NCBI RefSeq assembly: GCF_009765375.1
Contig: NZ_VTOK01000011.1
Span: 124,001 to 188,000, forward strand
Source: Alteribacillus sp. YIM 98480
Lineage (GTDB): Bacteria; Bacillota; Bacilli; Bacillales; Marinococcaceae
Direction of reading: 5' to 3'
Length of the DNA stretch: 64,000 nt
Part shown: positions 1 to 64,000 of the stretch, piece after piece
Position numbering within the stretch: the first letter of the stretch is position 1
How the letters are laid out: every line of letters begins with the position of its first letter
Program-made: the position numbers and the translations under genes
The notes under the pieces: model-generated
Databases searched by the model: none
Told to the model about the DNA's origin: nothing
The model's input: only the letters and a program-made list of their open reading frames with translations

Positions 1-498
1 TATTTTCAGCTTGCCACCGAGGGGGCGTTATTGTTAAAAGAACTTTGTGATGAATGTGGTTTACTTTCATTTGTTAAGTTTTCAGGGAATAAAGGCTTGC
101 AAGTTTATATACCTCTGCCAGAAGAAACATATACATGGAGCGATACAAATAAAATAACAACTTCATTTGGAGCTTTTTTAACAAAAAAATCTCCTGAACT
201 GTTCACCCAGGAACGACTTAAGAAAAACCGCGGCAGCAAACTTTATATTGATGTCCCTCAACATAGACAGGGAAAAACTATTGTTGCACCGTATTCCTTA
301 CGAGGAAAAACAGAACCCTTGATAGCCTGTCCGCTTTTTTGGGAAGAAGTATCTGATTCTTTAGAGCGCACGCGGTTTACGATGGAACACGTGCTAGAAA
401 GGCTTATCATAAATGGCTGTCCTTTTCAGAAAATGGAGAAAGTGAGAGGAAATCAGCCCATAGATCAACTGCTTTCTATCCTTAAAGATAATAACTAG
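1..498 (+). CDS. ligD: ATP-dependent DNA ligase LigD, C-terminal polymerase domain (5' end outside window)
   Basis: The reading frame is already open at base 1 (YFQLATEGALLLKEL...), so the start lies before the window and only about 165 residues are visible. The visible part matches the end of the archaeo-eukaryotic-primase-type polymerase module of LigD: a GNKGLQVYIPL segment near the start and IDVPQHRQGKTIVAPYSLRG further on, the latter being the family's conserved D...N/H/R...T.APYS.R motif. In Bacillus-type LigD the ligase domain precedes this polymerase domain, so the missing 5' part should be the ligase. LigD works with Ku in non-homologous end joining, often in spores. A uracil-DNA glycosylase follows after 11 bp, which suggests a repair operon. 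The family call is firm; the full domain order cannot be seen. Confidence 0.9.
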   Translation, partial: YFQLATEGALLLKELCDECGLLSFVKFSGNKGLQVYIPLPEETYTWSDTNKITTSFGAFLTKKSPELFTQERLKKNRGSKLYIDVPQHRQGKTIVAPYSLRGKTEPLIACPLFWEEVSDSLERTRFTMEHVLERLIINGCPFQKMEKVRGNQPIDQLLSILKDNN

Positions 499-509
499 AG
501 GAGAAGTCC

Positions 510-1130
510 ATGTTATCAGAAGACCTTATAAAACAATGCCAAAAACGAATAAAACCTTATGATTGTGAAGGATTTGTATACGGAAAAGGACCCCAGCATC
601 CTGTTGTCATGTTTGTTGGCGAAGCTCCAGGCGAAACAGAAATAAATAACGGTATTCCTTTTAGTGGAAGAGCGGGACAGCATTTTAATCAATACCTTGG
701 GTATCTCGGTTTATCGCGAACAGATATTTATATTACAAGTGCGGTTCGCAGCCGGCCTTATAAATGGGAAAAGCGCCGCGGAAAAGAACCTCGTAAATAT
801 AATCGCACCCCAAATCAAAAAGAAATCGCAGCCCATGCACCTATTCTTGATGCCGAGATAAAATGGAGCAATCCTCCAATCATTGTACCAATGGGCCGCA
901 TTGCGTATTGGCGTTTGTTAGGAAACTCGCCACGTATGGATGAAGTGACTGGGGTTCCTATTGAGACTGCTGTCCGCTTCTTAGATGATTGGGAGAAAAA
1001 TACCTATAGCTTTACTGCGAAAACGTATACTATTCTGCCCATTTATCATCCCGCTGCTGTACTTTATAGGCGCAGTTTGGAAACCGATATTTATGAGCAT
1101 TTGGATGAGTTAAAAAAGCTGTTGTTCTGA
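510..1130 (+). CDS. uracil-DNA glycosylase family protein
   Basis: Encodes 206 residues. It carries the GEAPGETE motif of family 4/5-type uracil-DNA glycosylases near residue 37, an IPFSGRAGQ segment near residue 49, and an IYHPAAVLYRR motif near the C-terminus that corresponds to the second active-site loop. The family removes uracil from DNA to start base excision repair. Family 4 enzymes bind an Fe-S cluster through four cysteines; I see only one cysteine near position 10 and one near 19, so the cluster may be absent. The ATG has a GAGGAG ribosome site 6-7 nt upstream and lies 11 bp after ligD, so the two are probably co-transcribed. The precise UDG family number is uncertain. Confidence 0.82.
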   Translation: MLSEDLIKQCQKRIKPYDCEGFVYGKGPQHPVVMFVGEAPGETEINNGIPFSGRAGQHFNQYLGYLGLSRTDIYITSAVRSRPYKWEKRRGKEPRKYNRTPNQKEIAAHAPILDAEIKWSNPPIIVPMGRIAYWRLLGNSPRMDEVTGVPIETAVRFLDDWEKNTYSFTAKTYTILPIYHPAAVLYRRSLETDIYEHLDELKKLLF

Positions 1131-1267
1131 TAATCTGATAAAATGTAAATGTTCGATCAAAATGACAAAATTTTTCGCTTGTTCTCGATGATAATAATGT
1201 TTACGGATTTACGTATTCTTTAATATTCTTGTGCAGCATTATCCGTCTATCTAAATAAGGTCAAATT

Positions 1268-1690
1268 TCAATGTATGAATTGAGTTAATAACTGATTAAA
1301 CTTGTCACGTTCTTCCCAGAAAGGATCGTGACCACTATGTTCAAACGGGACAAGCTGTGAATTTCTTATACTTTGATTTGGTTCTTGAGCTTGGTTAAAG
1401 GGGATAACGTTGTCATGAATACCGTGAATTATTAAAGTGGGAGCAGCAATTTTTAGAATATCTCCATGCAAGTTTTCATCTCTTAACAAAGAAATGACAG
1501 CCGCAGTCGACCAACCTGCTGCCTGTAAACCCATTTGAAAAAACTAGTCCAAGAATCCCAGTTATATACTGAAAGAAAAAGCTGTCCGTAACTCCCTGCG
1601 TCATTAGTATAGCCGCTCATTGGTTTATCTGAATTACCAAAGCCCCTCCAGTCTACTTCAATACAGCGGTAACCCCCATGAAGGGAAAAA
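1268..1690 (-). pseudogene. alpha/beta hydrolase remnant
   Basis: Two hydrolase pieces are in different frames on the minus strand. The upstream piece (about 1690 to 1545) reads HGGYRCIEVDWRGFGNSDKP, the classic strand 3/4 region of alpha/beta hydrolases. The downstream piece (1534 to 1268) reads IAAPTLIIHGIHDNVIPF and ends with EHSGHDPFWEE, which hold the acid and histidine of the catalytic triad. The central part with the nucleophile elbow (G-x-S-x-G) is missing and the frame changes near 1540, so an internal deletion or frameshift has inactivated the gene. No start codon with a ribosome site is visible. The original was probably an esterase or haloperoxidase-like enzyme. Confidence 0.75.
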
Positions 1691-1797
1691 TATCAAACTG
1701 TTTATGGCTTAATGGCCAGCCTAATGAAAGATAGGGTGCAATTTTGTATTCTAAAATTGCACCCTATGATTGAGAACCCCATTCGAAGTCATGTCAT

Positions 1798-3312
1798 TTA
1801 ATTCTTATCTGAATTTTCGTTTTCGTTCTTAGAATCATCTACTATATTATCTTCCTCTGTCTTTTTTATTTCTTCATTCTTTTCCCTTGTTGCCGCTACT
1901 CCTTGTTCATACGTTTCATTGGAAGAACTAACATTATTGATGTTTCCTCGGGAAACATAGCTTTCTAACATTGCCTTCAAGTCCATACCGGTTGCTTCCT
2001 TCAAAGACTCTTGAATGCCAAGCATCGTTGAAGTAACATTATTAGCTATTTTTGAAGATCCACCTTGAGAATGACTTCCACCCATATCAATAACTTTCAT
2101 ATCCTTAATTTGTGAAAGCGGCGCAGAAACTTTCTCCGCATAATCAGGCAGCACGTTTAATAGCATTTCCACTATGGCAGCTTCCCCGTATTGCTCCATT
2201 GCTTTTGCCATTCGTTCTTTCGACTCTGCTTCTGCAATACCACGCTGGCGTATTACTTCTGCTTCGGATTCCCCTTTTATACGTTCTTTATCTGCTTCAG
2301 CCTGGGCTTTTTTCGTTGTTTCATAAGCTTGTGCATCAGCAATAGAACGCCGACGTTTATTTTCCTCTTCTTCTAGCTCCACAGCCCGTTGTCTTTCTAT
2401 GTATTGGACTTGGAGTTCTTCTTCTTTCACCTGCTGAGCTAATTTTTGTTTTTCTAGCTCACCGGCCTGGGCTGCATTCGCTTCCGCTCGGTTTGTTTCT
2501 TTTTGGAATTCAGCTTCTTTAATGTCTTTTTCTTTTTTGGAAGCCGCTATAGCTGTTAAGCGGCGATTTTCTTCATCTTGTGCTTCCTGATCATTTTTAG
2601 CTTGGTAAATACGTGTCTCTTTCTTCGCATCGGACTCTGCCATATTCGCCTTTTTTTGTACGTCGGCAATATGAGGGCGCCCCAGCGCATCAATATAGCC
2701 GTTTTCTTTATCCACATCTTCTACATCATTTAAGGCGAATGACGTAATCTCAAAGCCCATGCCTTTCAGATCCGCTTCAGCGATTTTCTTTACTTGTGTA
2801 TTAACTTCTTTAAAATCATTATAAATTTTCTCAATTGGAAGGGAAGCAATAATGGAACGCAAATGACCATTTAACACATCATTTAATTCGGATTCTCGTT
2901 CACTTTGTTTTTTCCCTAAAAATTTCTCTGCAAAGTTTGCCATTATCTCTAATTCGCTGCCTATACTGATGACAGCCGTACTAGCCACCCTTACAGGAAT
3001 ACCTTCTTTTGTATACGCCTTCTCTGAATCTACTTGCAGCTGGAAAGAAGTTAAATCAATCGGTGTTGCCGTTTGAAACATACGAAGACGATACCCGCCG
3101 CCGCGAATGATTTTCACAGAACGCCCATTTTGATCTTCAAACACATTTTTTTCTTTCTCAGGATCTCCTAAATTTGGGCCGGTGACTATCAGGGCTTCGT
3201 TAGAACTTGCTGTTTTATAGCGAATTCGAAAGATAATAAAGGTCACGACTCCTGCGATAATGGCTAAGAAAATAAGAATAAATAAAATAATCATAAATAA
3301 ACCTTCAATCAT
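1798..3312 (-). CDS. floT: flotillin-like protein FloT (YuaG family)
   Basis: About 504 residues. There is one N-terminal membrane segment (residues 5-30), then a prohibitin-homology (SPFH) domain (about 40-220), then a long glutamate/alanine-rich coiled coil (about 220-400) with repeated AEA/QAE heptads, and a polar C-terminal tail. This is the standard layout and length of bacterial flotillins, which form detergent-resistant membrane foci and affect membrane fluidity, secretion and signalling. GGAGG lies 7 nt before the second ATG of the minus-strand start (3312); a GTG one codon earlier is possible. The NfeD-like partner (yuaF), which often precedes floT, is not here. A sigma-W-type promoter lies upstream at 3476-3502, matching the known sigma-W control of the B. 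subtilis homologue. Confidence 0.93.
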   Translation of the reverse strand: MIEGLFMIILFILIFLAIIAGVVTFIIFRIRYKTASSNEALIVTGPNLGDPEKEKNVFEDQNGRSVKIIRGGGYRLRMFQTATPIDLTSFQLQVDSEKAYTKEGIPVRVASTAVISIGSELEIMANFAEKFLGKKQSERESELNDVLNGHLRSIIASLPIEKIYNDFKEVNTQVKKIAEADLKGMGFEITSFALNDVEDVDKENGYIDALGRPHIADVQKKANMAESDAKKETRIYQAKNDQEAQDEENRRLTAIAASKKEKDIKEAEFQKETNRAEANAAQAGELEKQKLAQQVKEEELQVQYIERQRAVELEEEENKRRRSIADAQAYETTKKAQAEADKERIKGESEAEVIRQRGIAEAESKERMAKAMEQYGEAAIVEMLLNVLPDYAEKVSAPLSQIKDMKVIDMGGSHSQGGSSKIANNVTSTMLGIQESLKEATGMDLKAMLESYVSRGNINNVSSSNETYEQGVAATREKNEEIKKTEEDNIVDDSKNENENSDKN

Positions 3313-3475
3313 CACTATTCCTCCTTTAATTAAAGTTCACGATAAACGCGACTTTCTGTTCGTAACCAACAAATTGGTAAAAATAAAATAAATGGCATAA
3401 GGGAATTTCACTTCTCCCCTTAGGCATTTTCCTATCTTCTTCTCACCTGCCTTCATTCGACATCTTATTCTTTAT

Positions 3476-3502
3476 TACGAAAAAGAAAAAATAAAGGTTT
3501 CA
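3476..3502 (-). promoter_or_regulatory. sigma-W-type promoter of floT
   Basis: On the minus strand TGAAAC (3502-3497) is followed by 17 nt and then CGTA (3479-3476). The stretch after TGAAAC continues CTTT, as in extended sigma-W -35 elements. This is the consensus of the extracytoplasmic-function factor sigma-W, which drives yuaF-floT in B. subtilis. The leader to floT would be about 155 nt. Confidence 0.75.
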
Positions 3503-3574
3503 ATTTTAGATAGATTTATGTATTTCTTTGTCTAATCGAATCAATCTTCATATTTTGTTAGCTGCTCAAACAAA

Positions 3575-3735
3575 TAAGAAAAGCACAAGCGACTTGCTCA
3601 CGAGCGACAAGTCCGGGAGGGTCGACATATGGAAAGCTGATCTTTGCTTTCCGTTGACGGACCGAAAGAATCTCGAGCGAGTAGGCGCTGGATTAGACAT
3701 GTAAAACGCCAAATATTTATGCTTTCTTACCTTTT
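3575..3735 (+). repeat. MITE-like repeat, copy A (161 bp)
   Basis: Starts TAAGAAAAGC and ends TTTCTTACCTTT, so its outer bases form a short terminal inverted repeat (TAAGAAA/TTTCTTA). The interior has GGAAAGC-N8-GCTTTCC (with one change in this copy) and an outer stem pairing the GCGAC/GAGCGA and GGCGC segments. Six further copies lie in this window (see 14713, 17117, 22430, 33416, 43712, 61776). This copy has more substitutions than most. It lies in the floT/hut intergenic gap. Confidence 0.85.
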
Positions 3736-3738
3736 AAA

Positions 3739-3865
3739 GAAAACTTGGTTAGCGCCAAGCCTTTAGACTAAAGTGATTGCCTAGTTGCATTTATACCTGA
3801 TTTCCTCAACATTTTGACGATGTCGATGATTCATCCACGCTAAAATTTATACTTTTCTATCAATA
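3739..3865 (+). repeat. companion repeat to the MITE-like element (first copy)
   Basis: About 127 bp, beginning with the hairpin CTTGGTTAGCGCCAAG and including CTGATTTCCTCAACATTTTG and GTCGATGATTCATCCA. A close second copy is at 16982-17110. Here it abuts the right end of repeat copy A; at the second site it abuts the left end of copy C. It does not encode a protein. Confidence 0.75.
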
Positions 3866-3866
3866 G

Positions 3867-3906
3867 AAAAAAAGGATGCTGCTCCTACAGGAAAGCATCC
3901 TCTTTT
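3867..3906 (-). terminator. terminator of the hutP-hutH-permease unit
   Basis: AGGATGCT (3873-3880) pairs with AGCATCCT across a 12-nt loop. On the minus strand the hairpin is followed by eight T. It lies about 85 bp after the permease stop. The other side also has a CTTTTT tract, so it may act in both directions. Confidence 0.8.
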
Positions 3907-3989
3907 TGCCACATTATGATGACAGCTCTATTAACTAGTGCTGAGATGTATTAATTCCTAATATTTTGCTGGCCTAAAATGAAGATCGT

Positions 3990-5309
3990 TTATAAAATTA
4001 ATGCTGCGATTAAACCAAAAATTAAGAGAGGAATATTAAAATGTAAAAATGTTGGTACACACGTGTCCCAAATGTGATTGTGCTTCCCATCTGCGTTTAA
4101 ACCAGATGTTGGCCCAAGGGTGCTGTCAGAAGCTGGAGACCCTGCATCGCCCACTGCTCCTGCTGTACCAATTAATGCAGCTGTTGCTAGCGGAGAAAAG
4201 CCTAACGCACTACAAAGAGGTACAAATAGCGCAGCGAGAATAGGAATGGTTCCAAAAGACGAGCCAATTCCCATCGTTATAATCATTCCAACAATAAGAA
4301 TTGCAACAGCTCCAAAAAATTTGCTGTCACCAACAATAGTTGAAGATGTTTCGACTAACTCCTCTACAGCCCCAATATCTTGTAAAACGGTAGCATATCC
4401 AGAAGCAACCAGCATGACAAACGCGATCATCCCCATCATTTTAATGCCGTCGTTAACTATGTTTTCTCCTTCTTTAAACGGAACGATTCTGAATACTAAC
4501 ATTAGAATAATACCAGTAAGCGCTCCCAAAATTAGTGAGTCTGCAGCTAACTGCACGGCAAGAGCAGAAATAATAGCAATTATGGTGAAAAAGTGAGACA
4601 TTGTAAATATCATTTTCTTTTCTGTCGTTGCGGCAGTCTCTTCTTCTGCTGATATATCTTTCATCTGCTGAACGGATGTATCTCGATCTTTTCGAAAGGT
4701 TATAAATATAGCAAACAGTAGACCACATAACATTCCAATGCCTGGTAATAACAATGCGATTGGGATTTGACCAAGATTGATTGACATGCCATTCGCATTC
4801 ATTTCGTCTCTAATAATTCCATGAAAAATCAAACCGAAACCAGCAGGAATCATGACATACGGAGCTTTTAAGCCGAATGTTAAAGCTGTGGCTACTCCTC
4901 TGCGATCCAGCTTCATAGTGTCAAATAAGTGCAACAGCGGCGGAATCAAAATAGGAATAAAAGCAATATGTACAGGAACGACGTTTTGCGACAAACATGC
5001 GACTCCTGCGATGGTAAGTAGTAACACTGCTTTTTTTCCTTTTAAAACTTTTATTAAGTGTTTAACGAGAAATCCTGTTATTCCCGAGTAACCGATCATT
5101 ACTGCAAATGCTCCAAGTAAAATGTAGCTTAAGGCGGTGTTAGCCTGCCCTCCCATTCCAGAAACGAGCATTTCAATTGTATCCGAAAGTGATAATCCAG
5201 CAGCAGCCCCTGCTGAAAGGGCTGCAAACAGTATCGCCAGCACAACGTTTAGCCGCAACAAACTTAAAACCACCATAACAAAAACAGATATCACTACTGC
5301 ATTAAACAA
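3990..5309 (-). CDS. Na+/H+ antiporter-family permease, probable histidine/amino-acid transporter (YuiF-like)
   Basis: About 439 residues, almost entirely hydrophobic, with roughly 11-12 membrane helices. It resembles the NhaC-type/Na+-H+ antiporter family branch that contains B. subtilis YuiF. Visible family features are SQNVVPVHIAFIPILIPPLL near residue 110 and a C-terminal TAGAVGDAGSPASDSTLGPTSGLN segment. Its stop ends the hutP-hutH unit and it begins only 27 bp after hutH, so import of histidine or urocanate is the likely role; this is inference from context. I chose the TTG at 5309 because AAAGGAGAGGG lies just upstream; a GTG six codons earlier would overlap that ribosome site. Confidence 0.8.
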   Translation of the reverse strand: MFNAVVISVFVMVVLSLLRLNVVLAILFAALSAGAAAGLSLSDTIEMLVSGMGGQANTALSYILLGAFAVMIGYSGITGFLVKHLIKVLKGKKAVLLLTIAGVACLSQNVVPVHIAFIPILIPPLLHLFDTMKLDRRGVATALTFGLKAPYVMIPAGFGLIFHGIIRDEMNANGMSINLGQIPIALLLPGIGMLCGLLFAIFITFRKDRDTSVQQMKDISAEEETAATTEKKMIFTMSHFFTIIAIISALAVQLAADSLILGALTGIILMLVFRIVPFKEGENIVNDGIKMMGMIAFVMLVASGYATVLQDIGAVEELVETSSTIVGDSKFFGAVAILIVGMIITMGIGSSFGTIPILAALFVPLCSALGFSPLATAALIGTAGAVGDAGSPASDSTLGPTSGLNADGKHNHIWDTCVPTFLHFNIPLLIFGLIAALIL

Positions 5310-5336
5310 ATAACCCTCTCCTTTCACCTATGAAAT

Positions 5337-6857
5337 TTAAGAATGTACCGTTTTATTTTTCATTCCAACAGACGTTATTGAAAATTTTTTTATCCATCTG
5401 TACATCGCTTCTATATCTTTATAAAACATCCGATCAGAATCAATAAACGGGACAATGGTCCGGCCTGCTTCCAAAAATGCTCTTGTCATAGGTGCCATTT
5501 TGTTCTTTCCGCGATACTCAGCTGCCTGCATACTGCAGATTGCTTCAATCGCTAACACTCTGGATGCATTTTCAATCACCTTTGCTGTATGTCTCGAAGC
5601 TATCGTTCCCATACTGACATGATCTTCTTGATTTCCAGAAGAAGGAATGGAGTCAACACTTGCCGGATGAGTCAGCGTCTTATTTTCTGAAACAAGTGAT
5701 GCGGCCACGTACTGCATAATCATGGCACCGGATTGCAATCCTGGTTCCGGGCTTAAAAACGGAGGCAAATCATTCAATTGAGGATTAACAAGCCGTTCAA
5801 TTCGGCGCTCAGAAATGTTAGCCAGCTCCGCCATGGCAATCCCCATGAAATCCATTGCTAATGCAATGGGCTGACCATGAAAGTTCCCTCCGGAAATTAC
5901 TTTCTCTCCATTATTAAAGATAAGCGGGTTATCTGTCGCCGCATTCATTTCAATTTCAAGCTTTTCTTTAACATAATGAAGCGTTTGCCATGTTGCTCCG
6001 TGTACTTGCGGAATGCAACGGAGAGAATATGCATCTTGGACACGCAACTCTCCTTGTTTTGTTGTTAATTGACTGTCTTTCAAGTATTTTCGAATTCGCT
6101 CTGCTACATCTACTTGTTCTTGGTAGCCGCGTGCCCTATGAATTTCTTCATCAAACGCATCCATTATACCGCACAACCCTTCTATTGTGGTTGCAGCAAT
6201 TACTTCTGATTGATAGGCAAGGTTTTCTGCTTCTAAATAGGCAATAACGCCCATTGCTGTCATCGCCTGTGTACCGTTAATAAGTGCCAAACCTTCTTTA
6301 GCTGTTAACGTAATAGGCTCCATTTTTTCCTGTGTTAATGCATGGATGGCAGGTACTTTTTCCTCTTTATAAAATACTTCTCCTTCCCCGAGGAGTACTA
6401 AGGCTAAATGGGACAATGGCGCCAAGTCTCCGCTTGCCCCAAGAGACCCTTGCTGAGGAATGACCGGGTGAATCTGTTTGTTTACAAGCTCCAGAAGACG
6501 ATCAATAATAAGCGGACGCACACCAGAATACCCTTTCAGGAGGGCATTAGCCCTCAATACTAGCATTGCTCGTGAAACGGTTTCTGGAAAAGCTTCACCA
6601 ACTCCGCACGCATGCGAGTGAATTAAGTTTTTTTGGAGTACTTCCACATCTCCCTTTTGAATGAGCACATCGCTGAATTTTCCAAAACCAGTCGTAATTC
6701 CATAAATAACTTGTTGATTTTCCACGATAGAGTCTACTGCCTCGCGGCTCTTTTTCACATCCTCTATGCTTTTCTTTGCAGCGTCAACTTTCTCCCCATC
6801 AAACAATACTTGTTTCATTTCAGTAAAATTAAGTGAATGCCCTGTCAAGGTCACCAT
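5337..6857 (-). CDS. hutH: histidine ammonia-lyase
   Basis: About 506 residues, the usual length. It removes ammonia from L-histidine to give urocanate, the first step of histidine breakdown. The segment [14 protein letters not shown] around residues 138-150 holds the Ala-Ser-Gly triad (about 141-143) that cyclises into the MIO cofactor. [12 protein letters not shown] near residue 52 is the family's tyrosine loop, and the SGNFHGQP-type motif appears as [11 protein letters not shown]. The ATG at 6857 has GAGGAG 8 nt upstream. It is preceded by the HutP-regulated terminator (6901-6951), so expression should depend on histidine-bound HutP. It lies between hutP and a permease in one transcription unit. 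Confidence 0.97.
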
Positions 6858-6900
6858 ATTTCTCACTCCTCTAGTTTCTTTACTTCGTTAAAGCGCCAAT

Positions 6901-6951
6901 AAAAAAGGGGCTATATCAATGCAACGTTAACAGTCGCAGTGATATAGCCCC
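6901..6951 (-). terminator. HutP-controlled intrinsic terminator between hutP and hutH
   Basis: GGGGCTATATCA (6907-6918) and TGATATAGCCCC (6940-6951) form a perfect 12-bp stem with a 21-nt loop. On the minus strand it is followed by six T (6906-6901). Its position between hutP and hutH is the same as in B. subtilis, where histidine- and Mg-bound HutP prevents termination. Confidence 0.92.
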
Positions 6952-6971
6952 CTAAACTCTACTAATAACTG
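6952..6971 (-). promoter_or_regulatory. HutP-type NAG motifs abutting the hutH terminator
   Basis: In the minus-strand RNA just before the terminator stem, NAG triplets occur as CAG-UUAU-UAG (ending 6962) and UAG-AGUU-UAG (ending 6952), each pair spaced by 4 nt. This is the NAG-N4-NAG spacing recognised by HutP. The last UAG touches the first G of the terminator stem, as expected for an antitermination site. Confidence 0.7.
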
Positions 6972-6983
6972 TGGGCAGTTTAT

Positions 6984-7430
6984 TTAAATGTGATTAACAC
7001 CTAATCCAATTGTTTCATGTTCGGCCCCTTTTACCGGTGCACCAATCGTGCCATATAAGGAAACGGCAATCCATTCTCCTTCATTCTTATTTTCATAGGG
7101 TGTACCCCCCCGGACAATTGCAAAGCTAAGTCCTACTGTGCGCAGCATCGATCCTAATTGAACCTGTCCTCGTGTTACACCATGCAGTGATTCGATAATG
7201 GCATGGTACAATGCATGACTTTCACGATAAAGACCGGTTTCTACAATTTCATTCTTCTTCGCTGCTGTCTCAATAGCTGCTACCACTTTGTGAGCTTCCA
7301 TCGAGCCAACTTTTCCTGTGCAGCACTTCCAATCTAATTGCTTTATCTTTTCTAACTCTTCGCTCTTGTCATCGCTAAGTACTAGGAGAATAGCGCTTCT
7401 CCCGATACGAGAATCCTTACTTAAGGACAT
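6984..7430 (-). CDS. hutP: hut operon positive regulatory protein HutP
   Basis: 148 residues, the size of B. subtilis HutP, with the same start region ([10 protein letters not shown] against MTLHKERRIG). HutP is a hexameric RNA-binding antiterminator that needs L-histidine and a divalent metal. The conserved [20 protein letters not shown] block, the [21 protein letters not shown] block with the metal/histidine-binding histidines, and the end [25 protein letters not shown] are all present. I use the ATG at 7430; a GTG three codons earlier is also possible. It is the first gene of its unit, with its own promoter (7519-7548). Its leader carries a second NAG array (7475-7512), which suggests self-regulation. 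Confidence 0.96.
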
Positions 7431-7474
7431 TATAAACACTCTTTTCCCTCTCGATCTGATAACTTCAGACGAAT

Positions 7475-7512
7475 CTAATAACTAATATCTTATATCTTAT
7501 ATCTTATAACTA
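7475..7512 (-). promoter_or_regulatory. six-copy NAG array in the hutP leader
   Basis: Read on the minus strand, UAG, AAG, AAG, AAG, UAG, UAG occur at a strict 7-nt period (complement C at 7510, 7503, 7496, 7489, 7482, 7475), each separated by UUAU or AUAU. HutP recognises NAG triplets with 4-nt spacers, so this is twice the usual three-repeat site. It starts at or beside the predicted transcription start, so nearly the whole array would be the 5' end of the hutP mRNA. Confidence 0.7.
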
Positions 7513-7518
7513 ATAGTA

Positions 7519-7548
7519 ATTGTAAGCGTTTTTTCAAAACCATGTCAA
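7519..7548 (-). promoter_or_regulatory. sigma-A promoter of hutP-hutH with cre-like spacer
   Basis: TTGACA (7548-7543) and TACAAT (7524-7519) are 18 nt apart on the minus strand. The spacer/-10 contains AACGCTTACA, which matches the right half of the CcpA cre consensus but lacks the TG of the left half. Catabolite repression is known for hut in B. subtilis; the site here is only a partial match. Confidence 0.72.
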
Positions 7549-7587
7549 TAGATTTTTTAGTGGTTTAATATCTTGGTATTTCGTGCG

Positions 7588-7839
7588 TTAATCGCTTCCG
7601 CTAGGTAATTGATCTTCTTTTAGTATAGCTAATGTCATATCCGATACTACGATGTCTCCGGGACATACGTTCACTCTTTCAACTATTCCGCAGCTGCTTA
7701 TTTCTACCTTTTTGACTGAACCGTGAGCAGTTTTAATAGAAAAGAGAGGTTCCCATTCATGAACGAATCCTCCTCGATTAACGAAAACTTTTTGCACTTT
7801 CCCTTGGTATTCACTTTGGATTGTTCGATAGCTGCTCAT
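7588..7839 (-). CDS. small biotinyl/lipoyl-like domain protein in hut cluster
   Basis: 83 residues. It has the pattern of a biotinyl/lipoyl-attachment fold: GKVQKVFVNRGGFVHEWEPLF, then SCGIVERVNVCPGDIV and a closing LAILKED. The hairpin that normally carries the modified lysine (AMKM or ETDKA) here reads IKTAHGS, so no lysine sits at the expected tip. It may be a structural or binding protein rather than a carrier. AAGGGGG lies 8-9 nt before the ATG at 7839, which is why I prefer it to the ATG nine codons earlier. It follows the glutamate dehydrogenase gene by 17 bp and ends its operon. No specific function is recognised. Confidence 0.6.
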   Translation of the reverse strand: MSSYRTIQSEYQGKVQKVFVNRGGFVHEWEPLFSIKTAHGSVKKVEISSCGIVERVNVCPGDIVVSDMTLAILKEDQLPSGSD

Positions 7840-7856
7840 CTCTCTTTCCCCCTTTT

Positions 7857-9125
7857 TTACACCCATCCACGAAATGTTGAAGCTTCCGCCATTTTTCGGA
7901 TACCAACGATATAAGCGGCTAGACGATTGTCCACATGATGAAGTTTTGCTGTATCAATAACATTATGAAAAGCAGTAACGATTTTCTTTTTCAGTTTTTC
8001 TAATACTTCCTCCTCAGACCAGTAGTATCCTAAATTATTTTGCACCCATTCAAAATAGGAAACAGTGACACCCCCGGAGCTAGCCAGGATATCTGGGACA
8101 AGCAGCACATCTCGTTTTGTTAAAATTTTCGTAGCTTCTAATGTTGTCGGACCATTGGCGGCTTCAACGATAATTTCAGCTTTAATGTTCGATGCATTCT
8201 TTTCGGTGATTTGATTTGAAATAGCTGCCGGCACTAAAATATCACATTCACACTCGAGCAGTTCTTCATTTGTAATTGTGTTCGAAAATAAATTGGTTAC
8301 TGTTCCGAAAGAATCACGCCGTTCGAGTAAATAGTCAATATCCAGCCCGTCTTTATCATATAATGCGCCATCCGCGTCAGATATTCCCACAATAACGGCG
8401 CCTCGTTCGTTAAGAATTTGGGCTAAAAAGCCTCCTGCGTTACCAAATCCTTGAATAATTACCCTTGCACCATCTAAGTCAAGCTTTTTTTTCTTTGCTG
8501 CTTCTTCAACGCAAATGGTTACCCCCATAGCTGTTGCCGTTTCACGGCCATTTGAACCCCCAAGAACAATTGGTTTTCCGGTAATAAAACCAGGTGAGTC
8601 AAATTCACGAATGCGGCTGTATTCATCCGTCATCCAAGCCATAATCTGCGAATTCGTAAATACATCAGGGGCTGGAATATCTTTTGTTGGCCCTACGATT
8701 TGACTTATTGCCCGCACGTATCCTCTGCTTAACCGCTCCGTTTCTAAAAAAGACATCGCCCTAGGATCACAAACTATTCCACCTTTACCACCGCCAAAAG
8801 GAACATCGACAATGCCGCACTTTAAACTCATCCAAATGGATAAGGCTTTTACTTCATTTTCTGTTACAGAGGGATGGAATCGAACACCGCCTTTCGTTGG
8901 GCCAACTGCGTCATTATGCTGAGAACGATATCCGGTAAAAACTTGGACACTGCCATCGTCCTTTCTTATCGGTATCCGAACGGTCAATGTGCGAACAGGT
9001 TCTTTAAGCAGTTCATATACGTCTTCTTTATAACCCAGCTTTGATAAAGCATGTTTTATTTCATGCTGTGTTGCTGATAGTAGATCTGTCTGTTCACCCG
9101 TACTTTTGACACTTACTGCGTTCAT
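7857..9125 (-). CDS. NAD-type glutamate dehydrogenase (GudB/RocG family)
   Basis: About 422 residues. It catalyses oxidative deamination of glutamate to 2-oxoglutarate and ammonia. PFGGGKGGIVCDP near residue 100 holds the catalytic lysine region, GPTKGGVRFHP is the substrate-binding block, and IIQGFGNAGGFLA near 220 is the Rossmann nucleotide site. The ATG at 9125 has AAAGGGG 7 nt upstream; an in-frame start 15 codons earlier lacks one. Its place inside the hut operon fits removal of the glutamate made by HutG. Leu/Val/Phe dehydrogenases share the fold, but length and motifs favour glutamate. Confidence 0.88.
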   Translation of the reverse strand: MNAVSVKSTGEQTDLLSATQHEIKHALSKLGYKEDVYELLKEPVRTLTVRIPIRKDDGSVQVFTGYRSQHNDAVGPTKGGVRFHPSVTENEVKALSIWMSLKCGIVDVPFGGGKGGIVCDPRAMSFLETERLSRGYVRAISQIVGPTKDIPAPDVFTNSQIMAWMTDEYSRIREFDSPGFITGKPIVLGGSNGRETATAMGVTICVEEAAKKKKLDLDGARVIIQGFGNAGGFLAQILNERGAVIVGISDADGALYDKDGLDIDYLLERRDSFGTVTNLFSNTITNEELLECECDILVPAAISNQITEKNASNIKAEIIVEAANGPTTLEATKILTKRDVLLVPDILASSGGVTVSYFEWVQNNLGYYWSEEEVLEKLKKKIVTAFHNVIDTAKLHHVDNRLAAYIVGIRKMAEASTFRGWV

Positions 9126-9179
9126 ACTATTACCCCTTTTATCGTTTCCCTGATTTCTTTTTTGTCGCAACTTTTATCC

Positions 9180-10517
9180 TTAAAGTAATAAATAAGCCAG
9201 AGGAGTCGTGATTATAATCGTTAATACCACACGTTCAATCCAAATCACAATTAATTTCGGAATACTTATTGGGATATCCGTAGATAAAATACATGGTATT
9301 AACGCTGAGAAAAACAAAATAGCTGAAACGGACAACGTACCAATCACAAATTTTGTAACCATAGCTGCTTCTGTAACCAGAAGGGCCGGGAGAAACATTT
9401 CCGCAATAGAGACGGCGGATGCCTTAGCTGCAAGCAATGGATCAGGAACCTGTATCATCCAAGTAAATGGATAAAAAATGTAACCCAAGATGTCAAACAT
9501 AGGAGTGTATTCAGCAAGTACTAATCCAAGCAGCCCAACTGACAGAATGGATGGTAAAATAGCCATTGTCATAATCAATCCATCCTTCAAATTAAGCCAA
9601 ATGTTTTTTAGAAGCGATGGAGAGCGTTCTGCTGCTTTCATAGCTTGAAACCAGGCAGCTTTTAGACGATTCTTTTCAATGATGTGCTCAGGACGGCCTT
9701 CCTGGTTATTGATATATTGGTCACTCACTTTACTTAACGGCCAAATCCTTACAGTGATAGCGGTTACAAGAAAGGTCACGAATAAGGTTACCCAGAAGTA
9801 AGTGTTCCAAATTTCCATTAAACCAAGTGTTTTTGCCACCACAATCATAAACGTTGCTGAAACGGTGGAAAACCCGGTTGCAATAATTGTCGCTTCCTTT
9901 ATCGTGTATTTTCCTTCTTTGAAAACGCGGTTTGTAATTAATAAACCTATCGAATAACTGCCTACAAATGATGCGACAGCATCAATAGCAGACCGGCCAG
10001 GCGTTTTCCAAATCGGTCGCATTATAGGCTGCAAAACAACTCCAATAAATTCTAACAACCCATATCCGACCAATAAAGCAAGAAAAACAGAACCAATGGG
10101 TACCAGTAAACCAACTGGCATGACAAGATTTTCAAAAAGAAATGGACCCATACTCGGGTCGGACAGCCAATCAGGACCAAAACTAAAAACAAGCATGAAG
10201 GCGACGACAGCCCCAAAAATTTTAAAAATGGATAAAATCATATTAGCCAAATCTTTATTCCATGAATGATTAATAAAAGGATAAACCGCTCCAGAAATAA
10301 TAATTAGTAATACATAGTATGGAACAAAAGCTGTAAATGTCGTTTGAATATAGGTAACGAAATGGTCGAGAGCAATAGAAGCAGTTCCATTTACATTAAT
10401 TGGAATAAAAAAAGTAAAAATACCGATTAGACTAAAAATGATAAATTTTAATAAATGATTGCTCGTCCATTGCTGTTCTTGGTACTCAGCCGGGGACTCC
10501 TTTTGATGATTTTCCAT
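9180..10517 (-). CDS. YjiH family membrane protein (nucleoside-recognition/Gate domain)
   Basis: 445 residues with about ten membrane segments. The internal parts PGRSAIDAVASFVGSYSIGLLITNRVF and KEATIIATGFSTVSATFMIVVAKTLG are typical of Gate/nucleoside-recognition domains in the YjiH family. The family's transported substrate is unknown. It lies between hutG and glutamate dehydrogenase with the ATG 54 bp after hutG and a GGGGAGGC ribosome site. Context suggests movement of a compound linked to histidine breakdown (histidine, urocanate, formamide or glutamate), but that is inference. Confidence 0.78.
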   Translation of the reverse strand: MENHQKESPAEYQEQQWTSNHLLKFIIFSLIGIFTFFIPINVNGTASIALDHFVTYIQTTFTAFVPYYVLLIIISGAVYPFINHSWNKDLANMILSIFKIFGAVVAFMLVFSFGPDWLSDPSMGPFLFENLVMPVGLLVPIGSVFLALLVGYGLLEFIGVVLQPIMRPIWKTPGRSAIDAVASFVGSYSIGLLITNRVFKEGKYTIKEATIIATGFSTVSATFMIVVAKTLGLMEIWNTYFWVTLFVTFLVTAITVRIWPLSKVSDQYINNQEGRPEHIIEKNRLKAAWFQAMKAAERSPSLLKNIWLNLKDGLIMTMAILPSILSVGLLGLVLAEYTPMFDILGYIFYPFTWMIQVPDPLLAAKASAVSIAEMFLPALLVTEAAMVTKFVIGTLSVSAILFFSALIPCILSTDIPISIPKLIVIWIERVVLTIIITTPLAYLLL

Positions 10518-10571
10518 ATATATGCCTCCCCCTATAGAAATATTTTAATAGGAGAGGAACTTACTTGTCCC

Positions 10572-11558
10572 TCACCTTTTACAATAACCCGTCAAAAACG
10601 ACAGCATGGTATGGACAGCACTTTTGACTGATTGTTCTGCAACGTCTTTTCTCGGGTCTAAACAAACAATATCCATAGCCTTTACTTTGATGTGTTCTCC
10701 GGCCATTTGAACAGCTTCAAATAATTCTTCTGAGTACATTCCTCCTGGTGTTGCTGCTGGAGCTGCCGGGCCATGTACGATATCTAATACATCCATATCT
10801 ACAGTCAAATAGATGGTATCTACTTCATCTTCCAATTGACGTAAAGCATTGTTGATAGCATTAGAAATTCCCTTTTTTCTTGCCTGTTTCATCGTTGTAT
10901 AATGAAGTCCAGCTTTGTCTGCGAAATCCTTAAGTTCCTTAGCGTTAAAAAAACCATGCAATCCAATATTATGAACGTGGTTTCCCTGAATGGCTTCACT
11001 TTCAATCAGGTTACGTATTGGTGTACCGTTCGCTGGGCCGATTAATTTAGGGTCTCTCAAATCAAAATGCGTATCTAACTGTAATATTCCAATTTTTTCA
11101 TTTGGGTGGGCTTGCTTCCAGCCTTTGACCAGCATCGCTGTAATGGAATGATCGCCGCCCATTGAAATTGGCAATGTATGTGGATGGTAAGTTCGCATAG
11201 CGACCATAGCTTCTTGAATTTGTTGATGTGTATATTCAATATTGGTCACATGTTGTTTCACATTTCCAAGGTCGATAGCCTTTAACTGAGCCAAGTCAAT
11301 GTCTTCATCCAAGTTATAAGTGCTAAATGCCTTCCACGCCTGCCTCATTGCTTCTGGGTTTTCACTAGCAGCAGAAGTACTGATCGATGATTTTGAAAGC
11401 GGGACTCCTAAAATGGTTACGTCATAATCATCCCAATTAAGTTTGGCTTCCTCTGCGGTTTCAATCCATTCATGAACTTTTATATCTTTGCTTTTATCGG
11501 TTTGACGAGACCAGATCATACTCGGTTTGTCTAACATTGGATAAGGATAGCTGCTCAT
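10572..11558 (-). CDS. hutG: formimidoylglutamase
   Basis: 328 residues of the ureohydrolase (arginase) family. It hydrolyses N-formimidoyl-L-glutamate to glutamate and formamide, the last hut step. Metal ligands are seen as GGDHS near residue 137, QLDTHFD near 163 and TVDMDVLD near 252. It starts at the ATG that overlaps the hutI stop (ATGA), so translation is coupled. The neighbouring hutI and hutU genes settle the substrate; arginase or agmatinase is much less likely. Confidence 0.93.
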   Translation of the reverse strand: MSSYPYPMLDKPSMIWSRQTDKSKDIKVHEWIETAEEAKLNWDDYDVTILGVPLSKSSISTSAASENPEAMRQAWKAFSTYNLDEDIDLAQLKAIDLGNVKQHVTNIEYTHQQIQEAMVAMRTYHPHTLPISMGGDHSITAMLVKGWKQAHPNEKIGILQLDTHFDLRDPKLIGPANGTPIRNLIESEAIQGNHVHNIGLHGFFNAKELKDFADKAGLHYTTMKQARKKGISNAINNALRQLEDEVDTIYLTVDMDVLDIVHGPAAPAATPGGMYSEELFEAVQMAGEHIKVKAMDIVCLDPRKDVAEQSVKSAVHTMLSFLTGYCKR

Positions 11559-12829
11559 TGCAACTGCCCGCCTTTTACTAACGGGATCCCTGCTTTTACG
11601 ACCGTATCCACGTGATTCATTCCATATTTATACGATAATGTGAGATAGTTTGGCACATCAAAAATGGTGACATCCGCTTTTTTTCCAGGTTCAAGACTTC
11701 CGATTTCTGCTGCGCACCCAATTGCGTGAGCGGCATTAATAGTAGTCGCTGTCAATACTTCCTCTGGTGTCATACCCATTTTTAAGCAGCCTAAATTCAT
11801 AATGAATGGAAGTGAAATCGTTGGAGAAGACCCCGGGTTCGCATCGGTCGATAAAGCCACTGCTACACCGGCATCAATCATTTTTCTTGCTTCGGCAAAT
11901 TCAGCCATCAAGAAAAATGCTGTTCCGGGTAATAGCACACCAACTACTCCTGCTTCAGCCATTTTCTTTATTCCATTCTCTGAAGCTTTTAGTAAATGAT
12001 CCGCAGATATAGCTCCAATCGATGCCGCTAACTCTGCTCCTTCATATGGTTCAATTTCGTCTGCGTGAATTTTTGGTATCAGCCCGTATTCTTTTCCAGC
12101 TTCTAAGACTTTTCTCGACTGTTCCGGAGTAAATACGCCTCTTTCACAAAAGACATCATTGAATACAGCCAGCTTTTTATCAGCTACTTCCGGAAGCATC
12201 TCTTGAATCACACGATCAACAAATTTATCAGGGTCGTCTTTTTCATCCATTGGAATAGCATGAGCACCCATAAAGGTCGAAACAAGGTCAACCGGATGGT
12301 CATTATTTAGCTGTTCAGCCACTTCGAGCTGTTTCAGCTCGTGTTCAAGCGTTAATCCGTATCCACTCTTTGCTTCCACTGTAGTTACACCATGCAGAAG
12401 AAATTGATTCAACCTTTTTTTTGATTCATCGTACAACTGCTCATAGCTAGCTTGCTGAGTTGCTCGAGTAGTGGCATGAATACCGCCGCCCGACTGCATG
12501 ATATCCATGTACGTTCGTCCTTTTAGACGCATGGCGTATTCATTTTCTCTCGTTCCGGCGTGAACAAGGTGGGTATGGGGATCAACAAGTCCTGGAGCAA
12601 CCACCTTTCCCGTCGCATCTATTTGTTCAGCAGACTGAAAATGCTCTTGGTATTTTTCACGGATTTCCTTATCAGGACCCGCTTCGACAATGTTACCGTC
12701 TTCAATAAAGAGGCTTCCATTTTCAATCAAGTTTAATTGAGACATAGCCTCTTTTGCAGCTGGACCATCCGTGTTGCCAGCCATCGTAATCAATTGTGCA
12801 GCGTTTGTAATAAACATTTTTTGTGCCAT
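11555..12829 (-). CDS. hutI: imidazolonepropionase
   Basis: 424 residues of the amidohydrolase family. It opens imidazolone-propionate to formimidoylglutamate. DPHTHLVHAGTRENEYAMR near residue 80 carries the first metal histidines, IHADEIEP near 252 the third, and STDANPGSSPT near 327 the catalytic aspartate. GAGGAGGGG precedes the ATG. It follows hutU by 18 bp and overlaps hutG by four bases. Confidence 0.96.
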   Translation of the reverse strand: MAQKMFITNAAQLITMAGNTDGPAAKEAMSQLNLIENGSLFIEDGNIVEAGPDKEIREKYQEHFQSAEQIDATGKVVAPGLVDPHTHLVHAGTRENEYAMRLKGRTYMDIMQSGGGIHATTRATQQASYEQLYDESKKRLNQFLLHGVTTVEAKSGYGLTLEHELKQLEVAEQLNNDHPVDLVSTFMGAHAIPMDEKDDPDKFVDRVIQEMLPEVADKKLAVFNDVFCERGVFTPEQSRKVLEAGKEYGLIPKIHADEIEPYEGAELAASIGAISADHLLKASENGIKKMAEAGVVGVLLPGTAFFLMAEFAEARKMIDAGVAVALSTDANPGSSPTISLPFIMNLGCLKMGMTPEEVLTATTINAAHAIGCAAEIGSLEPGKKADVTIFDVPNYLTLSYKYGMNHVDTVVKAGIPLVKGGQLQ

Positions 12830-12847
12830 GTATTTACCCCTCCTCTT

Positions 12848-14512
12848 TTATTTGCGAAGCATTGGTACTTGAATCCCTTTATTGTGAGCTGTCTTTTCGG
12901 CGAGTTTATATCCTGCATCCACATGACGAACTACACCCATTCCTGGATCTGTTGTTAACACTCGTTGAAGGCGCTTTTCTGCATCTTTCGTTCCATCTGC
13001 TACGATTACCATTCCAGCATGAAGGGAGTAACCCATACCAACACCTCCGCCATGGTGAACACTAACCCAGCTTGCCCCGCCAACACTATTAATAAGTGCA
13101 TTAAGAATTGGCCAATCACTAACCGCATCACTGCCATCTTTCATGGATTCTGTTTCCCGGTTCGGGGATGCAACAGATCCTGAATCAAGATGATCACGTC
13201 CAATGACAATCGGCGCCTTTAATTCTTCGCGTGCGACCATATCGTTAATTATTTTTCCAAACTTGGCCCGTTCTCCATAACCAAGCCAGCAAATGCGGGA
13301 AGGAAGTCCTTGAAAACTAATTTTTTCTTGAGCCATACGTATCCAGTTGCATAAATGTTCATTGTCACTAAATTCTCTTAAGATAACTTCATCCGTTTTA
13401 TAAATATCTTCTGGATCTCCTGATAACGCTACCCAGCGAAATGGACCTTTTCCTTCGCAAAACTGCGGCCTAATATAAGCTGGCACAAACCCAGGAAAAT
13501 TAAAAGCATTCTCAACGCCTTCATCTTTAGCAACCTGGCGTATGTTATTTCCGTAATCAAATGTAACGGCTCCTTGTTTTTGCAAATCAAGCATGGCCTG
13601 TACATGAGATGCAATTGTTTGTTTGGAAAGCTTTATATAGCGATCTGGATCGTTTGCACGAAGTTCAATAGCTGATTGCAAATCCATGTCCGCGGGAACA
13701 TAGCCAGTGAGCGGATCATGCGAGGACGTTTGGTCCGTTAATACATCGGGTATAAAACCCAATTCATTCATTTTTGGCAAAATTTCTGCTGCATTTCCCA
13801 ATAAACCAATAGAAAGAGCCTTTTTATTCTCTTTTGCTTCTTTCGCTAAACGTACCGCTTCTTCTAAGCTATCTGTCGAAACGTCTAGATATTTCGTTTC
13901 AATACGACGGTCGATTCGGTGTTGATCAATTTCAATGGCAATACATACTCCGCCATTCATTGTTACAGCCAATGGTTGAGCTCCACCCATGCCGCCCAGT
14001 CCTGCAGTTACCGTAATTGTTCCTTTCATGTCTGAGCCAAAATGCTGTTTGGCACACTCGGCAAACGTTTCATAGGTTCCTTGTACAATCCCCTGACTTC
14101 CAATGTAAATCCAGCTTCCTGCCGTCATTTGTCCGTACATCATCAAACCGTTCTGATCAAGCTCATGAAAATGCTCCCAGTTTGCCCAAGCCGGTACAAG
14201 ATTAGAATTTGCAATCAACACCTTAGGGGCATCTTTATGGGAAGGAAAGACTGCAACTGGCTTTCCGGATTGAACCAGTAATGTTTCGTCATCTTCAAGT
14301 GTTTTCAGCGTGTCGACAATCGCCTCGTAACATTCCCAATTACGAGCAGCTTTCCCAATCCCCCCGTATACGACGAGATCTTCTGGATTTTCCGCCACGT
14401 CTGGGTGAAGATTATTGTTTAACATCCGCAAAGCTGCCTCCTGCAGCCAGCCTTTTGTATTCAAATCTGATCCTGTATATTGTTTCACTTGCTTGTATTT
14501 TGTATCTGTCAT
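12848..14512 (-). CDS. hutU: urocanate hydratase
   Basis: About 554 residues. It converts urocanate to imidazolonepropionate with a tightly bound NAD+ that acts as an electrophile. The N-terminal [15 protein letters not shown], the [15 protein letters not shown]-binding loop near residue 170, and the C-terminal [19 protein letters not shown] block are diagnostic. I prefer the ATG at 14512, six nt after AAAGGATG; an ATG three codons earlier overlaps that site. It is the first gene of the six-gene unit. A cre-like site lies upstream at 14631. Confidence 0.96.
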
Positions 14513-14630
14513 TTCATTCATCCTTTCTTCGTTTTTGGATTAATTAAATGGTATCAACGGATACAACGAAAAAATAGATGATTAACTTTCGATTTTCTAT
14601 AAAAATATGCAATATCTATAAAAAAATATT

Positions 14631-14645
14631 CGAAAACGCTTTTAT
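14631..14645 (-). promoter_or_regulatory. possible cre (CcpA) site upstream of hutU
   Basis: The minus strand reads ATAAAAGCGTTTTCG, which matches the 15-base cre consensus at 13 positions; the G of the TG and the last base differ. It lies about 120 bp before hutU in an AT-rich region where I cannot place a convincing promoter. Confidence 0.4.
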
Positions 14646-14712
14646 TTTATAGAACAAAATTTAGAAAAGATAAATTCATATGAAATTAGGTTAGTCAATT
14701 ATCAAGTTGAAG

Positions 14713-14872
14713 TAAGAAAAGCGCAAGCGCCTTGTTCACGAGCCAAGTTCTGAAGGGGCGGCATATGGAAAGCTGATCTTTGCTTTTCATTGACGAATCG
14801 AAGGAATCTCGAGTGAGTAGGCGCTGGAGCTAGACATGTAATACGCCAACTATTTATAATTTCTTACCTTTA
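14713..14872 (+). repeat. MITE-like repeat, copy B (160 bp)
   Basis: Same ends as copy A (GTAAGAAAAGCGC left, TTTCTTACCTTT right) and the same GGAAAGC/GCTTT hairpin, with a small deletion in the GAGC-GACAAG part. It lies between hutU and the AraC-type regulator. The remaining gap to 15156 holds a small GAGCGA/TCGCTC hairpin at 14882-14899 and no gene. Confidence 0.85.
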
Positions 14873-15096
14873 TAAAAAAACGAGCGAAATATATCGCTCA
14901 TATTTATGTTGTTTAATTGTTAAGTACCCAAACTTTTTATATTTGCGTTTTTCCTGCGGTTCCAGGATATGTCATTTCATAAGGATTTAGTATAAAATTT
15001 AATTCGGAGTTTGTTAGCACGTTAAACTGTAAGCATAATTCACGAACTGTTTTCCTGTTAAAATAGCTTCACGTGGGATACGTGAGCCTAAAAATT

Positions 15097-15129
15097 ACCC
15101 CGTAACACCTTAAAATTGTGTCACGGGGG
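15097..15129 (-). terminator. terminator after AraC-type regulator
   Basis: CCCCGT-A-ACAC (15098-15108) pairs with GTGT-C-ACGGGG (15118-15128) with one internal mismatch. On the minus strand it is followed by TAATTTTTAGG; on the plus strand by TTCTTTTG. A second hairpin, TCACGT/ACGTGA at 15069-15085, lies just downstream. Confidence 0.65.
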
Positions 15130-15156
15130 TTCTTTTGTCCCATTTTCACTTTTTAA

Positions 15157-16629
15157 CTAATGGAAACGCCTATATTCTCTCGGTGTTTGTCCAGTATGCT
15201 CTTTAAACACACGACTGAAATAATTTGGGTTGTTGAAGCCTATAGAGCGGGCTATGTTTTGAACACTTTCATCCGAGGAAAGGAGTTCTTTTGCTTTTTG
15301 AATACGCATGGATAACAGAAGATCACGGAAAGAGCGATTATATTTTTTTGAAAGTAAATGGCTAAGGTAGGAAGGACTCCGACCTACATGTGCAGCCACT
15401 GTCTTTAAATCCAACTTGGAATCAGCAAAATTTTTTTCCATATACGAAACCGCTGCTTCTACCGCATCTCCCTTCACTTTAGAAGGCTGCTCCTCCATTG
15501 TCTGGACAAGATAGTTTGAAAAAAGAATGATGTCCTGAACAATACGGTAGAGCACAGGGCTATATAAAATTTTATCAAACACATTCTTGTAATATTCTTC
15601 TCGATCTTTACTATTCATTCCATTTCGATCCATAAACCGCCGAATTTGGGCAAGAATACTTGTTAAACGTGTTCGCAGCAATCCAGGCTCAGGGTATGGC
15701 GGTACCAAATCAAAAAACTCTTCATACATCCACTTTTTAATATCATTTCCTCTCGCTTCTTCTAACATATAAACCCACTTTCTTTGATCTTCCATTGTTA
15801 AAAAAGGGTCCATATCTTTCCAAGGATGAAAGCGTTCTGTCTCAAATACCTGTTGATACCCAGTAAAAAAAGTCGTTTCCATTACTTTGCGCAGCTTTAA
15901 ATAGATTTGGTGAAGCGATTCTTCACCACTTTGCGAATGCACAACAATAGCTAACGGACTTCCTGCTTTTAGCTCCCATTCCCGCAAAAAGCGCTGAGCC
16001 TGTGTGAATGTCTCTGTAAACTCGTGATGAAATACAAGTACAATTCGATCACTTGTCGAGAAAACCGATGGTTCAAAGTAAAAATCAAATTGTTCTATAA
16101 ATTTTCGTAAATAGGTTAAATCGTTTACATACTCCGTTTTTAATAAATAAACAGGGTAGGGATAAGGATTGCGATCTTCAATAAACAATGATTCATAGTC
16201 CAACGCTGGCCTTGTTAATTCGGGATGTACCTCTTTAGAGTAATAAGAAAGATTTCTTATAGCTTGCTGTAAGGAATGTTTAACACTAGGCGGAGCAAGC
16301 GGCTTTACCCACAGATCTATTGCTTGAAGTTCCATTGCCTGCATGGCTCGCTCAAAAGTGGGCTCTGCAGTAAGTGCAATAACCTGCTTTGTATATCTGC
16401 GTATGTAAAATTTAAATATCTCCCATTTGTCTTCAGCAATCATATCTAATTCTATACATGCAATGTCGGGCAAAGAGTTCTCCAGATCATCTAACAAATC
16501 CGATAAATGATAGGCTGTTCGAATAGTTGAAATGGGTAAAGAATATTTGGAAATAAACCATTGAATTCCTAGAACTTCTTGCTTATCACGGTCAGAAATT
16601 AATAACTTATATATTTTCCCCACCTCCAT
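15157..16629 (-). CDS. AraC-family response-regulator-like transcription factor
   Basis: 490 residues. The N-terminus (about 5-125) looks like a receiver domain (KLLISDRDKQ at the start, VIALTAEPTFERA and WVKPL near the end), but the phosphoacceptor region reads CIELDMIAEDKWE and is atypical. A middle region of about 250 residues is not recognised. The C-terminus (about 390-490) is a double helix-turn-helix AraC domain: LKTVAAHVGRSPSYLSHLLSKKYN and IARSIGFNNPNYFSRVFKEHTGQTPREYR. No histidine kinase gene is adjacent. It may regulate the neighbouring hut operon, but nothing in the sequence proves this. The only ribosome-site-like stretch (GGAGGTGGGG) lies on and after the ATG, so the start is uncertain. 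Confidence 0.82.
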   Translation of the reverse strand: MEVGKIYKLLISDRDKQEVLGIQWFISKYSLPISTIRTAYHLSDLLDDLENSLPDIACIELDMIAEDKWEIFKFYIRRYTKQVIALTAEPTFERAMQAMELQAIDLWVKPLAPPSVKHSLQQAIRNLSYYSKEVHPELTRPALDYESLFIEDRNPYPYPVYLLKTEYVNDLTYLRKFIEQFDFYFEPSVFSTSDRIVLVFHHEFTETFTQAQRFLREWELKAGSPLAIVVHSQSGEESLHQIYLKLRKVMETTFFTGYQQVFETERFHPWKDMDPFLTMEDQRKWVYMLEEARGNDIKKWMYEEFFDLVPPYPEPGLLRTRLTSILAQIRRFMDRNGMNSKDREEYYKNVFDKILYSPVLYRIVQDIILFSNYLVQTMEEQPSKVKGDAVEAAVSYMEKNFADSKLDLKTVAAHVGRSPSYLSHLLSKKYNRSFRDLLLSMRIQKAKELLSSDESVQNIARSIGFNNPNYFSRVFKEHTGQTPREYRRFH

Positions 16630-16981
16630 GTGAGAATTATTAAGTTAACTGGTGCAGAGGAATAGTTGAACGAGGAGGGTTCTAACAGATAAAAGATGAA
16701 GTCTAAATGAGGTTTTACATTTATAATTTAGCCATTATAAACGATTCCCGACAAGTAATACAAATAATTATAAAAACACTGAAGGGATGTTTGAAGATAT
16801 TTAAATGATTCTATAATGAGTATGAAGAGATGGGACAATAATAAAAGAAGAGATTTGGTGAATAGAATACCTAAGTACTCTACATTGGATAAGGTCTCTT
16901 GATTTGAACATATGCTGACGAGGTTAGATGTTAATAAAAGGGTAACTTGCAAGGAAAAATAGACCTTGTCCTTATGCAATT
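16630..16981. other. intergenic stretch, no gene seen
   Basis: About 350 AT-rich bases between the AraC-type regulator and the repeats at 16982. The minus-strand frame here gives a low-complexity hydrophobic peptide with no ribosome site or recognisable family, so I do not call it a gene. Confidence 0.5.
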
Positions 16982-17110
16982 AAAGGAAACTTGGCTAGCG
17001 CCAAATTTCAGGTGAAGTCGATTACTTAGTTGACTTATACTGATTTCCTCAACATTTTGACGGCGTCGATGATTCATCCATGTCCATGCTAAATTTTATA
17101 TTTCCTATCA
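16982..17110 (+). repeat. companion repeat (second copy)
   Basis: Matches 3739-3865 along its length, including the hairpin CTTGGCTAGCGCCAA and the block CTGATTTCCTCAACATTTTG followed by GTCGATGATTCATCCA. It lies immediately left of MITE-like copy C. Confidence 0.75.
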
Positions 17111-17116
17111 GTGTAA

Positions 17117-17277
17117 TAAGAAAAGCGCAAGCCTCTTGCTTACGAGCGACAAGTCCTGGAGGGGCGGCATATGGAAAGCTGATCTTTGCTTTCCATTGAC
17201 GAACCGAAGGAATCTCGAGCGAGTAGGCGCTAAAGCTAGACATGTAAAACGCCAACTATTTATAATTTCTTACCTTT
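17117..17277 (+). repeat. MITE-like repeat, copy C (161 bp)
   Basis: Near-consensus copy with TAAGAAAAGCGCAAGC at the left end, a perfect GGAAAGC-N8-GCTTTCC hairpin, and TTTCTTACCTTT at the right end. Its right end is 15 bp from the tlp terminator. Confidence 0.88.
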
Positions 17278-17291
17278 ACAAAAAGACGTAT

Positions 17292-17327
17292 ACAGGCATA
17301 AAGGTGATATACACCATTTATGCCTGT
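17292..17327 (-). terminator. terminator of tlp
   Basis: ACAGGCATAAA-GGTG pairs with CACC-(A)TTTATGCCTGT around a 5-nt loop, an almost perfect 15-bp stem. T tracts lie on both sides (TCTTTTTG on the minus strand, CCGTTTTT on the plus strand). Confidence 0.75.
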
Positions 17328-17333
17328 CCGTTT

Positions 17334-17570
17334 TTATGAGTGGTTCTGCTGATCATTTACTTCATCTTTGATTTCTTCACGCATACCTTCTATCGCTCTT
17401 TCACGACGTTGGTTTTTCTCTTCAATTTGTTGTTTATCTTCTTGACTCAGCTCTTCAGCGTGAGCTTTTTCAAAATCTCTCGCCTCATTCATATTTTGCA
17501 GCGTATGCCCGATATTATTTTCAATTCTTTCTGCGTTGTTAGAACGATCATCTGGTTTAGGCTTTTCCAA
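17334..17570 (-). CDS. tlp: small acid-soluble spore protein, Tlp family
   Basis: 78 residues, strongly charged. PKPDDRSNNAERIENNIGHTLQNMNEA at the start and EEKNQRRERAIEGMREEIKDE near the end match the Tlp (thioredoxin-like protein) family of minor small acid-soluble spore proteins. These are made in the forespore under sigma-G and degraded on germination. A GGAGGGA ribosome site precedes the start. A sigma-G-type promoter is visible at 17599-17629. The gene stands alone with its own terminator. Confidence 0.9.
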   Translation of the reverse strand: MEKPKPDDRSNNAERIENNIGHTLQNMNEARDFEKAHAEELSQEDKQQIEEKNQRRERAIEGMREEIKDEVNDQQNHS

Positions 17571-17598
17571 ATTTATTCCCTCCTTTTCTTTTGAGGTT

Positions 17599-17629
17599 TA
17601 GTATGCCTCAGAAAAAGGAAGGATATGAA
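17599..17629 (-). promoter_or_regulatory. sigma-G-type promoter of tlp
   Basis: The minus strand has TTCATA (17629-17624), 18 nt, then CATACTA (17605-17599). CATACTA is the sigma-G -10 consensus; the -35 is a fair match to the G/T-C-A-T-A pattern. This agrees with forespore expression of Tlp. Confidence 0.65.
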
Positions 17630-17796
17630 AAGATAAATGTGAAAAGTTTGTTAATATTCATCCGCAATTGATAAAACCTTTTAAATGCCATAGGAAAATC
17701 ATATTTTCCTGATTTTCACACGCACTTTTTTCATTCTTTCAATTGAATACCCTTTCCTTTATGTTTTTAAACTAGGCTTTTTTAAGGAGTGATTTT

Positions 17797-19245
17797 GTGG
17801 ATACCTGGCTGACCATGGATACGTGGCTTGGTGACATTGTAGAGGTAAGTAATAAAATCTTATGGACGTACATTCTTGTTGGATTGTTATTGTTTTTAGG
17901 TGTATTTTTTACAGTAAAAACACGTTTTGTTCAATTCAGAATGTTAAAAGAAATGGTTATGCTTTTGATTCAAGGAACGGACCGCACCGATTTCAAAAAA
18001 AAGAAAGGCACTACCCCATTTCAAGCTTTTACAATTAGTACAGCAGCCCGTGTAGGAACAGGAAATTTAGCGGGAGTAGCGTTAGCTATTACGGCTGGAG
18101 GACCCGGGGCCGTTTTTTGGATGTGGATGATTGCCCTAGCAGGCGCAGCTACTGGCTTTGTGGAAAGCACTCTCGCTCAAATGTATAAAGTAAAAGATAA
18201 AGACGGCTTCCGCGGCGGACCGGCTTACTATATGGAAAAAGCACTAGGCATGCGCTGGATGGGGGTACTATTTGCCATCCTTATTACGTTATGCTTTGGT
18301 TTAATATTTAACGCCGTACAAACCAATACTATTTCTCAAGCCTTTACGGGCGCTTATGATATTAGTTCTTTTTGGGTTGGAATGACTATTGCTGTTTTAA
18401 TTGGTATCGTTATTTTCGGTGGTATACGCCGTATTGCGGTAGTATCCGAATTCGTTGTTCCGTTTTTTGCTATTATTTATGTCATTGTTTCAATAGTAGT
18501 CATGTTTTTTAATATCGGAACTTTACCTGAAGTCTTTTCTCTCATTGTTAGTAATGCTTTTGGATTACAAGAAATTGCTGGAGGCGGCTTAGGGGCAGCC
18601 ATTATGAGTGGTGTTCAGCGTGGATTGTTTTCTAACGAAGCCGGTATGGGTAGTGCACCAAATGCCGCTGCTACTGCTCATGTTAGTCATCCCGTAAAAC
18701 AAGGCCTGGTTCAGACACTCGGTGTATTTACAGATACGTTAATTATTTGCAGCTCGACTGCGTTTCTTATTATTTTAGCCGGCGTCCATACTTCAAGTGA
18801 ATCAGATGGAATACAATTGACACAGCTTGCCTTAGACACTCATTTAGGAGGCTGGGCACAAATTTTCGTTACGATCGCTATTTTCTTCTTTGCCTTTAGT
18901 TCCCTGCTTGGAAATTATTATTACGGGGAAGCTAATATTGAATTTATCTCTGAACATCCTGCCTATGTTCAAGCTTTTCGGGTTGCTTTTTTAATTATGG
19001 TAATGGTAGGAGCGATGAGTGAATTAGAAATCATATGGGCCCTTGCTGATGTATTCATGGGGTCAATGGCATTAGTAAACCTGATAGCTGCAGCCTTGCT
19101 CACCAAGATTGCCGTCTCTGCCCTTGAAGATTATCAACAACAGCGTAAGTTAGGGAAAGATCCTGTTTTTTACAGGGACAGCATTCCAGGTTTAAATAAT
19201 CTTGAAGCTTGGGATAAAAAACCTAAACGTTCAGAGCAGGAATAA
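17797..19245 (+). CDS. alanine/glycine or glutamine:cation symporter (AGCS family)
   Basis: 482 residues, about ten or eleven membrane helices. Family signatures visible are ARVGTGNLAGVALAITAGGPGAVFWMW near residue 85, GGPAYYMEKALG near 140, and FSNEAGMGSAPNAAA near 280. AGCS proteins import small neutral amino acids with sodium; the B. subtilis paralogue AlsT is linked to glutamine. The GTG start has AAGGAGTG 6 nt upstream. The peptide MDTWL is repeated at residues 1-5 and 7-11, so the ATG six codons in is an alternative start. Single-gene unit ended by the hairpin at 19261. Confidence 0.88.
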   Translation: MDTWLTMDTWLGDIVEVSNKILWTYILVGLLLFLGVFFTVKTRFVQFRMLKEMVMLLIQGTDRTDFKKKKGTTPFQAFTISTAARVGTGNLAGVALAITAGGPGAVFWMWMIALAGAATGFVESTLAQMYKVKDKDGFRGGPAYYMEKALGMRWMGVLFAILITLCFGLIFNAVQTNTISQAFTGAYDISSFWVGMTIAVLIGIVIFGGIRRIAVVSEFVVPFFAIIYVIVSIVVMFFNIGTLPEVFSLIVSNAFGLQEIAGGGLGAAIMSGVQRGLFSNEAGMGSAPNAAATAHVSHPVKQGLVQTLGVFTDTLIICSSTAFLIILAGVHTSSESDGIQLTQLALDTHLGGWAQIFVTIAIFFFAFSSLLGNYYYGEANIEFISEHPAYVQAFRVAFLIMVMVGAMSELEIIWALADVFMGSMALVNLIAAALLTKIAVSALEDYQQQRKLGKDPVFYRDSIPGLNNLEAWDKKPKRSEQE

Positions 19246-19260
19246 GCGATTTTAACATGC

Positions 19261-19295
19261 AGAAGGGAAACCATTTGCGGCTTCCCTTCTCTTTT
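19261..19295. terminator. bidirectional terminator between symporter and alcohol dehydrogenase
   Basis: AGAAGGGAA (19261-19269) pairs with TTCCCTTCT (19282-19290), followed by CTTTTATT. It lies between two convergent genes. Confidence 0.75.
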
Positions 19296-19296
19296 A

Positions 19297-20430
19297 TTAC
19301 GGCTTTAATACCACTTTTATATTGCCGTCTTCTTTTTTGTCAAAAATGCGGTATGCTTCATCTGCCTCTGCCAGCGGCATTTTATGAGTAATGATATCTG
19401 TCGGATCGAATTCTTTATTTTCGATCATCTCATACAACTTAGGCATTAAGTGAATAACAGGAGCTTGCCCCATTTTTAAAGAAACATTTCTTGTAAAAAA
19501 ATCTCCAAGAGGAAAGTTGTTCGCTTCCGTTCCGTATACACCTGTTAATTGTACGGTTCCAAATTTCCCAACAGCCTGCGAGGCAGTGATAATTGGACTG
19601 ATCGTACCAAATTGATTGTCTCCTTTAGAACCGTGCTCTTTACTCGGAGGGACAGTTCCATCCATGCCGACACAGTCAATGACAACATCTGCTCCTCCTT
19701 TCGTATTTTCATGCAAAAGAGACCCTATTTCGTCATGTTCACCAAAATTGTACGTTTCCACGTTATTGGTTCGCTTGGCATGCTCAAGCCTGTGAGGTAC
19801 TTGATCTACAGCGATAACTCTATCTGCTCCTTTCATCCATGCAAACTTTTGAGTCATTAATCCAATCGGTCCGCATCCGAGCACAACCACCGTGTCACCC
19901 TTTTTTACCCCGCTGTGTTCTACGCTCCAATAAGAAGTCGGAACCACATCAGACAAGAATAATAGACTTTCATCTTCTAGTTCACTGCTTTTTGGAACAA
20001 CAAATGAGGTGAATTCAGCATAAGGTACTCGTAAATATTCTGCTTGTCCACCCGGATAGTCACCCATCTGTTTGGAATATCCGAACAAACCGCCGTTATC
20101 AGCATGAGGATTGGAGTTATCGCATTGACTTTCCATTTGGTTTTGGCAGTAATGACACTCCCCACAGCTAATATTAAAAGGAATAACAACACGGTCGCCT
20201 TTCTTAATATTTTTGACCTCAGGACCAGTCTCTTCTACAATGCCCATTGGTTCATGCCCCACTACATAATCTTCTGGTAAAGGTATGCCGCCTTTGTATA
20301 AATGTAAATCAGATCCGCAAATGCCACTAGCCGTAATCCGCACTATCATATCCTCTTTTTCTTGAATAGAAGGGTTTTCTACTTGCTTTACCTTCATGTT
20401 GTCTTTACTTTGAAAAGTTACTGCTTTCAT
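19297..20430 (-). CDS. zinc-dependent alcohol dehydrogenase, formaldehyde-dehydrogenase-like
   Basis: 377 residues of the medium-chain dehydrogenase family. Catalytic zinc ligands are in SGICGSDLHLY (residue 37) and GHEPMG (59), and the structural zinc cysteines in CGECHYCQNQMESQC. The NAD-binding loop is VVLGCGPIGLM near 183. The long insertion with GSKGDNQFGTI around residue 268 and the high acidity match the glutathione-independent formaldehyde dehydrogenase subgroup (B. subtilis AdhB type). Substrate is not certain; an aldehyde or polyol is likely. AGGGGCG precedes the ATG. Single gene. Confidence 0.85.
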   Translation of the reverse strand: MKAVTFQSKDNMKVKQVENPSIQEKEDMIVRITASGICGSDLHLYKGGIPLPEDYVVGHEPMGIVEETGPEVKNIKKGDRVVIPFNISCGECHYCQNQMESQCDNSNPHADNGGLFGYSKQMGDYPGGQAEYLRVPYAEFTSFVVPKSSELEDESLLFLSDVVPTSYWSVEHSGVKKGDTVVVLGCGPIGLMTQKFAWMKGADRVIAVDQVPHRLEHAKRTNNVETYNFGEHDEIGSLLHENTKGGADVVIDCVGMDGTVPPSKEHGSKGDNQFGTISPIITASQAVGKFGTVQLTGVYGTEANNFPLGDFFTRNVSLKMGQAPVIHLMPKLYEMIENKEFDPTDIITHKMPLAEADEAYRIFDKKEDGNIKVVLKP

Positions 20431-20701
20431 GGACTTTACACGCCCCTTTCTACTCTTTTTATGAAGGGCATTACCTTTTATTTATTAACCTTAAACATAG
20501 ACAACTGCCATTTTTCTAAAAATCGAGATAAAACATAACCTTACCCTTAAAAATAATGTTATTTTTTGCTCAATTTATATAAAAGTTTCAGAATATCTAG
20601 TCTATAAATCTATCACATGGTATCCTATGCACAGGTGAAAAAAATGGAGAATATTGCCTACATTTTTCAACGAAATAGAAAGAGAGGAGGATTTTGTCAT
20701 T

Positions 20702-22426
20702 TTGAGGAAAAAAATTTCATATTCAATTTTAGCTGCCGCAGTTTCTGTTTCCTTTTTAACTACAGCAAACATAGATCACGCTGAAGCCTTTAATGATGTG
20801 GGAGCAGACTACTGGGCTAAAGAAGAAATTTCTTATCTAGCTGAAGAAAGTATAGTAGATGGACGTGAGTCAGGGGATTTTGGTCCAGAAGAAGAAGTTG
20901 CTCGTGCTCAAGCAGCTAAAATGATGTCCAATGCTTTGAGCTCAGGTACCATCCGCACTCCAGCTTCGCCCACCTTTTCAGATGTAAACACAGAATTTTG
21001 GGCTTTTAAACATATTGAACAGGCTGCAGAATTAGAGGTTTTCACTGGAAAAAAAGATGGTCGTTTTGATCCGAATGGAAATATTGAACGTGCCCAAGTA
21101 GCAGCAATAATAGGAAGAGCCTTTTTCGGAGAAGAAGCAGAGAACAACGACAGTGAAGTACAGTTTGAAGATATTTCGGCTGAGTTTTGGGCAAAAGGCT
21201 ACATAGCCACATTAGCTGAAAATGGAATAATTGAAGATGAAAATAACTTCAGACCAAATGAAAATGCTACAAGGGCAGAAGTTTCAGCCTATTTGGCTAG
21301 AGCAATGGAAAAAAATCTTGGTGAGGAAGAAGAACACGTAGAAGAACCACCTTCAAAAGAAGAACTACAAGAAGATAATATTCTTTTTGAAGGAGAAGTG
21401 AATGCTGAGGACACGTTGAACGCACGAAGCGGTCCAGGAATGGACTATAAAACGGTTACTGAGTTTGAAGATGGCACAAAGATTGATATTTATGAAAATA
21501 ACGACGAATGGCTTAAAACAGAACACAATGGTGAATGGTTATATGTTTATCATAGCTACATAGAAAAAGCCGATGACGTAAAGTCAGAAGAGCCAGAGGA
21601 AACCGATGAACAAGAAGAAACAGATCAATCAGAGGAGTCAACAGACCAGTCTTCCTCGTCGCACGATAATCAAATTATAGCTGAAGCGAAAGCAATGGTG
21701 TCTGACTTAAATGTCAGATTAGAGGCTGATGAAGAAAGTGACAAAATTGGAAAACTTGATGAAGGCGATATCATAGATGTTTACGAACATGTTGACGAGG
21801 ATTGGGCGTTAGTTGATTATAATGGGGAACAAGGATATGTTCACCGTTATTACCTTCAAGAAAAAGTACCAGGAGAAAGCGCCCTTACTGATAAAACCAT
21901 CGTCATTGACGCTGGACACGGAGACCATGACAATGGTGCTTCTGCAAATGGACTTGTCGAAAAGGAAGTTGTTTTAGATGTAGCACTTGAAGTGGAAGAA
22001 AGATTAGAAAAAGCTGATGTTAATGTTGTTATGACCCGAAGCGATGATACATTTTTAGAGCTTAGTGAAAGAGTAGAAATAGCGGAAGAGACTGATGCTG
22101 ACTCATTTGTAAGCATTCATGCCAACGCAGCCAGCCCAGCGGCTGAAGGAGCTGAAACATTTTATAATAACGATTCTAAAGCAGCAGAAAGCAAGGCATT
22201 GGCTGAATCTATTCAAGATGAACTAGTGTCGCAAACCGAGATGAGTGATAGACGAGTAGCCGAAGCTGGATTTTATGTCATTAAAAACACGACGATGCCA
22301 AGTACGTTGATCGAACTAGGTTTTCTTACTAACACGCAAGATACAGAACGGATGAAACAGCCAAACTATGAAGAAAAAGCAGCAGATGCTGTCTACGACG
22401 GTATTGTCAATTACTATGATTGGTAA
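20702..22426 (+). CDS. secreted N-acetylmuramoyl-L-alanine amidase with three SLH and two SH3 domains
   Basis: 574 residues from the TTG at 20702, which has GAGGAGG 11 nt upstream and is directly followed by a signal peptide (RKKISYSILAAAVSVSFLTTANIDHAEA). Domains in order: three S-layer-homology repeats (about 30-75, 88-135, 150-197; each starts F.D....(F/Y)WA), two bacterial SH3 repeats (about 232-292 and 332-395), and an Amidase_3 domain (about 400-574) with the zinc motifs VIDAGHGDHDNGA, SIHANA and the catalytic glutamate in TLIELGFLTN. It should bind the cell wall and cleave peptidoglycan outside the cell, probably in cell separation or wall turnover. It is very acidic, with a Glu/Asp/Ser-rich linker between the SH3 repeats. 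Confidence 0.93.
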   Translation: MRKKISYSILAAAVSVSFLTTANIDHAEAFNDVGADYWAKEEISYLAEESIVDGRESGDFGPEEEVARAQAAKMMSNALSSGTIRTPASPTFSDVNTEFWAFKHIEQAAELEVFTGKKDGRFDPNGNIERAQVAAIIGRAFFGEEAENNDSEVQFEDISAEFWAKGYIATLAENGIIEDENNFRPNENATRAEVSAYLARAMEKNLGEEEEHVEEPPSKEELQEDNILFEGEVNAEDTLNARSGPGMDYKTVTEFEDGTKIDIYENNDEWLKTEHNGEWLYVYHSYIEKADDVKSEEPEETDEQEETDQSEESTDQSSSSHDNQIIAEAKAMVSDLNVRLEADEESDKIGKLDEGDIIDVYEHVDEDWALVDYNGEQGYVHRYYLQEKVPGESALTDKTIVIDAGHGDHDNGASANGLVEKEVVLDVALEVEERLEKADVNVVMTRSDDTFLELSERVEIAEETDADSFVSIHANAASPAAEGAETFYNNDSKAAESKALAESIQDELVSQTEMSDRRVAEAGFYVIKNTTMPSTLIELGFLTNTQDTERMKQPNYEEKAADAVYDGIVNYYDW

Positions 22427-22429
22427 AAT

Positions 22430-22874
22430 GTAAGAAAAGCGCAAGCGCCTTAAAAGAAGGAAGTTCGGCTACGAGCGTCACGTCCTGTGACAACGCCGAA
22501 CTGACTCCCATCCTGGGAGCCCGCGACAGGTTCTGGAGCTTTCGCGCAGGGTCGTCTGCGGCCCGGAGTCGAAAGGGAAGATATAAGACGTTCAGCTCAT
22601 TTTAATGAACTTCTCCTAAGATCGCACACGTCGACGCATAGGATGTGCTAATGTCGCCAATGCCACAGGACGTGGCGTTTTTGGCGACGAGTGTGCAACG
22701 TTGAAGTCACCACATCGTGTGGATGTACGTCCTGTGACAACGCTGAACTGGCTTGCGCAGGAGGTGTTGACTTTTGCGTTGCGACAGGACGTTCGCGGTT
22801 TTAGCAAAAGTTCCTCTTTGCCTGAGCGGCTGGGCACTGAAGCTAGACATCAAAAACGCCAACTATTATAATTT
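22430..22874 (+). repeat. MITE-like repeat, expanded copy D (445 bp)
   Basis: It has the same ends as the 161-bp copies (GTAAGAAAAGCGCAAGCGCC left; AAAACGCC then TTTCTTACCTTTT right), but the centre is replaced by about 300 extra bases. That centre contains a near-identical 24-bp direct repeat (22480-22503 and 22727-22750, core ACGTCCTGTGACAACGC) and further CACAGGACGT/GCGACAGGACG pieces. It begins four bases after the amidase stop. No real gene is visible inside; GC content is much higher than the flanks. Confidence 0.75.
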
Positions 22875-22953
22875 CTTACCTTTTAAAAAATTGGCGAATG
22901 CTGCAGTTTTACTTTGATCAACATTTTAAATGCAAAAGTATAAAGTATAACGT

Positions 22954-22993
22954 AAGCATGCCTCTTGTGAAATATTCAGAGGCATGCTTTTTT
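22954..22993 (+). terminator. strong terminator downstream of repeat D
   Basis: AAGCATGCCTCT (22954-22965) pairs perfectly with AGAGGCATGCTT (22978-22989), followed by a run of T on the plus strand. It would end a transcript coming through the amidase gene and repeat D. Confidence 0.8.
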
Positions 22994-23021
22994 GTTTGGA
23001 AAAAATTTGAAAAGTACTCTT

Positions 23022-23396
23022 TTAATTGAAGGTAAGAAAATACGTCAACAAAAGTGCTAAAATAAGTGTCATTAAAATACTTGTAAAAATAATTGCAATG
23101 TTGGATGCTCGATATTTCCCGGTGTTTATCGTTTTTCTGTTTTTTAAATAAATATAAGTAGAAACAGTAATAATAACCATCCCAATAAGAAAGGCAATGA
23201 TACTAATTAAAATTGCCATAAATTCCTCGTAGTAGTTGCTTAAAGGAGTTGTAAAATGAAGACTTGTGGCAAAAAAACCTACCCCCATAATCGCAATCGA
23301 TGTTCGAATCCAAGCTAAATATGTTCTTTCATTGGCAAGGTGCTGTTGTATGTAAAGAGAATCTACTGTTTGTTTATCTTTTTCAGTCATTTCCAT
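23022..23396 (-). CDS. DUF202 family membrane protein (YidH-like)
   Basis: 124 residues. LANERTYLAWIRTSIAIMGVGF near residue 20 is the DUF202/YidH signature; three membrane helices follow (about 30-48, 60-83, 98-122). The function of the family is unknown. GGAAGGG lies just before the start; two closely spaced ATG codons make the exact start uncertain by two residues. It sits 10 bp after the TauE-like exporter gene and is probably co-transcribed with it. Confidence 0.85.
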   Translation of the reverse strand: MEMTEKDKQTVDSLYIQQHLANERTYLAWIRTSIAIMGVGFFATSLHFTTPLSNYYEEFMAILISIIAFLIGMVIITVSTYIYLKNRKTINTGKYRASNIAIIFTSILMTLILALLLTYFLTFN

Positions 23397-23409
23397 CACA
23401 CCCTTCCAA

Positions 23410-24144
23410 TTAGGAGAAGAAAATTAAATTTAAACCAGCTAAGGCGACAATAAAACTGGCAATCCTTTTTATATGAACTTGTGATAAACGATCAAACCAA
23501 TGCATTCCTAAACGAGTTCCGGCAAGAACACTCACAAATCCTACGAGAAAATATAACAGAAACTCACTGCTAAAGTCACCGCTTACCCCATGCATCACCA
23601 CGGTAACGATACTAGTAACAACAAACGTTGCCTGTAAGTTAGCAGAATACGCGTATTTGTCTCTACAGGCCACCATAAAATAAAAAACAAAAAATGGACC
23701 TCCTACCACGAATACTCCGCCGATCAACCCTCCTACAAACCCTAATATAATAGGAAAGATAACATTATCTTTCTCGACTGTCTCATCTTTTTGTTTTTGC
23801 ATTAGTATGTATATCACCATTCCAATTAAAACGAAACCTAGTACTTTTTTTAAAATATCCATTTCTCCAAAATGATGAAGAATAAAAAAAGCACCTACCC
23901 GCCCTAGAGAGGCAGCGCTTAATAGAAAAAAAAGCTTACGATAATGAATATGCTTATATACCTTAATAAAAATACTTAGTGACGTTACTAACGCTAAAGA
24001 TACAACTAGCAGTGTGCTGTCTTTCAAGGTGAACAAGAATGGAAGAAAACTCATAGCAAATAGTCCAAAACCAAAACCGCTTGCCCCTTGAAGAAAACTG
24101 CCAAGGAATAATACAATAAACACGATAAACATTTCAAAAACCAT
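23410..24144 (-). CDS. TauE/SafE family anion exporter
   Basis: 244 residues with about eight membrane helices. LGSFLQGASGFGFGLFAMSFLP near residue 16 and GFVGGLIGGVFVVGGPFFVFY near 133 are the paired signatures of TauE/SafE transporters, which export sulfite, sulfoacetate or other organosulfur anions. The actual substrate is unknown. It is followed within 10 bp by the DUF202 gene. No sulfur-metabolism gene is nearby. Confidence 0.85.
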   Translation of the reverse strand: MVFEMFIVFIVLFLGSFLQGASGFGFGLFAMSFLPFLFTLKDSTLLVVSLALVTSLSIFIKVYKHIHYRKLFFLLSAASLGRVGAFFILHHFGEMDILKKVLGFVLIGMVIYILMQKQKDETVEKDNVIFPIILGFVGGLIGGVFVVGGPFFVFYFMVACRDKYAYSANLQATFVVTSIVTVVMHGVSGDFSSEFLLYFLVGFVSVLAGTRLGMHWFDRLSQVHIKRIASFIVALAGLNLIFFS

Positions 24145-24220
24145 TATGGCATAGAACCTTTCTTCCGTTTAATTAATGCAGTAGCAATAATTCACATGAA
24201 ATGATTCAGATCTAAACAAA

Positions 24221-24277
24221 TGGCGGAAATCAATATAGAACCTTGGTATTTTTCAAGGTTCTTATTCATTTCCGCCA
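24221..24277 (-). terminator. long nested hairpin downstream of cotX-like gene
   Basis: Outer stem TGGCGGAAAT/ATTTCCGCCA (24221-24230 with 24268-24277) and inner stem AGAACCTTG/CAAGGTTCT (24237-24245 with 24254-24262). It lies ten bases after the cotX-like stop. On the minus strand the T tract is short (TTTG), so termination strength is uncertain. Confidence 0.6.
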
Positions 24278-24286
24278 AATCCCTCC

Positions 24287-24739
24287 TTAGAAGATGTCAA
24301 CAACGATGGCTACAGCGATTAAGAGCTGTAACAACAGCTGAATGTTTGCTGCTAGCTGAGTGTCTACTTTTTCTATAGTTACTTCTCGACTATTTTCTAC
24401 TAAAATGTTCTGATACGTCAATTGTTTTATTTTAGCTGTTTGAATGAGCTCTTGTGTAAACCGATCTGCTTTTTCAGAATCCCCAATCGTAATCGTTACC
24501 AATATTAAAATAACAGCCTGCAAACCAGCCTGGAGGCTTAATGCCGCCTTTAATTCAGTCATTTCTACTGTGACGTCACATGAATCGATAATTTTAATAT
24601 ATTCTTCGGATAGTTGTAACGTTTTGTTACTTTGCTCTCCTGACTGTGTTCTTCTCCTTCTTCTAGTCGAATTACAATCCTCATGGTTTACCGAAGGATC
24701 TAAAGCATCCCAGCGTCTTTCTGAGCTTCTTTTTGCCAT
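24287..24739 (-). CDS. cotX: spore coat protein, CotX/CotV domain
   Basis: 150 residues. The body is two related CotX/V repeats: IKIIDSCDVTVEMTELKAALSLQAGLQ (about 48-75) and ILVENSREVTIEKVDTQLAANIQLLLQLLIA (about 112-142). The N-terminus WDALDPSVNHEDCNS also matches CotX. CotX is part of the insoluble spore-crust fraction in B. subtilis. GGGAGGG lies 9 nt before the ATG, and a sigma-K-type -10 (CATAGAATA) at 24772-24764. The CotW-like gene follows upstream in the same direction. Confidence 0.92.
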   Translation of the reverse strand: MAKRSSERRWDALDPSVNHEDCNSTRRRRRTQSGEQSNKTLQLSEEYIKIIDSCDVTVEMTELKAALSLQAGLQAVILILVTITIGDSEKADRFTQELIQTAKIKQLTYQNILVENSREVTIEKVDTQLAANIQLLLQLLIAVAIVVDIF

Positions 24740-24763
24740 TTTTTAGGTCCCTCCCTTCTTTTG

Positions 24764-24772
24764 TATTCTATG
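24764..24772 (-). promoter_or_regulatory. sigma-K-type -10 element upstream of cotX
   Basis: The minus strand reads CATAGAATA, an exact fit to CATANNNTA. I do not see a convincing -35 AC at the right distance, so only the -10 is supported. Confidence 0.45.
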
Positions 24773-24822
24773 CATAGAAGACTATCAAGAATAGACACTC
24801 TTCCTATTGGATTCGTTTAATT

Positions 24823-25032
24823 TTATTTTCCCGTGGCTTCATTATTTTCGATTTGTGTTGTTGTATATTGCTTCTTTAAAAAATTGTCTACATTTTCTTC
24901 AATCTCTTTAATCACTTCTCTTAACTGTTCTTTTTCCTCGTCTGACAAATCAACCGACTTATAATCAATACCATGTTTTTTGAGCAGTCTTCGTACTAAC
25001 ATCTGTGTTAATTTAGGGTTTTGCTTCATCAT
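24823..25032 (-). CDS. CotW-like spore coat protein candidate
   Basis: 69 residues from the ATG at 25032, which has AAGGAGGG 4 nt upstream; a longer frame begins inside the ger gene and lacks a ribosome site. The sequence LTQMLVRRLLKKHGIDYKSVDLSDEEKEQLREVIKEI resembles the start of B. subtilis CotW (TKMLVQNIFSKHGV...VSDEEKEMLLNLVKDL), as recalled. It is charged and likely helical. Its position directly upstream of cotX supports a spore-crust role, since cotVWX are clustered in B. subtilis. It lacks the C-terminal charged tail of CotW. The identification is by resemblance and context. Confidence 0.6.
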   Translation of the reverse strand: MMKQNPKLTQMLVRRLLKKHGIDYKSVDLSDEEKEQLREVIKEIEENVDNFLKKQYTTTQIENNEATGK

Positions 25033-25141
25033 CTCACCCTCCTTATTGTCATTTCTATAAATTATATGGAAATGAAAGGAACCTAGTGTGGTGAAACGAC
25101 TACTATTACTAGGCAAAATAGAAAATTGGTATAAACGTTTA

Positions 25142-26248
25142 TTAACTGTATACGCCGATATCATTAATTTCTGCTTTTACATGAGGTTGAATATCAATGT
25201 TTGGATAAACCTCCTGCCAATCCAAACCGCTCCACTCCTTATAAGAAATGCTATTTCTAACTTTTTTTCCTAGCCCAAGGCTATCTACCTGTTTAGCTTG
25301 TAATGTTTCAATTACCTCTTTTGCTCTTTTTTCCACTGATTTCGCTAATTGTTTCTCAAGAGTTTTCAAATCCTTATTTTTCGTTATATCTAGAGGTCCA
25401 TTATACTCTAAGAGTGCTCCTTTAATATGAATTTCCACATCTATCTTCATATCATCATTGGGGCCATTTGCCGTTACTACTACCTTCCGTTTATTTCGAA
25501 TGGAATCAAATAATAATTGCGCACTCTCTTTCTTTTCTTTTTCTTCTAGGGTTAAGTGCACCGAACCTGCACTAAAACTTCCATGTAGAAAGAAAAATAT
25601 TCTTGCGTCAACCGGATCTATTTTGTCTACATACTTATCATCATTAAATAGCGCAATGCCGTCTAAGGCTATTTTGTCGTCACCCATTTTAATAATCGGT
25701 GCTATAGGGTCGATTCCATCTTCAAACAGGTCTCTTGTAAATTGATGAAGCCTCGTTTCTGGCGTCATGTGCAGCTTCGATTCTTTTTCAATAAGAGCAT
25801 CTAAGTATACGCTAACTTGGGGGTGCTGGGTATACGGTTCACTTAATAATTTGTATGCCTGGCCATTTACGATACTTACTTTAACCCTCGTTCCGAATAT
25901 GGGATCACGGTTCATTGTTTTAATTTGTTCAGCTATACCGTTTTCTGCAGCTTCTTTTCCGAAAAGAACATTTCGCAGCTGGCCATTTTCAATTTCTCGG
26001 TTCGATTGCCGGGATAAACTTAACATCGCTTCTTTATCACTGTCCGAAACAGTAGTTAAAAACTCTCGTTCATTTTCAGCATCTGGTTCAATTTGCGGAA
26101 CAATCGCAGATACTAAAAATTTATCCTCCTCTTCTTCTTTCATTTGATCCAAACCGAGTACTTGAACGAAACCAACGTCTTCAACAATATGCTGATCACT
26201 ACATCCCATCATTAGTCCCATTATGAGAAAACTTAAATATTTCCTCAT
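25142..26248 (-). CDS. spore germination lipoprotein, Ger(x)C family
   Basis: About 368 residues. An N-terminal lipoprotein signal (MRKYLSFLIMGLMMGCSD, lipobox cysteine about residue 16) is followed by a Ger(x)C body with VEDVGFVQVLGLDQ and a C-terminal KEVIETLQAKQVDSLGLGKKVRN...WQEVYPNIDIQPHVKAEI. Such proteins form the C subunit of nutrient germinant receptors on the outer face of the spore inner membrane. The ATG at 26248 overlaps the permease stop and has AAGGAAGGTG upstream. It is the third gene of a ger operon. Confidence 0.93.
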   Translation of the reverse strand: MRKYLSFLIMGLMMGCSDQHIVEDVGFVQVLGLDQMKEEEEDKFLVSAIVPQIEPDAENEREFLTTVSDSDKEAMLSLSRQSNREIENGQLRNVLFGKEAAENGIAEQIKTMNRDPIFGTRVKVSIVNGQAYKLLSEPYTQHPQVSVYLDALIEKESKLHMTPETRLHQFTRDLFEDGIDPIAPIIKMGDDKIALDGIALFNDDKYVDKIDPVDARIFFFLHGSFSAGSVHLTLEEKEKKESAQLLFDSIRNKRKVVVTANGPNDDMKIDVEIHIKGALLEYNGPLDITKNKDLKTLEKQLAKSVEKRAKEVIETLQAKQVDSLGLGKKVRNSISYKEWSGLDWQEVYPNIDIQPHVKAEINDIGVYS

Positions 26249-27336
26249 ACCAGCACCTTCCTTTTTCTCCACAATAATAAAAGAAGCAATATTGGAAGGA
26301 AAAAGGCTATTGCCATTTCAGCCTTACCTGTAAAGGATATCACTTTCTCCATTTCCTGCCTGGTATTAAATGGTGCGGTCAAAAGAATAGACATAACGAT
26401 TATACTAATATGCAAGTAAGAGGGCTTGTTCACTTTAATAATTTGCTGAATTGCTTCACTGCTCATCCAAAAAAAGAAAGTGACCGTTACTAATGCTTTT
26501 ACTAAAAACAAGCTGTACACTAAATTTTCTACTCTAATTAAAAATGGAAATTCAATATAACTGAAAAAATGTAAGGTTGGATATAACACATGCTTTATTT
26601 GCTCAAAACTGTAAAAACCTAAACATAAGACAACGGTGTAAACATAAACAAATGTAGTTAAACCATTACCCCAATAAAAGGAACGGAACAAATGAGAATG
26701 TTTTGTAATGTAAGGGATTAAGAGAAGGCAAACTTCATATCCTAAAAAACCACTGTAAATATTTAACAATTCATTCCAATTCCAAGGATTATCCGCTTCC
26801 TTAAAGAAAAAAGTTGTCAGCCGTTCAAAGGAAAATTCAGGCCATACAAATACAGTTAATACAATGGTAATTCCCGCTAAAATAAAAAAAACGGAAGATA
26901 CTCTAACCATTTTATAGACAGGGTGCAGCAGTAAAAGTAATGGAAGCAGCAAAAACATGCTTAATAAGTAATAAGATGGAGTTGTCGGGAAAGAAATGAT
27001 TTGAATAATAAAAATGTATTGTTTAGCAATAACAACGGCAACAAGAGCCCAAACAATCGCTATCAATGCATATAGCGGATATTTAAAAAAAGTCGGCAAG
27101 CTCCGGTTTATAATGTCAAATACTGACTTTCCTTCTCCTTTTTTATAGACAAGCTGGATAAGAAATATATTGAACATCACCACACCGCCGAAAAGAAGAA
27201 GAAGAACCCATCCGTTTGTACCAATAATCTCTGCTACGTATCTTGGCATGCTGAATAAAATCACCGAAGATTGGAGCATATAGGTGAGAAAAATTAAATG
27301 AATCGGATGCAGTTTTTCTGTTTCATAGCTCTTCAT
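26245..27336 (-). CDS. spore germination permease, GerB family (APC superfamily)
   Basis: 363 residues with ten membrane helices. It matches the GerAB/YndE type of germinant receptor B subunits: HPIHLIFLTYMLQSSVILFSMPRYVAEIIG near the start and a LLHPVYKMVRVSSVFFILAG segment in the middle. The B subunit binds or transports the small-molecule germinant. Start and stop overlap both neighbours by four bases (ATGA), so the three ger genes are translationally coupled. The germinant cannot be predicted. Confidence 0.92.
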   Translation of the reverse strand: MKSYETEKLHPIHLIFLTYMLQSSVILFSMPRYVAEIIGTNGWVLLLLFGGVVMFNIFLIQLVYKKGEGKSVFDIINRSLPTFFKYPLYALIAIVWALVAVVIAKQYIFIIQIISFPTTPSYYLLSMFLLLPLLLLLHPVYKMVRVSSVFFILAGITIVLTVFVWPEFSFERLTTFFFKEADNPWNWNELLNIYSGFLGYEVCLLLIPYITKHSHLFRSFYWGNGLTTFVYVYTVVLCLGFYSFEQIKHVLYPTLHFFSYIEFPFLIRVENLVYSLFLVKALVTVTFFFWMSSEAIQQIIKVNKPSYLHISIIVMSILLTAPFNTRQEMEKVISFTGKAEMAIAFFLPILLLLLLWRKRKVLV

Positions 27337-28811
27337 ACGTATCTTCTTCCTGACGTTTTATTATTTCTTTTGTTTCGAGTAAGTGCTTGTGTCGTCCTTT
27401 CGCTGTACTGCCAATACGGCAGACGAAGTACAGCACTCGCTAAATCTTTAGGGTGCAGCGGTACAAGCGGATTAAAATACGGTGTGGATATATTACTTAA
27501 AGTACTTAAATGAATAAGTAATAAAGTAATACCAAGAACGAGCCCGAAATTACCTAATACTCCGGCTAACAGAATGAATCCAAACCTGGCAATTCTTAAG
27601 GCAGCACTTAGCATGTAACTTGGCATAACGAAAGAAGAAATGGCTGATATCGCAACTGCAATAATTAATGTATTGCTTACTAACCCAGCCTGTACAGCAG
27701 CCTGCCCAATTACAATACCCCCAACAATACCAATAGTTTGACCTATTTTTGTAGGGAGTCTTGCCCCTGCTTCTCTTAATAATTCTATTGTCACTTCCAT
27801 CATCAGCGCTTCAATTAAGGGCGAAAACGGCACCCGATTTCGCGACTCCGCCAAAGAAATCAACAGACTCTGTGGAATCATTTCATAATGAAAAGTTGTA
27901 ACAGCAACATAAAAAGCAGTAAACGTCAGGGTGATAAAAAACGCAAGTAATCTCATTAACCTGGTAGCAGAACCAACCAGCCAGCGCTGGCTCATATCGT
28001 CTGGCGAATGAAAAAAATCAAAAAAATTCGTCGGAGAAATAAATGAAACCGGGCTGTTTTCTACAAATCCTGCAATCTTTCCTTGACTTAAATTGGATAT
28101 TACAATATCAGGTCGTTCTGTAGTTAAAAATTGTGGAAAAAAAGAATATGGATGATCATCTATCAACTGCACAAACATAGGAGAATCAATAACTATATCT
28201 ATTTCTACGTTTTTAATTTTGCCGACTAACTTTTGCAGCAAATCTTCATCGACTAACCCATCAATGTATAGCAAAGCAATTTCGCTGCGTGAAATCTCTC
28301 CAACCTCAAATAGCAAAACTTTTAATTTAGGCGTTTTTAACCTTCTTCGGACAAGGGAAAGATTAGTATAAAGCGATTCTATAAAAGCATCGTGATTACC
28401 GACAATGGTGGTTTCAGTTTCGGAAGGTCTAATAGAACGAACTTCAGGCCCGTACATATCGGTAACCCATGCTCTACCATTTCTATAAAATACCGCCACA
28501 TACCCTTCCATAATTTTTTCAACGAGATTTTCACTTGTTTCAATATGTTCATATTGAGCATTTTTTAAGTAGGTCGTTACTTGCTCTGTAGATACTAATT
28601 CCAACCGTGCTAATATTTCTCGTTCTAACGCCTCTTCGTCAATTAAATGTTCAAAATATAAAAATTGAAGGTCCTTATTCATTAAACTGTATTGTTTTAG
28701 ATCAGCACAATTATCTAACGTTTGAAGAGCTGATTGAAACAAGGTGTTTGACCATTTATTTCTACTGCGTGCGGATTTAGGAGATCGCTTTATTTGTTTT
28801 ATTCTTCTCAC
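27333..28811 (-). CDS. spore germination protein, GerA family (A subunit)
   Basis: About 493 residues. A soluble N-terminal half (about 1-290) is followed by a membrane half with five or six helices. Family motifs are seen in EVGEISRSEIALLYIDGLVDEDLL, VIDSPMFVQLIDDHPYSFFPQFLTTERPD, and the membrane stretch NRVPFSPLIEALMMEVTIELLREAGARLPTKIGQTIGIVGGIVIGQAAVQAGLVSN. I place the start at the GTG (28811) because GGGGAGG lies 8 nt upstream; an ATG nine codons earlier has none. First gene of the gerABC-type operon, so expression in the forespore is expected. Confidence 0.93.
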   Translation of the reverse strand: MRRIKQIKRSPKSARSRNKWSNTLFQSALQTLDNCADLKQYSLMNKDLQFLYFEHLIDEEALEREILARLELVSTEQVTTYLKNAQYEHIETSENLVEKIMEGYVAVFYRNGRAWVTDMYGPEVRSIRPSETETTIVGNHDAFIESLYTNLSLVRRRLKTPKLKVLLFEVGEISRSEIALLYIDGLVDEDLLQKLVGKIKNVEIDIVIDSPMFVQLIDDHPYSFFPQFLTTERPDIVISNLSQGKIAGFVENSPVSFISPTNFFDFFHSPDDMSQRWLVGSATRLMRLLAFFITLTFTAFYVAVTTFHYEMIPQSLLISLAESRNRVPFSPLIEALMMEVTIELLREAGARLPTKIGQTIGIVGGIVIGQAAVQAGLVSNTLIIAVAISAISSFVMPSYMLSAALRIARFGFILLAGVLGNFGLVLGITLLLIHLSTLSNISTPYFNPLVPLHPKDLASAVLRLPYWQYSERTTQALTRNKRNNKTSGRRYV

Positions 28812-29027
28812 AGTAAAGACCTCCCCGGTTTCTTCCAATAGTTTGCTGTAGAAGAATAATTTTATACGTTTTACGTTAGAAAATTTGGCATTACGATAAG
28901 ATTTCGTGATTAAAAAGGGATAAGTTTTAATAAGAAGACAATTTGTAGAGGTTCCTTTTTTTTCTTGGATATGTGAAAGAATAATTCAAATCCTAAAAAT
29001 GTCTTCATAAAAGAAAGGAGTGGGGAA

Positions 29028-29393
29028 ATGAACCATGTAACAGCATTAATCATTAAGACAGCTCTTGTTTTATTTGTCCTTCTTGTTGTTTTGTCTTTAG
29101 CCAATGGATATCCAGCTTGGAATACAATAGGATTGTCCTTCATTGTGGTTGGTGCTGCTTATATTGTTGGGGATATGTTCATATTAAGAGCGACCAACAA
29201 TTGGGTGTCTACCATTGCAGATATCGGTTTATGTACGCTGGTTATCTGGTTAATCGGTCCGCTGGTTTTAAACGAAGCTGTTCCATTTTTCTTAGCATTC
29301 TTATCTGCCCTTTTAATAGGTGCAGGAGAGTGGTTCTTCCATAAATACGTGGCCAATGCCATTTTGGAAAAAAACACAAAAGCTTATTCGTAA
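29028..29393 (+). CDS. DUF2512 family membrane protein (YndM-like)
   Basis: 121 residues with four membrane helices. NHVTALIIKTALVLFVLLVV at the start and LSALLIGAGEWFFHKYV near the end match DUF2512/YndM proteins of spore-formers, whose function is unknown. AAAGGAGTGG lies 6 nt before the ATG. The manganese catalase frame starts 21 bp downstream, which suggests a two-gene unit. Confidence 0.85.
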   Translation: MNHVTALIIKTALVLFVLLVVLSLANGYPAWNTIGLSFIVVGAAYIVGDMFILRATNNWVSTIADIGLCTLVIWLIGPLVLNEAVPFFLAFLSALLIGAGEWFFHKYVANAILEKNTKAYS

Positions 29394-29414
29394 AAAGACA
29401 GGGAGGGGAAAATT

Positions 29415-30266
29415 ATTTTTTACCATATAAAAGATCTTCAATACAACGCCAAACCAGACCATCCCGATCCTGTGTATGCTAAAAAGCTTCAAGAGGTGCT
29501 GGGCGGACAATTCGGGGAAATTACAGTAGCAATGCAATACCTTTTTCAAGGCTGGAATTGCCGGGGAAATGAAAAATACCGGGACATGCTGTTAGATATA
29601 GGTACAGAAGAATTGGCACATGTAGAAATGCTTGCTACGATGATTGCCCAATTACTGGACAACGCACCTGTGGAAAAACAAGAAAAAGCAGCCGAAGACC
29701 CCTTGCTAGGAGCAGTCATGGGCGGAATGAACCCGCAGCATGTAATTGTATCAGGCTTAGGAGCTCAGCCCAATGACAGTGCTGGTTACCCGTGGAATGC
29801 ACGATACACGATTGCAAGCGGAAATTTATTGGCGGATTTCCGGGCTAACTTAAACGCTGAATCACAAGGACGTCTTCAAGTAACCCGTTTATACGAATCG
29901 ACAACTGATCACGGGGTAAAAGATATGCTTTCCTTTTTAATTGCCCGGGATACGATGCATCAAAATCAGTGGATGGCTGCGATTGAAGAATTAGAACAGC
30001 AGCAAACCGCAGTCGTGCCTGCTACGTTCCCTAAAGAAAAAGAAAAGCAAGAAGTAGCGTATTCCTTTATGAATTTTTCAGAAGGCACACAAAGTCAATC
30101 CGGACGCTGGGCAGCTGGTAAAAGCATGGATAATATGGGAGCATTTGAATATGATTCTGATCCGCAGCCAATGGGTCAAATCCCTGCATTAAACCCAGCC
30201 CCCGCATATGTACACAATACGCCTCTAATGGGATTTACGAAAGAAAATCAACCGCCTGTTGTATAG
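29415..30266 (+). CDS. manganese catalase family protein, apparent ATT start
   Basis: 284 residues if started at ATT (29415). The N-terminus FYHIKDLQYNAKPDHPDP is the normal start of Mn catalases (usually MFYHIKDLQYN...), and GGGAGGGG ends 6 nt upstream of the ATT. No ATG, GTG or TTG is in frame between the stop at 29391-29393 and this block. Metal-ligand regions are visible: GQFGEITVAMQYLFQGW, GTEELAHVEMLATMIAQLL and LIARDTMHQNQWMAAIEEL. The enzyme disproportionates hydrogen peroxide with a di-manganese centre; the family includes the spore-coat protein CotJC. A first GTG would be at 29472 but would drop 19 conserved residues. Either a rare start codon or a single-base change is involved. 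Confidence 0.9.
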   Translation: MFYHIKDLQYNAKPDHPDPVYAKKLQEVLGGQFGEITVAMQYLFQGWNCRGNEKYRDMLLDIGTEELAHVEMLATMIAQLLDNAPVEKQEKAAEDPLLGAVMGGMNPQHVIVSGLGAQPNDSAGYPWNARYTIASGNLLADFRANLNAESQGRLQVTRLYESTTDHGVKDMLSFLIARDTMHQNQWMAAIEELEQQQTAVVPATFPKEKEKQEVAYSFMNFSEGTQSQSGRWAAGKSMDNMGAFEYDSDPQPMGQIPALNPAPAYVHNTPLMGFTKENQPPVV

Positions 30267-30286
30267 GTCTTTGATAAACCTCGAAA

Positions 30287-30322
30287 AGCTGCAGGGCATG
30301 TTTTCTATTGTGCTCTGCAGCT
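30287..30322. terminator. bidirectional terminator between Mn catalase and crcB
   Basis: AGCTGCAG (30287-30294) pairs with CTGCAGCT (30315-30322), extended by GGCA/TGCT. It overlaps the end of the convergent crcB gene. Confidence 0.6.
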
Positions 30323-30704
30323 ATATAGTAAGGGTGGATGAAAGTCCGGTGATAAAAGAAATAAGGGACCCTGTGAATGAAAGGAACACATAATATATCA
30401 ATGGTTTATATTTCCTTTTTTCAAGCAACTGAATAGTTTCCATACTAAAAGTGGAAAACGTCGTAAATGCCCCAAAAAATCCAATACCAAATAAAGCAAA
30501 TAGCGGTTCTTCATAAGCTCCTAAAGGAATTTCTCCGTAAACAAGACCAAAAAACAAACCAAGACCTAAAGAGCCTGTAATATTTACGGTTAACATACCA
30601 ATGGGAAAGGCTATTTTTGATTGAAAATTCGTCATAAACTTTCCTAGTAAATAGCGGCAAATGGCGCCAGCAGCTCCACCAATCGTTAAGTAAATGCTAA
30701 TCAT
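30321..30704 (-). CDS. crcB: fluoride efflux transporter CrcB/FluC, subunit 2
   Basis: 127 residues, four membrane helices. The Fluc signatures GGAAGAICRYLLGKFM near the start and GFFGAFTTFSTFSMETIQLL near residue 85 are present, including the central sodium/fluoride TTFST motif. Fluc channels expel fluoride; in Bacillus two different subunits are often encoded side by side. Its start overlaps the stop of the second crcB by one base. No fluoride riboswitch was found upstream of the operon. Confidence 0.93.
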   Translation of the reverse strand: MISIYLTIGGAAGAICRYLLGKFMTNFQSKIAFPIGMLTVNITGSLGLGLFFGLVYGEIPLGAYEEPLFALFGIGFFGAFTTFSTFSMETIQLLEKRKYKPLIYYVFLSFTGSLISFITGLSSTLTI

Positions 30705-31114
30705 TACTGCTCCCCCATTCTTTTCTGCAGGACCTTTTTATGACCAGTTTTTTGACCTAAAGCAAAGCCTAGAAAAGCTAATAGAACTCCGCCAGTTATT
30801 GTTGTTATCACATATAAAAGCGACTGCCAATGATTTTGATCAAGAAACAACCATACCGTATCAGAAGCAAAAGTAGAAAAGGTAGTAAATCCTCCGCAAA
30901 GGCCGACTCCAAGTCCTGCTTTCACCCATTCCTTTGGTGTGATCGCTGCAAAATATCCTGACAATATTCCTAACAAAAGGCTTCCTGCCAAATTTTCTAT
31001 TAAAGTGCCAACTGGGTATCCTACAAAAAGGGTTTGGAGGTTTAAAAAATAACGCAAATATGTACCTATGGCTGCTCCAATACCAATTGCTATAATATCT
31101 TTCACGATACTCAC
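30704..31114 (-). CDS. crcB: fluoride efflux transporter CrcB/FluC, subunit 1
   Basis: 136 residues, four membrane helices. [14 protein letters not shown] near the start and [20 protein letters not shown] near residue 74 are the Fluc signatures. It probably assembles with the adjacent subunit as a heterodimer of antiparallel chains, as in other two-gene crcB loci. The start overlaps the D-serine dehydratase stop by four bases, so the three genes are translationally linked. Confidence 0.93.
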
Positions 31115-32439
31115 CCTTCAATATGATTCTTTCCCCGTTCATAATACTCCTGCATTTCTTTTTCAGGTACCATACTGCCTCCTGTTGCCCAAACAACATG
31201 AACAGCGTTTTTCATAGGAAAGCCTTTCTGATGGGAAAGCCTAAAGGGACCAGGCATTCCAGCGAGCGCTGATGGCTCAAGATAAATGTTTTCCGAATCA
31301 GCCAGACATGTCAGGAGCTTGAAAAGACGAACATCACTTACGGTATAAATGCCATCGATAAAAGGAGTCAGTAAATGGCCGACAAAAGCAGAAGGCCTTC
31401 CGACAGCCAGTCCATCCGCTGCTGTTTTATTATCTATTCCAAAATCTTGGACAGCAAGACGATCATGTTCCCCTGTCATCATGCCAATTAACATAGACGG
31501 AGAATGAGTTGGCTCAGCAAAAAAACAGTAAACATTATCCTGAAACAAGAGCTTCAAGCCAAAAGCCACTCCACCAGGTCCTCCTCCAACTCCGCAAGGT
31601 AAATAAACAAATAAGGGACGTTTTTCATTAATAACGATGTCGTTTTCATCTAACTGAGCTTTTAATCGTTTGGCTGCAGCAGCATAACCTAAAAACAAAT
31701 CTAATGAATGTTCATCATCAATAAAATAACTAGAAGGATCTTTCTCTGCTTCTTTACGCCCCTCTGCCACGGCCAAACCATAATCTTTAGTATGCTCAAT
31801 GACATCGGCACCTTTTTCTCTCAATAAATCCTTTTTCCATTGTCTTGCATCCGAAGACATATGGACGGTAACACGGAAGCCTAGTGCGGTTCCGATGATC
31901 CCAATACTAAGGCCTAAGTTTCCTGTCGAACCTACAACAATCGAGTAGTTATGAAAGACTTCTTTAAACTCACTATCAGCAAATACTCGGTAATTATCAG
32001 TTTTTGTAACAAGCCCATGCTTTATAGCAAGACATTCTGCATGCTTCAACACTTCATGAAATCCGCCCCTTGCTTTAATAGAACCAGCAGCAGCCAACTT
32101 ATGATCACATTTTAAAAACAGCTCTCCTGTTAGATTCCTTCTATACCATGCTTCAAGCTTCCTTTTCATTGTGGGTATGCAGCGCAGGGGTGATTCAATA
32201 ATCCCTTCCATTTGTACAGTTTCGGGAAACACTTCTTTTATGTAGGGAGCAAAACGTTGGAAACGCTCTTTTGCTTCGTTAATATTGTTTAAAGAAAGGG
32301 TTAATGTTTTGTTTCCTTGAGCAAATGAGAGCTTATGTTCGTTTTTCCAAAATACTTCTTTCGTTTCCATTAACCTTTCTAATAAAGGGTAAGCTTCCAG
32401 CCAGTCTTTTAATGGTTTGCCTGCTATCATTTGCTCCAT
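31111..32439 (-). CDS. dsdA: D-serine ammonia-lyase (D-serine dehydratase)
   Basis: 442 residues, the normal length. It is a PLP enzyme that turns D-serine into pyruvate and ammonia. [17 protein letters not shown] near residue 108 holds the PLP lysine, [20 protein letters not shown] near 164 the phosphate-binding GSTGNLG loop, and [16 protein letters not shown] near 283 the second glycine loop. GGAGGC lies 7-8 nt before the ATG at 32439; the upstream in-frame start overlaps that site. It heads a unit with two crcB genes, an unusual pairing. A frameshifted small membrane-protein frame ends 19 bp upstream. Confidence 0.93.
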
Positions 32440-32457
32440 AACTCTGCCTCCTAGCAT

Positions 32458-32714
32458 TCAAAGGTGTCTCAACCCTTCTGTTAATCCATCTATTATATCT
32501 CGGATAAACCAAATCAAAAATAAAGTTATCAATAGAAAACCTGTTAATAAACGACTCACCCTTCTTTTATGAATTCCGAACCAACATAAAGCAACGCCGA
32601 TAAACAAGACTATACTAATGAGGGTTTCCTCTAAAAGTGCTGCTGTAATAGCTGTCAGCTCCCATTCCGCTTTGAATACTCACGGACAGGAATTTCATCA
32701 TTATTTGAACTCAT
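32458..32714 (-). pseudogene. possible small membrane protein upstream of dsdA, frameshifted
   Basis: One minus-strand frame (about 32667 to the TGA at 32458) reads EWELTAITAALLEETLISIVLFIGVALCWFGIHKRR and continues as a second hydrophobic helix and charged end. It has no start codon after its upstream TGA. A different frame from the ATG at 32714 reads MSSNNDEIPVREYSKRNG and stops just where the first becomes coding-like. One inserted or lost base near 32668-32675 would join them into a protein of about 85 residues with two membrane helices. No ribosome site is evident before the ATG. The stop lies 19 bp before dsdA. No family is recognised. Confidence 0.4.
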
Positions 32715-32784
32715 GTCCGCGAGAGGAAATTTTTAAACCGAAAACAAATCACATGCCTGTTTTTCAGCACTTCTTCTGATTTTT

Positions 32785-33318
32785 CTATGAAATAATACGA
32801 GAAAATGTTTTTTTAAATATTTCTTCATCTTTTTCACTAAAAAGGACAAAGCGGATTTTTTCAAGAGACCTTAAGTGTTTGGTTTGCTTTACAACTTCTT
32901 CAACCGCTATTTTTGCAGCTTCTTCCAATGGATAGCCAAACGCACCTGTAGAAATAGATGGGAAAGCAATATTTTTTATTTTATTCTCTTCTGCTAAACG
33001 AATCGCATTTTGGTAGCATTGTCGAAGGAGAGAAGATTCAGGCTTATCTACTCCATAAACTGGTCCAAGACAATGGATAACATAGTCATTGGGCAGAGCA
33101 AACGCCTGGGTGATAACGGCTTGTCCTGGCTGAATTGGGGCCATCGGTTTACCGGCTTCTGCTAACTCCGGTCCTGCTGCCCTATGCAAGGCACCTGCAA
33201 CTCCGCCGCCGCTTTTCAACGCAGCATTGGCAGCATTTACGACCGTTGACATATCAGTCTGGTTTGCTATGTCCCCTTTTACACACTCAATCTGAACTTC
33301 ATTTACTCGCTTTTCCAT
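32785..33318 (-). CDS. macro domain protein (ADP-ribose-binding/hydrolase)
   Basis: 177 residues, one complete macro domain of the YmdB/MacroD type. IECVKGDIANQTDMSTVVNAANAALKSGGGVAGALHRAAGPEL contains the D-I-x(n)-V-NAAN and GGGVAGAI-type ADP-ribose loops, and IAFPSISTGAFGYPLEEAAKIA is the phosphate loop. Such enzymes remove ADP-ribose from proteins or nucleic acids, or deacetylate O-acetyl-ADP-ribose. The ATG at 33318 has AGGGGGGAG upstream; a longer frame has no ribosome site. Single gene next to repeat copy E. Confidence 0.93.
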   Translation of the reverse strand: MEKRVNEVQIECVKGDIANQTDMSTVVNAANAALKSGGGVAGALHRAAGPELAEAGKPMAPIQPGQAVITQAFALPNDYVIHCLGPVYGVDKPESSLLRQCYQNAIRLAEENKIKNIAFPSISTGAFGYPLEEAAKIAVEEVVKQTKHLRSLEKIRFVLFSEKDEEIFKKTFSRIIS

Positions 33319-33415
33319 GAACTCCCCCCTAAATAATCTTTTATTGCAAGTAAAAAACCTTAAGGTTAGAGTAACCTTAAGGATCATGATTTTCAATTGC
33401 TTCTTTCTTTTTTAG

Positions 33416-33576
33416 AAAGGTAAGAAATTATAAATAGTTGGCGTTTTACATGTCTAGCGTAAGCGCCTACTCGCTTGAGATTCCTTCGGTTCGTCAATGG
33501 AAAGCAAAGATCAACTTTCCATATGCCGCCCCTCCAGGACTTGTCGCTCGTGAGCAAGGTGCTTGCGCTTTTCTTA
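33416..33576 (-). repeat. MITE-like repeat, copy E (161 bp, opposite orientation)
   Basis: The reverse-oriented copy: AAAGGTAAGAAATTATAAATAG... at low coordinates and GCGCTTTTCTTA at high coordinates, with the GGAAAGC/GCTTTCC hairpin (one change). It lies between the macro-domain gene and the end of the paa operon. Confidence 0.88.
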
Positions 33577-33619
33577 TTTTTTACTAGATTGAATGAATTT
33601 GTACGTTATTTAGAGTTTC

Positions 33620-33690
33620 CTCGTTATGGTTCGATTTTCGCTTCAGGCGCACGCTTTTACCCTGGGGGCACATGCGTGACATCAACTCCA
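33620..33690 (+). repeat. degenerate GTTCGATTTTCGCTTCA-type repeat
   Basis: Shares GTTCGATTTTCGCTTCA and ACGCTTT-ACCCT-GGGGCACA with 45015-45075. It is a third repeat family located at the 3' end of the paa operon. The gap 33577-33751 holds no gene. Confidence 0.6.
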
Positions 33691-33751
33691 ACTCCCTTTG
33701 TTCGTTATCGCAGTGTCTTCTTTGCTGCGGGTTTGGCTTCAGCAAATATGT

Positions 33752-34954
33752 TCAATGCTTTTCCACGATCATTGATATACCTTGCCCCACCCCTATACAC
33801 ATTGTAGCCAGACCTCGTTTGCTGCCTCGTTTGCGCATTTCATGTACTAAAGTGGTTAAAATTCTAGCACCACTCGCACCAAGGGGGTGTCCATATGCAA
33901 TTGCTCCGCCATTAACGTTAACGAGATCTTGGTTCAAGTTCAACTCACGGATACAAGCTAAAGACTGAGCAGCGAACGCTTCATTAAGCTCAACTAAATC
34001 TATGTCTTCGATTGTCATGTTAGCCCGTTTCAACGCTTTTTGTGTTGATTGAATAGGACCAACACCCATAATTCTAGGTTCAACACCGGCTGCTGCTGAG
34101 GTTACATAGGTTGCTAACGGCTCCAATCCAAGTACTTCTGCTTTTTTGCGACTCATTAATAAGATCGCGGAAGCTCCGTCATTCACTCCCGACGCATTTC
34201 CAGCCGTAACACTTCCATTTTGGAACAGCGAAGGTAATGTATTTAGTTTTTCTAGGGTAGTATTAGGTCTTGGATGTTCGTCTTCTTTCACTTCATACGA
34301 TCCATGTTTACGATCCTCTATTGTTACCGGAACAATCTCGTCTTGTAAACGACTGCTTTCCATCGCAGTCCTTGCTCTCATTTGGCTTTGATAAGCAAAT
34401 TCATCTTGATCTTCACGTGAAATTTTATATGCTTCTGCTACATTTTGAGCAGTTTCTGGCATTGAATCGGTTCCGTACATTTCTTCCATCTGCGGATGGG
34501 TAAATCTCCATCCAATTGTCGTGTCTTGCAGCTGTTGATTGCCGCGTTGAAATGCCTGATCAGGTTTTCCCAATACATATGGTGCTCTTGTCATGCTTTC
34601 TGTTCCTCCAGCTATCATGACGTCACCTTGTCCTAAAGCAATTGCTCTAGCTGCGTAAGTCACTGCGTCCAAACCTGAACCACAAAGTCTATTAATAGTT
34701 GTCCCTGCAACCTCAACAGGAAATCCGGCCAAAAGTGTGGACATGCGTGCAACATTTCGGTTATCTTCGCCGGCACCGTTAGCGTTCCCGAAAACAACTT
34801 CTTCTACATCACTTACTGTTAGTTTAGGATTTCGGTCTCGTATCGCTCGAAGTACCACCGCTCCTAAATCATCTGGGCGAACATTTTTCAGAGCACCGTT
34901 ATAACGTCCGATAGGAGTTCTTACGGCATCAATAATGACAACTTCTTCCACCAT
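33752..34954 (-). CDS. paaJ: thiolase, probable 3-oxoadipyl-CoA/3-oxo-5,6-dehydrosuberyl-CoA thiolase
   Basis: 400 residues. The nucleophile is in INRLCGSGLDAVTYAARAI (Cys about 89), with NGGAIAYGHPLGASGARILTTL (catalytic His) and CIGVGQGISMIVE (second Cys) near the end. It cleaves the CoA ester formed by beta-oxidation of the ring-opened phenylacetate product, giving acetyl-CoA and succinyl-CoA. As the last gene of the paa operon, next to paaH, it most likely serves as PaaJ. Acetyl-CoA acetyltransferase is the alternative reading by homology alone. Confidence 0.88.
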   Translation of the reverse strand: MVEEVVIIDAVRTPIGRYNGALKNVRPDDLGAVVLRAIRDRNPKLTVSDVEEVVFGNANGAGEDNRNVARMSTLLAGFPVEVAGTTINRLCGSGLDAVTYAARAIALGQGDVMIAGGTESMTRAPYVLGKPDQAFQRGNQQLQDTTIGWRFTHPQMEEMYGTDSMPETAQNVAEAYKISREDQDEFAYQSQMRARTAMESSRLQDEIVPVTIEDRKHGSYEVKEDEHPRPNTTLEKLNTLPSLFQNGSVTAGNASGVNDGASAILLMSRKKAEVLGLEPLATYVTSAAAGVEPRIMGVGPIQSTQKALKRANMTIEDIDLVELNEAFAAQSLACIRELNLNQDLVNVNGGAIAYGHPLGASGARILTTLVHEMRKRGSKRGLATMCIGVGQGISMIVEKH

Positions 34955-34969
34955 ACTTCACTCCTTTCT

Positions 34970-35824
34970 TTACTGTTCATACTTATAAATACCATGATTG
35001 CTCTTTTTCCCAAGTCTTCCGGCCTTCACAAGCTGCTCCAGTAAAGGGGCTGGCCGGTACTTTTCACCTAATGTTTCATGTAAATATTTTAAATTATTTA
35101 AACGAGCATCTAATCCTACAAGATCAGCCAATTCCAAAGGTCCCATAGGATAATTCAAACCTAGCCGGACTGCTTTGTCTATATCTTCTGCTGACGCTAC
35201 TCCTTCTTGAAGCATGTAGAGCGCTTCATTTCCCACTAGAGCACTAATCCGACTAGTAACAAATCCCGGAAATTCATTTACTTCAACCGTTTCTTTTCCC
35301 ATTTTAATGGAAGCATCTTTTATAACAGATACCGTTTCATCACTTGTATTTAACCCTTTTACTATCTCTACTAACGGCATGCGGTGGACAGGATTAAAAA
35401 AGTGCATAACAGCTACTTGAGGGGAGCGCTTTGTATACGAAGCCAGCTCTGTCGGGCTTATTGTAGATGTATTTGAAGCAAATATAGTATGTTCCGGTGC
35501 GTGGTCATCCGCGGTTTCCATTACTGTTTTTTTTAAATCACGTTTCTCTGGCACTGCTTCTATAAACAAATCAGCTGTTTTTACTGTTGTCTCCAGTTCT
35601 GTAGAAGTATGCAGGTTTTGAAGCAATTCATCTGCTTGTACTGCCGTTAATTTTTCTCTTTTTATTCCTTTTTGGGTTGTTTCTTTAGCATATTCATACG
35701 CCGATTCCAACTGTTCTTCTGATATATCTACTAATGTCGTATGGAAACCGGCAAGGGCCGAGACATATGCGATGCCTCGCCCCATTACTCCAGCTCCCAC
35801 GACCGTAACATTTTGTAAGGTCAT
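34970..35824 (-). CDS. paaH: 3-hydroxyacyl-CoA dehydrogenase (PaaH-like)
   Basis: About 284 residues, the short 3-hydroxybutyryl-CoA dehydrogenase type. VTVVGAGVMGRGIAYVSALAGF at the start is the NAD-binding loop, ASNTSTISPTELA and VMHFFNPVHRMPLVEIV are the substrate and catalytic blocks, and the C-terminal domain carries GLNYPMGPLELADLVGLD. In this operon it should oxidise 3-hydroxyadipyl-CoA. I use the ATG at 35824, preceded by GGAAG, since the longer frame overlaps the previous gene. Confidence 0.9.
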   Translation of the reverse strand: MTLQNVTVVGAGVMGRGIAYVSALAGFHTTLVDISEEQLESAYEYAKETTQKGIKREKLTAVQADELLQNLHTSTELETTVKTADLFIEAVPEKRDLKKTVMETADDHAPEHTIFASNTSTISPTELASYTKRSPQVAVMHFFNPVHRMPLVEIVKGLNTSDETVSVIKDASIKMGKETVEVNEFPGFVTSRISALVGNEALYMLQEGVASAEDIDKAVRLGLNYPMGPLELADLVGLDARLNNLKYLHETLGEKYRPAPLLEQLVKAGRLGKKSNHGIYKYEQ

Positions 35825-35843
35825 GGCCGATCTTCCTTTCTTC

Positions 35844-37367
35844 TTATACTCCAAATGGATTTATTGGCTTTGGTCCATAGTAGGAAAGAACACTTTTATC
35901 TTCCATATACAGGTCTAGCGTTTCCACGCATAGTTCTCTGCCAAAACCGGACTGTTTGTATCCTCCAAATGGTGTTCCAGGGAATGCAGAGAACGGGCAG
36001 TTTACCATTACAATTCCTGCTTCAATTTGGTGAGCTACGCGGGTCGCAGTAGCTTGATTTGTTGTCCATACTGCTGAACCCAAACCGTATTCTGTATCAT
36101 TAGCACGTTTAATAACGTCTTTTTCCTCTGTGAATTTCTCTACTACGACAACGGGGCCGAAAATTTCTTCTTGAACGGCTTTCATATCAGGTGTCACATT
36201 TGTAATCACAGTAGGTTCATACCAATGGCCATTTTCAAACCCTTCTATTGTTTTTTCCTTTCCGCCTGTTTCAATGGTAGCTCCTGCTTCTTTGGCAGAT
36301 TGCACGTAGCTGTCAATAATCTCAAGTTGTTCACGGCTAATGATAGAACCTAGGTGCGTGCCTTTGTCGAACGGGTCACCTAATTGAAGCTTTTCTGTTT
36401 TTTCAATGAATTTCTCCATAAACTCATCGTAAATGGATTCATGAACAAACATACGTGAACGCGCTTCACAAGATTGACCGGTATTAAAGTAAATACCAAA
36501 GAGGGATCCCGCCACGGCTGCCTCAATGTCCGCGTCGTCAAAGATAATATTTGGAGATTTGCCTCCAAGCTCAAGTGTAAGCCGCTTTAGAGAATCAGAA
36601 GCTTTGCCCATAATATCTTTTCCAGTTGGAGTGGAACCTGTAAAAGCTACCTTATTAATATCTTTATGTTCTACAAGATAATCTCCGATAACTCTTCCTG
36701 AACCAGGTACAGTGTTTACCACACCTTCTGGCACCCCTGCTTCTTGACAAATTTCATTAAGAAGTATAGCGGTGATTGGCGTGAGACTTGCAGGCTTAAT
36801 AATAACCGAACAGCCTGCTGCAATGGCTGGTGCTATTTTCCAAGCTGCCATCATCATTGGGTAGTTCCAAGGAATAATTTGAGCACACACACCTACTGGT
36901 TCTTTGTGAGTGTAATTAAAGAATCCGTTCGGCATGTTATTGACAGTACCTCTATGGCCAACTATCGCACCCGCATAAAATTCAAAGTCTTCAATAGATT
37001 GATTGATTTGTGCCTGAGCAGCTCCCACAGATTTACCGCTATTTAAAACTTCCATTTCTACAAGTTCTTTAAATCTTTCTCTCATAATTGAAGCAATATT
37101 ATTTAATACACGTGCACGTTTTCCAACCGGATATTTGCGCCACTTTCCATGATCAAATGCTTGTCTTGCTGCTTGAACTGCTTTTTCTGCATCTTCTTGA
37201 GTAGCTTTTGCAATGGTTGCCAGTGTTTCCCCTTTAGCTGGGTTAAACGTTTTAAATGATTCCTTAGCACTGCTTTCAACACGCTCACCGTTAATAACCA
37301 TGGCATAATGATCTCTTTTCATTGTTCCTGCTTCTGTTATTACTTCCTTTGTCATAGTATTATCCAT
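35844..37367 (-). CDS. aldehyde dehydrogenase in paa operon
   Basis: 507 residues of the NAD(P)-dependent aldehyde dehydrogenase superfamily. IIPWNYPMMMAAWKIAPA near residue 163, LTLELGGKSPNII (catalytic Glu) near 262, and FNTGQSCEARSR (catalytic Cys) near 297 are present. It may oxidise phenylacetaldehyde to phenylacetate, or act as the semialdehyde dehydrogenase part of PaaZ. It lacks the C-terminal MaoC-like hydratase domain of full PaaZ (about 680 residues), so the oxepin-CoA ring-opening hydratase must be elsewhere or replaced. A GGAGTG ribosome site precedes the ATG. Confidence 0.87.
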   Translation of the reverse strand: MDNTMTKEVITEAGTMKRDHYAMVINGERVESSAKESFKTFNPAKGETLATIAKATQEDAEKAVQAARQAFDHGKWRKYPVGKRARVLNNIASIMRERFKELVEMEVLNSGKSVGAAQAQINQSIEDFEFYAGAIVGHRGTVNNMPNGFFNYTHKEPVGVCAQIIPWNYPMMMAAWKIAPAIAAGCSVIIKPASLTPITAILLNEICQEAGVPEGVVNTVPGSGRVIGDYLVEHKDINKVAFTGSTPTGKDIMGKASDSLKRLTLELGGKSPNIIFDDADIEAAVAGSLFGIYFNTGQSCEARSRMFVHESIYDEFMEKFIEKTEKLQLGDPFDKGTHLGSIISREQLEIIDSYVQSAKEAGATIETGGKEKTIEGFENGHWYEPTVITNVTPDMKAVQEEIFGPVVVVEKFTEEKDVIKRANDTEYGLGSAVWTTNQATATRVAHQIEAGIVMVNCPFSAFPGTPFGGYKQSGFGRELCVETLDLYMEDKSVLSYYGPKPINPFGV

Positions 37368-37384
37368 TGATTCTCACTCCTTCA

Positions 37385-38167
37385 TTAGTTTCCAATAAAT
37401 ATTGGTTTGCGTTTTGCTTTAAATGCTTGCAATCCTTCTTTATGGTCATGAGACAAACCAGCGATACGCTGAGCTTGTGCTTCTTTTTCAAGCGCTTCTT
37501 CGTATGACTGATGCATACTATCCATCATGCAACGTTTAATGAGAGAAATAGATTTTGTTGGCATGTTAGCAAGCATTTCAGCAAATTGGTTTACTTTCTC
37601 TTGCCATTCCTCTCTTTCAATCACTTCCGTTGCAAGTCCCAACTGATAAGCTTCATCCCCCGTAATCGGCTTTCCAAGAACAGCTGTTTCCATAGCTTTC
37701 GCGTACCCAATTAAACGGGGAAGATTGTACATAAAACCAGAATCCGGCACCAGTCCTACATTTACAAAAGCACTTATAAATTTGGTTTTAGGGTGTACAA
37801 GACGAAAATCAGCTGCTAAAGCTAAGCTCATTCCTGCCCCTGCAGCAGTTCCATTAACCGCTGCTACAATAGGTTTTGTCGTCTGTTTAATAGCTTTCAT
37901 CATAGGATGATAGCGGTTACGAAGAAAATCAGCGTGATTCGTATCTTCATTTACTCCTGCGAGATCTTCTCCAGAGCAAAATGCTTTCCCTTCTCCTGTT
38001 ATGACAATGCATCTTGTTTCATCATCTTTACTAGCTTGACGTAATGCATCAATCATTTCTTTGTTCATCTCAGGTGTAAAGGCGTTATAAGCTGACGGGC
38101 GATTCAAAACAATTGTTGCTATGTTCTTTTGTTGTTCTACTTTAATGGTCTGATACGCTTCTCCCAT
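37385..38167 (-). CDS. paaG: enoyl-CoA hydratase/isomerase, probable PaaG
   Basis: 260 residues of the crotonase family. The oxyanion-hole segments are AFCSGEDLAGV near residue 61 and VNGTAAGAGMSLALAADFRL near 105. The pattern FCSGEDL followed by GAGMSLALAADFR resembles PaaG, the 1,2-epoxyphenylacetyl-CoA isomerase that makes oxepin-CoA. The ATG has AAAGGAGTG upstream. It follows paaF with two bases between. Confidence 0.85.
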   Translation of the reverse strand: MGEAYQTIKVEQQKNIATIVLNRPSAYNAFTPEMNKEMIDALRQASKDDETRCIVITGEGKAFCSGEDLAGVNEDTNHADFLRNRYHPMMKAIKQTTKPIVAAVNGTAAGAGMSLALAADFRLVHPKTKFISAFVNVGLVPDSGFMYNLPRLIGYAKAMETAVLGKPITGDEAYQLGLATEVIEREEWQEKVNQFAEMLANMPTKSISLIKRCMMDSMHQSYEEALEKEAQAQRIAGLSHDHKEGLQAFKAKRKPIFIGN

Positions 38168-38169
38168 AC

Positions 38170-38943
38170 TTACACTCCTTTAAAAGAAGGACGTCGTTTT
38201 TCTGCGAATGCTTTCATTCCTTCTTTTTGATCCTGTGAAGCAAAAGCCAAATAAAAGTTTTTACGTTCCAATGTTAGACCGTCCTGCAGTGGTGTATCTA
38301 TTGCCTCTTGTACTGCTTCTTTAATGAAACGCATAGATATAGGAGCTTGTTCTGAAAGCTGACCAGCAAGTCGCAACGCTTCTTCTTTTACTAATTCAGG
38401 AGCAACCACTCGATTAATAACCCCATAGTGCATAGCTTCTTGCGCATCCATCGGCTTACCTAACCAAATCCACTCCAATGCTTTTGCCTTACCCATCGCC
38501 TTTGTTAAGAGCTGAGTGCCTCCAGCCCCTGGCATGACACCAAGGTTTATTTCGGGGAATCCGAATTTTGCATCTTCGGCAGCTACAATCAGATCACAAT
38601 GAAGAGCAAGTTCAAAGCCCCCGCCTAAAGCGAAGCCGTTAACTGCCGCAATCATTGGCTTTTTAATGTACATCATCCGATCCCATACCGCAAAAGGGTT
38701 GGTAAATTCTAATGATAGCGGCGAATCTTTCATCATTTCTTCAATATCAGCGCCTGCAGCAAATGCTTTTGTATTTCCTTTTACTACTATAACTCGAATG
38801 GTTTCATCGCGGTCAAAAGCCTCCATTTGCTCCACAATTTCATCAACCATCCGCCGATTTAGTGCATTTGCTGCTTTTGGACGGTGAAGTTCAATAACTC
38901 CTGCACTTCCGTCTGTATCCACTTTAATATGTTCTTTATTCAT
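38170..38943 (-). CDS. paaF: enoyl-CoA hydratase, probable PaaF
   Basis: About 257 residues, crotonase family. Oxyanion-hole parts are AFAAGADIEEMMKDSPLSLEF and VNGFALGGGFELALHCDLI, and the catalytic glutamates lie in FGFPEINLGVMPGAGGTQLL, the pattern of a true 2-enoyl-CoA hydratase. It should hydrate 2,3-dehydroadipyl-CoA. I use the ATG at 38943, which overlaps the stop of the EthD-like gene and has GTGAGG upstream. Confidence 0.87.
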   Translation of the reverse strand: MNKEHIKVDTDGSAGVIELHRPKAANALNRRMVDEIVEQMEAFDRDETIRVIVVKGNTKAFAAGADIEEMMKDSPLSLEFTNPFAVWDRMMYIKKPMIAAVNGFALGGGFELALHCDLIVAAEDAKFGFPEINLGVMPGAGGTQLLTKAMGKAKALEWIWLGKPMDAQEAMHYGVINRVVAPELVKEEALRLAGQLSEQAPISMRFIKEAVQEAIDTPLQDGLTLERKNFYLAFASQDQKEGMKAFAEKRRPSFKGV

Positions 38944-39241
38944 GAACTTCCTCACCGATCATAAGTGATACGATGTCACCAGCAAATTCCATCACATCTT
39001 TTCCCGAAGCCTTGCCTTCATCCGTTTTCATGGCCGTTTGCAGGGCATCGTGATCATCATAGAACATTTCACACATCAAGTAATACTCGCTTTTTCCCAT
39101 TGGTGAACCGACAATTTTAGTCACTTTCATATCCCTTAATCCAGGTATCTTTTTTGTAATCGGCGTATGCGTATTAAAATAATGTTCATCAAATGCCTCT
39201 TTATCTTTTGGTTGTTTGTACAAGGCAATTAGCTTAACCAT
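38936..39241 (-). CDS. EthD family small protein
   Basis: 101 residues with the EthD/dimeric ferredoxin-like alpha-beta barrel pattern: VKLIALYKQPKDKEAFDEHYFNTHTPITKKIPGLRDMKVTK, where H-x-P-x-x-K lies in the conserved part. EthD proteins are of unsettled function but are often found in degradation operons. Here it sits between paaD and paaF with overlapping or short spacing, so it is part of the paa operon. Possible roles are isomerisation or removal of reactive ring-cleavage products; this is inference. Confidence 0.83.
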   Translation of the reverse strand: MVKLIALYKQPKDKEAFDEHYFNTHTPITKKIPGLRDMKVTKIVGSPMGKSEYYLMCEMFYDDHDALQTAMKTDEGKASGKDVMEFAGDIVSLMIGEEVHE

Positions 39242-39264
39242 TTTTAAACACTCCTTTATTAAAA

Positions 39265-39765
39265 TTAAACGACAGAATAATCGATCACAGGTTTCATCGC
39301 TTCAAACGGATTTCTACAGCTTCGACAATACAATATACTGCGGCAGGCAGTCGGACCAAATACATTTTCCATCGATGTATAAAGAGATCCACAATACGGA
39401 CAATCGACAGACCACTCTTCACCTGGCTGATAACTTTCAGGTGGTGGAGCAACACCGTGCTTTTTTAACTGCTTCTTCCCTTCAGCTGTAATCGCATTTG
39501 TAGACCACTTATGCCGAAATGAAAAAGTGACATCGCAGCTTTCTACCCAATCTACTTGTTCTATCGCTTCTTTGACGTTTTTCTCGATAATATCTAAAGC
39601 TGGGCAACCTGCGAAAGTCGGTATCATCGTGATAGAGACATGCTGGTTGTCTGTTTTCACCTCATGTACCATACCAAGGTCCACTACACTGACAGAAGGA
39701 AGTTCTGGATCGTCTACTTTTTTTAATACAGTCTCTAATTCTATTTGTTTGTGATCTTGTTCCAT
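39265..39765 (-). CDS. paaD: phenylacetyl-CoA epoxidase assembly subunit PaaD
   Basis: 166 residues. The N-terminal half is a MIP18/DUF59 domain (DPELPSVSVVDLGMVHEV, TFAGCPALDII with the conserved cysteine). The C-terminus has a zinc- or cluster-type motif, CPYCGS...CRSILYCRSC. PaaD is thought to help assemble the metal centre of the PaaABC epoxidase. It follows paaC by 23 bp. Confidence 0.92.
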   Translation of the reverse strand: MEQDHKQIELETVLKKVDDPELPSVSVVDLGMVHEVKTDNQHVSITMIPTFAGCPALDIIEKNVKEAIEQVDWVESCDVTFSFRHKWSTNAITAEGKKQLKKHGVAPPPESYQPGEEWSVDCPYCGSLYTSMENVFGPTACRSILYCRSCRNPFEAMKPVIDYSVV

Positions 39766-39788
39766 GTTTATATCTCCTTTTAAAAGAC

Positions 39789-40604
39789 TTACCAGACTGC
39801 ATTTTTATCTTGATCATAGACTTCACTAAGTGTCACTAAAGCTTGTGTTAGGTCTTGTGTGTGTTCAGTGTTTCTGCCGCTTCCTTTATTTTTTTGAAGC
39901 GGTTCAGCTGGAATCACCGCTAACGTTTCTTTTATCTCTTCAAGCCATTTCTTTTGAAGAACACTTTCTGCAACGATTAATTGATGTTTTTCCATGTCGT
40001 TCGCTTTTGGTCCAAGTTCTAAAACGTCCAAAAATTCCCCCCACGCTTCTTTCAACCGTGACTGAAGACGTGTTTTTGCTTCTTCGGTTGAATCTTGCAG
40101 CTGCCGAACCCACGTTTTCCAATGAGCAAGATGATAAGTCTGCTCCATTAAAACTTTTTGAGCTGCATCTGCTAGTGGGACATAAGAACTTTTAGTGAGA
40201 GCCTCTAATTTCACTTTTTTAAACGTTTCATATAAATATTGACGAATGACAGTCAACGCCCAATCGTAATAAGGTTCATCCAAATAAGAACCATCTCCAT
40301 TTTGCTTTTCTAAATAAATAGCATTGCGGCGTTTTTCAGGAGGTCGCTCATGGGCCAATACATCAGCTTCCCCTTCCCCAAGCTCTTCTAGTAACTGATA
40401 ATATAAAACGGCATGCCCCATCGTGTTTTGAGTAATAGAAGAAAAAGAAACGTCTTCTTCTATATGCGGAGCTAAACCAAGCCATTCTGATCCCCGAAAC
40501 GAAACAATAAAATCATCATCAGCTAATTGATATAACAATTCAGTAAGTACTTCACGATATGAAGAGTCCTGCTTTGCTTGATCCGCTGATTCGATATTTG
40601 TCAT
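39789..40604 (-). CDS. paaC: 1,2-phenylacetyl-CoA epoxidase structural subunit PaaC
   Basis: 271 residues, mostly helical, with LLYQLADDDFIVSFRGSEWLGLAPHIEEDVSFSSITQNTMGHAVLYYQLLEELG typical of PaaC. PaaC is the structural partner of the catalytic PaaA subunit. I use the ATG at 40604 because it overlaps the paaB stop (ATGA) and has GAGGTG upstream. Confidence 0.93.
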   Translation of the reverse strand: MTNIESADQAKQDSSYREVLTELLYQLADDDFIVSFRGSEWLGLAPHIEEDVSFSSITQNTMGHAVLYYQLLEELGEGEADVLAHERPPEKRRNAIYLEKQNGDGSYLDEPYYDWALTVIRQYLYETFKKVKLEALTKSSYVPLADAAQKVLMEQTYHLAHWKTWVRQLQDSTEEAKTRLQSRLKEAWGEFLDVLELGPKANDMEKHQLIVAESVLQKKWLEEIKETLAVIPAEPLQKNKGSGRNTEHTQDLTQALVTLSEVYDQDKNAVW

Positions 40605-40963
40605 CCTTTTTTCACCTCTTTCCAAGATAAAATTTCTTTTTCATCTAACATGTCTTGTTCTTTATCACGCCATTTTTTTCTTAAATAACCGTAACCTTTC
40701 GTTGTACGATAATCTTTGTTATCTAAACGCTTTGTCCATTGCTTACGCTCTTCGCTTGTCATCGATCTGATATTACTGCGGGGAACAACCCATACATCAA
40801 CAACATTTTCTCTTCGCATAAAATTTTCTTGAGCTATACTAAGCGCCATATCCTCATTTGGAGCTAACAGGCTGAACTGGTGTTGAAGAGGAGCCTTGTC
40901 ACTTTTTTTACTAAATACTTCATACTCTTGATAAAAACCTGAACCATCATGTTTTTCTCCCAT
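40601..40963 (-). CDS. paaB: 1,2-phenylacetyl-CoA epoxidase subunit PaaB
   Basis: 120 residues. FYQEYEVFSKKSDKAPLQHQFSLLAPNEDMALSIAQENFMRRENVVDVWVVPRSNI is the PaaB signature. It bridges PaaAC heterodimers in the epoxidase complex. GGAGAG lies 9-10 nt before the ATG at 40963. It overlaps paaC. Confidence 0.93.
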   Translation of the reverse strand: MGEKHDGSGFYQEYEVFSKKSDKAPLQHQFSLLAPNEDMALSIAQENFMRRENVVDVWVVPRSNIRSMTSEERKQWTKRLDNKDYRTTKGYGYLRKKWRDKEQDMLDEKEILSWKEVKKG

Positions 40964-40993
40964 TGCCTTTTCTCTCCTCTCTATTGATTTCAT

Positions 40994-41983
40994 TTATGAG
41001 TAAGCTGGATAAGGAGCTAATGCCTGTCTCACCCACCGGTTGTTTTCATAAGCGATTTCTCTTAGACGCAAGCGTTCTTTTGAGCGCGGTCCATTGTTGC
41101 CAATAATTTGTTTAAATTCGTTCCAATCAGGCTGCTGGTACACCCAGCGCTTTTCTCCCTCGTTATAATAGAGCGTGTCATCCGGTACAGATAATCCTAA
41201 AGAGAAAACACGAGGTAAATATTTGTCGAGAAAAGCTTGACGCAGCTCTTCATTCGAACTTTTTCGAATTTTATACTTTGTTGTCACTTCTTGCTTAGAA
41301 GATCCGGTAGTAGAAGCTGACCCGGGACCAAAAAACATCAATAACGCCGGCCACCATCGATTGACAGCATCCTGCAGCATATTTCTTTGTTCTTCGGTTC
41401 CTTCAGCTAGCGCCATAATAATCGCTTCACCGTGCTGGGCATGGAAAACCTCCTCTGCACAAATACGTTGAAGAGCTCGTTGATATGGTCCATAAGATGC
41501 ATCCAACATATTTGTTTGTGAAATAATTGCGGCTCCATCTACTAACCATCCCACCACTCCTGCATCAGCCCAGGTTTTTGTGGCCATATGAAACACATTA
41601 TGAAATTTTAAATCTCCTTTTAATAAATCTTGCATTAAATCTTCTCTTTGTTTTCCATAAGGTTTCAATAGATCTTCCGATACTCGCAAAAGTAGTTGGC
41701 CATGCCCCATCTCATCTTGTACTTTAGCCATTATTCCAAGTTTTCTTTTTAATGTAGGAGCTTTTGGTGTCCATTCTTTTTCTGGGAGCGCTCCCATTAT
41801 TTCGCTTATCCCATGCATGGAAATAAGTTTAATTAAAGTCTGACGATATTCTTCCGGCATCCAGTCATCTGCTTCAATTTTTTCTCCCGCTTCAATGCGG
41901 GCCATGAATTGCTCATATAGAATAGGATCTTCGTTGGCAGTATTTTCGGTCACTTTTCCACCGTGTTCCACAAAGTTATACAT
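40994..41983 (-). CDS. paaA: 1,2-phenylacetyl-CoA epoxidase catalytic subunit PaaA
   Basis: 329 residues. PaaA inserts one oxygen atom into the ring of phenylacetyl-CoA using a di-iron centre. Ligand regions are visible as KVQDEMGHGQLLLRVSEDLL (EMGH) near residue 90 and ICAEEVFHAQHGEAIIMALA (EEVFH) near 171. It is the first gene of the ten-gene operon, with a good promoter at 42019-42047 whose spacer contains the shared TATAACA half-site. The complex needs a reductase (PaaE in Proteobacteria), which is not present in this cluster. Confidence 0.96.
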   Translation of the reverse strand: MYNFVEHGGKVTENTANEDPILYEQFMARIEAGEKIEADDWMPEEYRQTLIKLISMHGISEIMGALPEKEWTPKAPTLKRKLGIMAKVQDEMGHGQLLLRVSEDLLKPYGKQREDLMQDLLKGDLKFHNVFHMATKTWADAGVVGWLVDGAAIISQTNMLDASYGPYQRALQRICAEEVFHAQHGEAIIMALAEGTEEQRNMLQDAVNRWWPALLMFFGPGSASTTGSSKQEVTTKYKIRKSSNEELRQAFLDKYLPRVFSLGLSVPDDTLYYNEGEKRWVYQQPDWNEFKQIIGNNGPRSKERLRLREIAYENNRWVRQALAPYPAYS

Positions 41984-42008
41984 CGCGACACCTCTTTTTA
42001 TTACGTTT

Positions 42009-42047
42009 ATTTAACGTCATTATATATAAATGTTATATAAATATCAA
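42009..42047 (-). promoter_or_regulatory. paaA promoter with candidate PaaX operator
   Basis: On the minus strand TTGATA (42047-42042), 17 nt, then TATAAT (42024-42019). The spacer holds ATATAACA (42038-42031), and CGTTAAAT lies 14 bp downstream (42016-42009) as an inverted, one-off half-site. The same half-sites recur at other paa promoters, so this is a candidate binding site for PaaX. Confidence 0.65.
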
Positions 42048-42119
42048 TCATAAAATTTTTATTTATTTTTCTCCCATTAACATCATTTCCTTACAAATCA
42101 GCAGTTACAGGAATTAAAT

Positions 42120-42180
42120 TACATTCAAAAGATTTTTCATTCTATTGACAGCGTTTACAAATACCGTTATTTTGAATGTA
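42120..42180 (+). promoter_or_regulatory. paaK promoter with cre site and flanking inverted repeat
   Basis: TTGACA (42145-42150), 17 nt, TATTTT (42168-42173). The 15 bases TTGACAGCGTTTACA (42145-42159) match the cre consensus at all but one position and overlap the -35. The perfect 11-bp inverted repeat TACATTCAAAA/TTTTGAATGTA (42120-42130, 42170-42180) encloses the promoter. Catabolite repression by CcpA and a second regulator are both plausible. Confidence 0.65.
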
Positions 42181-42249
42181 TTATCATCGTTTTTAATATT
42201 ACAAAAAATTTATTTTTCGTTCTATTTTTATTATGAAAGGGGAATTTGA

Positions 42250-43590
42250 ATGACTACTTTTGTTTCAGAAGAAACACTAGATCGTTCACAAATGAGAGAC
42301 TTACAATGGAAACGTTTAAAACAAACAATTAAACGTGTTTATTCTAATGTTCCTTTTTACCAGGAGGAATTTAAAAAACAAGGGATTACGCCAGATGATA
42401 TTCAAACCTGGAATGATGTAAGCCGCCTTCCCTTTACGAAAAAGCATAATCTGCGCGAAAATTATCCATATAACTTAATTGCCACTCCAATGGAAAATGT
42501 AGTTCGTTTGCATGGTTCTTCTGGCACTAGCGGTAAACCAACAGTAGTTGCTTACACTCAAAATGATATAGACAATTGGGCTGATATAGTGGCACGTGCC
42601 ATTTATATGGCTGGGGGACGAAAGGGAGATATCCTGCATAATGCGTACGGATATGGTTTGTTTACTGGAGGACTCGGTATTCATCATGGCTCTGAACGGT
42701 TAGGGTGTGTCACAGTTCCCATTTCAGGAGGAAATACATCGAGGCAAATTACACTAATTCAAGATTTTGAACCCCGTATTATTTGTGGAACACCTTCTTA
42801 TATACTAAATGTAGGTGAAACGATGAAAAATATGGGCATTGATCCAGCTTCCACTTCTATAGAATACGCTATCCTTGGAGCAGAACCATGGTCTGAAGAA
42901 ATGAGAAGCACCATTGAGAAACTATTTAATATAAAAGCTATGGATATATATGGACTTAGTGAAGTAATGGGACCAGGTGTCGCAATGGAGTGTAAGGACT
43001 GTCAAGACGGCCTTCATATAGCTGAAGACCATTTCTATGTTGAAGTTATTGACCCTGAAACTTTAATGCCTGTGCCAGAAGGACAAGATGGCGAAATCGT
43101 CTTTACCAGCCTTACGAAAGAAGCTTTACCCATCATTCGTTACCGTACAGGAGATATTGCTTCTATTACTCGTGAACATTGTACTTGCGGACGAACAACA
43201 ACCAAAATGAGCAGAATCAAAGGCCGAATTGATGATATGATAATTCTTCGCGGTGTCAATGTATTCCCTTCTGAAATAGAACGCTGTATATTACAAATGA
43301 AAGAAATAGGTACAAATTATCAAATCCACCTTTTGAAAAAAGGAGTTATGGATCACGCACAACTACATGTGGAAGTAAGTGAAGCATTTTTGAAAACATT
43401 GCCAGAAAAAGATTTGGAACACCAGTCTGCAAAAGATTTAATAAGAAAAATTCAAGGAGTTCTAAAAACAGAAGCTCTCGTGACCATGGAAGTTTGCTTG
43501 AAACAGCCTCAAGAGCTGCCGCGCTCGGAAGGAAAAGCAAAACGTATTATTGACAATCGCTCTTCCGCTTCATTGTCTGCTTCATCATAA
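42250..43590 (+). CDS. paaK: phenylacetate-CoA ligase
   Basis: 446 residues, the usual length. It activates phenylacetate to phenylacetyl-CoA with ATP. LHGSSGTSGKPTVVAYTQNDI near residue 93 is the AMP-binding P-loop, YGLSEVMGPGVAMEC near 238 the adenylate motif, YRTGD near 302 the conserved aspartate and RIKGRIDDMIILRGVNVFPSEIE near 320 the hinge into the C-terminal domain. It is divergent from paaA, with AAAGGGG before the ATG. Confidence 0.96.
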   Translation: MTTFVSEETLDRSQMRDLQWKRLKQTIKRVYSNVPFYQEEFKKQGITPDDIQTWNDVSRLPFTKKHNLRENYPYNLIATPMENVVRLHGSSGTSGKPTVVAYTQNDIDNWADIVARAIYMAGGRKGDILHNAYGYGLFTGGLGIHHGSERLGCVTVPISGGNTSRQITLIQDFEPRIICGTPSYILNVGETMKNMGIDPASTSIEYAILGAEPWSEEMRSTIEKLFNIKAMDIYGLSEVMGPGVAMECKDCQDGLHIAEDHFYVEVIDPETLMPVPEGQDGEIVFTSLTKEALPIIRYRTGDIASITREHCTCGRTTTKMSRIKGRIDDMIILRGVNVFPSEIERCILQMKEIGTNYQIHLLKKGVMDHAQLHVEVSEAFLKTLPEKDLEHQSAKDLIRKIQGVLKTEALVTMEVCLKQPQELPRSEGKAKRIIDNRSSASLSASS

Positions 43591-43601
43591 TACATTACTG
43601 A

Positions 43602-43633
43602 AAGCGAAGGACTACCAAATCCTTCGCTTTTTT
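43602..43633 (+). terminator. terminator of paaK
   Basis: AAGCGAAGGA (43602-43611) pairs with TCCTTCGCTT (43620-43629), followed by six T. Confidence 0.88.
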
Positions 43634-43711
43634 ATTTCTCTACATCAAAATGGTATGACGTTTTTTTGTTTTGTTGTAAAATATTCAACAAACAATATTA
43701 ATGCTACAATA

Positions 43712-43872
43712 TTCGAAAAGCGCAAGCGCCTTGCTCACGAGCGACAAGTCCTGGAGGGGCGGCATATGAGAAAGCTGATCTTTGCTTTCCATTGACGAAC
43801 CGAAGGAACCTCGAGCGAGTAGGCGCTTAAGCTAGACGTCAAAAACGCCAAAATTTATACGTTCTTACCTAT
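43712..43872 (+). repeat. MITE-like repeat, copy F (161 bp)
   Basis: Matches the other copies from GAAAAGCGCAAGCGCC to GTTCTTACCTATTT, with one extra A before the GAAAGC hairpin. The next roughly 50 bp (AACTTGGCTTATCGCC, then CCTTACAACGGCGAATGAACT) resemble the companion repeat start and the GC-rich centre of copy D. It lies between paaK and paaX. Confidence 0.85.
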
Positions 43873-44020
43873 TTAGAAAAACTTGGCTTATCGCCGAGTC
43901 CTTACAACGGCGAATGAACTCACATCCTGGCGTATGCCGGCGTTTGCTAATATTGTTAACCAAGAACGTTCTATACTTTCATAACAGTATAAAAAAAGAC
44001 TATAAAGGAATGGATAGACA

Positions 44021-44926
44021 ATGGAGAAAACATTTAATACTCGTTCAATGATTTTTACCTTATACGGAGATTACATCCGCCACTACGGAAATGTAATATG
44101 GATTGGCAGTTTGATCCGTCTTCTACAAGAATTTGGCCACAACGAACAATCCGTGCGTGCTGCAATTTCTCGAATGAGCAAACAAGGGTGGCTCCAGTCA
44201 GAAAAAAAGGGAAATAAAAGTTATTATTCTTTAACAGAGCGTGGACGTAAACGAATGGATGAAGCTGCCGAACGAATTTATAAAATAGAATCTCCTTCTT
44301 GGGACGGGGAATGGCGGATTCTTGTTTATACGATTCCGGAAGAAAAACGCCATATACGGGATGAATTAAGAAAAGAGCTTGTATGGAGCGGTTTTGGATT
44401 ACTCTCTAATAGCTGCTGGATTACTCCAAATCCTTTAGATGAGCAAATCAACAACTTAATTCAAAAATATGAAATTGAAGATTATGTTAATTATTTTCGG
44501 GCCTCTCACGAAGGAATGAAAGACCATCAAAATTTAGTGGAAAATTGCTGGGATTTAGATGAAATCAACGAATTATACTCTCAGTTCATTCAAGATTACA
44601 GCCAAAAATATATCATTGATAAAAGTAAAATTGAAAAAGGAGATATGACCGACGGCAGTTGTTTTGTTGAACGAACCATGCTCGTACACCAATATCGTAA
44701 ATTTTTATTTGTGGACCCCGGGCTTCCCCAAGAATTACTGCCTAAAAACTGGCTGGGTGATTCGGCTGCTGCCCTATTCGCTGACTATTATAAAACACTG
44801 GCAAAACCTGCTAACCGTTTTTTCGAATCAGTTTTTGAACATGGCAATCCTGATGTTCAAAAAGACAATGGTTATGATTTTTTAAACCACCCTTTAATTC
44901 ATAATCATACGAAAGATAACTCATAG
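44021..44926 (+). CDS. paaX: phenylacetate operon repressor PaaX
   Basis: 301 residues. The N-terminal winged helix reads RSMIFTLYGDYIRHYGNVIWIGSLIRLLQEFGHNEQSVRAAISRMSKQGWLQSEKKGNKSYYSLTERGRKRM, typical of PaaX (GntR-like fold), and the remainder matches the PaaX effector and C-terminal domains (PSWDGEWRILVYTIPEEKRHIRDELRKEL). PaaX represses paa genes and is released by phenylacetyl-CoA. The ATG has AAAGGAATGG upstream. It stands alone between repeat F and a terminator. Confidence 0.95.
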   Translation: MEKTFNTRSMIFTLYGDYIRHYGNVIWIGSLIRLLQEFGHNEQSVRAAISRMSKQGWLQSEKKGNKSYYSLTERGRKRMDEAAERIYKIESPSWDGEWRILVYTIPEEKRHIRDELRKELVWSGFGLLSNSCWITPNPLDEQINNLIQKYEIEDYVNYFRASHEGMKDHQNLVENCWDLDEINELYSQFIQDYSQKYIIDKSKIEKGDMTDGSCFVERTMLVHQYRKFLFVDPGLPQELLPKNWLGDSAAALFADYYKTLAKPANRFFESVFEHGNPDVQKDNGYDFLNHPLIHNHTKDNS

Positions 44927-45014
44927 ACAGAGAGGTCACAGCATTTTTACTACCTGAATGAATTTCATCATTCATTTCTATATCATTAAAAACGAACATT
45001 ATGTAAAATTCCCT

Positions 45015-45075
45015 CGCAACCGTTCGATTTTCGCTTCAAGCGGACGCTTTCACCCTCGGGGCACAAGTGCGAATT
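45015..45075 (+). repeat. degenerate repeat related to 33620-33690
   Basis: Contains GTTCGATTTTCGCTTCAA, ACGCTTTCACCCT and GGGGCACAAG, as at 33640-33670. It is in the paaX-paaY gap (44927-45166), which otherwise holds only the terminator at 45125. Confidence 0.55.
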
Positions 45076-45124
45076 GATTCACCTGATAAACCTGCGCTTC
45101 TTTACTATTAAATTTTTAAAAGCA

Positions 45125-45159
45125 AAGAAGGTGCGCCAATAATAAGGTTGCACCTTCTT
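45125..45159. terminator. bidirectional terminator between paaX and paaY
   Basis: AAGAAGGTGC (45125-45134) pairs with GCACCTTCTT (45150-45159), with TTTTT on the plus strand and TTTGCTTTT on the minus strand. It lies between two convergent genes. Confidence 0.85.
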
Positions 45160-45166
45160 TTTATGT

Positions 45167-45697
45167 TTACCTATTTATTTGTTCTAACGTTTCTGTATGC
45201 TGAAATTTTTGTCCTTTTTTAACATACGTCTCAATGGTCTCCTCAATAAGAGCAAGATCTTTATCTGTTAGACTGCGTACCACTTTTCCCGGAGAACCGA
45301 GTACTAATGAGCGAGGCGGTATAACTTTTCCAGAGGGAACAAGAGCATTGGCTCCTATAATAGAATATTCACCTATTTCTGCACCGTCTAATACAGAAGC
45401 ACCCATGCCTACCAGAACCCCCTTTTTTAATGTACACCCATGAACAATAGCACTATGCCCAATAGATACCTCATCTTCAAGAGTTAGAGGAAACTGGTCA
45501 TATAAATGACATACCGTATTGTCTTGAATATTACACCGCTCTCCAATTTTAATTGGCGCTTCATCTCCGCGAAGCACAACGTTAAACCAGATGCTAGATT
45601 CTGCTCCAATCTCCACGTCCCCAATTACTCTGGCTCCATCCGCTACATAAACCGAATCGTGAATGATTGGTGAATGACCTTTATACCGATAAATCAT
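45167..45697 (-). CDS. paaY: gamma-carbonic-anhydrase-like hexapeptide protein (PaaY family)
   Basis: 176 residues of left-handed beta-helix repeats. SVYVADGARVIGDVEIGAESSIWFNVVLRGDEAPIKIGERCNIQDN and VSIGHSAIVHGCTLKKGVLVGMGASV hold the gamma-CA pattern; metal histidines are in CHLYD, IGHSAIVHG. PaaY acts as a thioesterase that recycles CoA from a dead-end product of the PAA pathway in E. coli; other family members are carbonic anhydrases. Position in the cluster and the shared operator at 45721 support the PaaY call. Confidence 0.85.
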   Translation of the reverse strand: MIYRYKGHSPIIHDSVYVADGARVIGDVEIGAESSIWFNVVLRGDEAPIKIGERCNIQDNTVCHLYDQFPLTLEDEVSIGHSAIVHGCTLKKGVLVGMGASVLDGAEIGEYSIIGANALVPSGKVIPPRSLVLGSPGKVVRSLTDKDLALIEETIETYVKKGQKFQHTETLEQINR

Positions 45698-45720
45698 TCA
45701 TTCCCCTCCTTATCTTATCA

Positions 45721-45742
45721 TGTTATACTTTTCAATATAACA
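45721..45742. promoter_or_regulatory. palindromic operator between paaY and nitronate monooxygenase
   Basis: TGTTATA (45721-45727), 8 bp, TATAACA (45736-45742): a perfect 7-bp inverted repeat in the divergent gap. The same half-site occurs at the paaA, ferredoxin and thioesterase promoters, so it is a candidate PaaX operator. Confidence 0.65.
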
Positions 45743-45766
45743 CATTTTAAACGGTGGTGCTTATAT

Positions 45767-46708
45767 ATGAATGATTTAACTAGAATGTTAGAGACTGAAT
45801 TTCCGTTTTTGCAAGGCGGGATGGGAAATGTCAGCCATGTAGATCTTGCCGTTTCTGTTTCAGAAGCAGGAGGGCTTGGAACTTTAGGAGCTGGTACCCT
45901 CTCTCCTTCGGCTTTAGAAAAAATGGTCAAAGAAGTTCGTTTTCGAACAAATAAACCTTTTTCTATCAACGTTCCACTTTCAGTTCACCCAGATGTTCAG
46001 AAAATCTTATCCATTGCTGTACAACACCACGTGCCTGTCGTTTCTTTATCTGCTGGCAATCCCTCTCCTTACATTAAAATGCTAAAAAAAGAGAATATTA
46101 CCGTCATGTGTGTCGTATCAAATCCTTCTCAAGCTTTAAAAGCTGAAAAAGCCGGTGCTGATGTAATCATCGCGGAAGGTTTTGAAGCCGCTGGCATAAA
46201 TGCTAATGACGAATTAACAACGTTTACTTTAATTCCTCAAATAGCGTCAGCTGTTCAGGTCCCTGTAGTGGCTGCAGGCGGTATTGGAGACGGGCGAGGT
46301 TTTTTGGCTGCTTTAAGCTTAGGTGCTCAAGGGGTACAGTTAGGCACTCGTTTAGTTGCTACAGAAGATGCAAAGGTACATTCAAACTATAAGCAGGCTA
46401 TTTGTGAGAGTGATGCGCATAGTACAGTCATTACAGGAAGGCCCTATAAAAAAATTCGACGCCTTCTAAAAACAGCCTACGCAAAACAATTACTCGAATG
46501 GGAAAATAATGAAATGTCCGCAGAGGAATATAATCAAAAAACAAATGAAAGCTATCACATCAAAGGTGCGATCGAAGGGAACCTAACAGAAGGTCACGTT
46601 AATGCAGGCCAAGTATCAAGTTTGATTGAAGACATCCCCACTGTTTCAGAATTATTTAAACGCATGATGAACGAAGCACGCACCGTTTCAAATCAGCTCT
46701 CTTTTTAG
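45767..46708 (+). CDS. nitronate monooxygenase / 2-nitropropane dioxygenase family
   Basis: 313 residues, TIM-barrel FMN enzyme. PFLQGGMGNVSHVDLAVSVSEAGGLGTLGAG at the start, ADVIIAEGFEAAGI near residue 130, VPVVAAGGIGDGRGFLAALSLGAQGVQLGTRLVATEDA near 165-200 are family marks. The family also includes enoyl-ACP reductase FabK-like and other flavoproteins, so substrate is open. I use the ATG at 45767, since the longer frame runs back through the operator and into paaY. Terminator follows at 46771. Co-location suggests a role in aromatic metabolism. Confidence 0.83.
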   Translation: MNDLTRMLETEFPFLQGGMGNVSHVDLAVSVSEAGGLGTLGAGTLSPSALEKMVKEVRFRTNKPFSINVPLSVHPDVQKILSIAVQHHVPVVSLSAGNPSPYIKMLKKENITVMCVVSNPSQALKAEKAGADVIIAEGFEAAGINANDELTTFTLIPQIASAVQVPVVAAGGIGDGRGFLAALSLGAQGVQLGTRLVATEDAKVHSNYKQAICESDAHSTVITGRPYKKIRRLLKTAYAKQLLEWENNEMSAEEYNQKTNESYHIKGAIEGNLTEGHVNAGQVSSLIEDIPTVSELFKRMMNEARTVSNQLSF

Positions 46709-46770
46709 AGAAATACACAAACGTGGAGGATTACACTTCAATATATTCTAATAGCATACGTCACTTTCAG

Positions 46771-46799
46771 GCTGCTTTATAAAAAGCAGCTATTTTTTT
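46771..46799 (+). terminator. terminator after nitronate monooxygenase
   Basis: GCTGCTT (46771-46777) pairs with AAGCAGC (46784-46790) around a 6-nt loop; seven or eight T follow. Confidence 0.82.
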
Positions 46800-46813
46800 C
46801 GTATAAAACTAAA

Positions 46814-47167
<354 letters not shown>

Positions 47168-47185
47168 ATCAGGAGTGTTTAAAAA

Positions 47186-48184
47186 ATGAGTGAAGACAAA
47201 GTATTTGACATGACCATTATTGGTGCTGGACCAGTAGGTCTATTCACTGCATTTTATGCAGGGATGAGGCAAGCTTCTGTAAAATTGATTGACAGCATGC
47301 CAGAAGTTGGCGGCCAGTTATCTGCGTTATATCCTGATAAATATATTTACGATGTAGCTGGTTTTCCAAAAATAAAAGCGAAGGATTTAGTTAATAAGCT
47401 TCACGAGCAAGCCCAAGCTTTTGCCCCGGAAATATGTTTGAATGAATCAGTCGAAAACGTTATTCGTTTAGAAGACGGCATTTTTGAGCTCACTACACCT
47501 AGCGATAAGCATTATTCGCGCAGCATTATTATTACAGCAGGAGCAGGTGCCTTTCAACCACGCAAATTAAAAGTTGATAGAGCTGAACAGTTTGAAGAAT
47601 GCTCCTTGCATTATTTTGTTAAAGACCTTGATAAATTTAAAGGACGCCGCGTTTTAGTATGCGGAGGAGGAGATTCTGCAGTAGATTGGTCTTTGGCCCT
47701 TGAACCAATTGCTAAAGAAGTAACCCTCATTCATCGACGTTCAGCCTTTCGTGCACACGAGCATAGTTTAGAGCTTTTAAAAGAATCTTCAGTACAGATG
47801 AAAACTCCTTATGAAGTTGGTCAAATTATTGGAGAAGATCATATTGAACAAGTCCTAATTAAAGAAGTAAAGGGAGACTCTACCTATCTAGTAGACGTTG
47901 ACGACCTGATTGTGAACTTCGGATTTGTTACTTCTTTAGGCCCATTAAAAACATGGGGACTAGACATTAACAAAAATGCTATTTTTGTTAACCCTAAAAT
48001 GGAAACCAATATACCAGGAATTTATGCAGCTGGTGATGTTTGTACCTATGAAGGAAAAGTAAAATTAATTGCTACTGGTTTTGGAGAAGCTCCCACAGCT
48101 GTAAATCATGCTAAAGCATTCATTGATCCTTCTGCGAAATTGCATCCCGGACATAGTACTAGTTTATTTGCTTCAAGCTCTTAA
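47186..48184 (+). CDS. ferredoxin-NADP reductase, thioredoxin-reductase-like
   Basis: 332 residues. [19 protein letters not shown] near residue 11 binds [20 protein letters not shown] near 157 binds NADPH, and [32 protein letters not shown] near 280 closes the FAD site. There is no CxxC redox pair, so it is the YumC-type ferredoxin/flavodoxin reductase and not a thioredoxin reductase. It is co-transcribed with the ferredoxin. The C-terminal LFASSS extension is short. Confidence 0.92.
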
Positions 48185-48405
48185 AGATCCGTTTTTAGGA
48201 GCTGTCCCATTAGTCAGTTCTCAGCCAATACAACTGGAATATACTCGCTTTTTTACCCTTAGGACACAAGGGCGACGGTTCAGCCGCCTCTGTGAGAAAC
48301 CCTTCACAGCTGGGAGCTTCACGCTGCCCTGTTTTCCGCAGGAATCTCGTCTATTCCAGTTGCTGGCTGATATTCATCCCCTAACTAATTTTTAGGACAG
48401 CCTCT
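48185..48405 (+). repeat. degenerate Bacillus-type intergenic repeat
   Basis: GAGCTGTCC...GGACAGCC at the two ends (about 48199 and 48393) form an inverted repeat. The inside has TTTTTTACCC-TAGGACACAAGGGCG, CTCTGTGAGAAACCC and TTTTCCGCAGGAATCTCG, a layout common to intergenic repeats of Bacillaceae. GTCAGTTCTCAGCC and GCTGGCTGATATTC also partly mirror each other. No gene is seen. Confidence 0.55.
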
Positions 48406-48452
48406 TAAAATAAATTTTCAAAAAATTATTATAAAAGGAGGACTTTTATTTT

Positions 48453-49826
48453 ATGAAAAAAGAAAGGCAATATGGTGATATCCACCCCGGGATAAAATGG
48501 GGCCCCTTCACCATGAGATTACCAGGGGCCCATATTAACATCACACCCAGCCAGCATATTCAAGGCGGTCTGCTTCTTTTAGCCACCTGTGGGTCTGTCA
48601 CTCCTTTAATGATGCAATTTTTCGAGGTATCTTTTGAAGTGGCATGGACTGTCAGTTTAGTCATGTTATTTTGGGTACTGGCTCAAACCTTTTTATTTGG
48701 TGATGTGTATGCCGCTGGAGCAATAACCTCGGGGCTTCCTTTAACAATCGTTTTTATGAATGCGTTTACACCGGGAGTAGAAGCTATTCACGCGATGTTT
48801 GCTGTTACTTTCATCGTAGCGATTCTTTTCTTTTTCTTTGGGATAACAAAACTGGGAGAAAAATTTAATCGTCTTGTTCCGAATTCATTAAAAGCAGGGG
48901 TTATTATGGGGGCAGCTATTGCAGCTTTTCAATCGGAACTGGATAGACTTCCTGAAATGCCTTTTTCACTGATCACCGCTTGGATCATAGTGCTTATCCT
49001 TATGTTTTCCATACCATTTTCCAAATTGCCTAGTAACAAAATGAAATTATCTGCTACCGCTAACGCTCTTCTCGTAGCATTAATCGGGGGAGGCATTGCA
49101 GGTTTCATAAGTGGAGAAGTACGTTTTGACCTATCCTGGGGCTTCTTTGTTCCGCCAATTGGCGAAACCTTGGCTTCTCTATCTGTATGGTCTATCGGCC
49201 TGCCTTCGTGGGATATTTTCATCGCTGCTATTCCTATTAGTTTAATGATTTATGTGTTGGCATTCGGTGATCTATTGGTTGCACATACTCTGCTCAAAGA
49301 TGCAGACAGCGCTAGAAAAGACGAAAAGATTGATATTAACCCTACACGCAGTCACTATACACTTGCTCTTAGAAACATTGCTCAACTGCTGACGGCTGGG
49401 CCGCTTCTTTGGGTACACGGACCAATATGGACAGGGGTGCAAGTCTTTCTCATAGAACGTTACAAAAAAGGCAGACATGTCATGGATTCTATTTTTACGG
49501 GTCCTTTCAATTTTTATTTATTGGCCATTCCGTTAGGATTACTCCTTCCAATAATCGGTATTATTATGCCTTTATTCCCTGTCGCTCTCTCTGTTACGTT
49601 GTTACTCACGGGTTTTGCCTGTGCATACGTTGCGATGTCGATGGTGGAAAATAATACTTCTCGTGGTGTTGTATTAATTATTGGTATGTTAACCGCTTTT
49701 CAGGGTCCCGCGTGGGGTATGGGAATAGGAATTGTTTTATGTTTGATTCTGATCGGAAAGAAAGAAGAGAAAAACATTTCTGAAGCCAAAGCAGATGAAG
49801 CAGAGCTCGATAAGAAGACAGGCTGA
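48453..49826 (+). CDS. putative membrane transporter in paa cluster (NCS2/SLC23-like permease)
   Basis: 457 residues with about 12-13 membrane helices. The pattern [64 protein letters not shown] resembles xanthine/uracil-type and related permeases (NCS2 superfamily), in which a first half of this kind precedes a core repeat. Purine residues of classical NCS2 motifs are not obvious. Its position after the ferredoxin genes suggests phenylacetate or another aromatic acid as substrate; this is inference. GGAGG precedes the ATG and a strong terminator follows. Confidence 0.68.
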
Positions 49827-49841
49827 AAAACAGTCTTTCAA

Positions 49842-49882
49842 AAACCCGCTGGAAAAATGAAATTTTTTCCAGCGGGTTTTTA
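49842..49882 (+). terminator. terminator of the permease gene
   Basis: AAACCCGCTGGAAAAA (49842-49857) pairs with TTTTTTCCAGCGGGTTT (49863-49879), then more T. Also usable on the minus strand. Confidence 0.9.
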
Positions 49883-49885
49883 GAC

Positions 49886-50105
49886 CTAATATAAGAGTTT
49901 GAGCTTCCCGACTGTCACTGGGAAGCCTCCGTCAACATGCACGATTGTTCCATCTTGAACGTTCAATCCTTTTCCAATTATAATTTTGTACATTATCACC
50001 CATTAAACCAGAATTGAACCAACCGTAAGCATCCGGTTCAAGTTCAATATCTCCAATGAAATGAGCTGGTGCTATATAGGTGGCAGAATTTTTCGTAACT
50101 TTCAT
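49886..50105 (-). pseudogene. truncated, frameshifted gamma-carbonic anhydrase gene
   Basis: From the ATG at 50105 one frame reads MKVTKNSATYIAPAHFIGDIE and on to WFNSGLMGDN; after a frameshift near 50000-49990 another reads IIIGKGLNVQDGTIVHVDGG then FPVTVGK and stops at 49886. Together these are the first two coils of a gamma-CA hexapeptide protein (compare paaY at 45697: WFNVVLRGD...IGERCNIQDN). The last two-thirds are absent. It follows the CitMHS gene by 42 bp in the same direction and ends at the terminator at 49842-49882. Confidence 0.72.
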
Positions 50106-50147
50106 TCAACTTATACAACACGTGACTTTCTCCTCTTTTTTATTGTA

Positions 50148-51512
50148 CTATATTGTAACTAAGCCAAGCAGAATACAAGCCGTTAATAGCAAAATACTAA
50201 GAAGCCACATAGGAAAAATAGAAAATTTAATATGGGCAGCTAAATCCGTTTTTGCTAAACCAATGGCTAGATAAGTTGCTGGAACAAGCGGACTTATATA
50301 TCCAGAAATAGTTGCTCCGACCGCGGAAGCATAAGCGACAGATGTTGCAGGTACACCGTGTTCAGCACCAATTTCTACTAATAAAGATACAAAGGCAAAG
50401 AGATATGCATCAGGCGGTAAAACCATTAATAAAGGAACGGATATAACCCCTATAATAAGGTGTATAAAAGGCCCGATTGCTTCAGGGATGACAGAAATAA
50501 GCCCCGTAGTCATTTCTTCAACCATCCCACTTTCGGATACAATTCCTAAAAAAGCTCCTGCTGCAATTAATATAGTAACGAGAGTAAATGCTTCAAAAGC
50601 ATGGGCACGCATCCGCTCCATTTGCAATTTTCCATTAGGGTAATTAATAACGAGAGCCAGCGCAAAAACAAACATAAATACCGCACTTATTTCGATTTCG
50701 GTGGTAATTAGTGTAGCAATAGTCGCAATAGTAAGAATAAGGTTAAACCACCAAAGTTTCGGTCTTTTTAAATTTGCATCCTCTGACACCTCTGCCTCCT
50801 GCTCTAGAGCCGATGCCAATTCTAATTTCACTTCCGATGCTTCTTCACTCGTGTGTTCCATTGATGAATTTGCAATTCTCTTTTTTTCTTTTTTTCCTAG
50901 ATATACAGCTGTTAATAAGACAGCGGCTATACCAATGATTTGAACGGGAATCAGGGGTACCCACAAAGCACTCGGGTCGATTTCTAATACTACGGCAACT
51001 CGTGCTAATGGCCCGCCCCAGGGAATGAGGTTCATAACACCAGCACTCATAACGACTATTAAAAGTAATATCAGTGGATTCATCTGTAATTTTTTATAGA
51101 CAGGCAAAAGTGCTGGAATGGTAACAAGAAGGGTCGATGCTCCTGTCCCATCCAAATGTGACACCATTGCAATAAAGACAGTTACAATTGCCACTAAAAC
51201 GACATTGCTTCCAGCCATATCTTTTAACTTACCTGTTAAAGGATCAAACAAGCCAGCATCCGACATAATACCAAAGTACAACATCGCAAAAATAAAAAGT
51301 GTTCCCACGTCCATAACTTGTAATATGCCGTCTCCAATAAAACTTCCAATTTCTACAGGACTAACACCTATCATTAAAGCACCAAGAACTGGAACAACAA
51401 TAAAAACCGGCACAGGAGAAACTTTAAAGACCAGCAGTAAAGTAATAATCAATATAAACGTAACAAAACCAACTAATGCTATCACCGGAAATCCCTTTCT
51501 TTTAAAAGTCAT
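50148..51512 (-). CDS. CitMHS family citrate/dicarboxylate-type transporter
   Basis: 454 residues, about 11-12 membrane helices, with a charged loop in the middle (about 215-260). MVSHLDGTGASTLLVTIPALLPVYKKL near residue 115, MNLIPWGGPLARVAVVL near 158, and AGAFLGIVSESGMVEEMTTGLI near 325 fit the CitMHS (metal-citrate:H+ symporter) family. No citrate genes are nearby, so the substrate is open. An alternative start is the GTG at 51485 with AAAGGGA upstream; the ATG at 51512 has no clear ribosome site. Confidence 0.83.
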   Translation of the reverse strand: MTFKRKGFPVIALVGFVTFILIITLLLVFKVSPVPVFIVVPVLGALMIGVSPVEIGSFIGDGILQVMDVGTLFIFAMLYFGIMSDAGLFDPLTGKLKDMAGSNVVLVAIVTVFIAMVSHLDGTGASTLLVTIPALLPVYKKLQMNPLILLLIVVMSAGVMNLIPWGGPLARVAVVLEIDPSALWVPLIPVQIIGIAAVLLTAVYLGKKEKKRIANSSMEHTSEEASEVKLELASALEQEAEVSEDANLKRPKLWWFNLILTIATIATLITTEIEISAVFMFVFALALVINYPNGKLQMERMRAHAFEAFTLVTILIAAGAFLGIVSESGMVEEMTTGLISVIPEAIGPFIHLIIGVISVPLLMVLPPDAYLFAFVSLLVEIGAEHGVPATSVAYASAVGATISGYISPLVPATYLAIGLAKTDLAAHIKFSIFPMWLLSILLLTACILLGLVTI

Positions 51513-51690
51513 TATGTCTGTCTTATACTCTTATCTCATAAAATCAGCCCATCAGTAAACGTTTTCATTTTTAGTTTTACTAGATAACCTTCTAACACTT
51601 TTTAATGTGACTCATGCCAAGTAAACCAATCTTTGTACTTATTTAAGCTTACATTTTATAAATTTTTATTTAAAGTACCAATCTACCTGC

Positions 51691-51731
51691 CTCTAAAGAA
51701 TGTGTCAGTTCATTCTTTAGAGGGTTTTTTT
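51691..51731 (+). terminator. hairpin downstream of CoA-transferase gene
   Basis: CTCTAAAGAATG (51691-51702) pairs perfectly with CATTCTTTAGAG (51711-51722). Seven T follow on the plus strand; on the minus strand, the direction of the neighbouring genes, the T tract is poor. Confidence 0.6.
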
Positions 51732-51779
51732 CAAAGTAATGTCACTTGATAATGAGAAGCATCTTAATTGACTTACAAT

Positions 51780-52943
51780 TTAACTCTCAGAATAGTTTTT
51801 CTTTTTGAGAATCTCTTCATTATGCTGACCTAATTCCGGACCAACCCATTCAATACTTCCTGGTGTTTCTGAAAGTTTCGGCACTACTCCTGGTACCATT
51901 ACTTCTGCTCCATCAGGCAATTGAGCCTTAACTAACATATCCCGAGCTTGATAATGTTCATCGTGTGCGATGTCTTCAATACTATAGATAGGCCCAACTG
52001 GGATTCTTGCTTCGTCCAGTGTTTTTTGGGCTTCTTTTAGTGGATATTTCTTGGTCCACTCCCCGATTACTTGATCCAAATACTCTACTTTTTCTGCTCG
52101 TCCCTGATTTGTAGCATATTGAGGGTCATCCGCAAGGTCTGGCCTTTCTATAGCACGCATAAGGCGTTTAAAAATACTATCCCCATTCCCTGCAATAACC
52201 AAATATTTACCATCCGCACACTCATACGTATTTGAAGGCGCAATTCCAGGTAAAATGGAACCTGTTCGTTCTCTCACCAATCCTTTAAGGTCATACTCCG
52301 GCAGCATTCCCTCCAGAAGTGAAAAGACAGATTCATGAAGGGCAACATCTACGTATTGTCCTTTTCTCATAGGATCTCTATCTCTACTTCTTAAGGCCAT
52401 TAATGTTCCACTCACTGCATACAAAGCAGCTAGAGAATCACCTAGAGGGACCCCGACTCTTACTGGTGGTTGATCAGGTTCTCCAGTTAAGTACCGCAAA
52501 CCGCCAATCGATTCCCCAACACTGCCAAAACCTGCTTTATCTCTATATGGTCCTGTTTGGCCATAGCCTGATATTCTGGTCATAATTATACTTGGATTAA
52601 TCGCTTTTAACGCTTCATAACCAATGTTCCATCTTTCTAAGGTTCCTGGTCGAAAATTTTCTATGACGATATCTGTTTCTTTTACTAATTCTTTAATTTG
52701 CTCTTGCCCCTCTTCGGTACGAAGGTCAATAGTAACCGATTTTTTATTTCGTCCCTGGACACGCCACCACAACGATGTATTGTCATCGTGTAATACACGC
52801 CAGTTTCGTAAAGGATCTCCCTTTTTTGGATCTTCTACTTTAATAACTTCTCCACCAAATTCAGCAAAGATTTTGCCTGCAAATGGAGCAGCAACAAGTG
52901 TACCTAATTCTAGGATTCTAATTCCTTCTAATGGCTTAACCAT
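51780..52943 (-). CDS. CoA-transferase family III (CaiB/BaiF)
   Basis: 387 residues. LEGIRILELGTLVAAPFAGKIFAEFGGEVIKVEDPKKGDP at the start, SVTIDLRTEEGQEQIKELVKETDIVIENFRPGTLERW near residue 70, and YGQTGPYRDKAGF near 128 are diagnostic; the catalytic Asp lies in VPLGDSLAALYA near 166. These enzymes move CoA between carboxylic acids. The acid here is unknown. The gene is divergently or serially controlled with the GntR gene through identical TGTATACA operators. GGAG is close to the ATG. Confidence 0.9.
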   Translation of the reverse strand: MVKPLEGIRILELGTLVAAPFAGKIFAEFGGEVIKVEDPKKGDPLRNWRVLHDDNTSLWWRVQGRNKKSVTIDLRTEEGQEQIKELVKETDIVIENFRPGTLERWNIGYEALKAINPSIIMTRISGYGQTGPYRDKAGFGSVGESIGGLRYLTGEPDQPPVRVGVPLGDSLAALYAVSGTLMALRSRDRDPMRKGQYVDVALHESVFSLLEGMLPEYDLKGLVRERTGSILPGIAPSNTYECADGKYLVIAGNGDSIFKRLMRAIERPDLADDPQYATNQGRAEKVEYLDQVIGEWTKKYPLKEAQKTLDEARIPVGPIYSIEDIAHDEHYQARDMLVKAQLPDGAEVMVPGVVPKLSETPGSIEWVGPELGQHNEEILKKKNYSES

Positions 52944-52972
52944 AATAACAACTCCTTTTTAAATTTTCAGAC

Positions 52973-52984
52973 ATTGTATACATT
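52973..52984. promoter_or_regulatory. candidate GntR operator upstream of CoA-transferase gene
   Basis: ATTGTATACATT, with an 8-bp palindrome TGTATACA, lies 30 bp upstream of the CoA-transferase start. Its reverse complement occurs exactly at 53947-53958 upstream of the GntR gene. Confidence 0.7.
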
Positions 52985-53214
52985 TAACTCCAAACGTTTA
53001 CAATTGTTTCATTATTTAATTGACTCGGCGGGATTTTTTCAACTAATAGCTTTAAATCCCACCTGTGAATTTCCATAAATTTTCATATTAATCTTCTTTC
53101 AAGAATTTCATAATAAAAACTGTTGATGATCGTCTTATCAACTTCACCAATATTCTCTTACCTTAATATTACTCCCGGGTCCTTACGTTAGTCTTTCATA
53201 ATAACCTCCTCTAT

Positions 53215-53907
53215 TTAAAATAAATTTTTCCTTCCATCATATTTTCCATTATCATTTTCTCCATATTTAGATATATAGAACTGATAATCGATTTCGATAT
53301 GTTCCCTCATTTTTTTTTCAGCATCTTCCTCATCACCTTTTTGAATGGCTCTCCAAATATCTTGGTGTTCAATACTTCCTTTTTCTAACCTTTCAGTTAT
53401 ATCAACTATTTTATTTCGATAAAACATGAGTAGTGAATTCAATTGTTTCATCAATTTCTTTAAGTAAGGGTTTCCACTTCCTTCTAAAATTAATTCATGA
53501 AATCTGCTGCTTACTATTTTCAGCTGTTTATAATCTTCTTCCTCAAGTGCCCTAATGTTTTCATTAACTAATTTATTTAGCTCTGCTTTTTTCACCTCAT
53601 TCATTCGTTTAGCAGCTAATGAAGCTGCTGTCGGTTCTAAACTTTTGCGGCATTCGTACAAATATTTAAAATCTGAGTGTAAGGCCTGATACACCCTCAC
53701 TCCCCCTCTTGGATTTACGGAAACCAACCCCTCACTAGTTAACCTTCTTATGGCCTCACGAATCGGGCTTCGGCTGATCTCCGTTTCTTTAGCAATCTTT
53801 TCCTCGATTAACCGTGCGCCAGGCGGGAGTTCCCCGCTGACAATTTTATTAAACAAATAATCATAAGCTTGGTTTTGAAGGGTTTGGGACTGTATAATTT
53901 TTTTCAA
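53215..53907 (-). CDS. GntR family transcriptional regulator (FCD subfamily)
   Basis: 230 residues. The N-terminal winged helix reads YDYLFNKIVSGELPPGARLIEEKIAKETEISRSPIREAIRRLTSEGLVSVNPRGGVRV, and the C-terminal FCD domain (about 85-215) has ECRKSLEPTAASLAAKR and SRFHELILEGSGNPYL, with the metal/ligand histidines RFHELI and HQDIWRAI. It probably controls itself and the CoA-transferase through the TGTATACA palindromes. The effector is unknown. Confidence 0.93.
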   Translation of the reverse strand: MKKIIQSQTLQNQAYDYLFNKIVSGELPPGARLIEEKIAKETEISRSPIREAIRRLTSEGLVSVNPRGGVRVYQALHSDFKYLYECRKSLEPTAASLAAKRMNEVKKAELNKLVNENIRALEEEDYKQLKIVSSRFHELILEGSGNPYLKKLMKQLNSLLMFYRNKIVDITERLEKGSIEHQDIWRAIQKGDEEDAEKKMREHIEIDYQFYISKYGENDNGKYDGRKNLF

Positions 53908-53946
53908 ATGTTTTATCCCTCTCTTTTATTTTTATAATTATCTGAC

Positions 53947-53958
53947 AATGTATACAAT
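53947..53958. promoter_or_regulatory. candidate GntR operator upstream of its own gene
   Basis: AATGTATACAAT is the exact reverse complement of 52973-52984 and lies 39 bp before the GntR start, as expected for self-repression. Confidence 0.7.
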
Positions 53959-54062
53959 TATAGTTCAAATGGAAATATTTATTCTGATTTGTATATTATC
54001 ATAACAGAAGAGGGAATTACAAGTTATTTCCTTCACTATTTGCCTGAGGGGTGCTAATTAAT

Positions 54063-54464
54063 TTAGCTTTCCAATAAATCTAATTGTTTTCTAATATAAG
54101 ACTTGGGTAAAACAGCTTGCTTTACTTCTCCTTCGCCAATTATCCCCCGTTCATTTCTAAGTGTGACCCCAGTAACAATGGAACGCGGACGTACTTTTTT
54201 AACAGTTGCCGTTACAGTAATTGTCGAACCAAGCGGGGACGGAGACGGAGCAGAGTGTTTAACATGAACAGCAGCACCCATGGTTTCTTCATGCGACTCC
54301 AAATAAGGCAGAATTAATTTTCTAGATATTAGTTCCATATGATATACCATCGAAACGGTGGAATATGCAGAATGAATGATTTCCCCTTCAAATTGAGCAA
54401 ACATATCTTCTGTTACAGTCACCTTAAAAAACTCTGTCTTTCCCGCTTCTAGACCATCCTTCAT
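54063..54464 (-). CDS. hotdog thioesterase, FlK (fluoroacetyl-CoA thioesterase)-like
   Basis: 133 residues. YSTVSMVYHMELISRKLILPYLESHEETMGAAVHVKHSAPSPSPLGSTITVTATV is the FlK-type hotdog pattern, including the conserved Thr/Ser, Glu and His positions. Family members hydrolyse small acyl-CoA esters; true FlK is specific for fluoroacetyl-CoA, which cannot be judged here. It is divergent from the paaI gene across a gap with TATAACA half-sites (54578-54590 near this gene). Confidence 0.78.
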   Translation of the reverse strand: MKDGLEAGKTEFFKVTVTEDMFAQFEGEIIHSAYSTVSMVYHMELISRKLILPYLESHEETMGAAVHVKHSAPSPSPLGSTITVTATVKKVRPRSIVTGVTLRNERGIIGEGEVKQAVLPKSYIRKQLDLLES

Positions 54465-54577
54465 TTCTTATCAAATCTCCTTTATTCTAATAATTCCTTA
54501 TGAACAGTTTCAGATAATAAAAATGTAATTTTGTTACTTAAAAAAATATACCCATAACGAAGATGTTAACAAATTTT

Positions 54578-54590
54578 TGTTAGTATAACA
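54578..54590. promoter_or_regulatory. TATAACA half-site palindrome near FlK-like gene
   Basis: TGTTA-GTA-TAACA (54578-54590), beside a perfect TAACAAA-TT-TTTGTTA palindrome (54568-54583). It is related to the operator at 45721-45742. Confidence 0.5.
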
Positions 54591-54685
54591 CAAATTTTTG
54601 CAGGGTTTATTTTTTGTCATATTTTAATATGTAGTTGTTTTTTTAACAACCCGATTGATAACCTTTTTTTATTTTAAAATTAATT

Positions 54686-54734
54686 TTATATAACAATATT
54701 GAAACGACTGTTGTTTTTCTGTTATATTTATAAT
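54686..54734 (+). promoter_or_regulatory. paaI promoter with paired TATAACA half-sites
   Basis: ATATAACA (54688-54695) and its inverse TGTTATAT (54720-54727) are 24 bp apart. TTGAAA (54699-54704), 18 nt, TATATT (54723-54728) is a possible promoter; TATAAT at 54729 is another -10. The spacing equals that at the ferredoxin promoter. Confidence 0.6.
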
Positions 54735-54795
54735 ACGAAAATTTTTTCTATATTCTATTTGCTTAGACACTAGATAAATATGAGGAGGGGTTTGT

Positions 54796-55245
54796 TTGAA
54801 GTCAGCAGTTAACGAAGTGGAGCTGCATCATCAGTACAAAGAGGATATATTAAAAATAATGGAAAATGAACCTTACGCTCAGTATTTGGGAATAAAACTA
54901 CTCGAAATTGGGGAAGGAACAGCTATTGCAGAATTAGATGTAACCGATAACATGATCAATTCACACGGAACAGTACACGGAGCTATCACATTTGCTATTG
55001 CTGATTACGTCTTTGCAGCAGCATGCAATTCTTATGGTAAAACAGCTGTTGGACTTTCTACTACCGTCAACTTTATGGCAGCGGGTCAAAAAAGCTCGCG
55101 TCTTCGAGCAACAGCGGTTGAAGAAAAGAAAAATCATAAAATGGGATGGTATAAAATCAATATCGAAAGTGATGGAGAATTAATCGCTACAATGGAAGCA
55201 TTAGCATATCGCAAAAGTGAATATTTCGTTCCTATAGAAAAATAA
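54796..55245 (+). CDS. paaI: hydroxyphenylacetyl-CoA thioesterase, PaaI family
   Basis: 149 residues, hotdog fold. INSHGTVHGAITFAIADYVFAAACNSYGKTAVGLSTTVNFM (about 55-95) has the HGG/HG-x-I-x-x-x-AD pattern of PaaI with its catalytic aspartate. PaaI releases CoA from unproductive ring-hydroxylated phenylacetyl-CoA. TTG start with GAGGAGGGG upstream. Co-transcribed with a crotonase gene 18 bp downstream. Confidence 0.92.
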   Translation: MKSAVNEVELHHQYKEDILKIMENEPYAQYLGIKLLEIGEGTAIAELDVTDNMINSHGTVHGAITFAIADYVFAAACNSYGKTAVGLSTTVNFMAAGQKSSRLRATAVEEKKNHKMGWYKINIESDGELIATMEALAYRKSEYFVPIEK

Positions 55246-55262
55246 ATTTAGGAGGTTACATA

Positions 55263-56039
55263 ATGAGTAACGTCTTGCTTGAAAAAAGCGGTCACCTTGC
55301 GACTATAACCATTAATCGTCCAGAGCAGTTGAATTGTTTTGATTACGATACGCTTGTTCAGCTTGAAGAAAAAGTTGAAGCGATTCAATTAGACAAAGAT
55401 GTTCGGGCTGTCATTGTTACGGGTGCTGGAGAAAAAGCATTCAGCGCAGGTGCTGATTTAAAGGAAAGACGCACATTAAGTGAGAAAGAAGTTCGTCGTA
55501 ATGTAAATAAAATCCGCCAGGTGTTCACATTGATTGAAGAAATTCCTCAGCCTACTATTGCAGCTATTAACGGATATGCCCTCGGAGGCGGTTTTGAGCT
55601 GGCTCTTGCTTGTGACTTTCGTTTTGCAGCAGAAACAGCTAAAATGGGGCTTCCCGAAGTAAGTATGGCTATTATTCCAGGCGCTGGGGGAACGCAGCGA
55701 TTGACAAATCTGATCGGCCCTTCAAAAGCAAAAGAGCTTATTCTCACTGCACGTCGTATCGATGCATTAGAAGCGCAAGAACTTGGGATTGTTAATAAAG
55801 CCGTTCCATTAAATAGTTTAATGGATACCGCTATAAACTTAGCCAATGAAATTATGAAAAACGGGCCGCTGGCAGTTATTCAGGCAAAACATGCAATTCA
55901 TCACGGCAGCAATGTTGACATTCATTCTGGTATGGCCATTGAATCGAAAGCCTATGAAGTAATCATCCCTACTGAAGACCGCCTGGAAGCATTAGAGGCT
56001 TTTAAAGAAAAAAGAAAGCCTAATTTTCAAGGAAAATAA
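55263..56039 (+). CDS. enoyl-CoA hydratase (crotonase family)
   Basis: 258 residues. Oxyanion-hole parts AFSAGADLKERR and INGYALGGGFELALACDFRFAAETAKMGLPEVSMAIIPGAGGTQRL are present, with both catalytic glutamates, so it is a functional hydratase type. It is a third crotonase beside paaF and paaG. It may be the methylglutaconyl- or 3-hydroxypropionyl type by sequence, or stand in for the ring-opening hydratase of PaaZ; context favours the paa pathway. GGAGG precedes the ATG. Confidence 0.87.
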   Translation: MSNVLLEKSGHLATITINRPEQLNCFDYDTLVQLEEKVEAIQLDKDVRAVIVTGAGEKAFSAGADLKERRTLSEKEVRRNVNKIRQVFTLIEEIPQPTIAAINGYALGGGFELALACDFRFAAETAKMGLPEVSMAIIPGAGGTQRLTNLIGPSKAKELILTARRIDALEAQELGIVNKAVPLNSLMDTAINLANEIMKNGPLAVIQAKHAIHHGSNVDIHSGMAIESKAYEVIIPTEDRLEALEAFKEKRKPNFQGK

Positions 56040-56106
56040 CTTACGTGCGGTAATAAAAACACAATTAAATAATTTAATTGTTGAGAAATAAATTCCTTAC
56101 TGATAA

Positions 56107-56137
56107 AAATCTGACCTTAAACAAGGCCAGATTTTTT
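56107..56137. terminator. terminator between crotonase and phospholipase-D-like genes
   Basis: AAATCTG-A-CCTT pairs with AAGG-C-CAGATTT around a 4-nt loop (56107-56134), with TTTTTT following on the plus strand. Confidence 0.82.
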
Positions 56138-56166
56138 GTTACGTTAAATCAAAATTAAGTTAACCC

Positions 56167-57618
56167 TTAAAAACCTGACATGCCGCTCCATTCTTGAAAA
56201 CGATATAAAAAATAAGAAAATCTCGACTCATCCTCATACGCTTCGAAGTCCGCTGTATACGTATAATTCTCATTAGTCCAAAGGGTCTCAAAGTACTCTT
56301 TTGCGTCTTCCATCACTTTTGTACTTGAAGCCCCTGTAATTTTGACGTTTGTTTCCAAATTAAGATCATGGAGGTTTCTTTTCGTGTAATTAGCAGATCC
56401 TCCTATTATTGTACTTTCTTCTTCACGTTCAAAAATCATCATTTTTGTATGATACTGTTCTCCATTCGTCCGATACCAGCGAACATCTATATTTTCATCT
56501 GTTTTAGTAACGAGTTCATTCGCCACAGGACGATTCGGTATACCGTTCTTTTCCCGTCCGAAAGCGTCCTTGTTTGCATCTAATAACAGCTTCACTTCTG
56601 CCCCTTTATCAGCCGCTCCTATCAAGGCGTTGATCACGTCACGATCAGACAAGTAAAAGGCCCCCATCGTTACGGTTTCTCCCTTTTTTGTATCAGCTAT
56701 TTCTTGCAGAACATGCTGTTTTATTTTTCCTTCCGTCAACAATTGTACTTGGTAGTTCTCTTTATGGTCTGCATGTTCGGTTTCTGCTTCAAGAGATCGA
56801 AACAATTCCTCATCAGCACTGGACATTGTCGCTGCCGCTTTTTCCGTTTCAATCATCTCCTGCAGGATATTCCCTTCCAATACAAAAGCGACATTTGAAT
56901 GATAGGCACTTGCATCATGCGGGTTAGCCGACATAACCATCCCTTTCTTTTCGGTTACTACGACTTTTCGGTGATTTGCTTTAAAATTAAGCAATTCTAA
57001 ATAAGACCGCAGCGTGACATCTGGTGCATCTGGGCTGAAAGCATTGGGAAGCCACCCGTTTCCTGCTGTTCCAAACCATTGAAAAAAAGTCCTATAGATG
57101 CCGGAATATATGGGGTTAGAATCTCTTAATGGTTTTAAATTAGAGAAAAAAACATGGATTCCGTTATCTTTTAATTCATTTAATATATCAGAAGGATATG
57201 AACCGTAAAATGTGTTGATACGATCCGTCACCACAACCATTGTCATCTCAGGGCTGCTTTGTTTTTTTTCAATAAGTGTGTCTGCGACCTCTTGTGACAA
57301 AGATGGAAAATCCATTGAACGATCGTAGTCATCATTAAATAAAAACATGTCAACTAACACGAAATCGTCTGCTTCTTCTATTATTTTATGAAACTGATCA
57401 AAAATCACTTGATCGTGTTCAAGTCCTTCGCCTCCTTCATAAGTTAAATCATATAAAAATTCGACTTCTTCCGCACTGTGCATTTCTCCTTCGTAAGAAA
57501 CACCATCAGGAAGCGGCTTAAATGCTCCATAAACGGATACCGCTGCCACAACAAGAAAAACAACACAAATCACTCCTAAAACAACTTGAACGCGCCGGAG
57601 TTTTAATTTATTTTTCAT
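56167..57618 (-). CDS. phospholipase D family membrane-anchored protein
   Basis: 483 residues. One N-terminal membrane helix (about 10-32) and two PLD half-domains. The HKD motifs read ANHRKVVVTEKKGMVMSANPHD (about 213-235) and YHTKMMIFEREEESTIIGGSANYTKRN (about 395-420), in which the H-x-K of each is present. The acidic residue usually found at the D position is replaced by E or absent in the second motif. Likely a cardiolipin-synthase-like or phosphatidyl-transfer enzyme at the membrane face; the substrate is open. Single gene. Confidence 0.85.
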   Translation of the reverse strand: MKNKLKLRRVQVVLGVICVVFLVVAAVSVYGAFKPLPDGVSYEGEMHSAEEVEFLYDLTYEGGEGLEHDQVIFDQFHKIIEEADDFVLVDMFLFNDDYDRSMDFPSLSQEVADTLIEKKQSSPEMTMVVVTDRINTFYGSYPSDILNELKDNGIHVFFSNLKPLRDSNPIYSGIYRTFFQWFGTAGNGWLPNAFSPDAPDVTLRSYLELLNFKANHRKVVVTEKKGMVMSANPHDASAYHSNVAFVLEGNILQEMIETEKAAATMSSADEELFRSLEAETEHADHKENYQVQLLTEGKIKQHVLQEIADTKKGETVTMGAFYLSDRDVINALIGAADKGAEVKLLLDANKDAFGREKNGIPNRPVANELVTKTDENIDVRWYRTNGEQYHTKMMIFEREEESTIIGGSANYTKRNLHDLNLETNVKITGASSTKVMEDAKEYFETLWTNENYTYTADFEAYEDESRFSYFLYRFQEWSGMSGF

Positions 57619-57886
57619 AATAAGACCGCCTTGTTTGTACCCTTTTCACTATTATATTGTTATCTTTATGCATAATTACTGTTCCGATTGCAGTATTAAA
57701 CAGCTAAAAACAGCCTCAGCTTAGAAGCATTTTATGGAGCCTTATCTCATCGTACCATTGTTTTCCAATTATAAAAAAGAATGTTTAAGATCTTTATAAA
57801 GGATTGTTAAAAAAAGAAGAGAGCCGGGGTAAAACATGGAGGAATGTTGAGGAACCTTATTTAAATATGCAGGGATGTTTATTTAT

Positions 57887-58135
57887 TCATTCCACATCAT
57901 TTAAATCTAACCATGACAGCATTTCACGTACAACCGTGTTGATTTTTTCATCGACAACATCATCACCGAATTTTTTCTTAGCTTTCTCGATGTTTTCCAT
58001 TACATCATCACCAAAACGAATTAATGGATCGTCATCTTCTAGTTCATTAAACAATTCAATCATGGCATTATTTCCTTCTTGAATTTTATCAATTGCTTCA
58101 CTGTATTTGTGATGATCGTTTTCATTAGCTTTCAT
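57887..58135 (-). CDS. small acidic hypothetical protein
   Basis: 82 residues, strongly acidic and helical: a repeated pattern of charged residues with FNELEDDDPLIRFGDDVMENIEKAKKKFGDDVVDEKINTVVREMLSW. The ATG at 58135 has GGGTGA 5-6 nt upstream; a GTG three codons earlier is possible. No family is recognised. It may be an adaptor or inhibitor, but there is no evidence for a function. Confidence 0.65.
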   Translation of the reverse strand: MKANENDHHKYSEAIDKIQEGNNAMIELFNELEDDDPLIRFGDDVMENIEKAKKKFGDDVVDEKINTVVREMLSWLDLNDVE

Positions 58136-58311
58136 ATGTATCACCCGTTATAGCTTTCCCTTTTTTATGATAATACAGACATTGGATTTAAAAGCAAAAA
58201 ACGTATTACTTTGTCATCAAAGACACTTTTTCTGTTGGACTCTTTAAAAAGCGAATAAAAATCAAACAAAGGAAAAACATAAAGATATTCAAAACGAAGG
58301 AGGTTTCTTAG

Positions 58312-58470
58312 ATGAACAAAAAAAATGACACCGGCTATCGAGGCGTGGAATATAAGACTGTGAAAGGGCATAAGGTTTCAGAAACAGAGTTTGAAGCTTC
58401 TTATGAATTTGCAAGTGGTAATGAAACTTCTAAAAAATCTAAACAAAATAATACCAATAATAAAAATTAA
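58312..58470 (+). CDS. small hypothetical protein, 52 residues
   Basis: Encodes 52 residues starting MNKKNDTGYRGVEYKTVKGH, with a polar Lys/Asn-rich end. The ATG has an excellent GAAGGAGG ribosome site 8 nt upstream, and the composition is protein-like, so I believe it is real despite its size. No family is recognised. A spore or DNA-associated small protein is possible. It lies just left of the tRNA-Arg island. Confidence 0.6.
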   Translation: MNKKNDTGYRGVEYKTVKGHKVSETEFEASYEFASGNETSKKSKQNNTNNKN

Positions 58471-58557
58471 GTTTGGCAGGCTGCATCTCATTTTAATGAA
58501 AAAAAGCAGAAAAATAAATCCTGCCCCGCTCAGCCCCAATTTGGGGTATATAGTTTT

Positions 58558-58610
58558 AAAGTGGCGCCCTAGACAGGATTCGAACCTGTGACCTACAGCT
58601 TAGGAGGCTG
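58558..58610 (-). repeat. duplicated 3' part of tRNA-Arg (left att-like repeat)
   Basis: 53 bases identical to 60693-60745: the 3' half of tRNA-Arg from the anticodon stem through CCA, plus three bases beyond. Such a duplicated tRNA 3' end is the usual mark of tyrosine-recombinase integration. The bases past the anticodon loop differ between the two sites. Confidence 0.88.
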
Positions 58611-58772
58611 CGGTAACAATTTTTTCAAAAATGGCATGGGTAGTAATGAAATTTCCTACTATGCTACTATGCGTTATTACTTGTCCATTTCGCACGGCAA
58701 ATTTCAACCCTATACTTTGTATAACGTTTTCTCACGCAAAAAAATTAGGGGGGTGATCTAAAAAAATTCCCT

Positions 58773-58985
58773 CTACTTCTTAATATAGAAATTGCTTCGT
58801 AAAAAAGGGCATTTTTGCGTAAATTTATTCCAAAAATTTTTTCGGTTTTTATTTAAACAACCGCCGCAACAACCATCCGATAACTTTACCGGCTCCTCTT
58901 CTTGCGATCCTCTTAGTTTGGCCGCATTTACATCGCTAATATCCGAGAAATCTTCTACAATATTCGACGTATCTTGTTAATCGTC
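58773..58985 (-). pseudogene. small phage-type gene remnant with cysteine motif
   Basis: One minus-strand frame reads DTSNIVEDFSDISDVNAAKLRGSQEEEPVKLSDGCCGGCLNKN and on to the stop at 58773. It has no start codon after an upstream TAA. A GTG behind GGGAGGGG in a shifted frame (about 59000) could have been the original start. The CCGGC cluster is notable. No family is recognised. Confidence 0.35.
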
Positions 58986-59090
58986 ACGGTATCCCCTCCC
59001 GTTATTTTGTCCGTGTGACGGTCCCAGACGTGAACTTATCGGCGTTCAAGTACGTCCGGGCAAACTTCATCGGAGTATTTCGTACTACTT

Positions 59091-59372
59091 TTATATTTGT
59101 TCTTCTAGGTTCGCTTCAATTAACGCTAATAATTCCACGGCTTCGAACGTGTCGATATTTTCTATTAAGTCCCGGATTTCTTCGTTGTATTCCAATTCGA
59201 TCGACGCATCTCCTATTTCGAAAGACGCTTGGTCAGGCGGAGCCCCTTTATCGCTGTACGTTAGAATTTGAACGCCTTTCATAATCGGATAATACCGTAT
59301 TTCGATGTACTTATCATTTTCTACATGTAAATGTTTGATTTCTTCTGGAATTAAATTAGGTGCGGTACTCAT
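59091..59372 (-). CDS. phage-associated hypothetical protein
   Basis: 93 residues, acidic, with PEEIKHLHVENDKYIEIRYYPIMKGVQILTY at the start. The ATG overlaps the stop of the next small gene (ATGA), so translation is coupled. No family is recognised. Location in the tRNA island marks it as mobile-element DNA. Confidence 0.55.
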   Translation of the reverse strand: MSTAPNLIPEEIKHLHVENDKYIEIRYYPIMKGVQILTYSDKGAPPDQASFEIGDASIELEYNEEIRDLIENIDTFEAVELLALIEANLEEQI

Positions 59373-59482
59373 TTTACATCAGCCTTTCCTTTTAAAATTG
59401 GATTACGAAACTTGTCGAGCACAGCCCAGATTTCCTCATCGTCTTCTCGTCTTGCGAAATCTGATAACGCAAATACGAGCAT
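59369..59482 (-). CDS. very small phage-associated protein
   Basis: 37 residues starting MLVFALSDFARREDDEEIWA. The ATG at 59482 has GAGGAGG 6 nt upstream and the stop overlaps the next start by four bases. An ATG seven codons earlier has no ribosome site. No family is recognised. Confidence 0.45.
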   Translation of the reverse strand: MLVFALSDFARREDDEEIWAVLDKFRNPILKGKADVK

Positions 59483-59599
59483 GGCCGCCTCCTCGTATTT
59501 CATGACGGTTTATCGGCAATTCCCGCGCGCTGCCGTCATATAATAACGCTCAATAGCCGCTCAACAAACGCTAATAAGCCCGTCCAACATAAGCGCCCC

Positions 59600-59760
59600 A
59601 ATAGCTTGCGCCTAGTCTAGTCCAGTACGTACAGAACGGCAGTAGTATAGCGATAGTAACGGTATAAACGGATAGTACATCATTACGGTATATACGTATA
59701 GTCGTTATTGTCGTTAGTAACGGTATTCTATTCCACGTAATAATAAAAAAATATATAAAC
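59600..59760. repeat. quasi-repeated TA(A/C)GGTAT-rich stretch
   Basis: AGTAACGGTAT occurs twice (about 59656 and 59726), with TTACGGTATATAC and several GATAGT/CGTTA pieces between. It may be a phage regulatory or replication region. The whole gap 59483-59815 holds no clear gene. Confidence 0.35.
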
Positions 59761-59815
59761 GCATATGTTGTATCATTTCGGCTCGTTTTTTCCAGTAAAA
59801 TTGGAAATTCATTAC

Positions 59816-60606
59816 CTATTCCGCTTCCAGCCCGGCAAGACCGTTAATCTCCGCCTCATATAGTCGGTCATACATTTGCGATAGTATCCCGTTGAAATAG
59901 CCCGGTATATTACGTATCCTACGCCTTTTCGTTGCCTGGAACGTAACAGCAAGCGCCCGTACTGCCGTTTCTAATAGATCCGCCTCTTCATATTTGTTTC
60001 GCTATGAACTACTTAAAACGGCTGTATGGACGGCTAGACAAATCGCAAGACGTATTATTTATAATATCTTTATTGGTATCAGCTTCACTAGGTACAGCTT
60101 CCCCGCCTGTTTCTGCTTGCTGATCTCTTGGTACATCGGTACTCTCTGCCTCTTTGCGATGGTTTAAGGCCGATGGTTCAGGCAACGGGTCAGAAGGGGT
60201 AGCCGCCTTTATAACGATGACATTATGACCGTATCCGCCCTTTAACTCGCCTTTGGTGCGCGTTGTCCGGTATACGTCAACAATGCCGCATTTCTGTTCT
60301 CATGGCACGCTTAACAGACGCATAAGATACGCTGCAAGCCTCGGCTATTTTGTCGTATTTCATGAACGCAACGCCTCTGTACTTGGCCGCGTGATTCTTA
60401 ATTAACTTAAATACCGCAATAGTAGCTGAGCTTAATTCGTGGCTGTGGGCGTATAAATGTGACTGGACGGCCTTATTCAATTGATCGACGGTTTCAATCG
60501 GTGATAGCTTGCAGTATTCATCCGACGTGGCGTTGGTTAGCCCAGCAAAAAAACACCCCCTTCCGGGGACTTTTAAGTCACACAGAAGAGAGCGCGTTTG
60601 TCTCAC
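59816..60606 (-). pseudogene. phage/plasmid helix-turn-helix replication-type protein, frameshifted
   Basis: Three consecutive frames form one protein. 60606-60277 has FKLIKNHAAKYRGVAFMKYDKIAEACSVSYASVKRAMRTE, a helix-turn-helix. A second frame (about 60295 to the stop at 60009) has GIVDVYRTTRTKGELKGGYGHNVIVIKA and an acidic linker. A third (about 59995-59816) has YEEADLLETAVRALAVTFQATKRRRIRNIPGYFNGILSQMYDRLYEAE. This order is seen in phage and plasmid replication-associated HTH proteins of Bacillus. At least two frameshifts inactivate it. Confidence 0.65.
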
Positions 60607-60696
60607 ATATTAACGTTATGTATTCCGGACATATCGAACATGTCACCGCAATACTTTACCGTCTGATTTATCGTCATATCAACGGTTCTTTAAAAG

Positions 60697-60771
60697 TGGC
60701 GCCCTAGACAGGATTCGAACCTGTGACCTACAGCTTAGGAGGCTGTTGCTCTTCCACTGAGCTACTAGGGC
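60697..60771 (-). tRNA. tRNA-Arg (anticodon CCT)
   Basis: Complete cloverleaf on the minus strand: acceptor GCCCTAG/CTAGGGC, D arm GCTC...GAGC, anticodon stem ACAGC/GCTGT with loop CTCCTAA (anticodon CCT, reading AGG), T arm ACAGG-TTCGAAT-CCTGT, discriminator G and encoded CCA (60699-60697). Upstream TTGACA, 17 nt, TAAATT looks like a promoter. Its 3' half is the right boundary of the island at 58558-60745. Confidence 0.95.
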
Positions 60772-60953
60772 AAAAGCTCAACAATCACTAATTTAGCAGT
60801 ACTTTTGGGAATTGTCAATCAATGTGTAAATATGAAATGCTGCTTAATTGCTTACAAGTTGTAAACATAAGGTTAGAAAGTAAAAAACATAGAAATTCTC
60901 CACCAAATACTATAGTCTATGCCTTACATTTTAATTTGTCACGTTATTCGTTT

Positions 60954-61252
60954 TTATTTTTTTAAAATAGATAAAAGAGATTTATCAGCTAAATCCTTTC
61001 GTAATACCGTTACACACTCATCTAATATATTATTACAAAATTTTCTTTTCCAATTTTCGTTATTTTCTCCATCAGTTGTAACAAAGACCTAATTATTCGT
61101 CGCTATCTCAATAATTGTTATGGCATATTACTGATGTACAAGTTGGGTGTCCAACGCTTCTTTTCTAAGGTTGATAAAACCTTCATCTAGTTCAAGCTTC
61201 TTTGCTTTGTGATATACTTCCAATAAAACAGAAGTTAATAACGCTGGAAATT
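60954..61252 (-). pseudogene. decayed small coding remnants
   Basis: Two coding-like pieces in separate minus-strand frames: FPALLTSVLLEVYHKAKKLELDEGFINLRKEALDTQLVHQ (ending at 61128), and IEIATNN-stop-VFVTTDGENNENWKRKFCNNILDECVTVLRKDLADKSLLSILKK (ending at 60954) with an in-frame TAG. They look like parts of small bacterial proteins, but I recognise no family. They lie between the intact tRNA-Arg and its 5'-half remnant. The rest of 60772-61520 holds nothing else I can support. Confidence 0.4.
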
Positions 61253-61526
61253 AAATAAACCTTTTCTCCTATGTATTATTACCTAATAAATTTTAGACTA
61301 TTATTGTGTTTTGAAACCAAAAATTGAAAATGTTTAAATGTTTACCACTATGTCAATTTTTCATAACAAATTAGTACGAAAACATACAACATTAACAATA
61401 TTTAAGTTATGTAAAAAATGTAATAATTTGATTATCTTTTCAAGAATCGATGGTTCTTTTTAACGTACTAGTGTACATTAAATATGAGCAACGCCCCCTA
61501 AAGGCTTAATACGAAATACCCCTCAA

Positions 61527-61556
61527 AAAAAAGCAGGTTCCCCCTCCTGCTTTTTT
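61527..61556 (+). terminator. terminator-like hairpin in decayed region
   Basis: AAAAAAGCAGG (61527-61537) pairs perfectly with CCTGCTTTTTT (61546-61556). It has T tracts on both strands. Confidence 0.75.
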
Positions 61557-61562
61557 GCATTT

Positions 61563-61697
61563 TTAAACAGAAGCAAATAGCCCCCGCTCTATTTTCATTT
61601 CATCACACCGCCGCTTCAATACCGTGGCTGCTTGCTCTCTGGTAATTAGCGACTCTTTTGATTTGGCCGCAGAAGAAACTGCAAAAGAAATTGTAAA
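61563..61697 (-). pseudogene. fragment of an SLH-domain protein
   Basis: One minus-strand frame reads FTISFAVSSAAKSKESLITREQAATVLKRRCDEMKIERGLFASV and stops at 61563. ITREQAATVLKR is typical of the end of an S-layer-homology repeat. The upstream part is lost and interrupted by repeat copy G. It is a remnant only. Confidence 0.45.
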
Positions 61698-61775
61698 CGA
61701 GAGATCCCACACAAAACAACTTACGAAGTTCCATAACAACAGGAAATGTCATGTTTGCCAAAATGCGTATAGAAA

Positions 61776-61936
61776 TAAGAAAAGCGCAAGCGCCTTGCTC
61801 ACGAGCGACAAGTCCTGGAGGGTCGGCACATGGAAAGCTGATCTTTGCTTTCCATTGACGAACCGAAGGAATCTCGAGTGAGCAGGCGCTTGCGCTAGAC
61901 ATGTAAAACGCCAACTATTTATAATTTCTTAGCTTT
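61776..61936 (+). repeat. MITE-like repeat, copy G (161 bp)
   Basis: Near-consensus copy with TAAGAAAAGCGCAAGCGCC at the left, perfect GGAAAGC-N8-GCTTTCC, and TTTCTTAGCTTT at the right. It is inserted in the region between the two tRNA-Arg fragments, just after the SLH remnant. Confidence 0.88.
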
Positions 61937-61942
61937 CAAAAT

Positions 61943-61983
61943 AAGCCTCCTAAAGCTATCTTATGAGCATAGGAGGCTTTTGC
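61943..61983 (-). terminator. terminator of malic enzyme gene, built partly from tRNA sequence
   Basis: AAGCCTCCTA (61943-61952) pairs perfectly with TAGGAGGCTT (61970-61979). On the minus strand it is followed by ATTTTG. The right arm is the anticodon part of the tRNA-Arg 5'-half remnant. Confidence 0.65.
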
Positions 61984-62005
61984 TCTTCCACTGAGCTACT
62001 AGGGC
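61970..62005 (-). pseudogene. 5' half of tRNA-Arg (remnant)
   Basis: Reads GCCCTAGTAGCTCAGTGG on the minus strand and continues to AGCCTCCTA, matching the intact tRNA-Arg from its first base to the anticodon loop with one change. The 3' half is absent here but present at 58558-58610. Confidence 0.82.
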
Positions 62006-62109
62006 TTTGCGTAATGACAATGGTACGCCATCACAGAGAACCCAATTCAAACCATTCTCTTTTTAAATAAGAAGGCGCATTTATTCTGCTTACTGTGCCT
62101 TCCGTTTCG

Positions 62110-63321
62110 TTATACTTTAGAAGATTCAACTACTTTTTGATTTGCAGGTTGTTTTGCGACACCTGTCTCTATTGCTGCTTCCGCTACAGCACTTGATACT
62201 GCTTGAACAACCCTAGGATCTAATGGATTAGGTATAACATAATCAGGAGTCAGCTCATCTTCTGTAATTAAATTTGCAATAGCGTTAGCTGCTGCAATTT
62301 TCATCTCTTCATTGATTTCTGACGCCCGAACGTTGAGAGCACCGCGGAAAACGCCAGGAAAAGCAAGCACATTGTTAACTTGATTAGGGAAATCGGAGCG
62401 GCCCGTCCCAATAACCTTTACCCCGGCTTCCTTCGCTTCTTCAGGCATTATTTCCGGTATAGGATTAGCCATGGCAAAAATAATTGGATCTCTATTCATC
62501 GACTGAACCATCTCTTTTGTAATGCTGTCAGGGGCAGAAACTCCGATCACAACGTCTGCTCCTTTCATGACCTCCTCAAGTGTTCCTTTTACTTTTTCAC
62601 GATTTGTGACGAGAGATAGTTCTGTTTTTATATCATTCATTCTTTCGGTTCGTCCTTCATAAATTGCTCCTTTAGAATCACATAACACTACATCTGTTGC
62701 TCCAAGAGATAGAAGCAGTTTTGTTACGGCTACGCCCGCTGCACCTGCTCCATTAATAACGATGCGGCTGTCTATTACTGTCTTATCAACTAATTTGAAC
62801 GCATTTATTAAACCAGCAAGTGTTACGATAGCTGTTCCGTGCTGATCATCATGAAAAACGGGAATATTTAGCGCTTCACGTAAAGCACCTTCAATAATAA
62901 AGCAATCGGGGGCTTTTATGTCTTCCAAATTGATACCGCCAAAGGTAGGTTCCAATGCTTTTACCGTTTCTACAAATCCTTCTGTATCTTTCTTATTAAT
63001 ACTGAGAGGAAATGCATCGATCTCTGCAAATTCCTTAAATAAAATCGCTTTCCCTTCCATAACAGGCAGCGAAGCTTCTGGACCTATGTTGCCTAACCCT
63101 AACACTGCAGAACCATTGCTTACTACTGCCACCAGATTGCCTTTGCTCGTATAATCGTATACTCGATGGACATCTTCCTCGATCTCCTTACAAGGTTCAG
63201 CGACACCAGGAGAATAAGCCAATCCCAAGTCTTCTTTACTTTTCACCTCTACTGTTGAATACGTCCCGATTTTCCCGGGATTCTCCTTATGCATAGCCAA
63301 TGCCTTCTCTCTCATAGACAT
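62110..63321 (-). CDS. NAD(P)-dependent malic enzyme
   Basis: 403 residues of the short bacterial malic enzyme type (YtsJ/MaeA-like). [16 protein letters not shown] near residue 32, [21 protein letters not shown] near 152, [21 protein letters not shown] near 185 (NAD site) and [16 protein letters not shown] near 277 are present. It decarboxylates malate to pyruvate. GGAGGGAGAAAGG precedes the start. A TRAP-type dicarboxylate permease lies upstream in the same direction, about 200 bp apart, so the two may form a C4-acid uptake and use module. Confidence 0.94.
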
Positions 63322-63526
63322 AACCTTTCTCCCTCCACTTTTTTATTTCTAATTTTCTGAACTGAAGCTTAGAAATCATTCTAACATAATTCAGATAATT
63401 TTGTATATTTTTTGATTAGAAAGATTAAGTTTTTTGGTATAGTAAAGGTGTTTAGATTTATATTTAACCTTTCAATACAGATCCTTTCTCGGTAACAGCC
63501 CATCTTTTCCTGTCGTTCAACTAAAG

Positions 63527-64000
63527 CTATAAAAACGTGTTTGGTAAAAATACGACAATCTGCGGAAAAATTACTATTAATATAACAACCAAGTATAAAG
63601 CAATTAAATAAGGTACGACTCCTTTAATTAACTCAACAAATTCAATGTCACCAACTCTTTTTATAGCAAAAAGCACCATACCGACTGGAGGAGTGAGTTC
63701 TCCTATAATCAAAGTTAATACCATCACAATACCAAAATGAAGCGGGTCTCCGCCTACCTCAAGTACTAAAGGAACTACTACTGGAGTTGCAATGGAAATA
63801 CTCACAATGGTTGATAAAAACATCGACATTAAACTTAAAAAAATAACAAGAAGTCCCATTACTATATAATAGTTTTCACTAATAGAAACAACCAAATCGG
63901 TAAAATAATTAGGAACTTGCTCTCGTATCAAAATCCACGCAAACACATTTGAAACTGCAATTAATATCATCACTACCGCACTGTCTCTCATTGAACTTTT
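63527..64000 (-). CDS. TRAP transporter large permease (DctM-like), C-terminal part
   Basis: About 157 residues are visible; the frame continues beyond base 64000. MFLSTIVSISIATPVVVPLVLEVGGDPLHFGIVMVLTLIIGELTPPVGMVLFAIKRVG is the conserved DctM C-terminal block. The large permease works with a small membrane subunit and a periplasmic-type binding protein to import C4-dicarboxylates or related acids with sodium. Located upstream of the malic enzyme gene, which suggests malate or a similar substrate. Confidence 0.92.
   Translation of the reverse strand, partial: KSSMRDSAVVMILIAVSNVFAWILIREQVPNYFTDLVVSISENYYIVMGLLVIFLSLMSMFLSTIVSISIATPVVVPLVLEVGGDPLHFGIVMVLTLIIGELTPPVGMVLFAIKRVGDIEFVELIKGVVPYLIALYLVVILIVIFPQIVVFLPNTFL

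Follow-up and report, generated by a model that had tools for sequence, protein, structure and literature searches.

A putative HutP-binding RNA site at the predicted 5′ end of the hutP mRNA, shared among Bacillus-related genera and longer in Alteribacillus sp. YIM 98480

The hutP message of Alteribacillus sp. YIM 98480 is predicted to open with six NAG triplets at a strict 7-nt period, and this array is probably a conserved RNA site for HutP at the very start of the mRNA, an old three-triplet element that has been expanded here. Judging from the comparison of leaders, the old element would comprise three NAG triplets with 4-nt spacers, placed at or a few nucleotides from the predicted +1 and kept with hutP in many Bacillus-related genera. 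If so, the HutP circuit would have an unmodelled branch: a second conserved target, fixed in many genera to the opening nucleotides of the protein's own message. HutP is an antiterminator of known structure, and the accessible descriptions assign its RNA target to a single terminator. A HutP site in the leader of hutP is mentioned nowhere in the open-access literature searched, in the portions available; the original papers on HutP fall outside that scope and may note one.

The features concerned lie on the minus strand of the window, meaning the whole 64,000-nt stretch of DNA that was analysed, and are listed in the direction of transcription.

7519..7548, minus strand: hutP promoter, sigma-A-type TTGACA-N18-TACAAT, matching 11 of 12 consensus positions (-35 TTGACA at 7548-7543, 18-nt spacer, -10 TACAAT at 7524-7519)
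7475..7512, minus strand: leader array of six NAG triplets, UAG AAG AAG AAG UAG UAG, with spacers UUAU AUAU AUAU AUAU UUAU (triplets at 7512-7510, 7505-7503, 7498-7496, 7491-7489, 7484-7482 and 7477-7475)
7455..7469, minus strand: short inverted repeat TCTGA-AGTTA-TCAGA, lying 3′ of the array and 5′ of the ribosome site and shared with the sister genome
6984..7430, minus strand: hutP, with ATG at 7430 and a possible GTG at 7439; PF09021, 113 bits
6952..6971, minus strand: terminator-side NAG site, CAG-N4-TAG, TAG-N4-TAG (triplets at 6971-6969, 6964-6962, 6961-6959 and 6954-6952)
6901..6952, minus strand: hutP-hutH intrinsic terminator, GGGGGCTATATC...GATATAGCCCCTTTTTT; the fold of 6893-6978 has -35.8 kcal/mol and z -6.6
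5337..6866, minus strand: hutH, histidine ammonia-lyase (PF00221), an open reading frame with a GTG start

The array reads TAG-TTAT-AAG-ATAT-AAG-ATAT-AAG-ATAT-TAG-TTAT-TAG on the minus strand (5′ to 3′, 7512..7475), just 3′ of the hutP promoter, and the sequence-only reading had its coordinates, its count of six, its exact 7-nt period and its 4-nt A/U spacers right. That reading had also placed the start of the array where the TTGACA/TACAAT promoter predicts transcription to begin, and this agrees with the promoter found at 7548-7519: TACTAT separates the -10 box from the first triplet, and the usual promoter spacing puts the predicted +1 at or next to that triplet. The promoter, as TTGAC...TA-AAT, was aligned in five family relatives. 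Between the array and hutP no intrinsic terminator was seen in the window by eye or by a terminator scan, a simple tool whose output also omits the hutP-hutH terminator, and no Rfam family matches window positions 3500-16000 at E up to 1. The array is the only period-7 NAG run of more than four triplets in the window, where a mean of 0.08 runs of five is expected per 64 kb on both strands (60 first-order Markov simulations); this null ignores repeat growth by slippage, so the argument is carried by comparison with other genomes. Runs of more than three triplets occur at only two other places in the window, 3750 on the plus strand and 24652 on the minus strand.

The genome encodes a single HutP, which scores above the PF09021 cut-off, is full length, aligns end to end with PDB chains 1vea/1wmq and adjoins both hutH and the NAG terminator site, so that at least three triplets exactly 4 nt apart (six, in fact) stand beside a cognate full-length protein in the same genome. 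A seven-G run at window 7111-7105 gives the protein an extra glycine (RGGTPYEN) that is absent from 13 aligned relatives, the sister genome among them, and that is either a recent in-frame insertion or a homopolymer error. Upstream of the hutP promoter, at 7588-14521, lies a gene run that we take from the translations to include hutU, hutI and hutG, together with a Gate-domain protein, glutamate dehydrogenase and a small biotin/lipoyl-like protein; no NAG array was seen by eye ahead of hutU in the window. A second histidine ammonia-lyase of the same genome, 81% identical (L187 1495-2994, G000:C28), follows an apparently decayed hutG fragment on another contig, and the 600 nt upstream of it contain no strict chain of three.

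The comparison of hutP leaders in related genomes for a 7-nt NAG period, which the sequence-only reading had proposed, was carried out on the 120 nt before each HutP match. An alignment of the window HutP matched 403 encoding loci among genome contigs, of which the best 80 were used, and 85 further leaders were added from genomes of the same family, order and class, these being loci matched by HutP searches together with one or two places for each genus that was still missing. With the window this made 166, reduced to 159 leaders by removing 2 identical sequences and 5 duplicates; 13 without a called promoter left 146, and 7 that repeat another's array region left 139 distinct leaders. Left out of the added set were L001 (the window itself), L003-L005 (same contigs as L097, L096 and L105), L027 and L033 (taken as near-copies from their scores) and, as duplicates, L141, L144, L145, L147, L160, L164 and L168; the counts for CodY-box placement, hairpins and run simulations precede removal of the last duplicates. 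An anchored strict array was defined as at least three NAG triplets at period 7 starting 3-11 nt after the -10 box. The species counted are not independent samples, and the survey statistics ignore kinship.

Among the best 80 of the 403 loci, a chain of at least three NAG triplets at period 7 occurs on the sense strand of 56 leaders, compared with one on the antisense strand and 1-8 for other periods from 4 to 14. Dinucleotide shuffles of these leaders gave a mean of 4.1 with a chain and a maximum of 10 in 200 runs, and other 120-nt windows upstream in the same loci contain a chain in 40 of 1742 cases. These strict chains span 21 genus names, a Syntrophomonas MAG (L129) included, with diverged spacers. 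Over all leaders the period-7 chain is found anywhere in the 120 nt in 87/159, against 2-17/159 for other periods from 4 to 12.

Position is equally restricted. Counted from the end of the -10 box, 91, 69 and 58 of the 139 distinct leaders have AG at offsets 6, 13 and 20; the neighbouring offsets 7 and 14 have it in 26 and 33, and each remaining offset up to 44 in 1-25. Of 102 control promoter-like sites elsewhere in the best 80 loci, 10, 8 and 5 have AG at 6, 13 and 20, and none has an anchored chain of three. The anchored strict chain is present in 65/139 leaders at period 7 and in 0, 0, 6, 1 and 2 at periods 5, 6, 8, 9 and 10. Three triplets are by far the commonest number (55 of the 65 arrays), followed by four (6), five (3) and six (1, the window itself). 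The other 74 leaders fall short of it, with two triplets in 31, one in 31 and none in 12; a strict chain lies elsewhere in the 120 nt of 17 of these and 57 have none, so that 82/139 contain a strict chain somewhere, the 17 unanchored ones partly owing to a wrongly called promoter. Strand, period, anchoring and control counts together reject chance or a simple satellite as the source of the three-triplet core.

The first AG stands at a nearly constant distance from the -10 box (median 6, interquartile range 6-7, range 0-20; n=67 distinct leaders), while the spacing between last AG and start codon is variable (median 29, interquartile range 24-38, range 7-53 nt; n=67), and the site is therefore held to the transcript start and not to the ribosome site. 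Both distances were almost unchanged when duplicates were still included. Leaders of the Ureibacillus type read UAGUUAUUAGACAUUAG. The B. subtilis-type locus L049, whose HutP begins MTLHKDRRI where the PDB chain has MTLHKERRI, carries CAG-TTAC-TAG-TTAT-CAG. In the available text of PMC3463425, whose transcript starts come from the literature or from prediction, a B. subtilis cre lies at +209 of the hut start; moved onto L049, this distance sets +1 at 2-3 nt past the first AG, and transcription in that species might therefore begin too late to include the first triplet.

The leader array also resembles the established HutP target. In the terminator region between hutP and hutH, a chain of at least three NAG triplets (steps of 7 or 8) is present in 66 of the best 80 of the 403 loci: two chains in 4 (L108, L131, L133, L135), six triplets in 3 (L101-L103) and a single chain of 3-5 in 59. 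The consensus of the aligned terminators of 47 further loci (from 52, namely L002, L006 and those of L007-L058 included among the added leaders, with five duplicates left out) is AGCCnATAGTnATnAGTTAAnAGGGGGCTATAT. In the 65 anchored leader arrays the N of the three successive NAG triplets is U in 48, 60 and 55, and A occupies position 3 of the two spacers in 62 and 57; for the strict terminator sites (67 distinct ones) the corresponding figures are 47, 46 and 37 for U and 47 and 51 for A (52 and 65 for A or G). Chance chains of three elsewhere in the best 80 loci (159 chains) have U in 27, 26 and 38 and A in 64 and 41. Leader and terminator sites thus share U before AG and A or a purine at position 3, features that a search for NAG does not impose, and the extended grammar can be written UAG-YYAY-UAG, a form usable for finding further HutP targets. 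The window array has A at position 3 in all five spacers.

Array and terminator site also tend to occur together. A terminator site was assigned to 144/159 loci by an automatic test and to seven more by eye (L031, where the site lies beyond the tested stretch, L054, L152, L162, L166, L173 and L177), giving 151; of these seven, L031, L162 and L166 have a strict leader array. The strict leader chain is found in 87/151 loci with a terminator site, against 0/8 of the HutP homologues without one (L037, L042, L048, L050, L100, L172, L175, L176). This co-occurrence is support and not proof, since 7 of the 8 have no called promoter and their true leaders may lie outside the stretch. L037, L042, L048 and L050 had only 196 nt in the automatic test, but inspection of about 600 nt by eye revealed neither a trace of hutH nor a NAG cluster ahead of a G-rich stem. 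Genome G002, of the same genus as the window, has hutH and no HutP match, and the 600 nt upstream of its hutH contain no strict chain of three. By eye, what looks like a decayed HutP-type terminator, GGGGGCTAT...ATAGTCC followed by three T, precedes this hutH (L185 1380-1470); it has no NAG cluster. Conservation is not universal, and the strict leader array is missing in several groups that have the terminator site, for instance L137 (Geobacillus) and the similar L034/L036, as well as L046, L053, L055 and L058.

The earlier proposal that HutP binds the 5′ end of its own mRNA stands as a site reading, because period, strand, position and terminator grammar are shared and the array is absent, in the few cases available, where HutP or the terminator site is absent; the binding itself is what we infer from these regularities. 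The weight that had been given to six triplets does not carry over: the comparison does not support six as a special length, and the loading of several hexamers is not needed when 55 of the 65 anchored arrays have three. Like the B. subtilis hutP-hutH terminator site, described in the accessible sources as three triplets per cluster, the window array consists of NAG with 4-nt spacers on the same mRNA; it differs from that antiterminator site in opening the mRNA, in lying about 500 nt upstream, in having six triplets instead of three and in having no adjoining terminator. For this last reason it is better classed as a HutP-type site than as a member of the antiterminator class, L054 being an exception elsewhere. 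The TRAP sites of the trp operon are similar in that regular NAG triplets are read by an amino-acid-activated ring protein, but they comprise about eleven GAG/UAG repeats with 2-3-nt spacers, and the 4-nt spacers of the window array set it apart from them.

The HutP hexamer has two NAG-binding faces, and the two RNA faces are named in the title of a 2008 paper by Gopinath, as given in a reference list. One 5′ cluster and one terminator cluster would fill one hexamer per transcript, and a tether model is built on this arithmetic. A hexamer loaded with histidine and Mg2+ would capture the leader site of the growing hutP transcript with one face as soon as that site emerges, and would thereby be held on the same RNA. 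Its second face could then seize the NAG cluster ahead of the hutP-hutH terminator while the terminator is still unfolded, and its grip on the 5′ end might also protect the message. HutP would then be a two-faced clamp joining the beginning of the growing hut transcript to the terminator about 500 nt downstream, with the hutP coding region looped out, the array at +1 acting as an RNA loading site and antitermination working in cis, a common but overlooked element of HutP control among Bacillus relatives. The logic is comparable to that of phage N on nut sites, where protein and RNA form a loop, and the leader site would offer a use for both faces where the terminator has one cluster. This extension of the site reading is put forward tentatively, as a possibility on which we would not yet rely: the published model, with its two clusters spaced by 20 nt, has no need of a tether, and L101-L103, with six NAG triplets at the terminator, keep the leader array too. 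The leader site can be tested directly by mutating AG at +1 and following the response to histidine, mRNA half-life and read-through.

A relation between the lengths of the two sites was not used as evidence. Leader array length correlates negatively with the length of relaxed terminator chains (Spearman -0.29, p 0.0003, n 149, with kinship ignored and the window leader counted as 4), but not with that of strict terminator chains (Spearman -0.05, p 0.54). The NAG cluster at the window terminator, in comparison with the canonical three at 7 nt, has a 3-nt phase break that the sister shares, and a long leader array likewise accompanies a terminator phase broken by 3 nt in Salipaludibacillus L076/L090. 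This pairing in the window genus and Salipaludibacillus is suggestive and might reflect compensation, but independent cases are few and the last terminator NAGs of L076/L090 may be their ribosome site.

If HutP does occupy the first nucleotides of the message, it could act there by shielding them from RppH and RNase J, so that histidine stabilises the hut message with no tether at all. The strict anchoring of the arrays to the predicted +1 is what this account would expect. GlpP on glpD, an unrelated protein on an unrelated RNA, serves as a model. According to the accessible text of PMC7430163, GlpP is an antiterminator that also stabilises its mRNA, although no separate 5′-terminal site is named there. 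In four family relatives with three triplets, extra pairable nucleotides lie between the predicted +1 and the triplets, and arms flanking the triplets near the transcript start can pair (L096, 11 pairs; L097, 12; L006, 9; L105, 7), with differing sequences; no such hairpin is seen in the window. Stems of at least 9 pairs occur in 3/73 cases against about 0.6 expected after flank swapping, fold z-scores range from +0.01 to -1.95, and L006 folds best in another way, so that a conserved hairpin was set aside as a lead only. Protection as the whole function of the site seems rather unlikely to us.

Autoregulation, in which leader-bound HutP represses or helps hutP translation through the ribosome or a standby site, would find some footing in the 7 of 67 leaders whose last triplet is less than 15 nt from the start codon, and in L091, L106, L129 and L135, where by eye that triplet appears to reach the ribosome site. 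The window array ends 44 nt short of the hutP ATG, and across leaders the 7-53 nt between last AG and start codon contrast with the hardly varying spacing, median 6 nt, that separates the -10 box from the first AG. Feedback on hutP had been suggested from the sequence; in the form of a covered ribosome site it is accordingly not a general rule, and we regard autoregulation as an unlikely main function.

A DNA operator in place of an RNA site is the next alternative: the stretch after +1 would be the CodY operator of the hut operon, which we take to be what is called hutOA, or the site of another repressor. The CodY consensus is the DNA palindrome AATTTTCWGAAAATT. CodY-like boxes (at most 4 mismatches to this consensus) are present in 39/139 leaders where 14 are expected from mononucleotide shuffling, and before duplicate removal the box starts 13-16 nt after the -10 box in 28/44, overlapping the second or third AG; L007, L016, L018, L019, L040 and L047 are among the loci with this arrangement, and some leaders have two in-phase triplets followed by a CodY-like box. 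The B. subtilis hutP operator itself has overlapping CodY sites with two and four mismatches, according to the accessible text of PMC10415144, so that in some species the CodY operator occupies the same stretch just downstream of the hut promoter. Yet 54 of the 65 strict arrays have no box, 28 of the 39 boxes lie in leaders without an anchored strict array, and the best match around the window array has 6 mismatches. A 7-nt direct repeat on one strand would also suit a palindromic dimer site poorly, and the terminator site, an RNA target, has the leader grammar. CodY as the sole explanation is rejected by the boxless arrays, and an operator reading in any form appears improbable. The two elements coincide in 11 leaders, and in some lineages CodY and the NAG array seem to be two overlapping signals; it is possible that CodY on DNA and HutP on RNA compete for one stretch there.

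A functionless minisatellite, an A+T-rich 7-nt repeat produced by slippage, is very improbable: TRF does call a tandem repeat at 7473-7515 (period 7, 6.1 copies, 86% matches) and copy number does differ between sister species (six and five, with five also in L060 and L148), but position, strand and period are kept across 21 genus names with diverged spacers, nothing comparable appears on the antisense strand or at other periods, and slippage would account only for the step from three to six.

That step concerns the expansion of the putative HutP site and not its origin. HutP matches were found in 6/29 family genomes, the window genome and its sister included. The sister genome G001 (L002, same genus) has five triplets at the same place, while the other four have exactly three, as TAG-N4-TAG-N4-TAG or with one CAG. 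The usual leader element would therefore be of three triplets, and the six of the window and five of the sister look like tandem expansions; together with five-triplet arrays in Alkalihalobacillus sp. BA299 (L060) and in G082 (L148), the numbers indicate that the 7-nt unit has been expanded repeatedly. Slippage is the simplest account of the three extra copies in the window. The earlier remark that the array is not only a simple satellite holds for its three-triplet core, conserved in period, strand and position, while the additional copies may well be satellite-like in origin.

Two loci of the survey hint at further arrangements. In L054 (G439, same class; 2160-1920, minus strand), four in-phase UAG triplets are followed by a terminator-like hairpin, GGGAGTTACAGG...CCTGTAGCTACTCCCTTTTTG, ahead of hutP, and this could be a HutP-controlled attenuator of hutP itself. 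In L037, downstream of a high-scoring HutP homologue and with no hutH, many TAG triplets at irregular spacings precede another gene (1955-2050) and possibly represent another kind of HutP target.
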